Origin: Thiogranum sp.
GTDB taxonomy: Bacteria > Pseudomonadota > Gammaproteobacteria > DSM-19610
Reading direction: 5' to 3'
Assembly: GCA_030148805.1 (NCBI GenBank)
Contig: JASBSS010000002.1
Span: 1-41,044, forward strand
Length of the DNA stretch: 41,044 nt
The number at the start of each line of letters is the position of its first letter. Position 1 is the first letter of the stretch. The notes below the pieces were generated by a model. The model did no database searches, had not been told where the DNA came from, and was given only the letters and a program-made list of their open reading frames with translations. The translations under genes and the position numbers were made by a program. Positions 1 to 41,044 of this stretch are shown here, in pieces.

Positions 1-503
1 GCCAGCCCGACCAGGACTATTTCAACGCGCTCCAGACTGAGGTGAACGACAAGGGCTTCCTCGTCACCAGCACCGAAGACCTGTTCCAGTGGGCCCGCAC
101 CGGTTCGCTGTGGTGGATGACCTTCGGCCTCGCCTGCTGCGCGGTCGAAATGATCCACGTCAACATGCCGCGCTATGACCTCGAGCGCTTCGGCGCCGCC
201 CCGCGCGCTAGCCCGCGCCAGTCCGACGTGATGATCGTAGCGGGCACGCTGTGCAACAAGATGGCGCCCGCGCTGCGCAAGGTCTACGACCAGATGTCGG
301 AGCCGCGCTGGGTGATCTCCATGGGCTCGTGCGCCAATGGCGGCGGTTACTACCATTACTCCTATTCCGTGGTGCGCGGCTGCGACCGTATCGTGCCGGT
401 GGATATCTACGTGCCCGGATGTCCGCCGACGGCCGAGGCGCTGTTGTACGGGATCTTGCAGTTGCAGAACAAGATCCGTCGCACCAACACTATTGCGCGC
501 TGA
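1..503 (+). CDS. nuoB: NADH-quinone oxidoreductase subunit B (5' end cut by window)
   Basis: Subunit of the peripheral arm of respiratory complex I that holds [4Fe-4S] cluster N2, the last cluster before quinone. The reading frame is open from base 3, upstream of the first possible start (GTG at 42), and the residues before it ([13 protein letters not shown]) read like native protein, so the true start lies outside the window. Visible family signatures are [21 protein letters not shown] with the tandem cysteines, then [21 protein letters not shown] and [13 protein letters not shown], which supply the N2 ligands. It is the first visible gene of the nuo operon, 12 bases ahead of nuoC. Identification is secure; only the N-terminus is missing. 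Confidence 0.97.
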
Positions 504-515
504 GTAGAGGGGATT

Positions 516-1256
516 ATGTCGACACAGGATCTGCTCGCTCAACTCCGGGAACGCTTCGGCGAGACCCTGCTCGAGGCGCGGCTGGCCGGCGACGAGGTGG
601 GGATCGAAGTCGCGCCCGCCGATCTGCTGGAGACCGCCCGCGCGCTGCGCGACGAAGCGCCGTTTCGCTTCGAACAGTTGGTCGATGTCTGCGGGGTGGA
701 CTACCTGGCCTATGGCGTCAGCGAGTGGGCCACGGATGAGACCACCCGCACCGGCTTCAGCCGCGGCGTCGAGGCCAAGGTGGCCGGGCGGCTGCCGATG
801 CTGGAGGAAGACCTGTCGGTCGAAACACCGCAGCAAGACCGCCGCTTCGCCGCCGTGTACCACTTGTTGTCGGTGAGTCTGAATCAGCGCCTGCGCATCA
901 AGGTGTACGCCCCCGACGAGGCCCTGCCGGTCATCCCCTCGGTGATCGACATCTGGAACGGCGCCGACTGGTTCGAGCGCGAGGCCTTCGATCTGTTTGG
1001 CATCATGTTCTCCGGTCATCCGGATCTGCGCCGGATTCTCACCGACTATGGTTTCATCGGTCACCCCTTCCGCAAGGATTTCCCCTTGAGCGGCAACGTC
1101 GAGGTCATCTATGACGCGGAGAAACAGCGGGTGGTCTATCAGCCGGTGAGTATCGAGCCGCGGGTGCTGGTGCCGCGGGTGATCCGCGCCGAGGACGCCG
1201 CCGAGGCCGGCGGCACGCTGGAGGCCAGTGTGGCCAAAGAGGCGCAGGATGCCTGA
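516..1256 (+). CDS. nuoC: NADH-quinone oxidoreductase subunit C
   Basis: The 30-kDa-type subunit of complex I, which packs against NuoD and NuoB in the peripheral arm; it binds no cofactor. The 246-residue product contains the family block with [38 protein letters not shown] (about residues 142-180), followed by [15 protein letters not shown] at 516 follows an AGAGGGG ribosome binding site. It is a separate protein, not the NuoCD fusion of E. coli. Its last codons overlap nuoD by 8 bases, suggesting coupled translation. The acidic 30-residue tail after residue 215 is typical of the non-fused form. Confidence 0.96.
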
Positions 1257-2502
1257 AATACGCAACTACACCCTGAATTTCGGGCCGCAGCACCCGGCCG
1301 CGCACGGCGTCCTGCGCCTGGTGCTGGAGTTGGACGGCGAGGTGGTGCAGCGCGCCGACCCGCACATCGGCCTGTTGCACCGTGCCACCGAGAAGCTCGC
1401 CGAGAGCAAGCCCTACAACCAGAGCATCGGCTACATGGACCGGCTCGATTACGTCTCCATGATGTGCAACGAGCACGGCTATGTCATGGCGATCGAAAAG
1501 CTGCTGGGCGTCGAGGTGCCCGAGCGGGCGCAATACATCCGCGTCATGTTCGACGAGATCACGCGTATCCTCAATCACCTGCTGTGGCTGGGCGCGCACG
1601 GCCTGGACATCGGCGCCATGACCGCGTTCCTCTACACCTTCCGCGAGCGCGAGGACCTGATGGACTGCTACGAAGCGGTTTCCGGCGCCCGCTTGCATGC
1701 AACTTATTACCGGCCCGGCGGTGTTTACCGCGATCTGCCCGAGCGCATGCCGCAGTATCAGGAATCGCGCTGGCACGACGAGGACGACGTGCGCCGCTTG
1801 AACCGCAACCGGCAGGGTTCGCTGCTGGATTTCATCGACGACTTCACGGAGCGCTTCCCCGGCTGCGTGGATGAATATGAAACCCTGTTGACCGACAACC
1901 GCATCTGGAAGCAGCGTACCGTCGGGATCGGCGTGGTCTCGCCCGAGCGTGCGTTGCAGCTGGGGATGACCGGCCCGATGCTGCGCGGTTCCGGCATCGC
2001 CTGGGACCTGCGCAAGAAACAGCCCTATGAAGTCTACGCGAAGATGGATTTCGACATCCCGGTCGGTGTCAACGGCGATTGCTACGATCGCTATCTGGTG
2101 CGTATCGAGGAGATGCGCCAGTCCAATCGCATCGTCAAACAGTGCGTCGACTGGCTGCGCGCCAACCCCGGCCCGGTGATCAGCGACGATCGTAAAGTGG
2201 CGCCGCCGGCGCGCGAGGAAATGAAGCAGGACATGGAGGCGTTGATCCATCACTTCAAACTGTTCACCGAGGGTTATTGCGTGCCCGAGGGCGAGGTCTA
2301 CGCGGCGCTCGAGCACCCCAAGGGCGAGTTCGGCGTGTATCTGATTTCCGATGGCGCCAACAAACCCTATCGGGTGAAGATCCGCGCGCCGGGCTTTGCC
2401 CATCTCTCGGCGCTCAACGAAATGTCGCGCGGTCACATGCTGGCCGACGTGGTGGCGATCATCGGCACCCAGGACATCGTCTTTGGCGAGGTGGACCGAT
2501 GA
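1249..2502 (+). CDS. nuoD: NADH-quinone oxidoreductase subunit D
   Basis: The 49-kDa subunit of complex I, derived from a [NiFe]-hydrogenase large subunit; with NuoB it forms the quinone reduction site. The 417-residue product starts [20 protein letters not shown], with the conserved GPQHPAAHG quinone-cavity loop at residues 12-20, and continues with HRATEKLAE and [17 protein letters not shown] chose ATG 1249, not GTG 1228, because the product then begins exactly where the family begins and overlaps nuoC by only 8 bases. The stop overlaps the nuoE start (ATGA). Hydrogenase nickel-binding cysteines are absent, as expected for NuoD. Confidence 0.97.
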
Positions 2503-2993
2503 GCAGTACCGAAACCTACGAGATTCCGGCCAGCGTGCGCGCCGAGATCGATCACTGGGTGGCCAAGTATCCGCCCGAGGAAAAACAATCGGCGGTGCTC
2601 TCGGCGCTACAGGCTGTGCAGCACCTGGAGGGTTATGTCAGCGTGGCGCAAATGGACGCCGTGGCGGCCTATCTCGACATGCCGCCGGTCTCGGTCTATG
2701 AGGTGGCTTCCTTTTATTCGATGATCGAAACCCAGCCGGTGGGGCGCAACACCGTCGCCTTCTGCAACAACATCTCCTGCATGCTCTGCGGGGCCGACGA
2801 GTTGATCGCGCACGTGGAGAACAAACTGGGCATCAAACTTGGGGAATCGACCGCGGACGGCCGCATCTATCTCAAGGCCGAGGAGGAGTGCCTGGCCGCC
2901 TGTGTCGGCGCGCCGATGATGACCGTCAACGGCCACTATCACGAGAATCTGACCATCGAGACGGTGGACAGCATTCTCGACGGGTTGGAGTAA
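2499..2993 (+). CDS. nuoE: NADH-quinone oxidoreductase subunit E
   Basis: The 24-kDa subunit of the NADH dehydrogenase module of complex I, a thioredoxin-fold protein holding [2Fe-2S] cluster N1a. Ligands are visible as C89-x4-C94 and C131-x3-C135 in the 164-residue product, which fits the family length. ATG 2499 overlaps the nuoD stop in an ATGA arrangement. It lies just before nuoF, its direct structural partner. Everything matches the family. Confidence 0.97.
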
Positions 2994-2995
2994 GC

Positions 2996-4302
<1,307 letters not shown>

Positions 4303-4306
<4 letters not shown>

Positions 4307-6720
4307 GCGCCAAGCCGGAAAGCGTGGCCGAGGACATGCTCAACGTCGTCATCGACGACGTGCCCTATCAGGCGCGCAAGGGGGCGATGATCATCGAGGT
4401 CACGGATGCCAACGACATCAGCGTGCCGCGTTTCTGTTATCACAAGAAACTGCCCATCGCCGCCAACTGCCGCATGTGCATGGTGCAGGTCGAGCAGGGC
4501 GGGCGCATGGCGCCCAAGCCGCTGCCGGCCTGCGCCACGCCGGTGGCCGACGGGATGAAGATCTGGACCCGCAGCGACTACGCGCGCAAAGCGCAGCGCG
4601 CGGTGATGGAATTCCTGCTCATCAACCATCCGCTGGACTGCCCGATCTGCGACCAGGGCGGTGAGTGCGAATTGCAGGACGTCGCCCTGGAATACGGTCG
4701 CGGCGTTTCTCGCTTCAGCGAAAAGAAACGGGTGGTGCCGGAGAAGAATTTCGGCCCGTTGATCGCCTCGGACATGACCCGCTGCATCCATTGCACCCGC
4801 TGCGTCCGCTTCCTGCAACACATCGCCGGGTTCAAGGAGATGGGTGGCATGGGGCGTGGCGAGGATGTCGAGATCGGCACCTACATTCAGCATAACATCG
4901 AATCCGAATTGTCGGGTAACATCATCGACGTTTGCCCGGTGGGCGCGTTAACCTCGCGCCCGTTCCGTTTCAAGGCGCGCGCCTGGGAGATGAACCAGAC
5001 CGCTTCGGTGGCCGCGCACGACTGCATCGGTTCCAACCTCTATCTGCATACCCGCAACGGCACTCTGCTGCGCGCCGTGCCGCGGGAGAACGAGGCGATC
5101 AACGAGGTCTGGCTGTCCGATCGCGACCGTTTCGCCGTCGACGGCATTAACAGTGCCGACCGTCTGGCGGTGCCGATGGTGAAAAAAGCCGACGGCTGGC
5201 GCGAGACGGACTGGGAGGAGGCGTTGCAGATTGCGGCGCAGGGGTTGCGCGAACGGGTTGAACAGCAGGGGCCGAGTCAGCTCGGTATTCTGGTTTCGCC
5301 CAACGCCACGCTGGAGGAAATGAGTCTGGTCGGTCAGTTGGCCGACGGCCTGGGGGTGAACAACCTCGATCATCGCTTGCGTCAAAGCGATTTTCGCGGT
5401 CAGCAGGAACAACCCTTGTTTCCCTATCTGGGGCACAGCCTGGAGGCGTTCGCGCAGCTCGATGCGGTGCTGCTGGTGGGCGCCAATCCGCGCAAGGAAC
5501 AGCCGCTACTCGGTCATCGCCTGCGCCAGGCGGCGGTGGCCGGCGCGCGGGTGATGTTCATCAACGCGGTCGATTTCGAGTACAACTTCCCCATTGCCCA
5601 CAAATCCATCGTGGCGCCCGAACGTATGGTGCAGGCGCTGGCCGGCGTCGCCGCGGCGCTGTTGCAACGGGCCAAGTCGCGGGCGCCGCAGCATCTGCAG
5701 GCCATTATCGAACAGACGTTGCCGAACGCCAGCGAACAGGCGATGGCCGAGAGTCTCAGTGAGGGCTCCCGGAGCGGTATACTGCTGGGCCTCGGCGCCA
5801 GCCTGCACCGGCAGTTCTCCACCCTGCGCGCGCTGGCTGCCCTGGTGGCGGAGCTGAGCGGCGCGACGCTCGGGTTTGTGACCGATGGCGCCAATAGCGC
5901 CGGTGCCTGTCTGGCCGGTGTGCTGCCGCACCGGCGTGCCGGCGGCGCGCCGCGGGAGCAGGCCGGTCTCGACGCGGCCGGCATGCTGAATGAGGCGCGC
6001 AAGAACTATGTGCTGCTGGGTGTCGAACCGGAATTCGACTGTGCCGACGGCGCCGCCGCGCTGGCCGCGCTGGAGCAGGCCGAGTTCGTCGTCGCTCTGA
6101 CGCCTTTTGTCACCGAGCGCATGCGCGAGTATGCCGATGTGCTGCTGCCGGTGAACACTTATGCGGAAACCTCGGGCACCTTCGTCAATGTCGAGGGCGT
6201 ATGGCAGAGTTTCAGTGCCGCGGCGCGCGCGCCCGGCGGCAGCCGTCCCGGATGGAAGGTGTTGCGGGTGCTCGGCAATCTGCTCGAATTACAAGGGTTC
6301 GACGAGGTCTCCTCCGAGCAGGTACGTGACCGGTTGCAAGAGCAGTTGGGCGAGATCGCCGTCAACAACCTGCAGTGCGCGGCGCGTGTCTGGGAAGACG
6401 AGGCGCCGGCCGGCGAGGGTCTGACGCGCGTCGCCTATCTGCCGATTTACGCCGTCGACGGCATTGTGCGCCGCGCCGCGGCGTTGCAGAAAACACCCGA
6501 CGCCGCGGTCGACGCCTTGTGTATACACAGTGCCGACGCGGCCCGCCTCGGGCTGGCCGCGGGGGATCTGGCCGCGGTCTCGGCCAATGGCGCGCAGGCG
6601 AAGCTGCGCGTCGAGATTTCCGAGGCCATCGCCGAAGGCGCCGCGCTGGTGTCGCTGGCAAGAGAAGCCACCCTGGCGCTGGGCGCGCCCGGCGGGCGTA
6701 TACGGATTGTGAAGGGCTAG
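4303..6720 (+). CDS. nuoG: NADH-quinone oxidoreductase subunit G
   Basis: The largest peripheral-arm subunit of complex I, an iron-sulfur protein related to molybdopterin oxidoreductases. The 805-residue product shows the [2Fe-2S] N1b ligands C45, C56, C59 and C77, the N5 set H109-x3-C113-x2-C116-x5-C122, and the N4 set C161-x2-C164-x2-C167 with C211. The extra N7 cysteine set found in E. coli-like NuoG (CxxCxxxCx27C, after N4) is not seen. Residues from about 230 form the molybdopterin-oxidoreductase-like domain, which has no cofactor role in complex I. ATG 4303 overlaps the nuoF stop. The C-terminal half is the more divergent part, as usual. Confidence 0.96.
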
Positions 6721-6724
6721 CGGC

Positions 6725-7765
6725 ATGGAAGAGAGCGGCATCATCGATTGGATCGTCACCGGCAGCGTGATACTGGCCAAGATTCTGCTCATCGTCGGCC
6801 CGTTGATGCTCGGCGTGGCCTATCTGACGTTTGCCGAGCGCAAGATCATCGGCTATATGCAGATGCGCGTCGGGCCCAATCGCGTCGGCCCGCGCGGCTG
6901 GTTGCAGCCGATCGCCGACGCCGTCAAGCTGCTGATGAAAGAAGTCATCGTACCGACCCGCTCGAATCATTATCTGTTCGTGCTGGCGCCGACGCTGACC
7001 ATCGCCCCGGCGCTGGCCGCGTGGGCGGTGATACCTTTCGACGCCGACACGGTGCTGGCCGATGTCGATGCCAGCCTCCTTTACATACTGGCGCTGACGT
7101 CGGTCGGCGTGTATGGGGTAATCATCGCCGGCTGGGCCTCGAACTCGAAGTACGCGTTTCTCAGCACCATGCGCAGCGCCGCGCAGATCGTGTCGTACGA
7201 AATCGCCATGGGTTTCGCGCTGGTCGGCGTGCTCATGGCCGCCGGCAGCATCAACATCGGCGAAATCGTCGAGGCGCAGCGCGGCAGTTTGCTGCACTGG
7301 TACTGGTTGCCGCTATTGCCGCTGTTTGTCATCTATTTCATCTCCGGCGTGGCCGAGACCAACCGTGCGCCGTTCGACGTGGCCGAGGGCGAGTCGGAGA
7401 TCGTCGCCGGCTTCCACGTGGAATATTCCGGCATGGCCTTCGCGGTGTTCTTCCTGGCCGAATACGCCAACATGATCCTGATCGCGTTTCTGGCGGCGCT
7501 GTTGTTCATGGGCGGCTGGTTGTCGCCGTTCGAGGGCATTCCGGTGTTGGCGCCGATGTTCAACTGGGTGCCCGGTTTGGTCTGGCTGCTGCTCAAGGCC
7601 GGGCTGTTTCTGTTCTTTTATCTCTGGTTCCGCGCCACCTTTCCGCGCTACCGCTACGATCAGATCATGCGGCTGGGGTGGAAGGTATTCATTCCCCTGA
7701 CCATCGTCTGGCTGGTCATCGAGGGCGCGGCCGTGGTCGGCGGGCTCGGCCCCTGGTTCGATTGA
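6725..7765 (+). CDS. nuoH: NADH-quinone oxidoreductase subunit H
   Basis: Membrane subunit of complex I that connects the quinone site to the proton-pumping arm. The 346-residue product is highly hydrophobic with about eight membrane segments. It carries the conserved [26 protein letters not shown] loop (residues about 50-75) and the acidic loop [20 protein letters not shown] (about 212-231), which lines the quinone tunnel. ATG 6725 lies four bases after the nuoG stop. Length and motifs fit the family. Confidence 0.97.
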
Positions 7766-7774
7766 GGCGAAGGC

Positions 7775-8266
7775 ATGTTTCCGACTCTCAGACATTACGT
7801 GAAAAGCCTGTTCCTCTGGGAGCTGCTCAAGGGCATGCGCCTGACCGGACGACATCTGTTTTCGAAAAAGGTTACCGTGCAGTATCCGGAGGAAAAGACG
7901 CCGCAGTCGCCGCGCTTTCGCGGGTTGCACGCGCTGCGCCGCTACCCCAATGGCGAGGAGCGATGCATCGCCTGCAAACTGTGCGAGGCGGTCTGCACGG
8001 CGCTGGCGATCACCATCGAGGCCGAGCCGCGCGCCGACGGCACGCGCCGCACCACGCGCTACGACATCGATTTGTTCAAGTGCATCTACTGCGGTTTTTG
8101 CGAAGAGTCCTGTCCGGTGGACTCCATCGTCGAGACGCGGCAGTTCGAGTACCACTTCGAGAATCGCGGCGAGAACATCATGACCAAGGACCAACTGCTG
8201 GCGATCGGCGACAAGTACGAAAAACAGATCGCCGCGGACCGCGCGGCCGATGCCGCTTACCGCTGA
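7775..8266 (+). CDS. nuoI: NADH-quinone oxidoreductase subunit I
   Basis: Ferredoxin-like subunit of complex I passing electrons to NuoB. In the 163-residue product the two [4Fe-4S] motifs (N6a and N6b) are C64-x2-C67-x2-C70-x3-C74 ([11 protein letters not shown]) and C103-x2-C106-x2-C109-x3-C113 ([11 protein letters not shown]). The N-terminal amphipathic helix ([19 protein letters not shown]) anchors the protein to the membrane. ATG 7775 follows GAGGCGAAGG. The length is normal. Confidence 0.97.
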
Positions 8267-8287
8267 GGGACAGGCCTGGATTGACCC

Positions 8288-8911
8288 ATGAGCTTTGAGA
8301 GACTGGTTTTTTATACCTTCGCCGCGATTCTGGTGTACGCCGCCACCCGCGTGATCACGGTGCGCAACCCGGTGCACGCCGCGCTGCACCTGGTGCTGGC
8401 CTTTTTCACCTGCGCCGGCCTGTGGCTGTTGCTGGAGGCCGAGTTTCTCGCCATCACCCTGGTGCTGGTGTATGTCGGCGCGGTCATGGTGTTGTTCCTG
8501 TTCGTGGTGATGATGCTGGACATCAACCTGGCCTCGCTCAAGGCGGGTTTCGTGCGCTACCTGCCGGTCGGCGCGACGGTGGCCGCGCTGATGCTGTTGG
8601 AGATGATTCTGGTGCTCAAGAGCAAGGGCTTCGATGCCGCCAGCATGCCGCCGCCGGTGCGCCACGCGGCCGACTACAGCAACACCCGCGAGCTCGGCAG
8701 CGTGCTGTACACCGATTATGTCTATCCGTTCGAGATCGCCGCGGTGATTCTGGTGGTGGCGATCATCGCCGCCATCGCGCTGACGCTGCGCAAGCGCGGC
8801 GAGAGCAAGATGCAGAACCCCGCCGAGCAGGTCAAGGTGCGGCGCGAGGACCGCGTGCGACTGGTCAAGATGGCGGCGGAAACCCGCAAGCCCGCGGAGA
8901 GCGAGGACTGA
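8288..8911 (+). CDS. nuoJ: NADH-quinone oxidoreductase subunit J
   Basis: Membrane-arm subunit of complex I with about five hydrophobic segments in 207 residues. The family pattern [53 protein letters not shown] (residues about 26-78) includes the conserved EFLA and [16 protein letters not shown] stretch. The charged C-terminal tail (residues about 170-207) is cytoplasmic and poorly conserved. The stop is two bases ahead of nuoK. Identification is secure. Confidence 0.96.
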
Positions 8912-8913
8912 TC

Positions 8914-9216
8914 ATGGTGCTGGCAGACTTCCTGATACTGGGCGCGGTGCTGTTCGGCCTGAGCGTGGCGGGCATTTTCATCAATCGCAAGAACGTCATC
9001 ATCCTGCTGATGGCCATCGAGCTGATGCTGCTGGCGGTGAACATGAACTTCATCGCCTTTTCGCATTTCCTGGGCGACATCTCTGGGCAGGTGTTCGTGT
9101 TTTTCATCCTCACGGTGGCGGCGGCCGAGTCGGCCATCGGGCTGGCGATCCTGGTGGTGCTGTTTCGCAACCGCCATACCATCAACGTCGAGGAACTCGA
9201 CAGCATGAAGGGCTAG
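8914..9216 (+). CDS. nuoK: NADH-quinone oxidoreductase subunit K
   Basis: Small membrane subunit of complex I, homologous to MrpC antiporter subunits. The 100-residue product has three transmembrane helices with two buried glutamates, one in [13 protein letters not shown] and one in [12 protein letters not shown], both needed for proton transfer in the family. ATG 8914 lies two bases after the nuoJ stop and gives the standard length; a much longer open frame upstream is only overlap with nuoJ. The nuoL GTG start follows four bases after the stop. Confidence 0.97.
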
Positions 9217-9220
9217 GGCA

Positions 9221-11182
9221 GTGGAGACGGTCTATCTCGCTATTGTACTCGCGCCGCTGCTGGGCGCGATTGTCGCCGGTCTGTTCGGGCGCCTGATCGG
9301 GCGGCGCGGCGCGCACTGGGTGACCATCCTGGGCGTGGCGACCTCGTTCGTGCTGTCGCTGTATGTCTTCAAGTACATGGTGATCGACGGTAACCCGGCG
9401 TTCAACGGTTCGGTCTACACCTGGCTGGTGACCGACGGCATCCGCATGGAGGTCGGCTTCCTGGTCGACCGGCTGACGACCCTGATGCTGCTGGTGGTGA
9501 CCTTCGTGTCGCTGATGGTGCACATCTACACCATCGGTTACATGCACGACGATCCGGGTTACCAGAGGTTCTTCAGCTACATCGCCCTGTTCACCTTCGC
9601 CATGCTGATGCTGGTGATGTCGAACAACTTCCTGCAGCTGTTCTTCGGCTGGGAGGCGGTCGGGCTGGTGTCCTATCTGCTGATCGGCTTCTGGTACAAA
9701 AAGCCGACCGCGATCTATGCCAACCTCAAGGCCTTCCTGGTCAACCGGGTCGGCGATTTCGGTTTTCTGCTGGGTATCGCCGCGGTGGTGCTGTATTTCA
9801 ATACGCTGGATTACGCCGAGGTCTTCAGCGTGGCGCCGTCCATGGCCGACGCCACGATCGAGATCATCCCCGGCGTGCAGGGGTCGGCGATGACGGTGAT
9901 CTGCATCCTGCTGTTCATCGGCGCCATGGGCAAGTCGGCCCAGGTGCCGTTGCACGTGTGGCTGCCCGATTCGATGGAAGGCCCGACGCCCATCTCGGCG
10001 CTGATCCACGCCGCCACCATGGTGACGGCCGGTATTTTCATGGTGGCGCGGATGTCGCCGCTGTTCGAGCTGTCCGAGACCGCGCTCAGCTTCGTGCTGG
10101 TGATCGGTTCCATCACGGCGCTGTTCATGGGCCTGCTCGGCCTGGTGCAGAACGACATCAAGCGCGTGGTGGCTTACTCGACCTTGTCCCAGCTCGGTTA
10201 CATGACCGTGGCGCTGGGGGTCTCGGCTTATTCCGCCGGGATTTTCCATCTCATGACCCACGCCTTCTTCAAGGCGCTGTTGTTCCTGGCCGCCGGCTCG
10301 GTGATCATCGCCATGCACCACGAACAGGACATCCGCAAAATGGGCGGCCTGCGCCGCTACCTGCCGGTCACCTACTGGACCTCGCTGATCGGGTCGCTGG
10401 CGCTGATCGGTTTTCCGGGTTTCGCCGGCTTCTTTTCCAAGGACACCATCATCGAGGCGGTGTACGCCTCGCACATCGCCGGCGCCGGCATCGCCTATGT
10501 GGCGGTGCTGATCGGCGTGTTCGTCACCGCCCTCTACAGCTTCCGCATGTTCTTCCTGGTGTTCCACACCGAGGAGCGCTTCGACGCGCGCACCCGCTCG
10601 CACCTGCACGAGCCGCCGGCGGTGGTGACCGTGCCGCTGATCCTGCTGGCGATTCCGTCGCTGTTGGCGGGCTACTGGATCGACCCGGTGGTCTTTGGCG
10701 ACTATTTCGGCGACGCCATCCAGGTCGCTGCGGCGCACGACGTGATCGGGCATCTGGCGGCCGACTATCACGGCGCCTGGGGCTTCATTCTGCACGGCCT
10801 GATGGCGCCGGCCTTCTGGCTGGCGATGGCCGGGCTGATCACCGCCTGGTACATCTATACCCAGAATCGCGCCATCGCCGGACGGGCGGCCGAGCGCTTT
10901 CGTGGCCTATACCGCGTTCTGCAGAACAAGTACGGCTTCGACCGCTTCAACGAGGTCTTCTTCGCCGGCGGCGCCCGCGGCACCGGCTGGACCCTGTGGA
11001 AGCTGGGCGATGTGCTGATCATCGACGGCCTGCTGGTCAACGGCAGCGCCAGGCTGGTCGGCTGGTTGTCCGGGATCGTGCGCCACGTGCAGTCGGGCTA
11101 TCTGTACCACTACGCGTTCAGCATGATCATCGGTCTGTTGCTGCTGTTGAGCTGGTTCGTCTGGTTCGCGCCGACACAATAA
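9221..11182 (+). CDS. nuoL: NADH-quinone oxidoreductase subunit L
   Basis: Distal antiporter-like proton-pumping subunit of complex I. The 653-residue product has about sixteen membrane segments. Key features are the pumping glutamate in LFFGWEAVGLVSYLLIG (about residue 144), the lysine in MGKSAQVPLHVWLPDSMEGPTP (about residue 232), and the C-terminal region containing the long lateral helix. Translation starts at GTG 9221. A 30-base gap containing an AAGGAT binding site separates it from nuoM. The family match is clear. Confidence 0.97.
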   Translation: METVYLAIVLAPLLGAIVAGLFGRLIGRRGAHWVTILGVATSFVLSLYVFKYMVIDGNPAFNGSVYTWLVTDGIRMEVGFLVDRLTTLMLLVVTFVSLMVHIYTIGYMHDDPGYQRFFSYIALFTFAMLMLVMSNNFLQLFFGWEAVGLVSYLLIGFWYKKPTAIYANLKAFLVNRVGDFGFLLGIAAVVLYFNTLDYAEVFSVAPSMADATIEIIPGVQGSAMTVICILLFIGAMGKSAQVPLHVWLPDSMEGPTPISALIHAATMVTAGIFMVARMSPLFELSETALSFVLVIGSITALFMGLLGLVQNDIKRVVAYSTLSQLGYMTVALGVSAYSAGIFHLMTHAFFKALLFLAAGSVIIAMHHEQDIRKMGGLRRYLPVTYWTSLIGSLALIGFPGFAGFFSKDTIIEAVYASHIAGAGIAYVAVLIGVFVTALYSFRMFFLVFHTEERFDARTRSHLHEPPAVVTVPLILLAIPSLLAGYWIDPVVFGDYFGDAIQVAAAHDVIGHLAADYHGAWGFILHGLMAPAFWLAMAGLITAWYIYTQNRAIAGRAAERFRGLYRVLQNKYGFDRFNEVFFAGGARGTGWTLWKLGDVLIIDGLLVNGSARLVGWLSGIVRHVQSGYLYHYAFSMIIGLLLLLSWFVWFAPTQ

Positions 11183-11212
11183 CAATGCTATCTGTCACCC
11201 AAGGATAACTGG

Positions 11213-12721
11213 ATGAGTGGTTTGCCGTTGCTCAGTTTCGTCGTCTGGCTGCCGATCCTCGGCGGTCTGCTGGTGCTGGCCCTGAGCGAGCGCGTCAACC
11301 CGCGCCCGGTGGCCCTGGCCGTGGCGATGATCACCTTCCTCGTCAGCCTGCTGCTGTATACCGGTTTCGACCAGACGACCGCCGCGATGCAGTTCCAGGA
11401 GAAACTGTCCTGGATCCCGGGCTTCAACGTCTTCTATCACCTTGGCGTGGACGGCATCGCCATGCCGCTGATCATCCTCACCACCTTCACCACCGTGCTG
11501 GTGGTGCTGGCGGGCTGGGAGGTGATCAAGGAGCGCCCGGCCCAGTACCTGGCGGCGTTTCTGATCATGGAAGGCCTGATGAACGGCGTCTTTTCCGCCC
11601 TCGACGCGGTGCTGTTCTATGTCTTCTGGGAGGGGATGCTGATCCCGATGTTCCTGATCATCGGCGTCTGGGGCGGCCCGCGGCGGGTCTACGCCACCAT
11701 CAAGTTCTTCCTCTACACCTTCCTCGGGTCGGTGTTCATGCTGGTGGCGTTGATCTACATGTACACCCAGTCGGGCAGTTTCTCGATTCTCGACTTCCAC
11801 ACCCTGAAACTCGGCATGACCGAGCAGATTCTGATCTTCCTGGCCTTCCTGCTGGCGTTCGCCGTCAAGGTGCCCATGTGGCCGGTGCACACCTGGCTGC
11901 CCGACGCCCACGTCGAGGCGCCCACCGGCGGCTCGGTGATCCTGGCGGCCATCATGCTGAAGATCGGCGGCTATGGCTTCCTGCGCTTCAGCCTGCCGAT
12001 CGCGCCGGATGCCAGCCACGAGCTGGACTGGCTGATCATCTTCATGTCGCTGACCGCGGTGGTCTATATCGGCTTTGTCGCGCTGGTGCAGCAGGACATG
12101 AAGAAACTCATCGCCTATTCGTCGATCGCGCACATGGGCTTTGTCACGCTGGGCATCTTCCTGGTGTTCCCGCTGATGGACGCCAACGCCGGCAGCACCC
12201 AGGGCGCGCTGCTGGGGATGCAGGGCGGCATGATCCAGATGATCTCCCACGGTTTCATTTCCGGCGCGCTGTTTTTATGTGTCGGCGTGCTCTACGACCG
12301 CATGCACAGCCGCCAGATCGACGATTACGGCGGCGTGGTCAACACCATGCCGGTGTTCGCCGCCTTCATGGTGCTGTTCGCCATGGCCAACTCGGGGCTG
12401 CCAGGCACGTCCGGCTTCGTCGGCGAGTTCCTGGTGGTGATCGCCAGCTTCAAGGCCAACGTCTGGTTCGCCGTGCTGGCCTCGACCACTCTGATTCTGG
12501 GCGCCGCCTACAGCCTGTGGCTGGTCAAGCGCGTGGTGTTCGGCGACATCGGCAACGCGCGTGTCGCCCAGTTGCACGACATCAACGGCCGCGAGGCGCT
12601 GATCCTGGGCAGCCTGGCCTTCGTGGTGCTGTTGTTCGGCCTGTGGCCGGCACCGCTGGTCGACGTCATGCAGTCGAGTCTCGAAAACCTGGTCGCCCAC
12701 GTGGCGGTGTCGAAACTGTGA
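11213..12721 (+). CDS. nuoM: NADH-quinone oxidoreductase subunit M
   Basis: Antiporter-like proton-pumping subunit of complex I, 502 residues and about fourteen membrane helices. The conserved glutamate sits in [17 protein letters not shown] and the conserved lysine in [34 protein letters not shown] 11213 follows AAGGATAACTGG. It lies between nuoL and nuoN in the canonical order. Confidence 0.97.
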
Positions 12722-12731
12722 AGGAATGCTG

Positions 12732-14168
12732 ATGATCCCCGCACCCGGCGATTTCGTTCTGCTGCTGCCCGAGATCTTTGTGCTCTCGATGGCCTGTGTG
12801 ATTCTGGTCGTGGATCTGTATCTGAGCGACGACGAGCGCGTGATCAGTTACTGGCTGGCGCAGCTGACGCTGCTGTTCGCCGCGGTGATCACCCTGAGCG
12901 TCGGCGACGGCCAGTCGCAGCTGGCCTTCTACGGCACCTATATCGCCGACCCCATGGCCACCACGCTCAAGGTGGCCATCTATCTGGTCACGGCGCTGGC
13001 CTTTCTGTATGCCCGCCATTACCTCAGCGAACGCAAGCTGTTCAAGGGCGAATACTATGTGCTAGGCCTGTTCGCCATGCTGGGGATGATGGTGCTGGTC
13101 TCGGCGCACAGCCTGTTGACCGTCTATCTCGGCCTGGAGCTGTTGTCGTTGTCGCTGTATGCCATGGTGGCCTTCAACCGCGACGCCTATCCCTGTACCG
13201 AGGCGGCGATGAAATACTTCGTCCTCGGGGCGCTGGCCTCTGGCATGCTGCTCTACGGCATGTCGATGCTCTACGGCCTGACCGGCACCCTGGATATCGA
13301 GCTGATCGCCCAGTCGCTCGGCCGCCAGACGGCGACCGGGCCGATGATTTTCACCGCCACCTTCATTGTCGTCGGCCTGGCGTTCAAGCTCGGCGCGGTG
13401 CCGTTCCACATGTGGGTGCCGGATGTGTACCAGGGGGCGCCGACGCCGGTCACGCTGTTCATCGGTAGCGCCTCGAAAATCGCCGCCTTCGCCATGGTCA
13501 TGCGCCTGCTGGCCGAGTCCATCGGCGCGCTGCAGCCGGCCTGGGAGGGCATGCTGGTGGCGCTGGCGCTGCTGTCGCTGGCCATCGGCAACGTGGTGGC
13601 CATCGCCCAGACCAACCTCAAGCGCATGCTGGCCTATTCGACGATCTCCCATGTCGGTTTTCTGCTGCTGGGGATTCTCTCTGGCACCCAGGCCGGCTAC
13701 GCCGCCTCGATGTTCTACATCATCACCTATGCGCTGATGTCCGCCGGGGCCTTCGGCATGATCATCCTGCTCAGCCGGGCCGGCTTCGAGGCCGACGAAA
13801 TCGACGACTTCAAGGGCCTGAACCAGCGCAACTCCTGGTACGCCCTGCTGATGCTGATCCTGATGTTCTCCATGGCCGGCGTGCCGCCCACCGTAGGCTT
13901 CTATGCCAAGCTGGCGGTACTGCAGGCCGTGGTCGGCGTGGACATGGTCTGGCTGGCTGCCGCGGCGGTCTTGTTCTCCGTCATCGGCGCCTTCTACTAC
14001 ATTCGCCTGGTAAAAGTGATGTATTTCGACCAGGCCGAGGACACCACGCCGCTGGCCGAGCATTTCGATCTGCGTTTTGGTCTCAGCGCCAACGGCCTGG
14101 CCATCCTGCTGCTCGGCCTGTTTCCGGGAAGTCTGATGAATTTGTGCCTACAGGTAATGGCCGGATAA
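12732..14168 (+). CDS. nuoN: NADH-quinone oxidoreductase subunit N
   Basis: Third antiporter-like proton-pumping subunit of complex I and last gene of the operon, 478 residues from the chosen start. The conserved glutamate is in [20 protein letters not shown] and the lysine in [25 protein letters not shown] prefer ATG 12732 over ATG 12726, two codons upstream, because AAGGA at 12721-12725 is then six bases away; from 12726 the spacing would be too short. No strong terminator follows, so some read-through into the tRNA region is possible. Confidence 0.96.
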
Positions 14169-14199
14169 AGATTTTTTCCATTCTCGGGGGCTTCAGCCC

Positions 14200-14228
14200 T
14201 TGCATGCCCGGGGATTAGTCCTTACAAT
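14200..14228 (+). promoter_or_regulatory. Sigma-70 promoter for the initiator tRNA
   Basis: TTGCAT (14200-14205), a 17-base spacer, and TACAAT (14223-14228) match the sigma-70 consensus well. GCGCGC immediately follows the -10 box, a GC-rich discriminator of the kind seen at stringently controlled stable-RNA promoters. Predicted initiation near 14235 gives a leader of about seven bases before the tRNA. Confidence 0.7.
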
Positions 14229-14241
14229 GCGCGCTTCCTGA

Positions 14242-14318
<77 letters not shown>

Positions 14319-14337
14319 AATTTAAGTCAGTACCGAT

Positions 14338-14371
14338 AACGGGTTAGCGACGAAGGTCCTAACCCGTTTTT
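14338..14371 (+). terminator. Rho-independent terminator after the tRNA (copy 1 of a duplicated hairpin)
   Basis: A perfect 10-base stem, AACGGGTTAG (14338-14347) with CTAACCCGTT (14359-14368), has an 11-base loop and a T-run at 14367-14371. It would stop the tRNA transcript. The stop codon and last few codons of the minus-strand integrase remnant lie inside it. A near-identical hairpin recurs at 17459-17492. Confidence 0.85.
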
Positions 14372-14666
14372 CGTTTCAGGATTGTCAGGGCGGGAATTTT
14401 GCGGGAATTCACCCCGCAAACACGGTTCGCCGCCGCTAACAGCTCCTCGATCTCGGGTGCGGAATAGTGCGACGTAATGTCCCCATTCGTATGCCCGAGT
14501 AGTACCTTCCTGGTTTCCAGCGATACACTCGCCGCCCGTAGACGCCGGCCAAAGGTGTGCTTCAAGTCATGGACCCTGAGATTCGCGAACCCCCACGAAA
14601 TCGGTTCTCCATGTGCTTCGGCATAGGCTTCGCTGCCGCTTCCCGCGCTCGCTTCCATGCGGAGTT
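14359..14666 (-). pseudogene. Tyrosine recombinase (phage-type integrase), C-terminal remnant
   Basis: Only the C-terminal catalytic part of a tyrosine integrase remains, about 100 residues, reading toward the tRNA. Visible are LRVHDLKHTFGRRLRAA (box II, with lysine where many families have arginine in HxLRH), then ETRKVLLGHTNGDITSHYSAPEIEELL with the GH pair and the catalytic tyrosine. At 14640-14666 the family signature NSAWKRARE is encoded one frame away from the downstream part, so the gene is frameshifted there, with a stop (TAA) just upstream in the main frame. The N-terminal and core domains are missing. The position beside the tRNA 3' end fits an element that integrated into the tRNA and then decayed. 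Confidence 0.85.
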
Positions 14667-14780
14667 ATATGTTGCTCACCGGTCGCTTCACATCTTGAAT
14701 GAGGCCTGGCAACTATTTGATAGCAGTGTCGGGCAGTGAGGATTCAGATGAACTGGGAGCTGTGGGTGTATCGTCCGAAT

Positions 14781-15653
14781 CTACTCCGAGGGCGGCGTGG
14801 CTTCCTTCTCCGCTATGGAAAGGCAGATTTCGTAAGCTTTGCCGCAGGAATTACACGTCCACCATGTCCCCCGCTTGATTTCATCTCGCCAAAGCTTAAT
14901 TTTGCCCGCGCAGCTCTCGCCTGGACAACCTATTTCTTCGACAATCGGCTCCCATAGGCTCTGCTGATCAGACTCATTCCGCACACGATATTCCGCACCG
15001 CAGTTAAAACACTTGGCCTCAAGCAGCTCACTGGCAAAGGGCACCCGTTTGCGTATGTTCGCTGAGCATCGCACGCACTCAAGCGTGGCAAACTGCCCCA
15101 AGGTGACATTGAAAACGCGCGAGGCCAGCACCTTTTCCAGATAGGCTACGATCTTTTCACAACGCTCCTTTAGCTGTGCAAAATCCGGCGAGGGTCCGTC
15201 GAACATTTGCTTTAAAGTCGGCATATGCAGATATGAGCCGAGCGCGTCATAGTGCTTTTTGAGGGTTGCGAGGTTCAGGACCTCCTCTGAGCCCAGCATC
15301 GCCATCTTTTTTGCCGGTTTCCCAGCTTCTTCCTCCAGGCCAAAGGCTATAGACGAGTTCTTATCGGCGTTCGGATCAATATCGATCAGGAGTTGCATGA
15401 CCTTCCGGGGCTGCCAGGTTTCATATTCCTTCGGGGGAATTTCCTGCCGGTAGGCGTATGCCCGGTCGTATGTCAGGGCTTCCATAGCCATGCGCAGCTC
15501 CAATGCTGCATATCGCAGCTGGTCCTGATCGTCCTTTTCCAGCTCTGATTTCGCCCTGGCAAGTGATTGTCGGGCTTCATGACGGAAATCACGGCTTGCA
15601 GCAAGGCTCATGAGGTCTTTTGTTTGTTCCATCCATTCGACTGTGGCGATCAT
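14781..15653 (-). CDS. Unknown protein with helical N-terminal domain and C-terminal zinc ribbons
   Basis: The 290-residue product is not a family I can name. Residues about 15-190 look alpha-helical and charged, with a segment LRYAALELRMAMEALTYDRAY that recalls HEPN/DUF4145-type helical domains; this is a weak resemblance, not an assignment. Residues about 210-282 contain four cysteine pairs, CVRC, CFNC, the spaced pair CPGESC, and CNSC, as expected of two zinc ribbons. There is no signal peptide or membrane segment, so it is probably cytosolic. No clear Shine-Dalgarno precedes ATG 15653. It stands between the integrase remnant and hipBA, with its own orientation. A defence or nucleic-acid-binding role is possible but unproven. 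Confidence 0.75.
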   Translation of the reverse strand: MIATVEWMEQTKDLMSLAASRDFRHEARQSLARAKSELEKDDQDQLRYAALELRMAMEALTYDRAYAYRQEIPPKEYETWQPRKVMQLLIDIDPNADKNSSIAFGLEEEAGKPAKKMAMLGSEEVLNLATLKKHYDALGSYLHMPTLKQMFDGPSPDFAQLKERCEKIVAYLEKVLASRVFNVTLGQFATLECVRCSANIRKRVPFASELLEAKCFNCGAEYRVRNESDQQSLWEPIVEEIGCPGESCAGKIKLWRDEIKRGTWWTCNSCGKAYEICLSIAEKEATPPSE

Positions 15654-15914
15654 AGCGCAGTCTGATGCCCGAAATCGGCACTGATGCCTAGGGGAAAAGC
15701 GCGAAGAGTCTTCGAAATGGTAAAATTATTGATAGATAACAGTAGCATACGTGATTCCGAGTTTAGCCAAACTGACCAGATTTCTCAAACACTTAGCTGG
15801 GGTGGCCAGGAGCACGAATATACGCTGCCAGGCTAGACGGGTAATAGGTAGAGCTGTCTGGTCGTCTCCCCAGAGAGCTGTCTTCCTGGACGCGGAATTT
15901 TAAGGAATTTGAGA

Positions 15915-15965
15915 AAATATGCAAAAACATATTTACATATACAATAAATATGCTATAGCATATTT
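15915..15965 (+). promoter_or_regulatory. Twin HipB-type operators and hipBA promoter
   Basis: Two inverted repeats share the same half-sites, AAATATG-N6-CATATTT: 15915-15934 (spacer CAAAAA) and 15946-15965 (spacer CTATAG, making a perfect 20-base palindrome). Their centres are 31 bases apart, about three helical turns. A candidate promoter lies across them: TTTACA (15932-15937), 16 bases, TATAGC (15954-15959). Bound repressor would cover both boxes. Initiation would fall at about 15966-15968, so the hipB message is probably leaderless. That HipB binds here is inferred by analogy with known HipBA autoregulation. Confidence 0.75.
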
Positions 15966-15967
15966 TT

Positions 15968-16249
15968 ATGAACGAGATTATAAAAGCCCTGAAAAGTGCT
16001 CGACTAGAAAAAAAGCTTAAACAATCCGAGCTTGGCGGCAAACTGGGGTTGCCACAAAGCCACATTTCCAAGATCGAGCAGGGGGCAACCGATCCCCGCC
16101 TGTCTACGGTGACAGATATGGCACGCCTGCTGGACTTGGAATTGGTACTGGTTCCCCGCGCGATGCTGCCCGCGATCCAGGCTATGATCCGGGGCGAGAG
16201 AGAAGAACAAACGCCCAGGTGGCAGCTTGACGAAGAGGCGGATCGGTGA
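15968..16249 (+). CDS. hipB: HipB-like antitoxin, Cro/CI-type DNA-binding protein
   Basis: The 93-residue product has a helix-turn-helix at about residues 18-40 (KQSELGGKLGLPQSHISKIEQG) typical of XRE/Cro regulators. It is expected to bind and neutralise the HipA kinase encoded next and to repress the shared promoter. ATG 15968 begins three bases after the second operator with no room for a Shine-Dalgarno, suggesting leaderless translation. The stop overlaps the hipA GTG start (GTGA), indicating translational coupling. The region is clearly AT-richer than the nuo operon, consistent with transfer. Confidence 0.85.
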   Translation: MNEIIKALKSARLEKKLKQSELGGKLGLPQSHISKIEQGATDPRLSTVTDMARLLDLELVLVPRAMLPAIQAMIRGEREEQTPRWQLDEEADR

Positions 16250-17448
16250 CCGATCTACTTGAAGTACAGCTGGGACAGATAAACATTGGACGGTTGGTTT
16301 TAACCACCGGCGACCGGGCGTTTTTTGCCTTTGAGGAGGACTACCTCAATAACAAAAACAGGCCGGTTCTCAGTCAGTCCTTTTTTACCCAAGCCGGTGA
16401 CTTGATCTCGGAAACCCGAACAACGCAAACCCGACTACCGCCCTTTTTCTCCAATCTGCTTCCCGAAGGCCATCTGCGCACCTACCTGGCCGAACGGGGC
16501 GGTATCAAACCCGAGCGGGAATTCAGGCTGATCGAATTGCTGGGAGAGGACCTCCCCGGGGCGGTGATGGTCCGGCCTTTGGAAGGTCTGGCGGGACTGC
16601 GAGAACCCGAGGCAGAAAAAGACGCCACTCAAACGCCATACCGATTTTCATTGGCTGGAATACAGTTGAAATTTTCGGCATTAGCCGAGACTTCCGGCGG
16701 ATTATCGATTCCTACCAACGGGGTTGGGGGTGACTGGATTGTTAAACTGCCGGCACAGAATTTCGCCCAGGTTCCGGAAAACGAATGGGCGATGCTCCAT
16801 TTGGCCGCTGAGATCGGTATCCCTGTCCCAGAGACGCGGCTGATTGCGCTTAAAGAAGTTGCCGGGCTACCCGATTTAGGCGCGTTATCCGGGGATACTG
16901 CATTGGCGGTGAAGCGCTTTGACCGAGGGGCAGGGGGGCGGCGCATTCACATTGAGGACTTCGCTCAGGTCTATAACGTCTACCCGGCGGATAAATACGG
17001 TAAGGTCAGCTATGCCAATATCGCGAACATGCTCTGGACGCTTACGGGTGAGACCGGGTTAGTCGATTTTATTCGGCGACTAGTGTTCACGATTCTGATT
17101 GGCAATGGCGACATGCACCTGAAAAACTGGTCGTTGATCTACCCCGATGGACGAACGCCTCAGCTTGCGCCCGCCTATGATTTTGTCTCGACAGTGCCGT
17201 ATATCCCGGGCGATAAACTGGGCCTCAGTTTATCCGGAACCAAGGAGATGAGTGCCATTACGCTTTCACATTTTGAGCAGCTCGTGAACAAAGCGCGCAT
17301 TCCGGAATATCTGGTGCTGAGCAGGGTCAGGGAAACGGTTGAGACGACTATCCAGGCATGGCACAAACATAAAACGAGTTATCCGCTTGTGAACGAAATC
17401 AGAGATCGACTGGATCGACATATCCGAACATTGGCTCTAATAAGATAG
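16246..17448 (+). CDS. hipA: HipA-family serine/threonine kinase toxin
   Basis: HipA kinases act in the cytosol; the E. coli enzyme phosphorylates glutamyl-tRNA synthetase and causes dormancy, while the target here is unknown. The 400-residue product has the N-terminal subdomain 1 (about 1-100, with LPPFFSNLLPEGHLR), the phosphate-binding loop region FSLAGIQLKFS (about 134-144), the ATP lysine in WIVKLP (K167), the catalytic segment GNGDMHLKNWS (D289, H291, K293, N294) and the metal-binding YDF (D312). All key residues are present, so it looks active. GTG 16246 overlaps hipB. A strong hairpin terminator follows 11 bases after the stop. Length fits the family (about 400-440). Confidence 0.92.
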   Translation: MTDLLEVQLGQINIGRLVLTTGDRAFFAFEEDYLNNKNRPVLSQSFFTQAGDLISETRTTQTRLPPFFSNLLPEGHLRTYLAERGGIKPEREFRLIELLGEDLPGAVMVRPLEGLAGLREPEAEKDATQTPYRFSLAGIQLKFSALAETSGGLSIPTNGVGGDWIVKLPAQNFAQVPENEWAMLHLAAEIGIPVPETRLIALKEVAGLPDLGALSGDTALAVKRFDRGAGGRRIHIEDFAQVYNVYPADKYGKVSYANIANMLWTLTGETGLVDFIRRLVFTILIGNGDMHLKNWSLIYPDGRTPQLAPAYDFVSTVPYIPGDKLGLSLSGTKEMSAITLSHFEQLVNKARIPEYLVLSRVRETVETTIQAWHKHKTSYPLVNEIRDRLDRHIRTLALIR

Positions 17449-17458
17449 CCGATGTAGG

Positions 17459-17492
17459 AACGGGTTAGTGACGTCAGTCCTAACCCGTTTTT
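17459..17492 (+). terminator. Rho-independent terminator after hipA (copy 2 of the duplicated hairpin)
   Basis: The 10-base stem AACGGGTTAG (17459-17468) with CTAACCCGTT (17480-17489) and the T-run to 17492 is identical to the hairpin after the tRNA. Over 39 bases the two copies differ at only four positions, all in the loop. Here the loop starts with the palindrome TGACGTCA. Confidence 0.85.
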
Positions 17493-17619
17493 CGTTTCCC
17501 CTGTAGGAATCTGCGCGGCGGTTGGGCCTTTGTCGAGCAGGCATCGGCAGTTTTCGATATCAAATATGGTCGAACAATCATCAAGGATGAATTTGAGGTT
17601 TGTCAGGACAAACTACTGC

Positions 17620-18105
17620 TCAATCGTTCGATGAGGCACTTTCATTGAACAGGTAGCGTGCAATTTTCCAGCTACCCTGGTGCTTCTGCAGAATAAATAC
17701 TTCCCGGCTCCGATTGACGATAGCTACGTCTTTATCGACAAGTTTTATATGCCCACCAGAAGACGTGCGGACAACGGCCAGGGGTCCAAATGGCAAAATT
17801 TCCTCGATGTGGAAAACAACGTCAAAATCGAGCGTATCAAATACGATCTTATAAGCGGCTTCTATTTCTGTCAGCCCGGTGGCTGTCGGTTTATGCGATG
17901 GCATAAACACCCCGTCTTTCGCGTAAAGCTGTAAAACCGTGTTGAGATCACTATTGTTCAGGGCGCGAACATAACTATTGATGACCTTCCGGATACTTGC
18001 CTTGTCACTGGCGGTGTCGGCGTGGGCCTGTTCGCTTTCACCCCCGATCAGTAACCCTGCGAAAATTACTACCGCAACCAGGCCGTATGATTTACACGCA
18101 TGCAT
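17620..18105 (-). CDS. Exported SnoaL/NTF2-like protein (SgcJ/EcaC type)
   Basis: The 161-residue product has a signal peptide (hydrophobic stretch VAVVIFAGLLIGG, probable cleavage after QAHA, about residue 30), then an NTF2-like fold: DKASIRKVINSYVRALNNSDLNTVLQLYAKDGVFMP is the typical start of SnoaL/SgcJ proteins. These are small cone-shaped domains that bind or convert small molecules; no substrate can be read from the sequence. ATG 18105 follows AAGGAGAG at good spacing. A shorter paralogue lies just upstream on the same strand, and both are divergent from a LysR regulator that is their likely controller. Confidence 0.8.
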   Translation of the reverse strand: MHACKSYGLVAVVIFAGLLIGGESEQAHADTASDKASIRKVINSYVRALNNSDLNTVLQLYAKDGVFMPSHKPTATGLTEIEAAYKIVFDTLDFDVVFHIEEILPFGPLAVVRTSSGGHIKLVDKDVAIVNRSREVFILQKHQGSWKIARYLFNESASSND

Positions 18106-18214
18106 TCTAACTCTCCTTAAACGGTGAATAGAGTGACCAGCCTAAGCTGAACTTTTCGATGACAGTAGCTATCGATCCCGGAACTAGCAGGATCCATGTC
18201 TGGTAATCATTACA

Positions 18215-18418
18215 TCAGCGCTTGCGCGCTTCATTGAAGACACCATCCCCGGTGTAGAGCTTCACGACAGCACCAACATCACTGGTATTTAGTGCCTGTT
18301 CGTAGGCTTCGAGCACGGCGTGACTAGCGGCCTGGGTCGATTCGGTGGCGTTCCCGCTTGGCAGGACACCGAAGCTCGGGAGGGCAAAAGCAATAAAGCG
18401 TATCAGCCAATTTTTCAC
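18215..18418 (-). pseudogene. Truncated SnoaL-like exported protein
   Basis: The 67-residue product starts at GTG 18418 after AAGGAG. It has a signal-peptide-like N-terminus and then AVLEAYEQALNTSDVGAVVKLYTGDGVF, which aligns with ALNNSDLNTVLQLYAKDGVF of the downstream neighbour. It then stops after NEARKR, so about two thirds of the NTF2-like fold is missing. I read it as a broken tandem duplicate, though expression of a short peptide cannot be excluded. The following 100 bases contain no recognisable remainder of the domain. Confidence 0.65.
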
Positions 18419-18470
18419 GATGGGTTCTCCTTAGGGCGGATTCGATGTGAGAGGGGACACGATAAAACCT

Positions 18471-18524
18471 TTCCAAGAATTGGAATATACGTAAAATAGA
18501 CAAATAACTATTCCATATATGGAA
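18471..18524. promoter_or_regulatory. Paired palindromes in the lysR divergent region
   Basis: TTCCAAGAATTGGAA (18471-18485) and TTCCATATATGGAA (18511-18524) share TTCCA/TGGAA half-sites with spacers of five and four bases. Their centres are about 40 bases apart, in the intergenic region between the SnoaL genes and lysR. This is the usual arrangement of a LysR recognition site plus an activation site. The right half of the second palindrome also supplies the GGAA ribosome binding site of lysR, so occupancy would block its own expression. Confidence 0.65.
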
Positions 18525-18530
18525 ATATCT

Positions 18531-19439
18531 ATGTTTCCCGATCTGAATGCCATGGCGCTGTTCGTAAAAGTGGTGGAATCCAGAAGTTTTTCAGCGGCGT
18601 CCCGGCGACTCGGCGTGCCGATTTCAACGGTGAGTCGTAAAGTGAGTCAGCTCGAAAAGACGCTCGGAGTACGCCTGCTGGAACGCTCCACCCGTCAACT
18701 GCGATTGAGCGAACTGGGCCAGGATTACTATGCCTATTGCCGCCGGGGCTTGGAGGAGATTGAAACCGGTACCCTGATGCTGCATGAACGACAGGCGGAG
18801 ATTGCGGGCACACTCCGCTTGTCGGTGCCCCCGGGTCTCGCGGACCGATTGGTTGTCCCCCTGGTGAGTGCGTTTCAGGCGGCTTATCCTGCCGTCACCG
18901 TGAGGATTATGATTACCGAACGGAAGGTGGATTTTATCCAGGATGCCGTCGATTTGGCGTTGCGGGTCGGCGAACTCGAAGACAGCAGCCTGGTGGCGCG
19001 GCGCCTTATACGTTATCGGCACGTTCTGGTCAGTTCTCCCGCCTACCTGGACACCTTTGGCGCGCCCCTTCATCCGCGTGAGTTGCAGGCGCATCGTATG
19101 ATTACCTTTGACGGGTGGTTCGACGATGTAGCCTTGAAACTGATCAACAATGGCAGTGTGTACCGCGTTAGTGTCGAAGGAGTGCTTGCGCTAAACGACT
19201 ATGCCGGCATTCTGAGCGCGACCGAGGCGGGGCAGGGGATCGCTGAAATTCCATCGATTATCTGCGGCGAATCATTGCATGATGGGAAGTTGGTCGAGGT
19301 CATGCCAGATTGGCGTTTGCCGCCTACGATGCTGTCGGCTGTTTATCCGAGTAATCGTAACCTTTCACGGATCGTCAGGCTGTTTAAAGATTTTTGTGTT
19401 GAACATATTGATACCTGGGCACCGCATGTGGACATCTAA
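18531..19439 (+). CDS. LysR-family transcriptional regulator
   Basis: The 302-residue product begins MFPDLNAMALFVKVVESRSFSAASRRLGVPISTVSRKVSQLEKTLGVRLLERSTRQLRLSELG, the canonical LysR winged helix-turn-helix (residues about 1-60), followed by a periplasmic-binding-protein-like effector domain (about 90-295). I chose ATG 18531, not 18519, because GGAA at 18521-18524 is then well placed and the family start matches. It is divergent from the two SnoaL-like genes, the usual geometry for a LysR regulator and its target. The ligand is unknown. Confidence 0.92.
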   Translation: MFPDLNAMALFVKVVESRSFSAASRRLGVPISTVSRKVSQLEKTLGVRLLERSTRQLRLSELGQDYYAYCRRGLEEIETGTLMLHERQAEIAGTLRLSVPPGLADRLVVPLVSAFQAAYPAVTVRIMITERKVDFIQDAVDLALRVGELEDSSLVARRLIRYRHVLVSSPAYLDTFGAPLHPRELQAHRMITFDGWFDDVALKLINNGSVYRVSVEGVLALNDYAGILSATEAGQGIAEIPSIICGESLHDGKLVEVMPDWRLPPTMLSAVYPSNRNLSRIVRLFKDFCVEHIDTWAPHVDI

Positions 19440-19708
19440 TTCCCCAACTAATCGGGCGTGGCTTCTCCGGGGTTAGTGACGCGCTGCACTGAAACTTGAA
19501 TAGGGGTGGGTAATGGACTTTGGCACCGCTCAAAATCATCCGGATATCGCCTCCATAAAACAGCCTTATGGGCTCTATAAGGATCAAGCGACCTATCTAA
19601 AAGGTCTGAGAGGAAAAATTTAATCTTAAACAATAAAAAATGATTGAAAAACGATAAATATCGGCTATTCTTGGCAAGGTATTTAATCGCCATGGAGTAC
19701 CCGGTGTG

Positions 19709-20596
19709 ATGAAACGCCTTCTTGCCGTAGCAGTCGCCCTCGGTCCCGTCTGCCTGAGCAGTCCGGTTTTCGCCCAGGATCCCGCACCCCAAGGTCCCGT
19801 TGGAGATCGACAACTGAGTTTAGGGCTTGGCATTCCTGAGACCCTGCAATTGCGAGGTCATGTCGGGGTAGCGATCGGTGCTGTTCCTGAGTTTCAGGGG
19901 TCCGACGATCTTTCGGCGGTGGGTTTGCCCCTTGTCGATATCCGCCAGGAAGACTTTATGTTTATTAGCGGCGCGAGCGTCAATCCCAATGATGGTTACG
20001 GCAGTATTGGCTGGTACGCGTTGAATTTTGCATATGCTCAACGTGGTAAGCGATTATTTGGGTTGTCCGTCGGGCCAATGATCCGCGTTGGTGTTGGCCG
20101 CGACGAGCATGACAATTCCGCGCTCGATGGCCTTGGCGATATCGATGATAGCGCGGGAAGCGGTGTGTTTGTTGAGGCAAGAGCGGGTAGTTGGACAGCA
20201 GATATAAGTTCCACTTCTCAAGATGCCGGTGATGAGGGTGACGGTCTTTTAGTGGCTGTTCGTAGCCGTTACTCTGTGCAGATAAGTGAGCGTTTCTCCA
20301 TCGCTCCCGCTGTGGTTGCCAGTTGGGGTGACGAGGATTACATGCAAGGCTTTTACGGCGTGAGCAATGCTCAGGCATCACGTAGCGGTTTGACCCGGTT
20401 CAATGCCCAGTCAGGGTTTAAAGATGTCGGTATACAGGTCGGTGCGACCTACTCTTTGTCCGAAAAATTTCTTATTAATGGGCAAATCGGCTATCAGCGA
20501 CTCTTGGGTGACGCTGCCGATAGCCCGATCGTGGATAGAAAGGATGGTTCACGCGATCAATTTAGCGCATTATTCGGCATAGCGTACAAATTTTGA
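19709..20596 (+). CDS. MipA/OmpV family outer-membrane protein
   Basis: The 295-residue product has a signal peptide ending near VFA-QDPA (about residue 22) and a beta-barrel-like body ending in an aromatic residue (IAYKF), as outer-membrane proteins do. Family patterns are EFQGSDDLSAVGLPLVDIR (about 56-74), the segment with YGVSNAQASRSGL (about 218-230), GFKDVGIQVGATYSLSEKFLINGQIGYQRLLGDAADSPIV (about 237-276) and the C-terminal strand. MipA in E. coli scaffolds peptidoglycan enzymes; OmpV-like members are porin-like. The specific role is unknown. It stands alone between lysR and a DUF2975 gene. Confidence 0.88.
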   Translation: MKRLLAVAVALGPVCLSSPVFAQDPAPQGPVGDRQLSLGLGIPETLQLRGHVGVAIGAVPEFQGSDDLSAVGLPLVDIRQEDFMFISGASVNPNDGYGSIGWYALNFAYAQRGKRLFGLSVGPMIRVGVGRDEHDNSALDGLGDIDDSAGSGVFVEARAGSWTADISSTSQDAGDEGDGLLVAVRSRYSVQISERFSIAPAVVASWGDEDYMQGFYGVSNAQASRSGLTRFNAQSGFKDVGIQVGATYSLSEKFLINGQIGYQRLLGDAADSPIVDRKDGSRDQFSALFGIAYKF

Positions 20597-20640
20597 GGGT
20601 GAATTCTGCACGACAGACACAAATGTGAAGGATAGAGGCT

Positions 20641-21180
20641 ATGACCGATAATGCCATTCATCATGTCCAGCACATGAGTAGGAAGTTCCTTGTTTTGTTC
20701 AATGTGCTTCTCGTGCTTATGCCAGTAGCGGTTTTTTTGTACTGGGCCTTTTTTAACCAATTGCCTGACGCATTTCACACCGATCTTCCCGTTGCGCCAG
20801 CGCAACCACTCTCTACAACCCAGCTAATCTTGGGCGCGCTTGTCAGCCTTCTACCGTTGACAGTCGCGGTGTATGGACTCGTAACGTTGAAATCGCTGTT
20901 CCGACTATATGCCGAAGCCATCATATTCTCTGCCGAGAACGTGAAGTATTTTCGTCGTCTGGGATACCTGTTTATTGCTTGGGTGGTGGCCAACGCGATA
21001 TTCACCCCGCTGATAAGCTTGGTCCTCACCTTAGCCAGTCCGGTTGGTCAAAGGGCAGTGGCCGTTAAATTTGGAATTGTCGATCTGTTTGCGTTGCTTA
21101 TTGGCGGCATTGTCTTGGTGGTCGCCTGGGTGATGAATGAAGGACGAAAGCTTGAAGATGAACAGGCTCATACCGTGTAG
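20641..21180 (+). CDS. DUF2975 membrane protein
   Basis: The 179-residue product has four predicted membrane segments: about 17-35 (FLVLFNVLLVLMPVAVFLYWAFF), 62-82, 105-130 and 147-167. The central LKSLFRLYAEAIIFSAENVKYFRRLGYLFI is the conserved signature of DUF2975, in which a cytoplasmic loop precedes the third helix. Biochemical function is unknown for the family. It is followed after eight bases by a small Cro/CI-type regulator, a recurrent pairing. The gene is of moderate GC, lower than the nuo operon. Confidence 0.82.
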   Translation: MTDNAIHHVQHMSRKFLVLFNVLLVLMPVAVFLYWAFFNQLPDAFHTDLPVAPAQPLSTTQLILGALVSLLPLTVAVYGLVTLKSLFRLYAEAIIFSAENVKYFRRLGYLFIAWVVANAIFTPLISLVLTLASPVGQRAVAVKFGIVDLFALLIGGIVLVVAWVMNEGRKLEDEQAHTV

Positions 21181-21188
21181 GGAACTGA

Positions 21189-21410
21189 ATGGCTATTGTG
21201 GTTAATCTCGATGTGATGTTGGCAAAGCGAAAGATGAAATCTACCGAACTCGCTGCTCAAATTGGTATCACCGAGCAAAATCTTTCTATTCTCAAGACGG
21301 GCAAAGCAAGAGCCATTCGCCTAACCACATTGGATGCCATCTGTAAGGCGCTGGATTGCCAGCCGGGCGACCTTCTTGAATATAAGCGCGACGCAGAGCA
21401 AGAAAACTAG
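21189..21410 (+). CDS. Small Cro/CI-type transcriptional regulator (YozG-like)
   Basis: The 73-residue product is little more than a helix-turn-helix: MAIVVNLDVMLAKRKMKSTELAAQIGITEQNLSILKTGKARAIRLTTLDAICKALDCQPGDLLEY. This fits the short XRE regulators that commonly accompany DUF2975 proteins. ATG 21189 follows AGGGA and is eight bases after the DUF2975 stop, so the pair is one operon and the regulator probably controls it. There is no ligand or partner domain. Confidence 0.88.
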   Translation: MAIVVNLDVMLAKRKMKSTELAAQIGITEQNLSILKTGKARAIRLTTLDAICKALDCQPGDLLEYKRDAEQEN

Positions 21411-21724
21411 CGATTGGCTCTGAAACCGAGAAACGGCTTTGTCAGACGACCCACTGTGCGGTGAGCCGCTGTGGTTTGACAATAATCGAGATATCAACCG
21501 ATTGGCGTGGCCCTGTTAGAGGGCCTTTTTTATGCCCCTGACAGTGCCTACAGGTCATCCCCACGCGGGGTGTGGCGAGGTCTATACTTGTCGGCGAAGC
21601 GGGGCTGCTCCCCGCGGGTTGAGGTTGTTCGATACCAAAGGTGAGAAAGGAATGAGATTTCCTGTGGTGCAGACCTTTCTTGAATCCGGAATCACTGAGT
21701 CGAGCTCAGTAGGGAGGGTGAAAG
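21411..21724. other. Intergenic region before the beta-propeller gene
   Basis: No gene is supported here. Apart from the terminator at 21509-21531 it holds a small hairpin GCGGGG-CTGCT-CCCCGC (21599-21615) and the ribosome binding site AGGGAGG (21711-21717) of the next gene. A promoter for that gene is expected but I could not define one with confidence. A visible rise in GC across this interval marks the change from the moderate-GC accessory block to GC-rich sequence. Confidence 0.5.
21509..21531 (+). terminator. Rho-independent terminator
   Basis: GGCCCT (21509-21514) pairs with AGGGCC (21520-21525) around the five-base loop GTTAG, followed by six T (21526-21531). It closes the DUF2975-regulator operon about 100 bases after the stop. 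Confidence 0.88.
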
Positions 21725-23002
21725 ATGCTAATCACCAGTATCAGCAAAGTGGCAGTTACAACCGTGGCGACGGCGACGCTTGTCCTCGCTGCAGCCGGGT
21801 CGCGCGCGAACGGACTGGACTTCGAGGTCTGGGCGATCGATCAGGCCAATACCGCCGACGGCGGCAACAAGATCTATATCTACGACGGCAATGCCATGAT
21901 CAAGCAGCGTTGCGGCAACAGCCCGACGCATATCATCGACCTTTCCACCTTTGGCGTCTCTGAGCGCCCGCACATGCTGTTGTTCAACGAAGAACAGACC
22001 CACGCCATCGTGGCCAACGTGGCGCATCTGCCCGTGGGTGAGCCCGAGTTGTATTTCATCGATGCCAGGACCCGGCTGTTGGCGGGGGCGCTGGAGATCG
22101 ACGCCCACGCGGCCATTCCGACACCGGACAGTCGTTACGTGGTGTCGGTGGATCCGGGTGAACAGCTCATGCACCTGATCAGCACCGACTACGAGACGAA
22201 CACCTACACGATCGTGGACGTAATCGATACCTCGGTCTTCGCGGCGCAGACCGGGGGATCCGCGGCCGGGGTGATCTGCCCGGTGGTGACCGCGGACAGT
22301 CGCTTTGTCTACGCGACCTTCAACGGCGGCGGGCTGGCCGTGTTCGAGATCGACGAAAGCGCCAGTCCGACGCTCACGCCGCGGGATCTGTACACGGCCG
22401 CCGAGGTCGCGCCGGTCGGCTGCGGGGGTATCCAGGTGGGCTACCGGATGCATATCAATACCGCCACGGCCGCCCCGGCCGTTGCCGACCATGTCTATGT
22501 CTTCGACACCCGCAAGATCGGCAGCAAGCCCGCGCCCGTGGTGATACCGCTCACCGCTGTCAACGACGGCCACGGCATGACGGCGTCGCGCAACGGCCTG
22601 TATGTCTGGAACTGGAATCGTGACAGCAACAATATCAGCGTCATCCGCAGCAAGACGAGCACCGTGTCCAACACCATCGATATCGGCAGGTTGCCGGACG
22701 GTACCCCGGTGGATCTGGCGCCGGATCTCGCCGACACCTCGCCCGACGACAAGTGGGCGTTCGTGTCCCTGCGCGGGCCCGTGCCTCTGACCGCCAACAA
22801 TCCCGCGTTCGACAACGCGGTGGGTGAAAGGCCGGGCGTGGGCCTGGTAAAGATCAAGGGCGGCAAACGAGGCAACCTGGAATGCATCGCGTCAATCAGC
22901 GCCGGGACCTATGCGCCCGGCACGCTGGTGCAGGGCAGGGACGTCGGCGGCCTGGAGACGGCGGATATCCACGGCCTGAGGGTGCGCCAGATCCTGGACT
23001 GA
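21725..23002 (+). CDS. Secreted beta-propeller protein (YncE/lactonase-like repeats)
   Basis: The 425-residue product has a signal peptide (VTTVATATLVLAAAGSRA, cleavage about residue 28), so it is exported. The rest consists of blade-like repeats such as IYIYDGNAMIKQ, ELYFIDARTRLLAG, HVYVFDTRKIG and LYVWNWNRDSNNISVI, with recurring PDSRYVVSV, ADSRFVYATF and PDDKWAFVSL motifs, as in seven-bladed YncE or 3-carboxymuconate-cyclase-like proteins. No catalytic residues can be assigned. ATG 21725 follows AGGGAGG. It appears monocistronic. Protein-binding or an enzymatic role cannot be told apart from sequence. Confidence 0.75.
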   Translation: MLITSISKVAVTTVATATLVLAAAGSRANGLDFEVWAIDQANTADGGNKIYIYDGNAMIKQRCGNSPTHIIDLSTFGVSERPHMLLFNEEQTHAIVANVAHLPVGEPELYFIDARTRLLAGALEIDAHAAIPTPDSRYVVSVDPGEQLMHLISTDYETNTYTIVDVIDTSVFAAQTGGSAAGVICPVVTADSRFVYATFNGGGLAVFEIDESASPTLTPRDLYTAAEVAPVGCGGIQVGYRMHINTATAAPAVADHVYVFDTRKIGSKPAPVVIPLTAVNDGHGMTASRNGLYVWNWNRDSNNISVIRSKTSTVSNTIDIGRLPDGTPVDLAPDLADTSPDDKWAFVSLRGPVPLTANNPAFDNAVGERPGVGLVKIKGGKRGNLECIASISAGTYAPGTLVQGRDVGGLETADIHGLRVRQILD

Positions 23003-23255
23003 GTCCGGACTGTCCGGCCGCGTCTGAACGGGGGGCGCATTGGTGTCGGTGGCAAACAGGGTTGCTGCGCGATTGCCGCCGACCCCAGGAGACGCTGGTA
23101 TCGAGCGTTTGGCGCAATCCGGCGTTGCTTGCGCTCACGCACAGACACGATCTGAACCGATGCGGTGTTTCGTTGGGGGACGAGAGCGTGGCGAGGTCAC
23201 AAGTCCGCTACGCTGGAAGCCCCCCACGGTGGTGCGGCAGGAGGTGCGTGAAAAG

Positions 23256-23639
23256 TCACGAGCCCGCATTCCCATTGCGGCGTTCATCCTCGACCCACCA
23301 TTGGTGCATCGCCAAGAACATCTTCTTCAGGCCCAGCGCCCGTTCGGTGGCCGAGTATTCGACCCGCGGCGGCACCTCGGCGTAGACCTTGCGCTCGATC
23401 AGGCCGTCGTCTTCCAGGGCGCGTAGCTGGTTGGTCAGCATGGTCTGGGTGATGCCGTCGATCCGGCGGCGCAACTGGTTGAAGCGCTGGGTGCCCCTGA
23501 AGATGAGGATCTGCAGGATGATCAGCTTCCACTTGCCGCCGATCAGCTTGGCGATATCCGGCATCGGGCAGATCGAATCCTCGATCAGCGGCAGCGGTTT
23601 CCTGTTGGCGCGTGGTGGGGTCGTTTTCCGCTTGCTCAT
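23256..23639 (-). CDS. HxlR-family transcriptional regulator
   Basis: The 127-residue product shows the HxlR core: CPMPDIAKLIGGKWKLIILQILIFRGTQRFNQLRRRIDGITQTMLTNQLRALEDDGLIERKVYAEVPPRVEYSATERALGLKKMF. The cysteine in SICPM (C24) matches the redox-sensing cysteine of many HxlR/YodB-type regulators. No Shine-Dalgarno precedes ATG 23639. It is divergent from an SRPBCC-domain gene, its likely target, and two AT-rich inverted repeats lie just upstream. Confidence 0.9.
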   Translation of the reverse strand: MSKRKTTPPRANRKPLPLIEDSICPMPDIAKLIGGKWKLIILQILIFRGTQRFNQLRRRIDGITQTMLTNQLRALEDDGLIERKVYAEVPPRVEYSATERALGLKKMFLAMHQWWVEDERRNGNAGS

Positions 23640-23645
23640 TTTAAA

Positions 23646-23679
23646 GTATAAATAATATACCAGGTATGTATATTCATAC
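23646..23679. promoter_or_regulatory. Inverted repeats in the hxlR divergent region
   Basis: GTATA-AATAA-TATAC (23646-23660) and GTATG-TATATT-CATAC (23664-23679) are adjacent inverted repeats with related GTAT/ATAC half-sites, close to the hxlR start and in its probable promoter (TATACT on the minus strand, 23645-23650). They are good candidates for HxlR binding and autorepression; this is inference. Confidence 0.55.
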
Positions 23680-23765
23680 TATATACGAAAATACTGCCTT
23701 CTTGTAAAAGAATACCAGAGGGATATTCTTGGCGGCAACCACCCACCCGCGGCCAGGAGCAGCCC

Positions 23766-24230
23766 ATGAGCCCATCCAGCGATCATTACGCCCGAGTGAT
23801 TTCCGTAGCGGCGCCCGCGCCGGCGGTCTATCGCGCATTGACCAGCGGTTACGACGACTGGTGGACCACCACGGGAGGGCGTCGATTCGATCAGATCGGT
23901 GATCGGATCCGGTTCACCTTCCCGCCGCTCGTTTCCTACTGGACCTTCGAGGCCAGGGTCCTGACACCGGGGAAACGGGTCGAACTCGAATGCGTGGAGG
24001 CCTATCACGAAATGTCGGAGCAGCCGGAGGCGCCCACGGACGAGTGGCTCGGGTCACGTCTGATCTTCGAGATCGCGGCCCGGGGTGAAACCACGGATAT
24101 CCGTTTCACCCACGAGGGGCTCACCCGGGCGCTGGCCTGTTACGGGGCCTGTGAACAGGGATGGGACCGGTTCTTCGTCGACAGTCTGGCGGCGTATTTG
24201 AATACGGGCCTGGGGAAGCCTTATTCGTAA
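23766..24230 (+). CDS. SRPBCC (AHSA1-type) domain protein
   Basis: The 154-residue product fits the START/Bet v1-like fold: it opens with YARVISVAAPAPAVYRALTSGYDDWWT, the usual first strand and helix of AHSA1 proteins, and ends with a long helix GWDRFFVDSLAAYLNTG. Such domains bind hydrophobic ligands; no ligand can be named. ATG 23766 follows AGGAG. It is divergent from hxlR and 62 bases ahead of a glutathione S-transferase, suggesting a small stress or detoxification locus under HxlR control. Confidence 0.82.
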   Translation: MSPSSDHYARVISVAAPAPAVYRALTSGYDDWWTTTGGRRFDQIGDRIRFTFPPLVSYWTFEARVLTPGKRVELECVEAYHEMSEQPEAPTDEWLGSRLIFEIAARGETTDIRFTHEGLTRALACYGACEQGWDRFFVDSLAAYLNTGLGKPYS

Positions 24231-24292
24231 TCGGAAAGTCAATGTAATTATATTAAAAAACATAGTATTGAAATCAATAAAGGAGAAAGCGG

Positions 24293-24895
24293 ATGAGGAT
24301 CTTCGGTTTTCCGCCGACGCGCTCGGACCGGGTGATTTGGGCGTTGAATGAGCTTGGGTTGGCCCACGAGGCGATCACCCAGGACGTCTTCCAGCATCCC
24401 GAGCTGCGGCACTTCCACCCCCTGGGCCGGGTTCCCGCCCTGGATGTCGACGGTCAGGGTTTGTTTGAATCGGCGGCGATCTGCAACTATCTGGCCGACC
24501 AGGCGCCGGAGCGTGGCCTGATCGCCGAACCGCGAACCTGGGAGCGCGCGCTGCACGACCAATGGACGTTTTTCGCCCTGACGGAAATGGAGGCGTGGGC
24601 GTGGAGCACCTTCCGCAGCGCCAATATCGTTCCCGCCGCGGAGCAAGTGCCCGCCATGTACGACTACAACAGGAACGCGTATCGCGCCAGCGCCGTGGCG
24701 CTGGAAACGGCGTTGTCGCAGTCGGAGTACCTGGTCGGCGGCAAGTTCACGGTGGCCGACATCATCGTCAGTTGGACCTGTCAGTTCGGGGAGAATCTCG
24801 GTTACAACGACGGATTCGAGCAGATTGGCGCCTATATCCAGCGGCTGAAGCGGCGCCCGTGCTGTACGCTCAAGTCCGTCAGGCAGGCGGCATGA
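24293..24895 (+). CDS. Glutathione S-transferase family protein
   Basis: The 200-residue cytosolic product has an N-terminal thioredoxin-like domain (residues 1-75; RIFGFPPTRSDRVIWALNELGLAHE, and the glutathione-binding LFESAAICNYLAD with the ES pair at about 60-61) and a C-terminal helical domain (80-200) with the capping motif FTVADIIVSWT. ATG 24293 follows AAAGGAG. The substrate is unknown. It may be co-transcribed with the SRPBCC gene upstream. Two hairpin arms of eight bases follow at 24939-24959 but lack a T-run. Confidence 0.88.
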   Translation: MRIFGFPPTRSDRVIWALNELGLAHEAITQDVFQHPELRHFHPLGRVPALDVDGQGLFESAAICNYLADQAPERGLIAEPRTWERALHDQWTFFALTEMEAWAWSTFRSANIVPAAEQVPAMYDYNRNAYRASAVALETALSQSEYLVGGKFTVADIIVSWTCQFGENLGYNDGFEQIGAYIQRLKRRPCCTLKSVRQAA

Positions 24896-25284
24896 ACAAG
24901 GGTGAGCGCCAATGAGATACCTGTCTTGGTGCCGCCCACGAGCGCCTGTTTGGCGCTCGCACAGCCTGGATGAATGGGTTAATTAATATATTTAAAATAT
25001 AATCTTATTATAGTTATCTCATGTTGATCCTTTAATCCGACCGTACCCTGAAACGGAAATAGGGACGGAATCTCCTGCTTGAACCCGCATAATGAGCCGG
25101 TCCCTACCAACCGGGGCCGGCAGTGACCGAAGCGTCGGCTGCCGCCTGAGTCGCCACCCGCAGGGCTCGTCTGGGTCGGGAAACAGAAAATAAAACGAGC
25201 CGCAGTGTCCAAACCGGGTTGACCCACGCGTCCCTAAGCTGTCGGTCGCACCGGGCCGGCGCCATTCCAACCAACGGAGGCATC
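24896..25284. other. Intergenic region before the DGPF/ECF sigma operon
   Basis: I see no gene. It contains a perfect eight-base hairpin CGAGCGCC-TGTTT-GGCGCTCG (24939-24959) without T-run, a strongly AT-rich patch at about 24979-25020, and the ribosome binding site ACGGAGG (25274-25280). TGTCCA (25206-25211), 17 bases, CGTC (25229-25232) resembles an ECF-type promoter and may be the autoregulated promoter of the sigma factor operon; this is a low-confidence reading. Confidence 0.45.
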
Positions 25285-25632
25285 ATGTCCAAGCAGCACT
25301 ATTTGTGTATCCAACGCAGCCGACCGGGACAGTGCGGGCCCGGCGAAGACCCCTCTCCCGCGCAGATGGAGGAGATGTACGCCAGGTTCAATGCCTGGAA
25401 GGAGAAGTTCCAGGAGAACATCGTCGACATGGGCGGCAAGCTGGGAGACGGCAAGGTGGTGACCGCCGAGGGCGCGGCGGACGGCCCGTTCGTCGAGGCC
25501 AAGGAGGTGGTCGGCGGTTTCATGATCGTGGCCGCGGCCAGCCTGGAGGAGGCCGTGGAGGTGGCGCGCCAGAGCCCCGGCGTGTGGATGCCCGGGTCCA
25601 GCGTCGAGGTGCGGGAGATCAGCACCCCTTGA
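25285..25632 (+). CDS. DGPF/YCII-related domain protein
   Basis: The 115-residue product carries the YCII-related fold with the DGPF signature: AADGPFVEAKEVVGGFMIVAAASLEEAVEVARQSP (about residues 66-100). DGPF proteins are the usual partner encoded beside group-42 ECF sigma factors, and their precise role in controlling the sigma factor is not settled. ATG 25285 follows ACGGAGG. Its TGA stop overlaps the TTG start of the sigma gene by one dinucleotide step (TTGA), so translation of the two is likely coupled. Confidence 0.9.
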   Translation: MSKQHYLCIQRSRPGQCGPGEDPSPAQMEEMYARFNAWKEKFQENIVDMGGKLGDGKVVTAEGAADGPFVEAKEVVGGFMIVAAASLEEAVEVARQSPGVWMPGSSVEVREISTP

Positions 25633-26867
25633 CGGTCCCCACGCTGGTCGAGCACTTTTTCCGCCACGAATACGCCAGGCTGGTGGCCAGCCTGGCGCGT
25701 CGGGTCGGGGTGCAGCACCTCGAGGCGGTCGAGGACGCCGTCCAGTCCGCTTTGCTGAAAGCGCTCGACACCTGGACGCGCGCGGGGCAGCCGGACAGTC
25801 CGTCGGCCTGGCTGTTTCGCGTGGCGCACAACCAGCTCATGGGGCAATTGCGCCAACAGGCGAACCGCCAACGTCTCCTGGAGCAGCATGCCGAATTCGC
25901 CCCTGATCCGGTGGAGAACGGTCCGCCGTGTTATCTTCCCGGGGAGGTGCGCGACGATCTGCTGCGCATGCTGTTTGTTTGCTGTGACGAGGCGATCCCG
26001 CTGGAATCGCAGGTGGTCTTGGCGCTCAAGACGCTGTGCGGTTTCGGGGTCAGGGAGATCGCGTTGCGTCTTTTCACCAGTGAAGCCAATGTTTACAAAC
26101 GGCTGGGCCGCGCTCACCGCCGATTGCGGCAACAGCCGGCTCGTCTCGGCGAGCTCGGCGGTGAGCACTATGCGGCGCGTTTGACGGCGGTCAACAGGAT
26201 CCTCTATCTGCTTTTCACCGAGGGTTACCTGTCCTGCCACGCGCAGATGGCGATTCGGCGCGAGCTGTGTAACGACGCGATACGGCTGGCAGAGATCCTC
26301 GCCGCGCATCCGGTAGGCCAGTTTCCGGAAACCTATGCACTGTTAGCGCTGATGCATCTGCACAGCGCCCGCCTGCGCGCCCGGCAGGACGCATCGGGTG
26401 GACTGCTATTGTTGGAGGAGCAGGATCGTTCGCTGTGGGATCGGCAAAACATCCGTATCGGGCTGCAGTGGTTGGCCAAATCCGCCCAAGGTGACGGCTT
26501 TTCCCGTTATCACGCCGAGGCTGGAATCGCCGCGGAACATTGTCTCGCCGCCTCGTTCGACGCGACCCGGTGGGACAGGGTGGCGGAGTGTTACCAGTTG
26601 CTGGAGCGGACAACGCCGTCGCCGCTGCACCGGTTGAACCGGGCGGTGGCGATGGCGCAGTGGCGCGGGCCCGAGGCGGGGCTGGCCGTGCTAGCGGATT
26701 TCGCCCCGCCGCCATGGCTGGCCGGCTCCTACCTGTGGACAGCCGTAATGGCCGATCTACATCGGCGCTGCGGGAATCTTCAACAAGCCAGCCGATATCG
26801 GCGCGCCGCGCTCGCAGCGGCGCCCACGCCGGCGGTGAAGGCATTGTTACAGCGGCGCCTGCCGTAG
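25629..26867 (+). CDS. ECF-type RNA polymerase sigma factor with C-terminal extension (ECF42-like)
   Basis: The 412-residue product has sigma region 2 (about 1-70; FFRHEYARLVASLARRVG and DAVQSALLKALDTW), region 4 (about 115-170; LKTLCGFGVREIALRLFTSEANVYKRLGRAHRRLR) and a long C-terminal domain of DUF6596 type with TPR-like helices (about 185-412; LYLLFTEGYLSCHA, ETYALLALMHLHSARLRARQD, SPLHRLNRAVAMAQ). This size and architecture mark the ECF42 group, which pairs with DGPF proteins. I place the start at TTG 25629, overlapping the upstream stop; no ATG or GTG would preserve region 2. The rare start may keep levels low. Confidence 0.88.
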   Translation: MTVPTLVEHFFRHEYARLVASLARRVGVQHLEAVEDAVQSALLKALDTWTRAGQPDSPSAWLFRVAHNQLMGQLRQQANRQRLLEQHAEFAPDPVENGPPCYLPGEVRDDLLRMLFVCCDEAIPLESQVVLALKTLCGFGVREIALRLFTSEANVYKRLGRAHRRLRQQPARLGELGGEHYAARLTAVNRILYLLFTEGYLSCHAQMAIRRELCNDAIRLAEILAAHPVGQFPETYALLALMHLHSARLRARQDASGGLLLLEEQDRSLWDRQNIRIGLQWLAKSAQGDGFSRYHAEAGIAAEHCLAASFDATRWDRVAECYQLLERTTPSPLHRLNRAVAMAQWRGPEAGLAVLADFAPPPWLAGSYLWTAVMADLHRRCGNLQQASRYRRAALAAAPTPAVKALLQRRLP

Positions 26868-27016
26868 CCGCCACCTCACCGAAATGTAATCTTTGCGTCA
26901 TGCTGGCGACAGGAGCGCGGCGATATCCTGGGACCAGGAAATTCAGCAGCCCGGTGGCTGCCCCTTTCCTAGCGTCCCCGACCATCATCGCCCGACGGGC
27001 GTACGGAGGTTTTGCC

Positions 27017-27202
27017 ATGGCTAATTCCTACTTCCCGGTGAATCGCATGTTCCATGTGGAAACACCGCGCGATACCCGCGGCGGTTGGTATTTCGAGGTC
27101 CGTGGCGGGCAGCCCCATGGGCCGTACGCATCGCGGGCGCTGGCCGGCACGGCGCTCGAGCTCTATCTCGATGCTCTCGCGCGAACCCACCCGATGCCCT
27201 GA
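27017..27202 (+). CDS. Small conserved-type protein (DUF6316-like)
   Basis: The 61-residue product, MANSYFPVNRMFHVETP followed by GGWYFEVRGGQPHGPYASRALAGTALELYLDAL, resembles short proteins with a W-Y-F...GPY-S motif (DUF6316-like; the assignment is from memory). ATG 27017 has a perfect CGGAGG site six bases upstream, which strongly supports expression. The upstream inverted repeat TCCTGG-GA-CCAGGA (26926-26939) could be regulatory. It has no signal peptide and no known function. Confidence 0.7.
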   Translation: MANSYFPVNRMFHVETPRDTRGGWYFEVRGGQPHGPYASRALAGTALELYLDALARTHPMP

Positions 27203-27462
27203 GGGAGATGGCGCCTGAGGCCTTGAGCTCTGCCGCGTCAGCCGGTCTGCGCGCTGGCGTAATCACCCCCTAGTGTAGGGAATCGAACGCCGCATCGGGG
27301 ACTGGGTCCACGTGACTCGTTCGCCACCGGTGTCCTCTTGATACAGGGCGAGACCGCGCATGATTGGATCGAGGCCGAAGCTAAGAAAGCGGACGCTGGG
27401 AGGTATACGGGCGCCGAGGCTGATCCTGAACTGAGGTTGGCGCAACAGTTGGAGTCACGACA

Positions 27463-28596
27463 GTGAATGACGACACCCGCGTGGTCGAGATTGCAGGCGC
27501 CGGGCCGGCCGGGCTGGCGGCCGCCATTACGTTGGCGCACGCGGGACGGCCGGTGATCGTGCACGAGGCGCGATCCGAGGTGGGTTACCGCTTCCAGCGG
27601 GACCTGCAAGGGCTTGAGAACTGGACTGGCGCGCGCGACGCCCTGGACTCCCTGCGCGAGTTGGGCATCATGCCGGAGTGCAAATGGATTCCCTGTCGTC
27701 AGGGGACCGCCTTCGATGCCTGGGGGCAGCCTTACGGTATCCACAGCCACGAGCCGCTGTTCTACATGGTAGAGCGCGGTTCGGGGCCGGATACGCTGGA
27801 TACCGCACTATTGCGTCAGGCCACCGGCCTGGGAGTCGAGGTACGCTTCGACAGTCGCTTGCGGCGCGTGCAGGGGCCCGGCATCTTCGCCACCGGGCCG
27901 AAAGCGGCTGATGCTATCGCCGTCGGGTATCACTTCGACACGTCCATGGGCGACGGTTTCTGGGTGATCTGCGATGACAATATCGCTCCCCGGGGTTATG
28001 CGTATCTCCTCGTCATGGGCGGCAGGGGAACAGTGAAAAGCTGTATGTTCTCGGGCTTTAAACAAGAGGCGGTCTATGTGAAACGTACCGTGGAGGCGTT
28101 CCAGCGCCTGGTGGGCCTCGAGATGATCGATACCCGCGCGCACGGCGGCATAGGCAATTTCCGCGTCCCGGCGACGGCGCGTAGCGGCAGGCACGCGGTA
28201 GCGGGCGAGCAGGCTGGTTTCCAGGACACCCTATGGGGATTCGGCATCCGCGCGGCGCTTGTCTCCGGGGTGCTGGCCGCATGCAGCCTGCTGGAAGACT
28301 CCGATTACGACCGCTTGTGGCGCCAGGCGCTGGGAGAGGTCATGGCCACGGCAACGGTCAACCGCGCCCTCTACGAACTGTTGGGCAACCGCGGCTACCG
28401 CTGGCTGCTTCGTTGGCAGCAACGCCAGCCGGACGCCCGTGCGCTATTGCATCGCTGCTACCGCCCGTCCCGTCTCAAGCGGCTGTTGGTGCCCTTGGCA
28501 CGCCGGCGTTTGCATAGCCAGCGCAAGGACGAGAGCTGCAATCATGTCAACTGCAGTTGTGTCTGGTGTCAACACGGCGGTGAACCGCATACCTGA
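27463..28596 (+). CDS. FAD-dependent oxidoreductase with cysteine-rich C-terminal tail
   Basis: The 377-residue product opens with the dinucleotide-binding motif VEIAGAGPAGLAAAITLAHAG (GxGxxG at residues 12-17) and has the second FAD motif as AGEQAGFQDTLWGFGIRAALVSG (about 248-270), with glutamate where the family usually has aspartate. It belongs to the geranylgeranyl reductase/monooxygenase-like flavoproteins. The last 25 residues contain C-x4-C-x-C-x2-C (CNHVNCSCVWC), which could bind a metal or act as a redox relay. GTG 27463 is the chosen start. It converges on the DsrC-like gene, 63 bases away. The substrate is unknown. Confidence 0.82.
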   Translation: MNDDTRVVEIAGAGPAGLAAAITLAHAGRPVIVHEARSEVGYRFQRDLQGLENWTGARDALDSLRELGIMPECKWIPCRQGTAFDAWGQPYGIHSHEPLFYMVERGSGPDTLDTALLRQATGLGVEVRFDSRLRRVQGPGIFATGPKAADAIAVGYHFDTSMGDGFWVICDDNIAPRGYAYLLVMGGRGTVKSCMFSGFKQEAVYVKRTVEAFQRLVGLEMIDTRAHGGIGNFRVPATARSGRHAVAGEQAGFQDTLWGFGIRAALVSGVLAACSLLEDSDYDRLWRQALGEVMATATVNRALYELLGNRGYRWLLRWQQRQPDARALLHRCYRPSRLKRLLVPLARRRLHSQRKDESCNHVNCSCVWCQHGGEPHT

Positions 28597-28659
28597 ATCT
28601 TCTTGCTCCCCGAGGTCCGGCTAGGCCAGGTCACGCGACGCCACTTCCTGGCTTGTTGG

Positions 28660-29304
28660 CTAATGTTCTCCCTTGGTCCGCAACAGGCCGGCGAGCCGGT
28701 TGCCTTGTTTTTGCGGACCGCCGCGCGGGAAGAGGGCGTGCAGGTAGCGGTTGCTGCCGCGCTCTGTCCCCCAGCTGGTGCGGAAGTGCTTGATGATCTC
28801 ACGCACGTTGGCCTGGACCTGGTGGGTTTCGTAGAAGTCGCGCAGAAAACGGATCACCTCCCAGGTCTCGTCGGTCAGCCTCAGGCCTTCGCGCTCGGCC
28901 TGGGCGCGGACGAAAGCCTCGGACCAATCGCCCAGATTCACCAGATAGCCCTCGCTGTCGGTTTCGACCGTGCGCCCGTCCACCTTCAGGGTGAGGATCT
29001 GCATGCCCGGATAGGCAATGCTGCCGCCGTCGCCACCTCCCGGGATGCCGACGTCGCTGACGCTGTCGGCGTCGGTGGGCGACCACAGTTCGATGTTCAC
29101 ATCGCCGCTCAGCCGACCGTGATAGCGGGTCGCGCCGTTGACGACGACTTTACCGCTGGCCGCCGGTATGTCGAACTGCGCAGTACCGCCGCGGTCGGTA
29201 CTGCCCTCGAGCGGGTGATCGGGATCCGTGTCGAGGTAGAGCGTCACCCGAGTGCGCTTTACCGGTTCGTGGGTAAATCTCATCGATACGTGAAGACGCA
29301 GCAT
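28660..29304 (-). CDS. DsrC/TusE-like protein lacking both redox cysteines, with an N-terminal beta-type domain
   Basis: The 214-residue product has two parts. Residues about 107-214 match DsrC/TusE: LKVDGRTVETDSEGYLVNLGDW, LRLTDETWEVIRFLRDFYETHQVQANVREIIKHF, and GSNRYLHALFPRGGPQKQGNRLAGL. In DsrC the end reads KQAC...GLPKPTGC; here the first cysteine is replaced (KQGN) and the tail ends RTKGEH, so neither redox cysteine exists and persulfide transfer is not possible. Residues about 10-80 (VTLYLDTDPDHPLEGSTDRGGTAQFDIP, then VVVNGATRYHGRLSGDVNIELW) look like a small beta-sandwich, followed by a Gly-rich linker (about 85-96). Cysteine-less DsrC homologues have been proposed to be regulatory. 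ATG 29304 follows AAGGGGG; TTG 29310 is an alternative. Confidence 0.88.
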   Translation of the reverse strand: MLRLHVSMRFTHEPVKRTRVTLYLDTDPDHPLEGSTDRGGTAQFDIPAASGKVVVNGATRYHGRLSGDVNIELWSPTDADSVSDVGIPGGGDGGSIAYPGMQILTLKVDGRTVETDSEGYLVNLGDWSEAFVRAQAEREGLRLTDETWEVIRFLRDFYETHQVQANVREIIKHFRTSWGTERGSNRYLHALFPRGGPQKQGNRLAGLLRTKGEH

Positions 29305-29480
29305 GTGCAAACCCCCTTGCCAAAAAAGCCGGGCCGGCGTCCGGCGGGATGGAACCCAGCGTCAGCTTAATCGACTGAAGGCGGCCGATATTGACCGGAA
29401 TCAACCTTTTCAGAGTTTCGCCCGGGATGGCCGTGGCGATGTGGGTGGTCCCCCCCCGCAACCCGATGGTGTAAGATCTG

Positions 29481-29504
29481 GCGACCGTTCCCGCGAACGG
29501 TCGC
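29481..29504 (+). promoter_or_regulatory. Perfect inverted repeat upstream of cytochrome c'
   Basis: GCGACCGTTC (29481-29490), loop CCGC, GAACGGTCGC (29495-29504) is a perfect 10-base inverted repeat. TAAGAT (29472-29477) just upstream could be a -10 box, which would place the repeat at the 5' end of the cytochrome c' message. It may be an operator or a stabilising leader hairpin; no T-run follows. Confidence 0.5.
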
Positions 29505-29532
29505 TGCATTCATAACTTGTGAGGAGGTGGAC

Positions 29533-30024
29533 ATGGATAAAGGACGCGCAAAATGGCTGCTCCCCGCGCTTGCGCTGACGGCCGTGCTGGCCGCGTCGCC
29601 GCTGATTGCCCAGATCAACGTCGACGGTGTCATCAAGTATCGACAGAATGTCATGAAGGCGTTGGCGGGGCATGTCGGCGCCGCCGACCGCCTGGTGCGC
29701 GGGCAGGTGCCGCTGATGGATCAGCTGGAACTGCACGCGCGGGCGGCGCGGGAGATCGCGCACACCCTACCGACGCTGTTCCCCGCCGAAAGCATCCCGC
29801 CGGAGGCGGAATTCAACGGCGCGACCGTCTCCACCGATGCGCTGCAGGCGATCGCCGACAAGCCGCAAGCCTTCAAACAGGCGGCCCAGGACGCGATCGA
29901 GGCGACCGACGCCTTTTTGAAGGTGGTGCAGGCCGGCGATAAAAAAGCACTGCCGGCGGCCTTCAAACGCGTGGGTGAAGCCTGCAAGGCCTGTCACAAG
30001 GATTTCCGCAAGGATCAGGAATAG
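29533..30024 (+). CDS. Cytochrome c' (c-type, single heme)
   Basis: The 163-residue periplasmic product has a signal peptide (WLLPALALTAVLAASPLIA, cleavage about residue 26), a four-helix-bundle-like body, and the heme motif CKACHKDFR near the C-terminus, the hallmark of cytochrome c'. These proteins bind NO and are linked to nitric-oxide resistance and photosynthetic or denitrifying metabolism. I chose ATG 29533, five bases after GAGGAGG; GTG 29527 would overlap that site. A diheme cytochrome gene starts six bases after the stop, so they form an operon. Confidence 0.92.
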   Translation: MDKGRAKWLLPALALTAVLAASPLIAQINVDGVIKYRQNVMKALAGHVGAADRLVRGQVPLMDQLELHARAAREIAHTLPTLFPAESIPPEAEFNGATVSTDALQAIADKPQAFKQAAQDAIEATDAFLKVVQAGDKKALPAAFKRVGEACKACHKDFRKDQE

Positions 30025-30029
30025 CGGCG

Positions 30030-30953
30030 GTGCGCGGCGCTGCGCGCCGGCGCGCGTCCGGGCTTTGGTACCTGGCCCTGGCGCTGGTCGCCACGCCGGT
30101 CGCGGCGCAGACGCCAAGCCGGGGTGAAACGGTTTTTCACGCCGCCGGCTGCGCCGCCTGTCACACCGATGTCGATCACGACGGGCCGCCGCTGGCCGGC
30201 GGGCGGGCGCTCAAGACCCCCTTCGGCACCTTCTATTCGCCCAATATCACGCCCGACCCGGTCCACGGGATCGGCGCCTGGAGCGACGCGGATTTCGTGC
30301 GCGCCCTGCGCGATGGCGTGGCGCCGGACGGGCGTCAGTACTATCCGGTATTTCCCTACACCAGTTATACCCGCATGCGCCGGGAGGACATGCTCGCGCT
30401 GAAACGGTATTTGTTCAGCCGCAAGCCGGTGGCGCGCCAGAACCGACCCCACGCGCTGCCCTGGTATCTGTCGTTCCGCCCCTTGTTGCGGGTGTGGAAA
30501 TGGCTGTATTTCGAGCCGGGCGAATTCCAACCGAGCGCCGAGCGATCGCAACGCTGGAACCGCGGCGCCTATCTGGTGCTGGCGCTGGGACACTGCGCCG
30601 AGTGCCATTCGCCGCGCAACCGGTTCGGTGCCGTGGAAAGGTCGCTGCGCTTCGCCGGCACCCGCGAGGGTCCGGAGGGCGAGGCGGTCCCCAACATCAC
30701 CCCCGACAAGCAGACCGGCATCGGCGGTTGGCCGCGCGGCGACCTGGCTTATTTTCTCCAGACCGGCGCCACCCCTGACGGCGACTATACTGGCGGCGCC
30801 ATGGCCGAGGTGATCGACGCCGGTCTCAGTCATCTGGAGAACGACGATCTCCAGGCCATGGCCGAGTACTTGCGCTCGCTCGCGCCCATTCGCCATCGCG
30901 TGGCCGCGCCCGGCAAGGCGCAGGACAAGCCGCCGCGCAACCCGTGGGACTAG
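30030..30953 (+). CDS. Diheme cytochrome c
   Basis: The 307-residue product has a signal peptide (GLWYLALALVATPVAA, cleavage about residue 26) and two cytochrome c domains with heme motifs CAACH (about residue 41) and CAECH (about residue 189). The first is followed by SPNITPDPVHGIGAWSDADFVRALRDGV and the second by PNITPDKQTGIGGWPRGDLAYFLQTG, the repeated pattern of the diheme cytochrome c subunits that serve membrane dehydrogenases. It starts at GTG 30030, six bases after cytochrome c'. No dehydrogenase subunit lies next to it, so its electron donor is unknown. Confidence 0.92.
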   Translation: MRGAARRRASGLWYLALALVATPVAAQTPSRGETVFHAAGCAACHTDVDHDGPPLAGGRALKTPFGTFYSPNITPDPVHGIGAWSDADFVRALRDGVAPDGRQYYPVFPYTSYTRMRREDMLALKRYLFSRKPVARQNRPHALPWYLSFRPLLRVWKWLYFEPGEFQPSAERSQRWNRGAYLVLALGHCAECHSPRNRFGAVERSLRFAGTREGPEGEAVPNITPDKQTGIGGWPRGDLAYFLQTGATPDGDYTGGAMAEVIDAGLSHLENDDLQAMAEYLRSLAPIRHRVAAPGKAQDKPPRNPWD

Positions 30954-31042
30954 CCCTACGGGCGTGAGCTTCAGCCTCCTTCGTCGCGGTGCCCGCGCCC
31001 TGGTTATACTGCAAGCCTTTGGCAATTTCGCTGGCAACGCTT

Positions 31043-31513
31043 ATGGCTGATCACAAACCGCTCGTGGCGGCGCGCGTGCTGGGGACCGCAGAGCGCTACA
31101 TCTATCTGATCGCCGGTTACGTGCTGGTGGTGGCCGCCGCCGCGCTGTTGTTGGAGGCGGTGGTGGAGATGAGCCATCTGTTCTGGCAACGCGATTACAA
31201 CGCCGCCATGACCCATCTGCTCGACCGCGTCCTGCTGGCGCTGATGCTGGCCGAGATCATCTACACCCTGGAGCGCATCGCCCACACCCGCCGCCTGGAG
31301 GTGAGGCCATTTCTGGTGATCGGCATCATCGCCGCGGTGCGTCGGATCCTGGTGATCACCGCCGAGAGCGTCGGCGAGACCGACCTGGGTAACGGGGCCT
31401 TTCAGGGTACCCTGGTCGAACTGGGGCTGCTCACCGGCATCATCGCGTTGCTCACCCTCTCGCTCTATGTCTTGCACAAGACCGGCGAGGGGCGGCTCGA
31501 TCCGCTGGGCTAG
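31043..31513 (+). CDS. PsiE-family membrane protein
   Basis: The 156-residue product has four predicted membrane helices: about 17-40 (YIYLIAGYVLVVAAAALLLEAVV), 60-82, 91-110 (FLVIGIIAAVRRILVITAE) and 125-148. The motif RPFLVIGIIAAVRRILV matches PsiE, the phosphate-starvation-inducible protein of E. coli, whose biochemical role is unknown. I chose ATG 31043, where the family begins; the open frame runs further upstream to GTG 30989. No PHO box was identified. It converges with the HiPIP gene across a large palindrome. Confidence 0.8.
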   Translation: MADHKPLVAARVLGTAERYIYLIAGYVLVVAAAALLLEAVVEMSHLFWQRDYNAAMTHLLDRVLLALMLAEIIYTLERIAHTRRLEVRPFLVIGIIAAVRRILVITAESVGETDLGNGAFQGTLVELGLLTGIIALLTLSLYVLHKTGEGRLDPLG

Positions 31514-31524
31514 GGCGCGCCCGA

Positions 31525-31552
31525 GGGCCGCATACCGCGCGGCATGCGGCCC
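31525..31552. terminator. Bidirectional hairpin between psiE and the HiPIP gene
   Basis: GGGCCGCAT (31525-31533) pairs with ATGCGGCCC (31544-31552), and the loop contains CCGCGCGG, so the 28 bases form a palindrome with a single mismatch. It sits between two convergent genes, where a shared terminator is expected, although T-runs are poor on both sides. Confidence 0.6.
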
Positions 31553-31561
31553 TTGTCGGTG

Positions 31562-31918
31562 CTAGCCGGCCTTGGTCCAGGAGGAACACCAGCCGTTGGC
31601 GTTCACCGCCTTGCCCGGGAAGATCTGACACGGCCGCCAATCCCCGGTCTGCGACTGGATGAATTGACAGTTATGGCAGAACTGCTCGTCGGCGGGGGTG
31701 CCGGCCTTGTCCGCGCGCGGCGCCTCGCTGGCATCGTTGTGGTAGTTGAGCGCCTTGGCCGTGGGATCATCGGGCGACAGGTGCTGCAATTGCTCGGCGA
31801 TGGCCCGCGGCGTGAGCAACAGATTGATCAGTGGCGCGCTGGCCAGGCCGGCCACCGTGCCCAGCAGCACGCGGCGCCGGGTGAAATCGACTGGGGTGAT
31901 GTTGATGGGTTTTTTCAT
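31562..31918 (-). CDS. hip: High-potential iron-sulfur protein (HiPIP)
   Basis: HiPIPs are periplasmic electron carriers, best known from purple bacteria where they donate to the photosynthetic reaction centre, and also used as donors to terminal oxidases. The 118-residue precursor has a twin-arginine signal (TRRRVLLGTVAGLASAPLINLLL, cleavage about residue 41) and the four [4Fe-4S] ligands C81-x2-C84, C97 and C111 (CHNC, PCQIFPG, GWCSSW). Tat export fits a protein that folds around its cluster in the cytoplasm. AAGGAGG precedes ATG 31918. It is the last gene of a crp-type - SpoIIAA-like - hip cluster on the minus strand. Use in photosynthesis or respiration cannot be decided here. Confidence 0.94.
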   Translation of the reverse strand: MKKPINITPVDFTRRRVLLGTVAGLASAPLINLLLTPRAIAEQLQHLSPDDPTAKALNYHNDASEAPRADKAGTPADEQFCHNCQFIQSQTGDWRPCQIFPGKAVNANGWCSSWTKAG

Positions 31919-32016
31919 GGGTTCCTCCTTGTCGGGATGGGCGAACGGCGCGATCACGGATGCCTCCCCTGCCGTTGGGTCGGGTGCGGGAGCAACCCGG
32001 TGCGCGCACCGGTCGG

Positions 32017-32391
32017 TCAGGGCGGCTGCCCGGTACGCAGCCATTGCAGCGCGGCATCGCGCTGCTGGTAACGGAAGTGGCGCACTTCGGCGGCGACGAA
32101 ATGCTGTGCCGCTTTGGGCAGGAAGGCGATCAGACTGCTGTCGGTGACCGCGGCGACGCGCTCGATTTTCTCCTGGTAACTGCGCACGAAGCGGATATGC
32201 GACAGCAGACTGGCGAAATCCTCCCAACCGAAAAACGCCTCGGCGTCGATCAGCAGACCGTTCAGCTCGCCGTTTTGTTCCAGATAGGGGTCGGCGAGCA
32301 AACGCAGGCGCTCGAAGTCCGTCGCCTGCAGCTTGTCGACCGGGGCGACCACCAGAATGCCCTCGTCGGCCAGCAGCTGAGCGTCGATCAT
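32017..32391 (-). CDS. SpoIIAA-like (STAS-related) protein
   Basis: The 124-residue product, with MIDAQLLADEGILVVAPVDKLQATDFERLRLLADPYLEQNGELNGLLIDAEAFFGWEDFASLLSHIRFVRSYQEKIERVAAVTDSSLIAFLPKAAQHFVAAEVRHF, fits the SpoIIAA-like family (STAS-type fold; often annotated DUF3478). Members are small soluble proteins and many respond to membrane or lipid-related signals; no function is settled. The start ATG 32391 lies eight bases after the regulator stop, with GAGGCAGG as ribosome binding site, so it is co-transcribed with the crp-type gene. A 16-base palindrome (31997-32012) just downstream of its stop may attenuate transcription before hip. Confidence 0.8.
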   Translation of the reverse strand: MIDAQLLADEGILVVAPVDKLQATDFERLRLLADPYLEQNGELNGLLIDAEAFFGWEDFASLLSHIRFVRSYQEKIERVAAVTDSSLIAFLPKAAQHFVAAEVRHFRYQQRDAALQWLRTGQPP

Positions 32392-32399
32392 GGCCTGCC

Positions 32400-33152
32400 T
32401 CACTCCTCTTCGCCGATGTCGCGCAGACGTTGCACATCGGCAGCGTAAAGCTCGTTCGTCTCGCCGGCGGCGCTGCGTTCCAGAATGCGTTGGCGTTTGA
32501 AATGGGCCAGGATGCGGCTGACGCTCTCGGGAGTCACTCCCAGTATCGAGCCCATCTCCTCGCAGGTGAGCAGGTGCAGGCGTCCGTCCGCGCCGCCAGG
32601 CGCGAGGCTCGCCAGATACGCCAGCAGGCGCGCCAGCCGACCCCGGATCGGCCCGGTCGAGAATTCGGTGATCCAGGTGTCGGCGATTTCGAGGTAGTCG
32701 TGCCAGCGCTCCGCCAGGCGCAGATAGGTCGCCGGATCGTCGCGTCGCAGACGCTGCAGGGTGCGCAATGGCAGTCGAAACGCCGACACCGGCGTGATCG
32801 CGATCGCCGCCTGGGCGTAACGCTTGGCGCACAGACCTTCCAGACCCAGAACCGAGCCGCAATGGTGCAGCCGTACTATCCGCGAGCGTCCGCTCGGCAA
32901 ATAGGCGACCAGCTTGAGCAACCCCTTGACGATGAAAAACACCGTGTCGGCTGGGCTGCCCGGGTTGTAGATCACCTGCTGGGGGAGATAGCGCTGGCGA
33001 TGGGCGTGGCCGAGCAACGCGCGGCCGGGCGAGAGCGGAATGTCGCCGAGAACGGCCGCGATGTCCGCCGGGGTCGCGTACTCGTCCAGGGCGGGTGGAC
33101 GGGGTGTGACGACGTCGGCGCAAGGCAATTGGGCGGACAGGCTCATGGACAT
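32400..33152 (-). CDS. Crp/Fnr-family transcriptional regulator
   Basis: The 250-residue product has a cyclic-nucleotide-binding-like beta-roll (about 45-140; QVIYNPGSPADTVFFIVKGLLKLVAYLPSGRSRIVRLHHCGSVLGLEGL), a dimerisation helix (about 140-175) and a C-terminal helix-turn-helix (about 195-225; LTCEEMGSILGVTPESVSRILAHFKRQRILE). The N-terminal cysteine cluster of oxygen-sensing FNR is not present, so it is unlikely to bind an FNR-type [4Fe-4S] cluster; the signal is unknown. It starts the minus-strand cluster with a SpoIIAA-like protein and HiPIP and may control redox or electron-transfer genes nearby. Confidence 0.9.
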   Translation of the reverse strand: MSMSLSAQLPCADVVTPRPPALDEYATPADIAAVLGDIPLSPGRALLGHAHRQRYLPQQVIYNPGSPADTVFFIVKGLLKLVAYLPSGRSRIVRLHHCGSVLGLEGLCAKRYAQAAIAITPVSAFRLPLRTLQRLRRDDPATYLRLAERWHDYLEIADTWITEFSTGPIRGRLARLLAYLASLAPGGADGRLHLLTCEEMGSILGVTPESVSRILAHFKRQRILERSAAGETNELYAADVQRLRDIGEEE

Positions 33153-33520
33153 ATTGGCGTACCGTTCATAACGACAGCCGCAGGCTACGACGGGCCCTGG
33201 GGGGCGGCATTAAAAAATGTATAACGCCCGACCACCCGGGGTCGGCGGCCTGTCAGCAGATTCTTGCACGCGGCATAGGCGGTAGTTGGACGCCGTAGGG
33301 CGTACCAGGTTCCACCGCAGCGCCCTCGCGGTGCGGCGGCCGGAAACACAGGGCCCGGTCCCGGCGAGGCAGGGGTCGGATCGCGCCACGGTCCGCGCCC
33401 AACCCGGCATTGACGGATTTCAATGCCGGCGCCGGCCGGTCAGCCGAAAGTGCGAGCGACATTTTTTTCGCCGTTCTTGGCGATTGCCGATTCGATTCCC
33501 TTGATCACGGAGTTCGCGTT
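33153..33520. other. Intergenic region between the crp-type gene and the DUF1269-like gene
   Basis: No gene is supported. It is a divergent promoter region. Near 33228-33245 there is an inverted repeat CCGACC-ACCCGG-GGTCGG, just after an AT-rich TAAAAAATGTATAAC stretch (33211-33225) that may hold a promoter. I found no palindromic FNR or CRP box of the TTGAT/ATCAA or TGTGA/TCACA type. Confidence 0.45.
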
Positions 33521-34036
33521 ATGCGAAGACTGTACTTTTTGGTGCCCGACGCGGAGAAGGCCGCGAGCATTGTCGGAGAACTGCTGCTACGCCGCATTCC
33601 GGAGCGGCACATCCACGTGGTGGCCAAGGACCATCATCTGTTGAAGACCCATGACATACCGCAAGCGGGTCTGTTGCAGGAAAGCGATCTGGTGCCGTCG
33701 ATAGAACGGGGGGTGGCCGCCGGAGGGGTAGCCGGGCTGGTGGCCGGCTTGCTGGCGGTCAGTTTCCCCCCTGCCGGGCTGGTGCTGGGCGGTGGCGCGG
33801 TGCTTGGCGGCACGGCCCTCGGGGCGGCCTTTGGCGCGGTGGTGGGGCCCATGATAGGTATCTCGGTGCCCAATTCGCAGCTCAAAGATTTCGAGGCCGC
33901 CATCGAGGCCGGCCAGCTGTTGTTGATTGTCGATGTGCCCAAGGCGGACGTCGAGCCGGTCATCGAGCTGGTCAGGGCGCACCATCCCGAGGTCGACATC
34001 AAAGGCGTTGATCCGACCGTCCCCAGGTTTCCCTGA
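33521..34036 (+). CDS. DUF1269-like glycine-rich membrane protein
   Basis: The 171-residue product starts MRRLYFLVPDAEKAASIVGELLLRRIPERHIHVVAK, then has two Gly/Ala-rich hydrophobic helices (about 68-88 and 91-115; GGVAGLVAGLLAVSFPPAGLVLGGGAVLGGTALGAAFGAVVG), then a second soluble part, QLLLIVDVPKADVEPVIELVRAHHPEVDI. This is the layout of DUF1269-type proteins with a glycine-zipper hairpin flanked by a split ferredoxin-like domain. Function is unknown. ATG 33521 agrees with the family start; the longer upstream open frame is not conserved-looking. Confidence 0.75.
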   Translation: MRRLYFLVPDAEKAASIVGELLLRRIPERHIHVVAKDHHLLKTHDIPQAGLLQESDLVPSIERGVAAGGVAGLVAGLLAVSFPPAGLVLGGGAVLGGTALGAAFGAVVGPMIGISVPNSQLKDFEAAIEAGQLLLIVDVPKADVEPVIELVRAHHPEVDIKGVDPTVPRFP

Positions 34037-34046
34037 ACCGAGCGCG

Positions 34047-34069
34047 CCGGCCGGGCGTGTCCCGGCCGG
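34047..34069. terminator. Hairpin between the DUF1269-like and chemoreceptor genes
   Basis: CCGGCCGGG (34047-34055), loop CGTGT, CCCGGCCGG (34061-34069) is a perfect nine-base stem between two convergent genes. It lacks a T-run, so it may act as a bidirectional pause or terminator. Confidence 0.5.
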
Positions 34070-34093
34070 TGGGTCGCCGGGAGCCCGCCGGGC

Positions 34094-36004
34094 TCAGATC
34101 CTGAACTGGTTGACGCGCTGTTGCAGGTCAGCCGCCAGGCGCGCCAGTTCGTCGCTGGCCTGCGCGGTGTGGCCCGCGCCTTCGGCACTGTGGTGGACCG
34201 ACTGGCTGATGTTGACCACGTTGCGGTTGATCTCCTCGGCCACCGCGGTCTGTTCCTCGGCGGCGCTGGCGATCTGGGCGTTCATGTCGTTGATGCGCGC
34301 CACCGCCGCGGTGATGGTCTGCAGCGAGGCGCCCGCCTGGGAGGCCTGCTCGGTGGTTCCCTGGGCGCGGGCCTGGCCCTCGGTCATCACCCGCACCGCG
34401 CTCGCCGCGGCGTTCTGCAGGCGCTCGATCATCTGATGGATTTCCTGCGTCGACTGCTGGGTGCGCTGCGCCAGGGTGCGCACCTCGTCGGCGACCACGG
34501 CGAAACCGCGTCCCTGTTCGCCGGCGCGGGCCGCTTCGATGGCGGCATTGAGCGCCAGCAGATTGGTCTGTTCGGCGATGCCGCGGATGACGTCGAGCAC
34601 CTTGCCGATGTCCCCGCTGTCGGATTCCAGTTCATGGATGACCGTCGTGGCGTTCTCCACATCCGCCACCAGGAGGCGGATCGCGTCGATCGTCTGCGAG
34701 ACCACCTGATGCCCGTTGCGCGCCTCGCTGTCGGCGCTCGCCGCGGCGTCGGCGGCGTCGGCGGCGTTTTGCGCCACCGTTTGCGCCGTGGCGGTCATTT
34801 CGTGCATGGCGCTGGCCACCTGGTCGGTTTCGCTTTGCTGGCGGGTGATGTGGTTGTTGGTCTCCACGCTGGTGGCCGAGAGCTCTTCGGAGGCCGCCGC
34901 CAGCTGGGTGGTGGCACCGGCCAGCTGGCTGACCAACTGCTGCACCCGCTCGACGAAGCGGTTGAAATTGGCGCTCAACTGCGCCACTTCGTCGCTGCCG
35001 TTGACCTCCAGGCGCTGGGTGAGGTCGCCTTCGCCCTCGGCGATATCCTGCATCCGCAGCGACGCCAGACAGACCGGGCGGACGATGCTGCGGGTGATCA
35101 GCGCGGCGATCAACAGCGCCAGCGCCAGACTCCCCAGGCCTACCATCAGCACGGTGTTGCGCGCCTGATTGAGCAGCTTGGCGTCGGCGCTGGTGTCGTT
35201 GGCGATCTCCAGCACGCCGATCGGGTTGCCGGAAAAGTCGCGGATCAGGCGGGCGTAGAGCGCCACCGGCAGGTCGTTCAGTTTGCTCTCGCGCATCAGG
35301 GTCCGCCCGGCAAAGGTCTCACGCAGGTCCTCGGCGCTCAGCAGGGTATGGGGCAGGGTGCTGGCGAAGGTTTCAAAACGATCGTCCCTGGCGACGTGCA
35401 GGGCCAGCTCGACCCCCGGATGCGTCTGCTTGAAATGGTCAAAGAAGGGCTGTCCGAAGGACATGCCGAATTCGACCGAGCCCACGTGCCGTCCCTCGGC
35501 CTGGATCGGCACCAGGCCACGAATGCCCATTCCGGCCACGCCGCGCTCCAGTCCGTAAACCGGTTGTTGCTCGCGATTGGTCGCCACCACGGTCTTTCTG
35601 AAGGACGAGAGGTCATCGCCGAACTTTTCCGGTTTGTGGGCACGCAGAAAGGATCTGGCGTCCGGGGTGTGGAACTGGAACTGGCGAACGTCGTAGCGCT
35701 GCTTCATCGCCTGATACACCGGCACCACGATGTCGGCCAGCCGTTGGCGGTCGCCCGCCAGCATGGCTTGCTGCACCTCGGGGTTGGCGGCCATCGACGC
35801 GCTCAGGGCCTGGGCCAGGACGCCCCTGGCGTCGATGGCGCCGACCACGCTGGCGTAGGTCGCCGCCAGCTGTTCCTCGGCCGCCTGCCGCTCGAGCCGC
35901 GAGAGTGAGATCATGACGCTTGGGAGCAACGCGCCCAGGGTCAGCGCGAGCACAACAATAAACCCGATGATGATACGGGTTTTGATCTTCATTCTCGATA
36001 ACAT
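34094..36004 (-). CDS. Methyl-accepting chemotaxis protein with double-Cache-like sensor
   Basis: The 636-residue inner-membrane receptor has TM1 (about 10-33), a periplasmic sensor (about 35-280) containing [46 protein letters not shown], typical of dCache_3-like domains, TM2 (about 288-308, [17 protein letters not shown]), a HAMP domain (about 305-360) and the MCP signalling domain, with the hairpin tip [35 protein letters not shown] (about 480-515). It transmits an unknown periplasmic ligand signal to CheA-CheW. There is no NWETF-type C-terminal tether (end QRVNQFRI). ATG 36004 follows AGAGG. No other che gene is nearby. Confidence 0.93.
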
Positions 36005-36253
36005 CCAGCACCTCTTTCTCGGTAGTGGCCCTGTTCCGGCCTATTCAATTCTCAAACGGCATGACGGGGAAGAGATGATGACGTCCGCAACAGACGTCGC
36101 CTCGGTGGGTTCGATCGCGTGGGGGGTCTGGCACCAAGACTCACTGCACTCAACACCGTCATGTAATCAGGCCGCGGCTGATCGATCAGTCGAATGCCAG
36201 CGGCGCCTTCCTGTTTCTTTTCGACCGCCTACGGACACTCTTTAACCCGTGTT

Positions 36254-36281
36254 TTGAAAAGCGTTTACACGTCGGTATCAT
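36254..36281 (+). promoter_or_regulatory. Candidate promoter for the triple-GAF gene
   Basis: TTGAAA (36254-36259), 16 bases, TATCAT (36276-36281) is a reasonable sigma-70 promoter. Initiation about 36288 would fall within three bases of ATG 36291, giving a leaderless message; indeed no Shine-Dalgarno precedes the ATG. Confidence 0.5.
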
Positions 36282-36290
36282 GTTCAGCTT

Positions 36291-37226
36291 ATGAATAGTA
36301 CTTTTGTAAAAGTTGTCGAAGTTTGGATTCCGGATCGTACCCGCACCCGGTTGGAATTGGGCGCGGGTCTGTATGGCGAGTACCAGGCGTTTCGTCAGGT
36401 CAGCGAGCTGAAACAGTTCCATTACAACGACGGTCTGCCAGGGCGCGCCTGGGCCGGGGGCAAACCCGTGGTGTTGACGCAATTCGATCAGTCCTACTTT
36501 CGTCGCACCGACGCGGCGCGTCAGATCGGTTTGAGCGCGGGCATTGCCATCCCGATCTTCGCCGGCAGCTTCCTGCTCGCCGTGGTGGTATTTCTCTGTG
36601 GCGACGACGAAGCGCACGCCGGCGCCATCGAAGTCTGGGGGCAGAACCCGTTGATCAAGGACGAAATGACGTTGATCGACGGTTATTTCGGCACCCTCAG
36701 GGAGTTCGAGTCGGCGTCGCGCAAGATCCACATGGGCCGGGGTCAGGGTCTGCCCGGCGGCGTGTGGGAAAAGCGCATGCCGATGTTGATCAACGACCTC
36801 GGCGGTGCAGGACAATTCCTACGCGCACGCAATGCGCAACAGGCGGGCATGACCACCGGCCTGGCGATTCCCCACATTCGCAGCGCGGATGAAGTGTATG
36901 CGGTGACGTTTCTGTCGGCGCGCGAGACACCGATAGCCCGGCGGTTTGAAATCTGGGTGCCGGCCGGCGGCGGCCTGAGTTTCGAGGCCGGGCATTGTGA
37001 TCAGGATCCCGATCTGGAGCTGGGTCATTGCAGCTCGCGGATCGGCAAGGGCGAAGGGACCATCGGTCGGGTCTGGCTCACGGGCGTGCCCGCTTTATGC
37101 GAGAATCTGCAGCAGGATACCTCGGTAGCCGGTCAGTTGGCCCAACTGGCGGGGCTCGACAGCATGCTGGCGATGCCGGTGATCGAACAAGGTCTGCTCA
37201 AGGCGGTGGTGGCGCTGTATCTGTAA
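36291..37226 (+). CDS. Protein of three tandem GAF-like repeats without output domain
   Basis: The 311-residue cytosolic product is built almost entirely of three related repeats: about 8-103, 113-209 and 218-311. Each starts with an E-[VI]-W strand (VEVWIP, IEVWGQ, FEIWVP), has a middle motif (DGLPGRAWAGGKPV, QGLPGGVWEKRMPM, EGTIGRVWLTGVPA), and ends with a hydrophobic strand pair (GLSAGIAIPIF...VVVFL, GMTTGLAIPHI...AVTFL, GLDSMLAMPVI...AVVALYL). This is the GAF-domain pattern. No histidine kinase, GGDEF, EAL, phosphatase or DNA-binding part is present. It ends seven bases from the convergent mobA gene. Ligands and partner are unknown. Confidence 0.82.
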   Translation: MNSTFVKVVEVWIPDRTRTRLELGAGLYGEYQAFRQVSELKQFHYNDGLPGRAWAGGKPVVLTQFDQSYFRRTDAARQIGLSAGIAIPIFAGSFLLAVVVFLCGDDEAHAGAIEVWGQNPLIKDEMTLIDGYFGTLREFESASRKIHMGRGQGLPGGVWEKRMPMLINDLGGAGQFLRARNAQQAGMTTGLAIPHIRSADEVYAVTFLSARETPIARRFEIWVPAGGGLSFEAGHCDQDPDLELGHCSSRIGKGEGTIGRVWLTGVPALCENLQQDTSVAGQLAQLAGLDSMLAMPVIEQGLLKAVVALYL

Positions 37227-37232
37227 CTGCGC

Positions 37233-37844
37233 TCAGGGGCGACCCAGCCGCAGTTTGGCTTGCTGCCAATCGGCCGGGGTGTTGAGATTGAAAAATGCCT
37301 CGGGCCAATCCGAACAATCGACCCGCGCCAGTTTCTGTTCCTGGTAGAAGTTCTCCGCTTTGCGCTCGCCGCTGGCCAGATAGCGCCGCAGCGCCGGCAG
37401 CAGGCGTGGCCGCAGGAGCGCGAAGACCGGCTGCGCGCGTCGCTGGTAGGTGGCGATGCTGGCGTCGCTGTCCGTCTCCTCCAGCGCGGCGAGCAGCCGG
37501 GAAGGGAGCGCGGCGGGGAGAAAGGGGCAATCGCAGGGCACGCTCAGCAAATACTCGCCTTGACAGTGTGGCAGCGCGCTGGCGACGCCCGCCAACGGCC
37601 CCTGGTAGCCGCTTTGCGCGTCACTGACGACCGTCACGCCGTAGCGCCGATAGGTGTCGAGGTTACGGTTGGCACTGATCAACAGCTGCTGCACCCGCGG
37701 CTGGAGGACCTCGAGAACGTATTCGATCAAGGGCCGGCCGTCGAACTCGAGCAAGCCCTTGTCCTGCCCGCCCATGCGGCGGCCGGCGCCACCGGCGAGA
37801 ACGACCGCGCTCAGCGGCAGCCGTCCGCGCTCAGCGGGGCGCAT
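37233..37844 (-). CDS. mobA: Molybdenum cofactor guanylyltransferase
   Basis: MobA attaches GMP to molybdopterin to make the bis-MGD cofactor of DMSO-reductase-type enzymes, in the cytosol. The product has the nucleotide-binding VVLAGGAGRRMGGQDKGLLEFDGRPLIEYVLEVL (start of the Rossmann-like fold), SANRNLDTY, SDAQSGYQGPLAGVASAL, and the metal-site CDCPFLP. I chose ATG 37844 (203 residues), close to the E. coli length; TTG 37877 is a possible alternative with GGGAGGG upstream and 11 extra residues. It converges on the triple-GAF gene. Confidence 0.93.
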   Translation of the reverse strand: MRPAERGRLPLSAVVLAGGAGRRMGGQDKGLLEFDGRPLIEYVLEVLQPRVQQLLISANRNLDTYRRYGVTVVSDAQSGYQGPLAGVASALPHCQGEYLLSVPCDCPFLPAALPSRLLAALEETDSDASIATYQRRAQPVFALLRPRLLPALRRYLASGERKAENFYQEQKLARVDCSDWPEAFFNLNTPADWQQAKLRLGRP

Positions 37845-37956
37845 CGATCCTGCCGCGGTGAACGCGCCACTTGCCAACCCTTGTCCCTCCCGTGGGCCAC
37901 TCCCGAAAGGGTGACTATAACCGGCTGTCGCGGCGCTGCCTATCCGCGCGCGCTTA

Positions 37957-37984
37957 TTGCATGCGCCGCTTGGACAGGGATAAT
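37957..37984 (+). promoter_or_regulatory. Candidate promoter for the pqi operon
   Basis: TTGCAT (37957-37962), 16 bases, GATAAT (37979-37984) fits sigma-70. Initiation near 37991 coincides with the first ATG of the operon. An alternative is a normal leader, using AGGGA at 37976-37980 with a long ten-base spacing. Confidence 0.5.
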
Positions 37985-37990
37985 CTTCCT

Positions 37991-38641
37991 ATGAGCGAGT
38001 CAGAGCGGGCAGGAGAGAAGACCGGCGGCGAACCGGTGGCGTGTCACGAATGCGACGCGCTCCAGTGTCTGCCGCTATTGGGGCGCGGACAGATCGCGCG
38101 CTGCCACGTCTGTCACGCCAAGCTGCTGCGCGTGCCCCGCGGCGGCCTCGATCGTCCGATCGCGCTTTTCAGCGCGGCACTCATTCTGCTGCTGGTGGCC
38201 AACAGCCTGCCGTTCATGACGCTGGACATTCAGGGGCGACGCGCGATCACCACCATTTTCGGCGCCTCGCAGGCCTTATACGAAGCCGGCATGGGCGGCC
38301 TGGCCCTGGCGGTGTTCCTCACCAGCATCGCCGTGCCCGCGCTGTTGATCCTAAGCAGTTTGTACGTCTTGCTCGATATCCGCTTCGCGCTGTCGCTGCC
38401 GGGGGTGCGGGTGGCGCTGTCGTGGATTAGCCACCTGCAGCCCTGGGGGATGCTCGATGTCTTCATGCTCGGGGTGCTGGTCGCCTTTGTCAAACTCGGC
38501 GACACGGCGCGCATGCATGTGGGAGTGGCGCTGATCGCCTACGCCGGGCTGATCGTCCTGTCGGCGGCGGCTTCGGCCGCCTTTGAACCGGGATATCTGT
38601 GGCGTCGTCTCCGGCGCCAGCGGGCCAGGCGTGCGCGCTAG
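37991..38641 (+). CDS. pqiA: Paraquat-inducible protein A, N-terminal-half type
   Basis: PqiA is an inner-membrane partner of the PqiB/PqiC MCE system, which links the inner and outer membranes in lipid or envelope transport. The 216-residue product has a zinc ribbon (ACHEC at about 18-21 and CHVC at about 38-41) and four membrane helices (about 57-77, 100-125, 150-170, 180-200). It equals one of the two repeats of E. coli PqiA, which is about 417 residues. The second repeat is encoded by the next gene, whose GTG start overlaps this stop by 11 bases. ATG 37991 is the chosen start. Confidence 0.88.
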   Translation: MSESERAGEKTGGEPVACHECDALQCLPLLGRGQIARCHVCHAKLLRVPRGGLDRPIALFSAALILLLVANSLPFMTLDIQGRRAITTIFGASQALYEAGMGGLALAVFLTSIAVPALLILSSLYVLLDIRFALSLPGVRVALSWISHLQPWGMLDVFMLGVLVAFVKLGDTARMHVGVALIAYAGLIVLSAAASAAFEPGYLWRRLRRQRARRAR

Positions 38642-39257
38642 GGACTTCCAACTGGCGAGCTGCCGCACCTGCGGGTTGCTGCAGCGGCTGCCGGCGACGC
38701 GCGGGCACTGCCCGCGGTGCGGCTCCACGGTGCGCCTGCGCAAACTCGACAGCGTCCAGCTGACCTGGACTTTTCTGCTCACCGCGGCGATCGCCTATCT
38801 GCCGGCGAACCTCTATCCGGTGATGACCGTGGTCTCGCTGGGTCGAACGCAGTCCGATACCATCATCAGCGGCGTGTACTATCTGTTGCTGCATGGCGAC
38901 TGGCCGCTGGCCCTGATCGTCTTCGTCGCCAGCGTGCTGGTCCCGCTGGTGAAGATCGTGGCCCTGACCTACCTGTTGTTGAGCGTCCAGCGGCGCTCCC
39001 CCTTGCGGCGCGCCCAGCGCACCCGCCTGTATCGGCTGATCGAATTGGTGGGGCGTTGGTCGATGGTGGATATTTTTGTTGTCGCCCTGCTCGCGGCGTT
39101 GGTGCATGCCGGCGCGCTGGCCAGCATTCAGCCCGGCACCGGGGCCGTGGCCTTTACTGTTGTGGTTATATTGTCCATGCTGGCGGCGTTGAGTTTTGAT
39201 CCGCGCCTTATCTGGGACCACGAGGAAGACTATGACATCGCCGCCAGAGGATCATGA
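38631..39257 (+). CDS. pqiA: Paraquat-inducible protein A, C-terminal-half type
   Basis: The 208-residue product has a second zinc ribbon (SCRTC, then HCPRC) and about four membrane helices, with PANLYPVMTVVSLGR and HGDWPLALIVFVASVLVPLVKIVALTYLLLSV, as in the second repeat of PqiA. It therefore completes a split PqiA together with the gene upstream. I place the start at GTG 38631, overlapping the upstream stop, so translation is coupled. It overlaps the pqiB start by 26 bases. Both halves carry the metal-binding pairs. Confidence 0.88.
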   Translation: MRARDFQLASCRTCGLLQRLPATRGHCPRCGSTVRLRKLDSVQLTWTFLLTAAIAYLPANLYPVMTVVSLGRTQSDTIISGVYYLLLHGDWPLALIVFVASVLVPLVKIVALTYLLLSVQRRSPLRRAQRTRLYRLIELVGRWSMVDIFVVALLAALVHAGALASIQPGTGAVAFTVVVILSMLAALSFDPRLIWDHEEDYDIAARGS

Positions 39258-40896
39258 CCTGGAACGACTGCCGGAGGCGGTAGTCGATCCGCAACGTAGA
39301 AGGCTTTCGGCGGTCTGGCTGCTGCCGATCGTGGCGCTGTTGGCGGGTGTCTGGCTGTTGGTCAAAACGGTCTCCGAGCGCGGCCCCGACATTGTCGTCA
39401 GCTTCAAGACGGCCGAGGGTATCGAAGAAGGCCGGACTCCGGTGAAACTAAAAGATGTCAAAGTCGGCAGCGTGAAATCAGTGGCCTTCAGCCATGATCT
39501 GTCCGAGGTGCTCGTCACCATCAGTATGGTCAGGCAGGCCGAACCGTACCTGACCGACAAGACGCGCTTCTGGGTGGTCCGCCCGCGCCTGGGCGCCGGC
39601 GAGATTTCCGGTCTCGGCACCTTGGTCAGCGGCGCCTATATCGCTATCGATCCGAATGATACCGGCGCGGCGCAGCGAAGCTTTACCGGGTTGGAAAAAC
39701 CGCCCATCATCACCACCGACCGTAAAGGTACGCGTTACCGACTGAAGGCGGAAAAGGTCGGGTCGCTGACGGTGGGTACGCCGGTATACTTCCGCCAGAT
39801 TCCGGTGGGTGAAATCACCGACTACCGGCTCAGCGAGGACGAGAATTACGTCGATGTGGGCTTCTTTGTCGAGGCCCCGCACGACCGCTACATCACCGAC
39901 TCGACGCGTTTCTGGAACGCCAGCGGCATCAGCTTCTCGCTGAGCGCTTCGGGTGTGGAGGTGTCGCTGGAATCGATTGTCTCGCTGCTCAGCGGCGGCA
40001 TTGCCTTTGAGACCAGCAACTGGCGCAAGGAGTCGACGCCGGCCGAAGAAGGGCACCGGTTTACCCTCTACCCGAACCGGCAGGCCAGTCTGGAAGAGCC
40101 GATCACCGACGTCACCACCTTTGCGCTGCGCTTTGACAGTACGGTGCGCGGCCTGGAGGTGGGCGCGCCGGTCGAATACCGCGGTATCCGACTGGGTACG
40201 GTACAGGCCATCGAGCTGGGTTCGGACACTGACGGGGAACACATATTGGTACCGGTGGTGCTGGTGGATATCGAACCGCAACGACTCGAGGCCTACCGCA
40301 CCGTCGACGGCTCCAAGCAGGCCGGGCAGGACCTCGACGCGCTGATTAACGATCCGGTCAAGCGGGTGCGCAAACAGGTGGAGAAATATGGCCTGCGCGC
40401 ACGCCTGCAACCGGCCAACCTGATCACCGGCAAGCTGTTCGTCGATTTCGACTTTTATCCGGATGCACCGCCGGCGACGGTCGTCCACAACGGGGTTTAT
40501 CCCGAGGTGCCGACCATGCCCGGTTCCTTCGAAGGTATACTCGGAGGCATCCAGCAGTTGTTGAGCCGGCTGGAAAAAGCCAATTTAGAGCAGGCCATCG
40601 GCAATCTCAACGAACTGATGACCTCCACCAGCACCCTGATGGCGGTGCTGGCGAAAGACCTCCCGGGGCTCTCCGAGGATATGCACGCAACCCTCGCCAA
40701 TATGCGTGCTACCTTCGGTCAAGCGGAGGAGACGTTGCGTACCCTCGACAGCAGCGCCTCGCCGGACGGGGAGATGGCGGTGCAGTTGCAGGACACGTTA
40801 AAAGAGGTCGCGGCGGCGGCGCGTTCCATCCGCCTGATGACGGATTATCTGGAACGACATCCGGAATCTTTATTACGGGGCAAAGACACTCAGTGA
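39232..40896 (+). CDS. pqiB: MCE-domain intermembrane transport protein
   Basis: PqiB spans the periplasm as a tube of MCE rings anchored in the inner membrane. The 554-residue product has one N-terminal anchor (about 24-44, AVWLLPIVALLAGVWLLV) and three MCE domains: about 50-150 (IVVSFKTAEGIEEGRTPVKLKDVKVGSV), 165-260 (KVGSLTVGTPVYFRQIPVGEI) and 295-410 (STVRGLEVGAPVEYRGIRLGTV). A helical C-terminal part (about 440-540, LLSRLEKANLEQAIGNLNELM) likely forms a needle. This is the PqiB layout, not the seven-domain YebT form. ATG 39232 follows GAGGAAG. Confidence 0.92.
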   Translation: MTSPPEDHDLERLPEAVVDPQRRRLSAVWLLPIVALLAGVWLLVKTVSERGPDIVVSFKTAEGIEEGRTPVKLKDVKVGSVKSVAFSHDLSEVLVTISMVRQAEPYLTDKTRFWVVRPRLGAGEISGLGTLVSGAYIAIDPNDTGAAQRSFTGLEKPPIITTDRKGTRYRLKAEKVGSLTVGTPVYFRQIPVGEITDYRLSEDENYVDVGFFVEAPHDRYITDSTRFWNASGISFSLSASGVEVSLESIVSLLSGGIAFETSNWRKESTPAEEGHRFTLYPNRQASLEEPITDVTTFALRFDSTVRGLEVGAPVEYRGIRLGTVQAIELGSDTDGEHILVPVVLVDIEPQRLEAYRTVDGSKQAGQDLDALINDPVKRVRKQVEKYGLRARLQPANLITGKLFVDFDFYPDAPPATVVHNGVYPEVPTMPGSFEGILGGIQQLLSRLEKANLEQAIGNLNELMTSTSTLMAVLAKDLPGLSEDMHATLANMRATFGQAEETLRTLDSSASPDGEMAVQLQDTLKEVAAAARSIRLMTDYLERHPESLLRGKDTQ

Positions 40897-41044
40897 AGAT
40901 CACAACGGTACGCGTCATTCCGGGTTGGCTGCTGGCGGCGATCGTCCTGCAGACAGCCTGCAGCCTGGGCGGCGGGGGCAGGGCAGTGCACTACTACGCC
41001 CTGAGCCCGCTGCCCGGCACGCCCGTGCATCTGCGCGACGCGCC
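40893..41044 (+). CDS. pqiC: PqiC-like outer-membrane lipoprotein (3' end cut by window)
   Basis: Starts at GTG 40893, overlapping the pqiB stop (GTGA). About 50 residues are visible: an N-terminal hydrophobic signal (GWLLAAIVLQTACSLGG) with a lipoprotein-type cysteine at about residue 23, then AVHYYALSPLPG, the usual opening of PqiC/ABC-type auxiliary lipoproteins. The residue three before the cysteine is glutamine, which is unusual for a lipobox. The rest of the gene lies outside the window. Confidence 0.75.
   Translation, partial: MKITTVRVIPGWLLAAIVLQTACSLGGGGRAVHYYALSPLPGTPVHLRDA

Follow-up and report, generated by a model that had tools for sequence, protein, structure and literature searches.

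Introduction

TusE, a member of the DsrC/TusE superfamily that acts in the tRNA 2-thiouridine relay of E. coli, keeps the penultimate cysteine and is not restricted to genomes with dsrA. A 2014 review of DsrC is said to describe an 'RspA' class of DsrC-like proteins that have lost the redox cysteines and play a regulatory role. For A. vinosum, DsrC is reported to interact with DsrEFH in strict dependence on its Cys111 (PMC3397948, passage concerned), and the role of four further TusE/DsrC/DsvC genes 'remains to be established', in the words of one passage of PMC3368242; a passage of PMC6504805 leaves the extra DsrC copies of Thiohalobacter open as well. Phage-encoded DsrC lacking one or both cysteines is described in passages of PMC4164917 and PMC8190135, and with these phage copies (PMC8190135, same passages) Cys-less DsrC-like proteins are already known as a kind.

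Here we describe a protein of this superfamily ending in KGEH, encoded in a 41,044-nucleotide stretch of DNA from Thiogranum sp. (hereafter the window). It resembles A. vinosum DsrC (1yx3; PF04358/TIGR03342) in its fold, its family HMM, the length of its arm and the arm residues GP, KQ and G, but differs from it by Asn and Glu in place of the cysteines, an extra Gly before GP, an N-terminal domain and a linkage to N-oxide genes. TusE belongs to the same superfamily, whereas KGEH lacks the penultimate cysteine and is nearly confined to dsrA genomes. In the Cys-poor phage DsrC, redox cysteines are likewise missing and any function is putative; KGEH, in contrast, is a bacterial clade with a fixed arm, a nitrate-operon linkage and, in part of its members, a fused domain. 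KGEH has lost the redox cysteines and may in this respect resemble the RspA class.

The literature searches yielded no protein for cross-talk of the Dsr pathway with nitrate respiration. No DsrC gene in a nitrate-reductase operon and no Cna-B/DsrC fusion appeared among the titles and abstracts listed, and both were absent from the term-searched passages of PMC4164917, PMC13137333, PMC3368242, PMC3397948, PMC6504805, PMC4853749, PMC13047784, PMC11406059, PMC8190135, PMC5701242 and PMC5516251. The fixed KGEH arm, the nitrate-operon linkage and the fused domain did not appear in the literature searched, and we class KGEH, within the DsrC superfamily, as neither DsrC nor TusE.

Two-domain organization of the KGEH protein

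The features of the gene are listed in Table 1. Its 214-aa product contains no cysteine at all. A TTG two codons 5' of the ATG at 29304 would yield a 216-aa version, but it is the less likely start because the start conserved in relatives is the ATG. The Pfam DsrC family (PF04358) matched residues 108-209 (E 4.9e-32, 111 bits versus a cut-off of 24.9), and NCBIfam TIGR03342 (TusE/DsrC/DsvC) gave 97.4 bits versus 53.5, which passes the threshold of the DsrC/TusE superfamily, while the TusE equivalog PRK11508 remained below its cut-off (93 bits versus 191). For residues 1-106, a Pfam search with E up to 10 gave no match, Cna-B and transthyretin HMMs included.

Table 1. Positions of the KGEH gene, its parts and its divergent neighbour in the window.
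Feature	Positions	Strand	Remarks
Two-domain KGEH-type DsrC-family protein	28660..29304	minus	214 aa, ATG at 29304, stop at 28660
N-terminal beta-sandwich, residues 1-75	29080..29304	minus	Cna-B/transthyretin-like predicted fold
Gly-rich linker, residues 76-102	28999..29079	minus	pLDDT 69-74 in blocks 71-100
DsrC-fold domain, residues 103-204	28693..28998	minus	Pfam match and predicted fold
Asn202 codon, at inner redox Cys position of DsrC	28699..28701	minus	Alignment
C-terminal arm, residues 205-214 (AGLLRTKGEH)	28663..28692	minus	pLDDT <50 at 211-214
Glu213 codon, replacing penultimate Cys	28666-28668	minus	Alignment
Cytochrome c' (PF01322), divergent neighbour; context only, not conserved	29527..30024	plus	Gene map

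An AlphaFold2 model computed from 71 sequences (mean pLDDT 90.2, pTM 0.87) placed seven strands within residues 2-73 and, after a linker of lower confidence, a DsrC fold in residues 103-204 and a loose tail at 211-214. Its C-terminal domain matched A. vinosum DsrC 1yx3 with a Foldseek E of 1e-9 and a VIA Z of 15.9 (rmsd 2.4, 112 residues). The predicted N-terminal beta-sandwich resembled those of Cna-B/transthyretin-type domains, with VIA Z of 9.0 (3e8v), 8.7 (8bdw) and 8.1 (5aq0) against a typical best background Z of 7-8, so that in the model the likeness would be one of fold only, slightly above background. The first-pass annotation, which had proposed a DsrC-like C-terminal half fused to a domain of this pattern, is thereby supported, for the N-terminal part as a predicted fold.

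The N-terminal part is kept from residue 1 in relatives with 54-90% overall identity. It is therefore no chance extension, which disposes of the possibility, raised in the first-pass annotation, of a non-conserved frame extension. Given 70 near full-length relatives that align with it, the gene is not a frame artefact, nor is it a copy that has degenerated. Elsewhere in the window, a sigma-70-type factor with a DUF6596 domain adjoins a YCII-domain protein (25305-26867 and 25219-25632).

Replacement of the redox cysteines

The last 19 residues, GPQKQGNRLAGLLRTKGEH, align gap-free with the canonical GPAKQACKYAGLPKPTGCV, and the two cysteine positions of DsrC therefore correspond to Asn202 and Glu213, as had been noticed in the first-pass annotation. 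From GP to the C-terminal end, the arm counts 19 residues, exactly as in canonical DsrC. Because a KQGN tail defined the KGEH class and peptide patterns supplied most of its members, the invariance of GGPQKQGN, including Asn at the inner cysteine position in 99/99 rows, is partly built in. The penultimate residue was Glu in all 99 distinct KGEH domains and the last residue His in 97 of them; a GE-type tail was also present in all 21 genomes that were found in a 369-genome sample by a pattern excluding the tail. None of the 99 distinct family members, own copy included, has a cysteine in its last 25 residues, and a hidden frameshift whose correction would restore the cysteines, another possibility mentioned in the first-pass annotation, is rejected on this basis.

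KGEH rows formed one clade in the 98-row tree (support 100/99), in which no row without KQGN fell inside the KGEH clade. This tree contained every fourth two-domain-labelled row and 12 of the 22 canonical rows, left out the truncated L016, and was drawn from a short alignment of 109 columns for which the bootstrap had not settled. The N-domain-labelled tree described below recovered the same clade with 100/100. KGEH is a distinct DsrC-family clade with both cysteines replaced and the arm length exact and, judging from these residues, it cannot do DsrC-type cysteine chemistry. Many residues conserved in canonical DsrC differ in KGEH, and its partner may for that reason differ from that of DsrC.

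Distribution and history of the family

In a protein search of 56 related genomes, which used no motif pattern, members of the same genus and family gave full-length copies (60-90% identity), and three genomes (G011, G033 and G053) gave copies of just the DsrC part (60-65% identity). A pattern scan of the species-genome collection yielded 388 stretches, of which 363 were confirmed, the best 80 becoming named loci. Among these best 80 of 363, 71 (L047-L117) were full or near-full length matches, and the two-domain form is thus conserved across genomes. Named carriers in the same best 80 include Thiogranum, Thiohalobacter thiocyanaticus, Thiocapsa, Allochromatium humboldtianum, Thiorhodococcus, Thiocystis, Halochromatium and Thiohalocapsa. 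Thiogranum MAGs are the window's closest named relatives, and its class was accordingly taken as Gammaproteobacteria. Two loci belong to a MAG labelled Desulfobulbaceae, which we suspect to be wrongly binned. L096, which has a partial start, is omitted from A2. The KGEH gene of L085 and that of L098 each have next to them another ORF assigned to the same protein cluster.

A second tree was made with 38 of the 75 two-domain rows, all 24 single-domain rows and 4 outgroup rows, labelled by an N-domain HMM. Single-domain groups were basal and the fusion was nested within them, the supporting fork being weak (82/73). This topology makes a single-domain ancestor probable, with the N-terminal domain fused on later; because of the weak fork, a single gain of this domain followed by losses is put no higher than likely. 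The N-domain HMM matched 99 ORFs in the examined loci, all of them DsrC ORFs; as the loci were chosen around DsrC or nar genes, this says little on other genes. In the own genome, the KGEH gene gave the only clear match, and elsewhere there was just a 40-residue match (E 0.03). A mobile origin was considered and rejected: the plasmid and phage collections returned 15 and 6 records, respectively, none covering 80% of the query, and the annotated records among the matches listed were TusE.

Linkage to nitrate-reductase operons

In addition to what the first-pass annotation reported, Cys-less DsrC also exists without fusion, in nitrate-reductase gene clusters. Among 369 evenly drawn genomes of Gammaproteobacteria, the KGEH motif was found in 21, spread over 15 family-level groups, with an exact DNA pattern that misses variants; 15 of the genes were single-domain. 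Thirteen of these 15 lie behind narGHJI (seven: G053, G102, G225, G236, G335, G352 and G366, the same places being given by the narG search) or behind a nasA-like and/or DmsB-DmsC-like gene (six: G064, G108, G117, G155, G204 and G362). NarI was not called in G225, and a 136-aa ORF separates narGHJI from the KGEH gene in G352. In G204 and G108, no gene but the DmsB-DmsC-like one received a label in the stretch shown, and between it and KGEH lie one small ORF (G204) or two ORFs, one of them on the other strand (G108). Of the two remaining single-domain genes, that of G307 begins at the edge of its contig, next to a PP2C-kinase gene, while G033 has narG, dsrA and KGEH, but the latter without a nar or nas neighbour. 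The nasA-like protein scored below the cut-offs of the formate dehydrogenase and NasC models; it is read as a nitrate reductase because five of these six genomes have NirB ~5-8 kb upstream in the same orientation. The gap to the upstream gene, measured to the longest-ORF start, was 19-111 bp in nine of the 13 cases. In the 15 single-domain genomes, a labelled context gene was present within 1.5 kb in 4/5 KGEH loci versus 0/25 other DsrC loci, 30 loci having been examined for 104 DsrC matches.

With thresholds of E up to 1e-50 for dsrA and up to 1e-150 for narG and nirB, these genes were detected in 118, 62 and 167 of the 369 genomes, respectively. KGEH occurred in 20/84 genomes with dsrA and narG/nirB, 0/34 with dsrA only, 1/105 with narG/nirB only and 0/146 with neither. 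The corresponding tests, whose p-values overstate independence because the genomes are related and are thus indicative only, gave 5.9e-10 (Fisher) for dsrA in 20/21 KGEH genomes versus 98/348 others, 2.9e-7 for KGEH in narG/nirB genomes with versus without dsrA (20/84 versus 1/105), and 7.6e-4 for KGEH in dsrA genomes with versus without narG/nirB (20/84 versus 0/34). Among narG genomes, KGEH was found in 9/28 with dsrA versus 0/34 without. The exact motif was absent from 19/28 narG + dsrA genomes and from 64/84 genomes with dsrA and narG/nirB. The own genome has dsrA; the one KGEH genome without a dsrA match, G204, is 81% complete, and its genus-mate G064 has dsrA. NnrS was present in 17/21 KGEH genomes, counted in KGEH genomes only, with no control set.

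A DsrC-family gene followed narI in 10/26 operons of dsrA+ genomes versus 0/18 of dsrA- genomes (p 0.003, likewise indicative). Of the 19 KGEH-negative narG+dsrA+ genomes, 16 contributed 17 regions to the dsrA+ side of this check, to which G033 and G350 were added, while G020, G212 and G317 were left out (contig ends or fragments); the dsrA- side comprised 19 regions from 18 of the 34 narG+ genomes, in listing order, with L217 truncated. Taken together, KGEH genes are grouped with those of nitrate reductases or of NO/nitrite metabolism and, within this sample, occur almost exclusively where a genome has both dsrAB and a nitrate/nitrite reductase.

Gene neighbourhood of the two-domain form

Cytochrome c' is an NO binder, and HPP-family proteins are nitrite transporters. 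In the window, the KGEH gene is accompanied by genes for cytochrome c' (PF01322), cytochrome c, PsiE, HiPIP, a Crp-type regulator and a FAD protein. A meaning for the cytochrome/HiPIP neighbourhood, which the first-pass annotation had pointed out, was not supported, and this linkage was rejected as a conserved context: the set recurs in only 1/11 related loci (G014), and cytochrome c', cytochrome c, PsiE, HiPIP and Crp occur together in 1/80 named loci (L047, apparently G014's contig), the window's FAD gene in 0/80 (best 80 of 363).

Genes in the loci were called by a codon model. Within 5.2 kb of the KGEH gene, the 71 two-domain loci (best 80 of 363) contained LysR (31), CBS-pair (14), HPP (14), NnrS (11), NsrR-like Rrf2 (5), MoeA (4), MoaB (3), DUF2249 (2), hemerythrin (2), NirB (1), NarK (1) and PP2C-kinase (1). 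At least one N-oxide family was present in 29/71 of these loci, or in 50/71 when LysR and CBS are counted; 21/71, including the locus nearest the window, had none of the labelled families, many loci being cut by contig ends. The LysR gene was on the opposite strand in 31/31 cases, and upstream and divergent in 28. In the gene maps of the class sample, no nitrate-reductase gene was seen beside two-domain genes, and this form is present in genomes without a narG match (G000, G008, G018, G172 and G214). In Desulfovibrio desulfuricans, an HPP gene is among the NO-responsive genes, according to a passage of PMC5701242.

Other DsrC-family members

Also beyond the first-pass annotation, ten DsrC-family matches were found in the own genome (G000, 3.8 Mb), and a further Cys-less type is among them. 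Among the copies read, the canonical two-Cys tail was found only in that of C19. The second Cys-less type (L003; G000:C14:285906-286211, minus) has the tail ...SKQGRKIAGLPQSTRKGGY and lies on the strand opposite dsrA, ~2.5 kb away; rows from G236, G335 and G366 with a tail of this kind group with it in a single clade. In the 98-row tree, the RKGGY Cys-less type is a clade apart from KGEH (100/96), and the tail types WSTG and LMLDV, which keep the inner Cys and have no outer Cys, are one clade each and sisters (99/90). DsrC-family genes of LMLDV or WSTG type follow narI in three more operons (G081, G243 and G264; loci L197, L205 and L206), in dsrA+ genomes with no KGEH there; WSTG directly precedes KGEH in L052 and L054, and in L055 and L157 no more than a few kb separate LMLDV from KGEH. 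A variant of these types is also present at C30:398124 of the own genome. In the seven further DsrC regions of that genome (L029-L035), LysR, HPP, CBS, NnrS and NsrR-like genes were absent; L031 and L033 gave weak Fe-S and sensor/regulator matches.

Tandem ORFs with two DsrC domains were observed in L178, L182, L183, L184 and L186, each half with its own tail, and the ten domains read from them form one tree group (96/89). Frames of 247-261 aa with two DsrC matches occur in G004, G007, G010, G018 and G019.

Possible function

A binding or regulatory role, already favoured by the first-pass annotation, would be the simplest reading of a DsrC fold without redox cysteines. The position of the single-domain genes, seven of 15 behind narGHJI and six behind nasA/dmsBC-like genes, with short gaps in nine of these 13, could also point to an accessory or maturation factor of nitrate reductases, NarJ-like, recruited from DsrC and acting on NarG or NasA. 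NarGHI of dsrA-less genomes needs maturation too, yet the motif is missing from all 34 narG genomes without dsrA, and the five narG-less genomes named above carry the two-domain form; a pure nitrate-reductase accessory is disfavoured because KGEH needs dsrA, and we regard such a factor as doubtful. A purely sulfur-side role is in turn disfavoured by the operon position. The LysR genes near 31 of the 71 two-domain loci, 28 of them divergent, and the NsrR-like genes near five (best 80 of 363) would suit a protein that senses nitrogen-oxide stress or acts as co-regulator of transcription under it, working with a divergent LysR or NsrR-like repressor, and a DNA-binding role of DsrC exists in the literature. 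Against such a co-regulator, which appears unlikely, Pfam gave nothing above cut-off beyond the DsrC domain, and the LysR protein has a DNA-binding domain of its own.

Membership of the same superfamily and the 93 bits given by PRK11508 might suggest a modulator of the TusE/MnmA step in tRNA thiolation, outside the Dsr pathway; KGEH is, however, nearly restricted to dsrA genomes, unlike TusE, and neither tus nor mnmA is present in the annotated neighbour clusters, which leaves this role quite improbable. The loss of both catalytic cysteines in a duplicate-rich family, with ten matches in the own genome, is also what a decaying duplicate without function would look like, but a near-identical new arm in 99 distinct rows and 15 family-level groups of the 369-genome sample contradicts decay, since the arm is conserved, and makes it scarcely credible.

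The reading that we put forward, tentatively and with limited confidence, is that this redox-dead DsrC may dock on a putative partner of DsrC type and tune the flow of sulfur, in whichever direction, during nitrate, nitrite or NO processing. The KGEH protein would be made together with the nitrate/nitrite/NO machinery, and its retained fold and arm would dock on a protein that normally receives DsrC. Candidate partners would be DsrAB with its siroheme channel, then DsrEFH/TusBCD or DsrMKJOP. DsrEFH is disfavoured because its binding to DsrC needs Cys111, leaving DsrAB as the first candidate, which is a guess. An occupied site could result in competition with DsrC or in shielding of the site, and sulfur oxidation would be throttled or protected while nitrate, nitrite or NO is processed. 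In the derived form, the N-terminal sandwich may add a second binding surface.

A bolder version, which we consider rather unlikely as a whole, is a dedicated sulfur-nitrogen switch. The redox-dead DsrC, co-expressed with nitrate-reductase or NO genes, would plug the DsrAB siroheme channel or another DsrC site, and would either keep nitrite and NO out or stop sulfur oxidation during nitrate reduction, the beta-sandwich having been gained as a second interface in purple sulfur bacteria and relatives of Thiogranum. Sediments and oxygen-minimum zones are settings in which the coupling of sulfide oxidation with nitrate reduction is important. With a Cys-less DsrC inside nitrate-reductase operons, the question of cross-talk between the Dsr pathway and nitrate respiration becomes testable with one gene.
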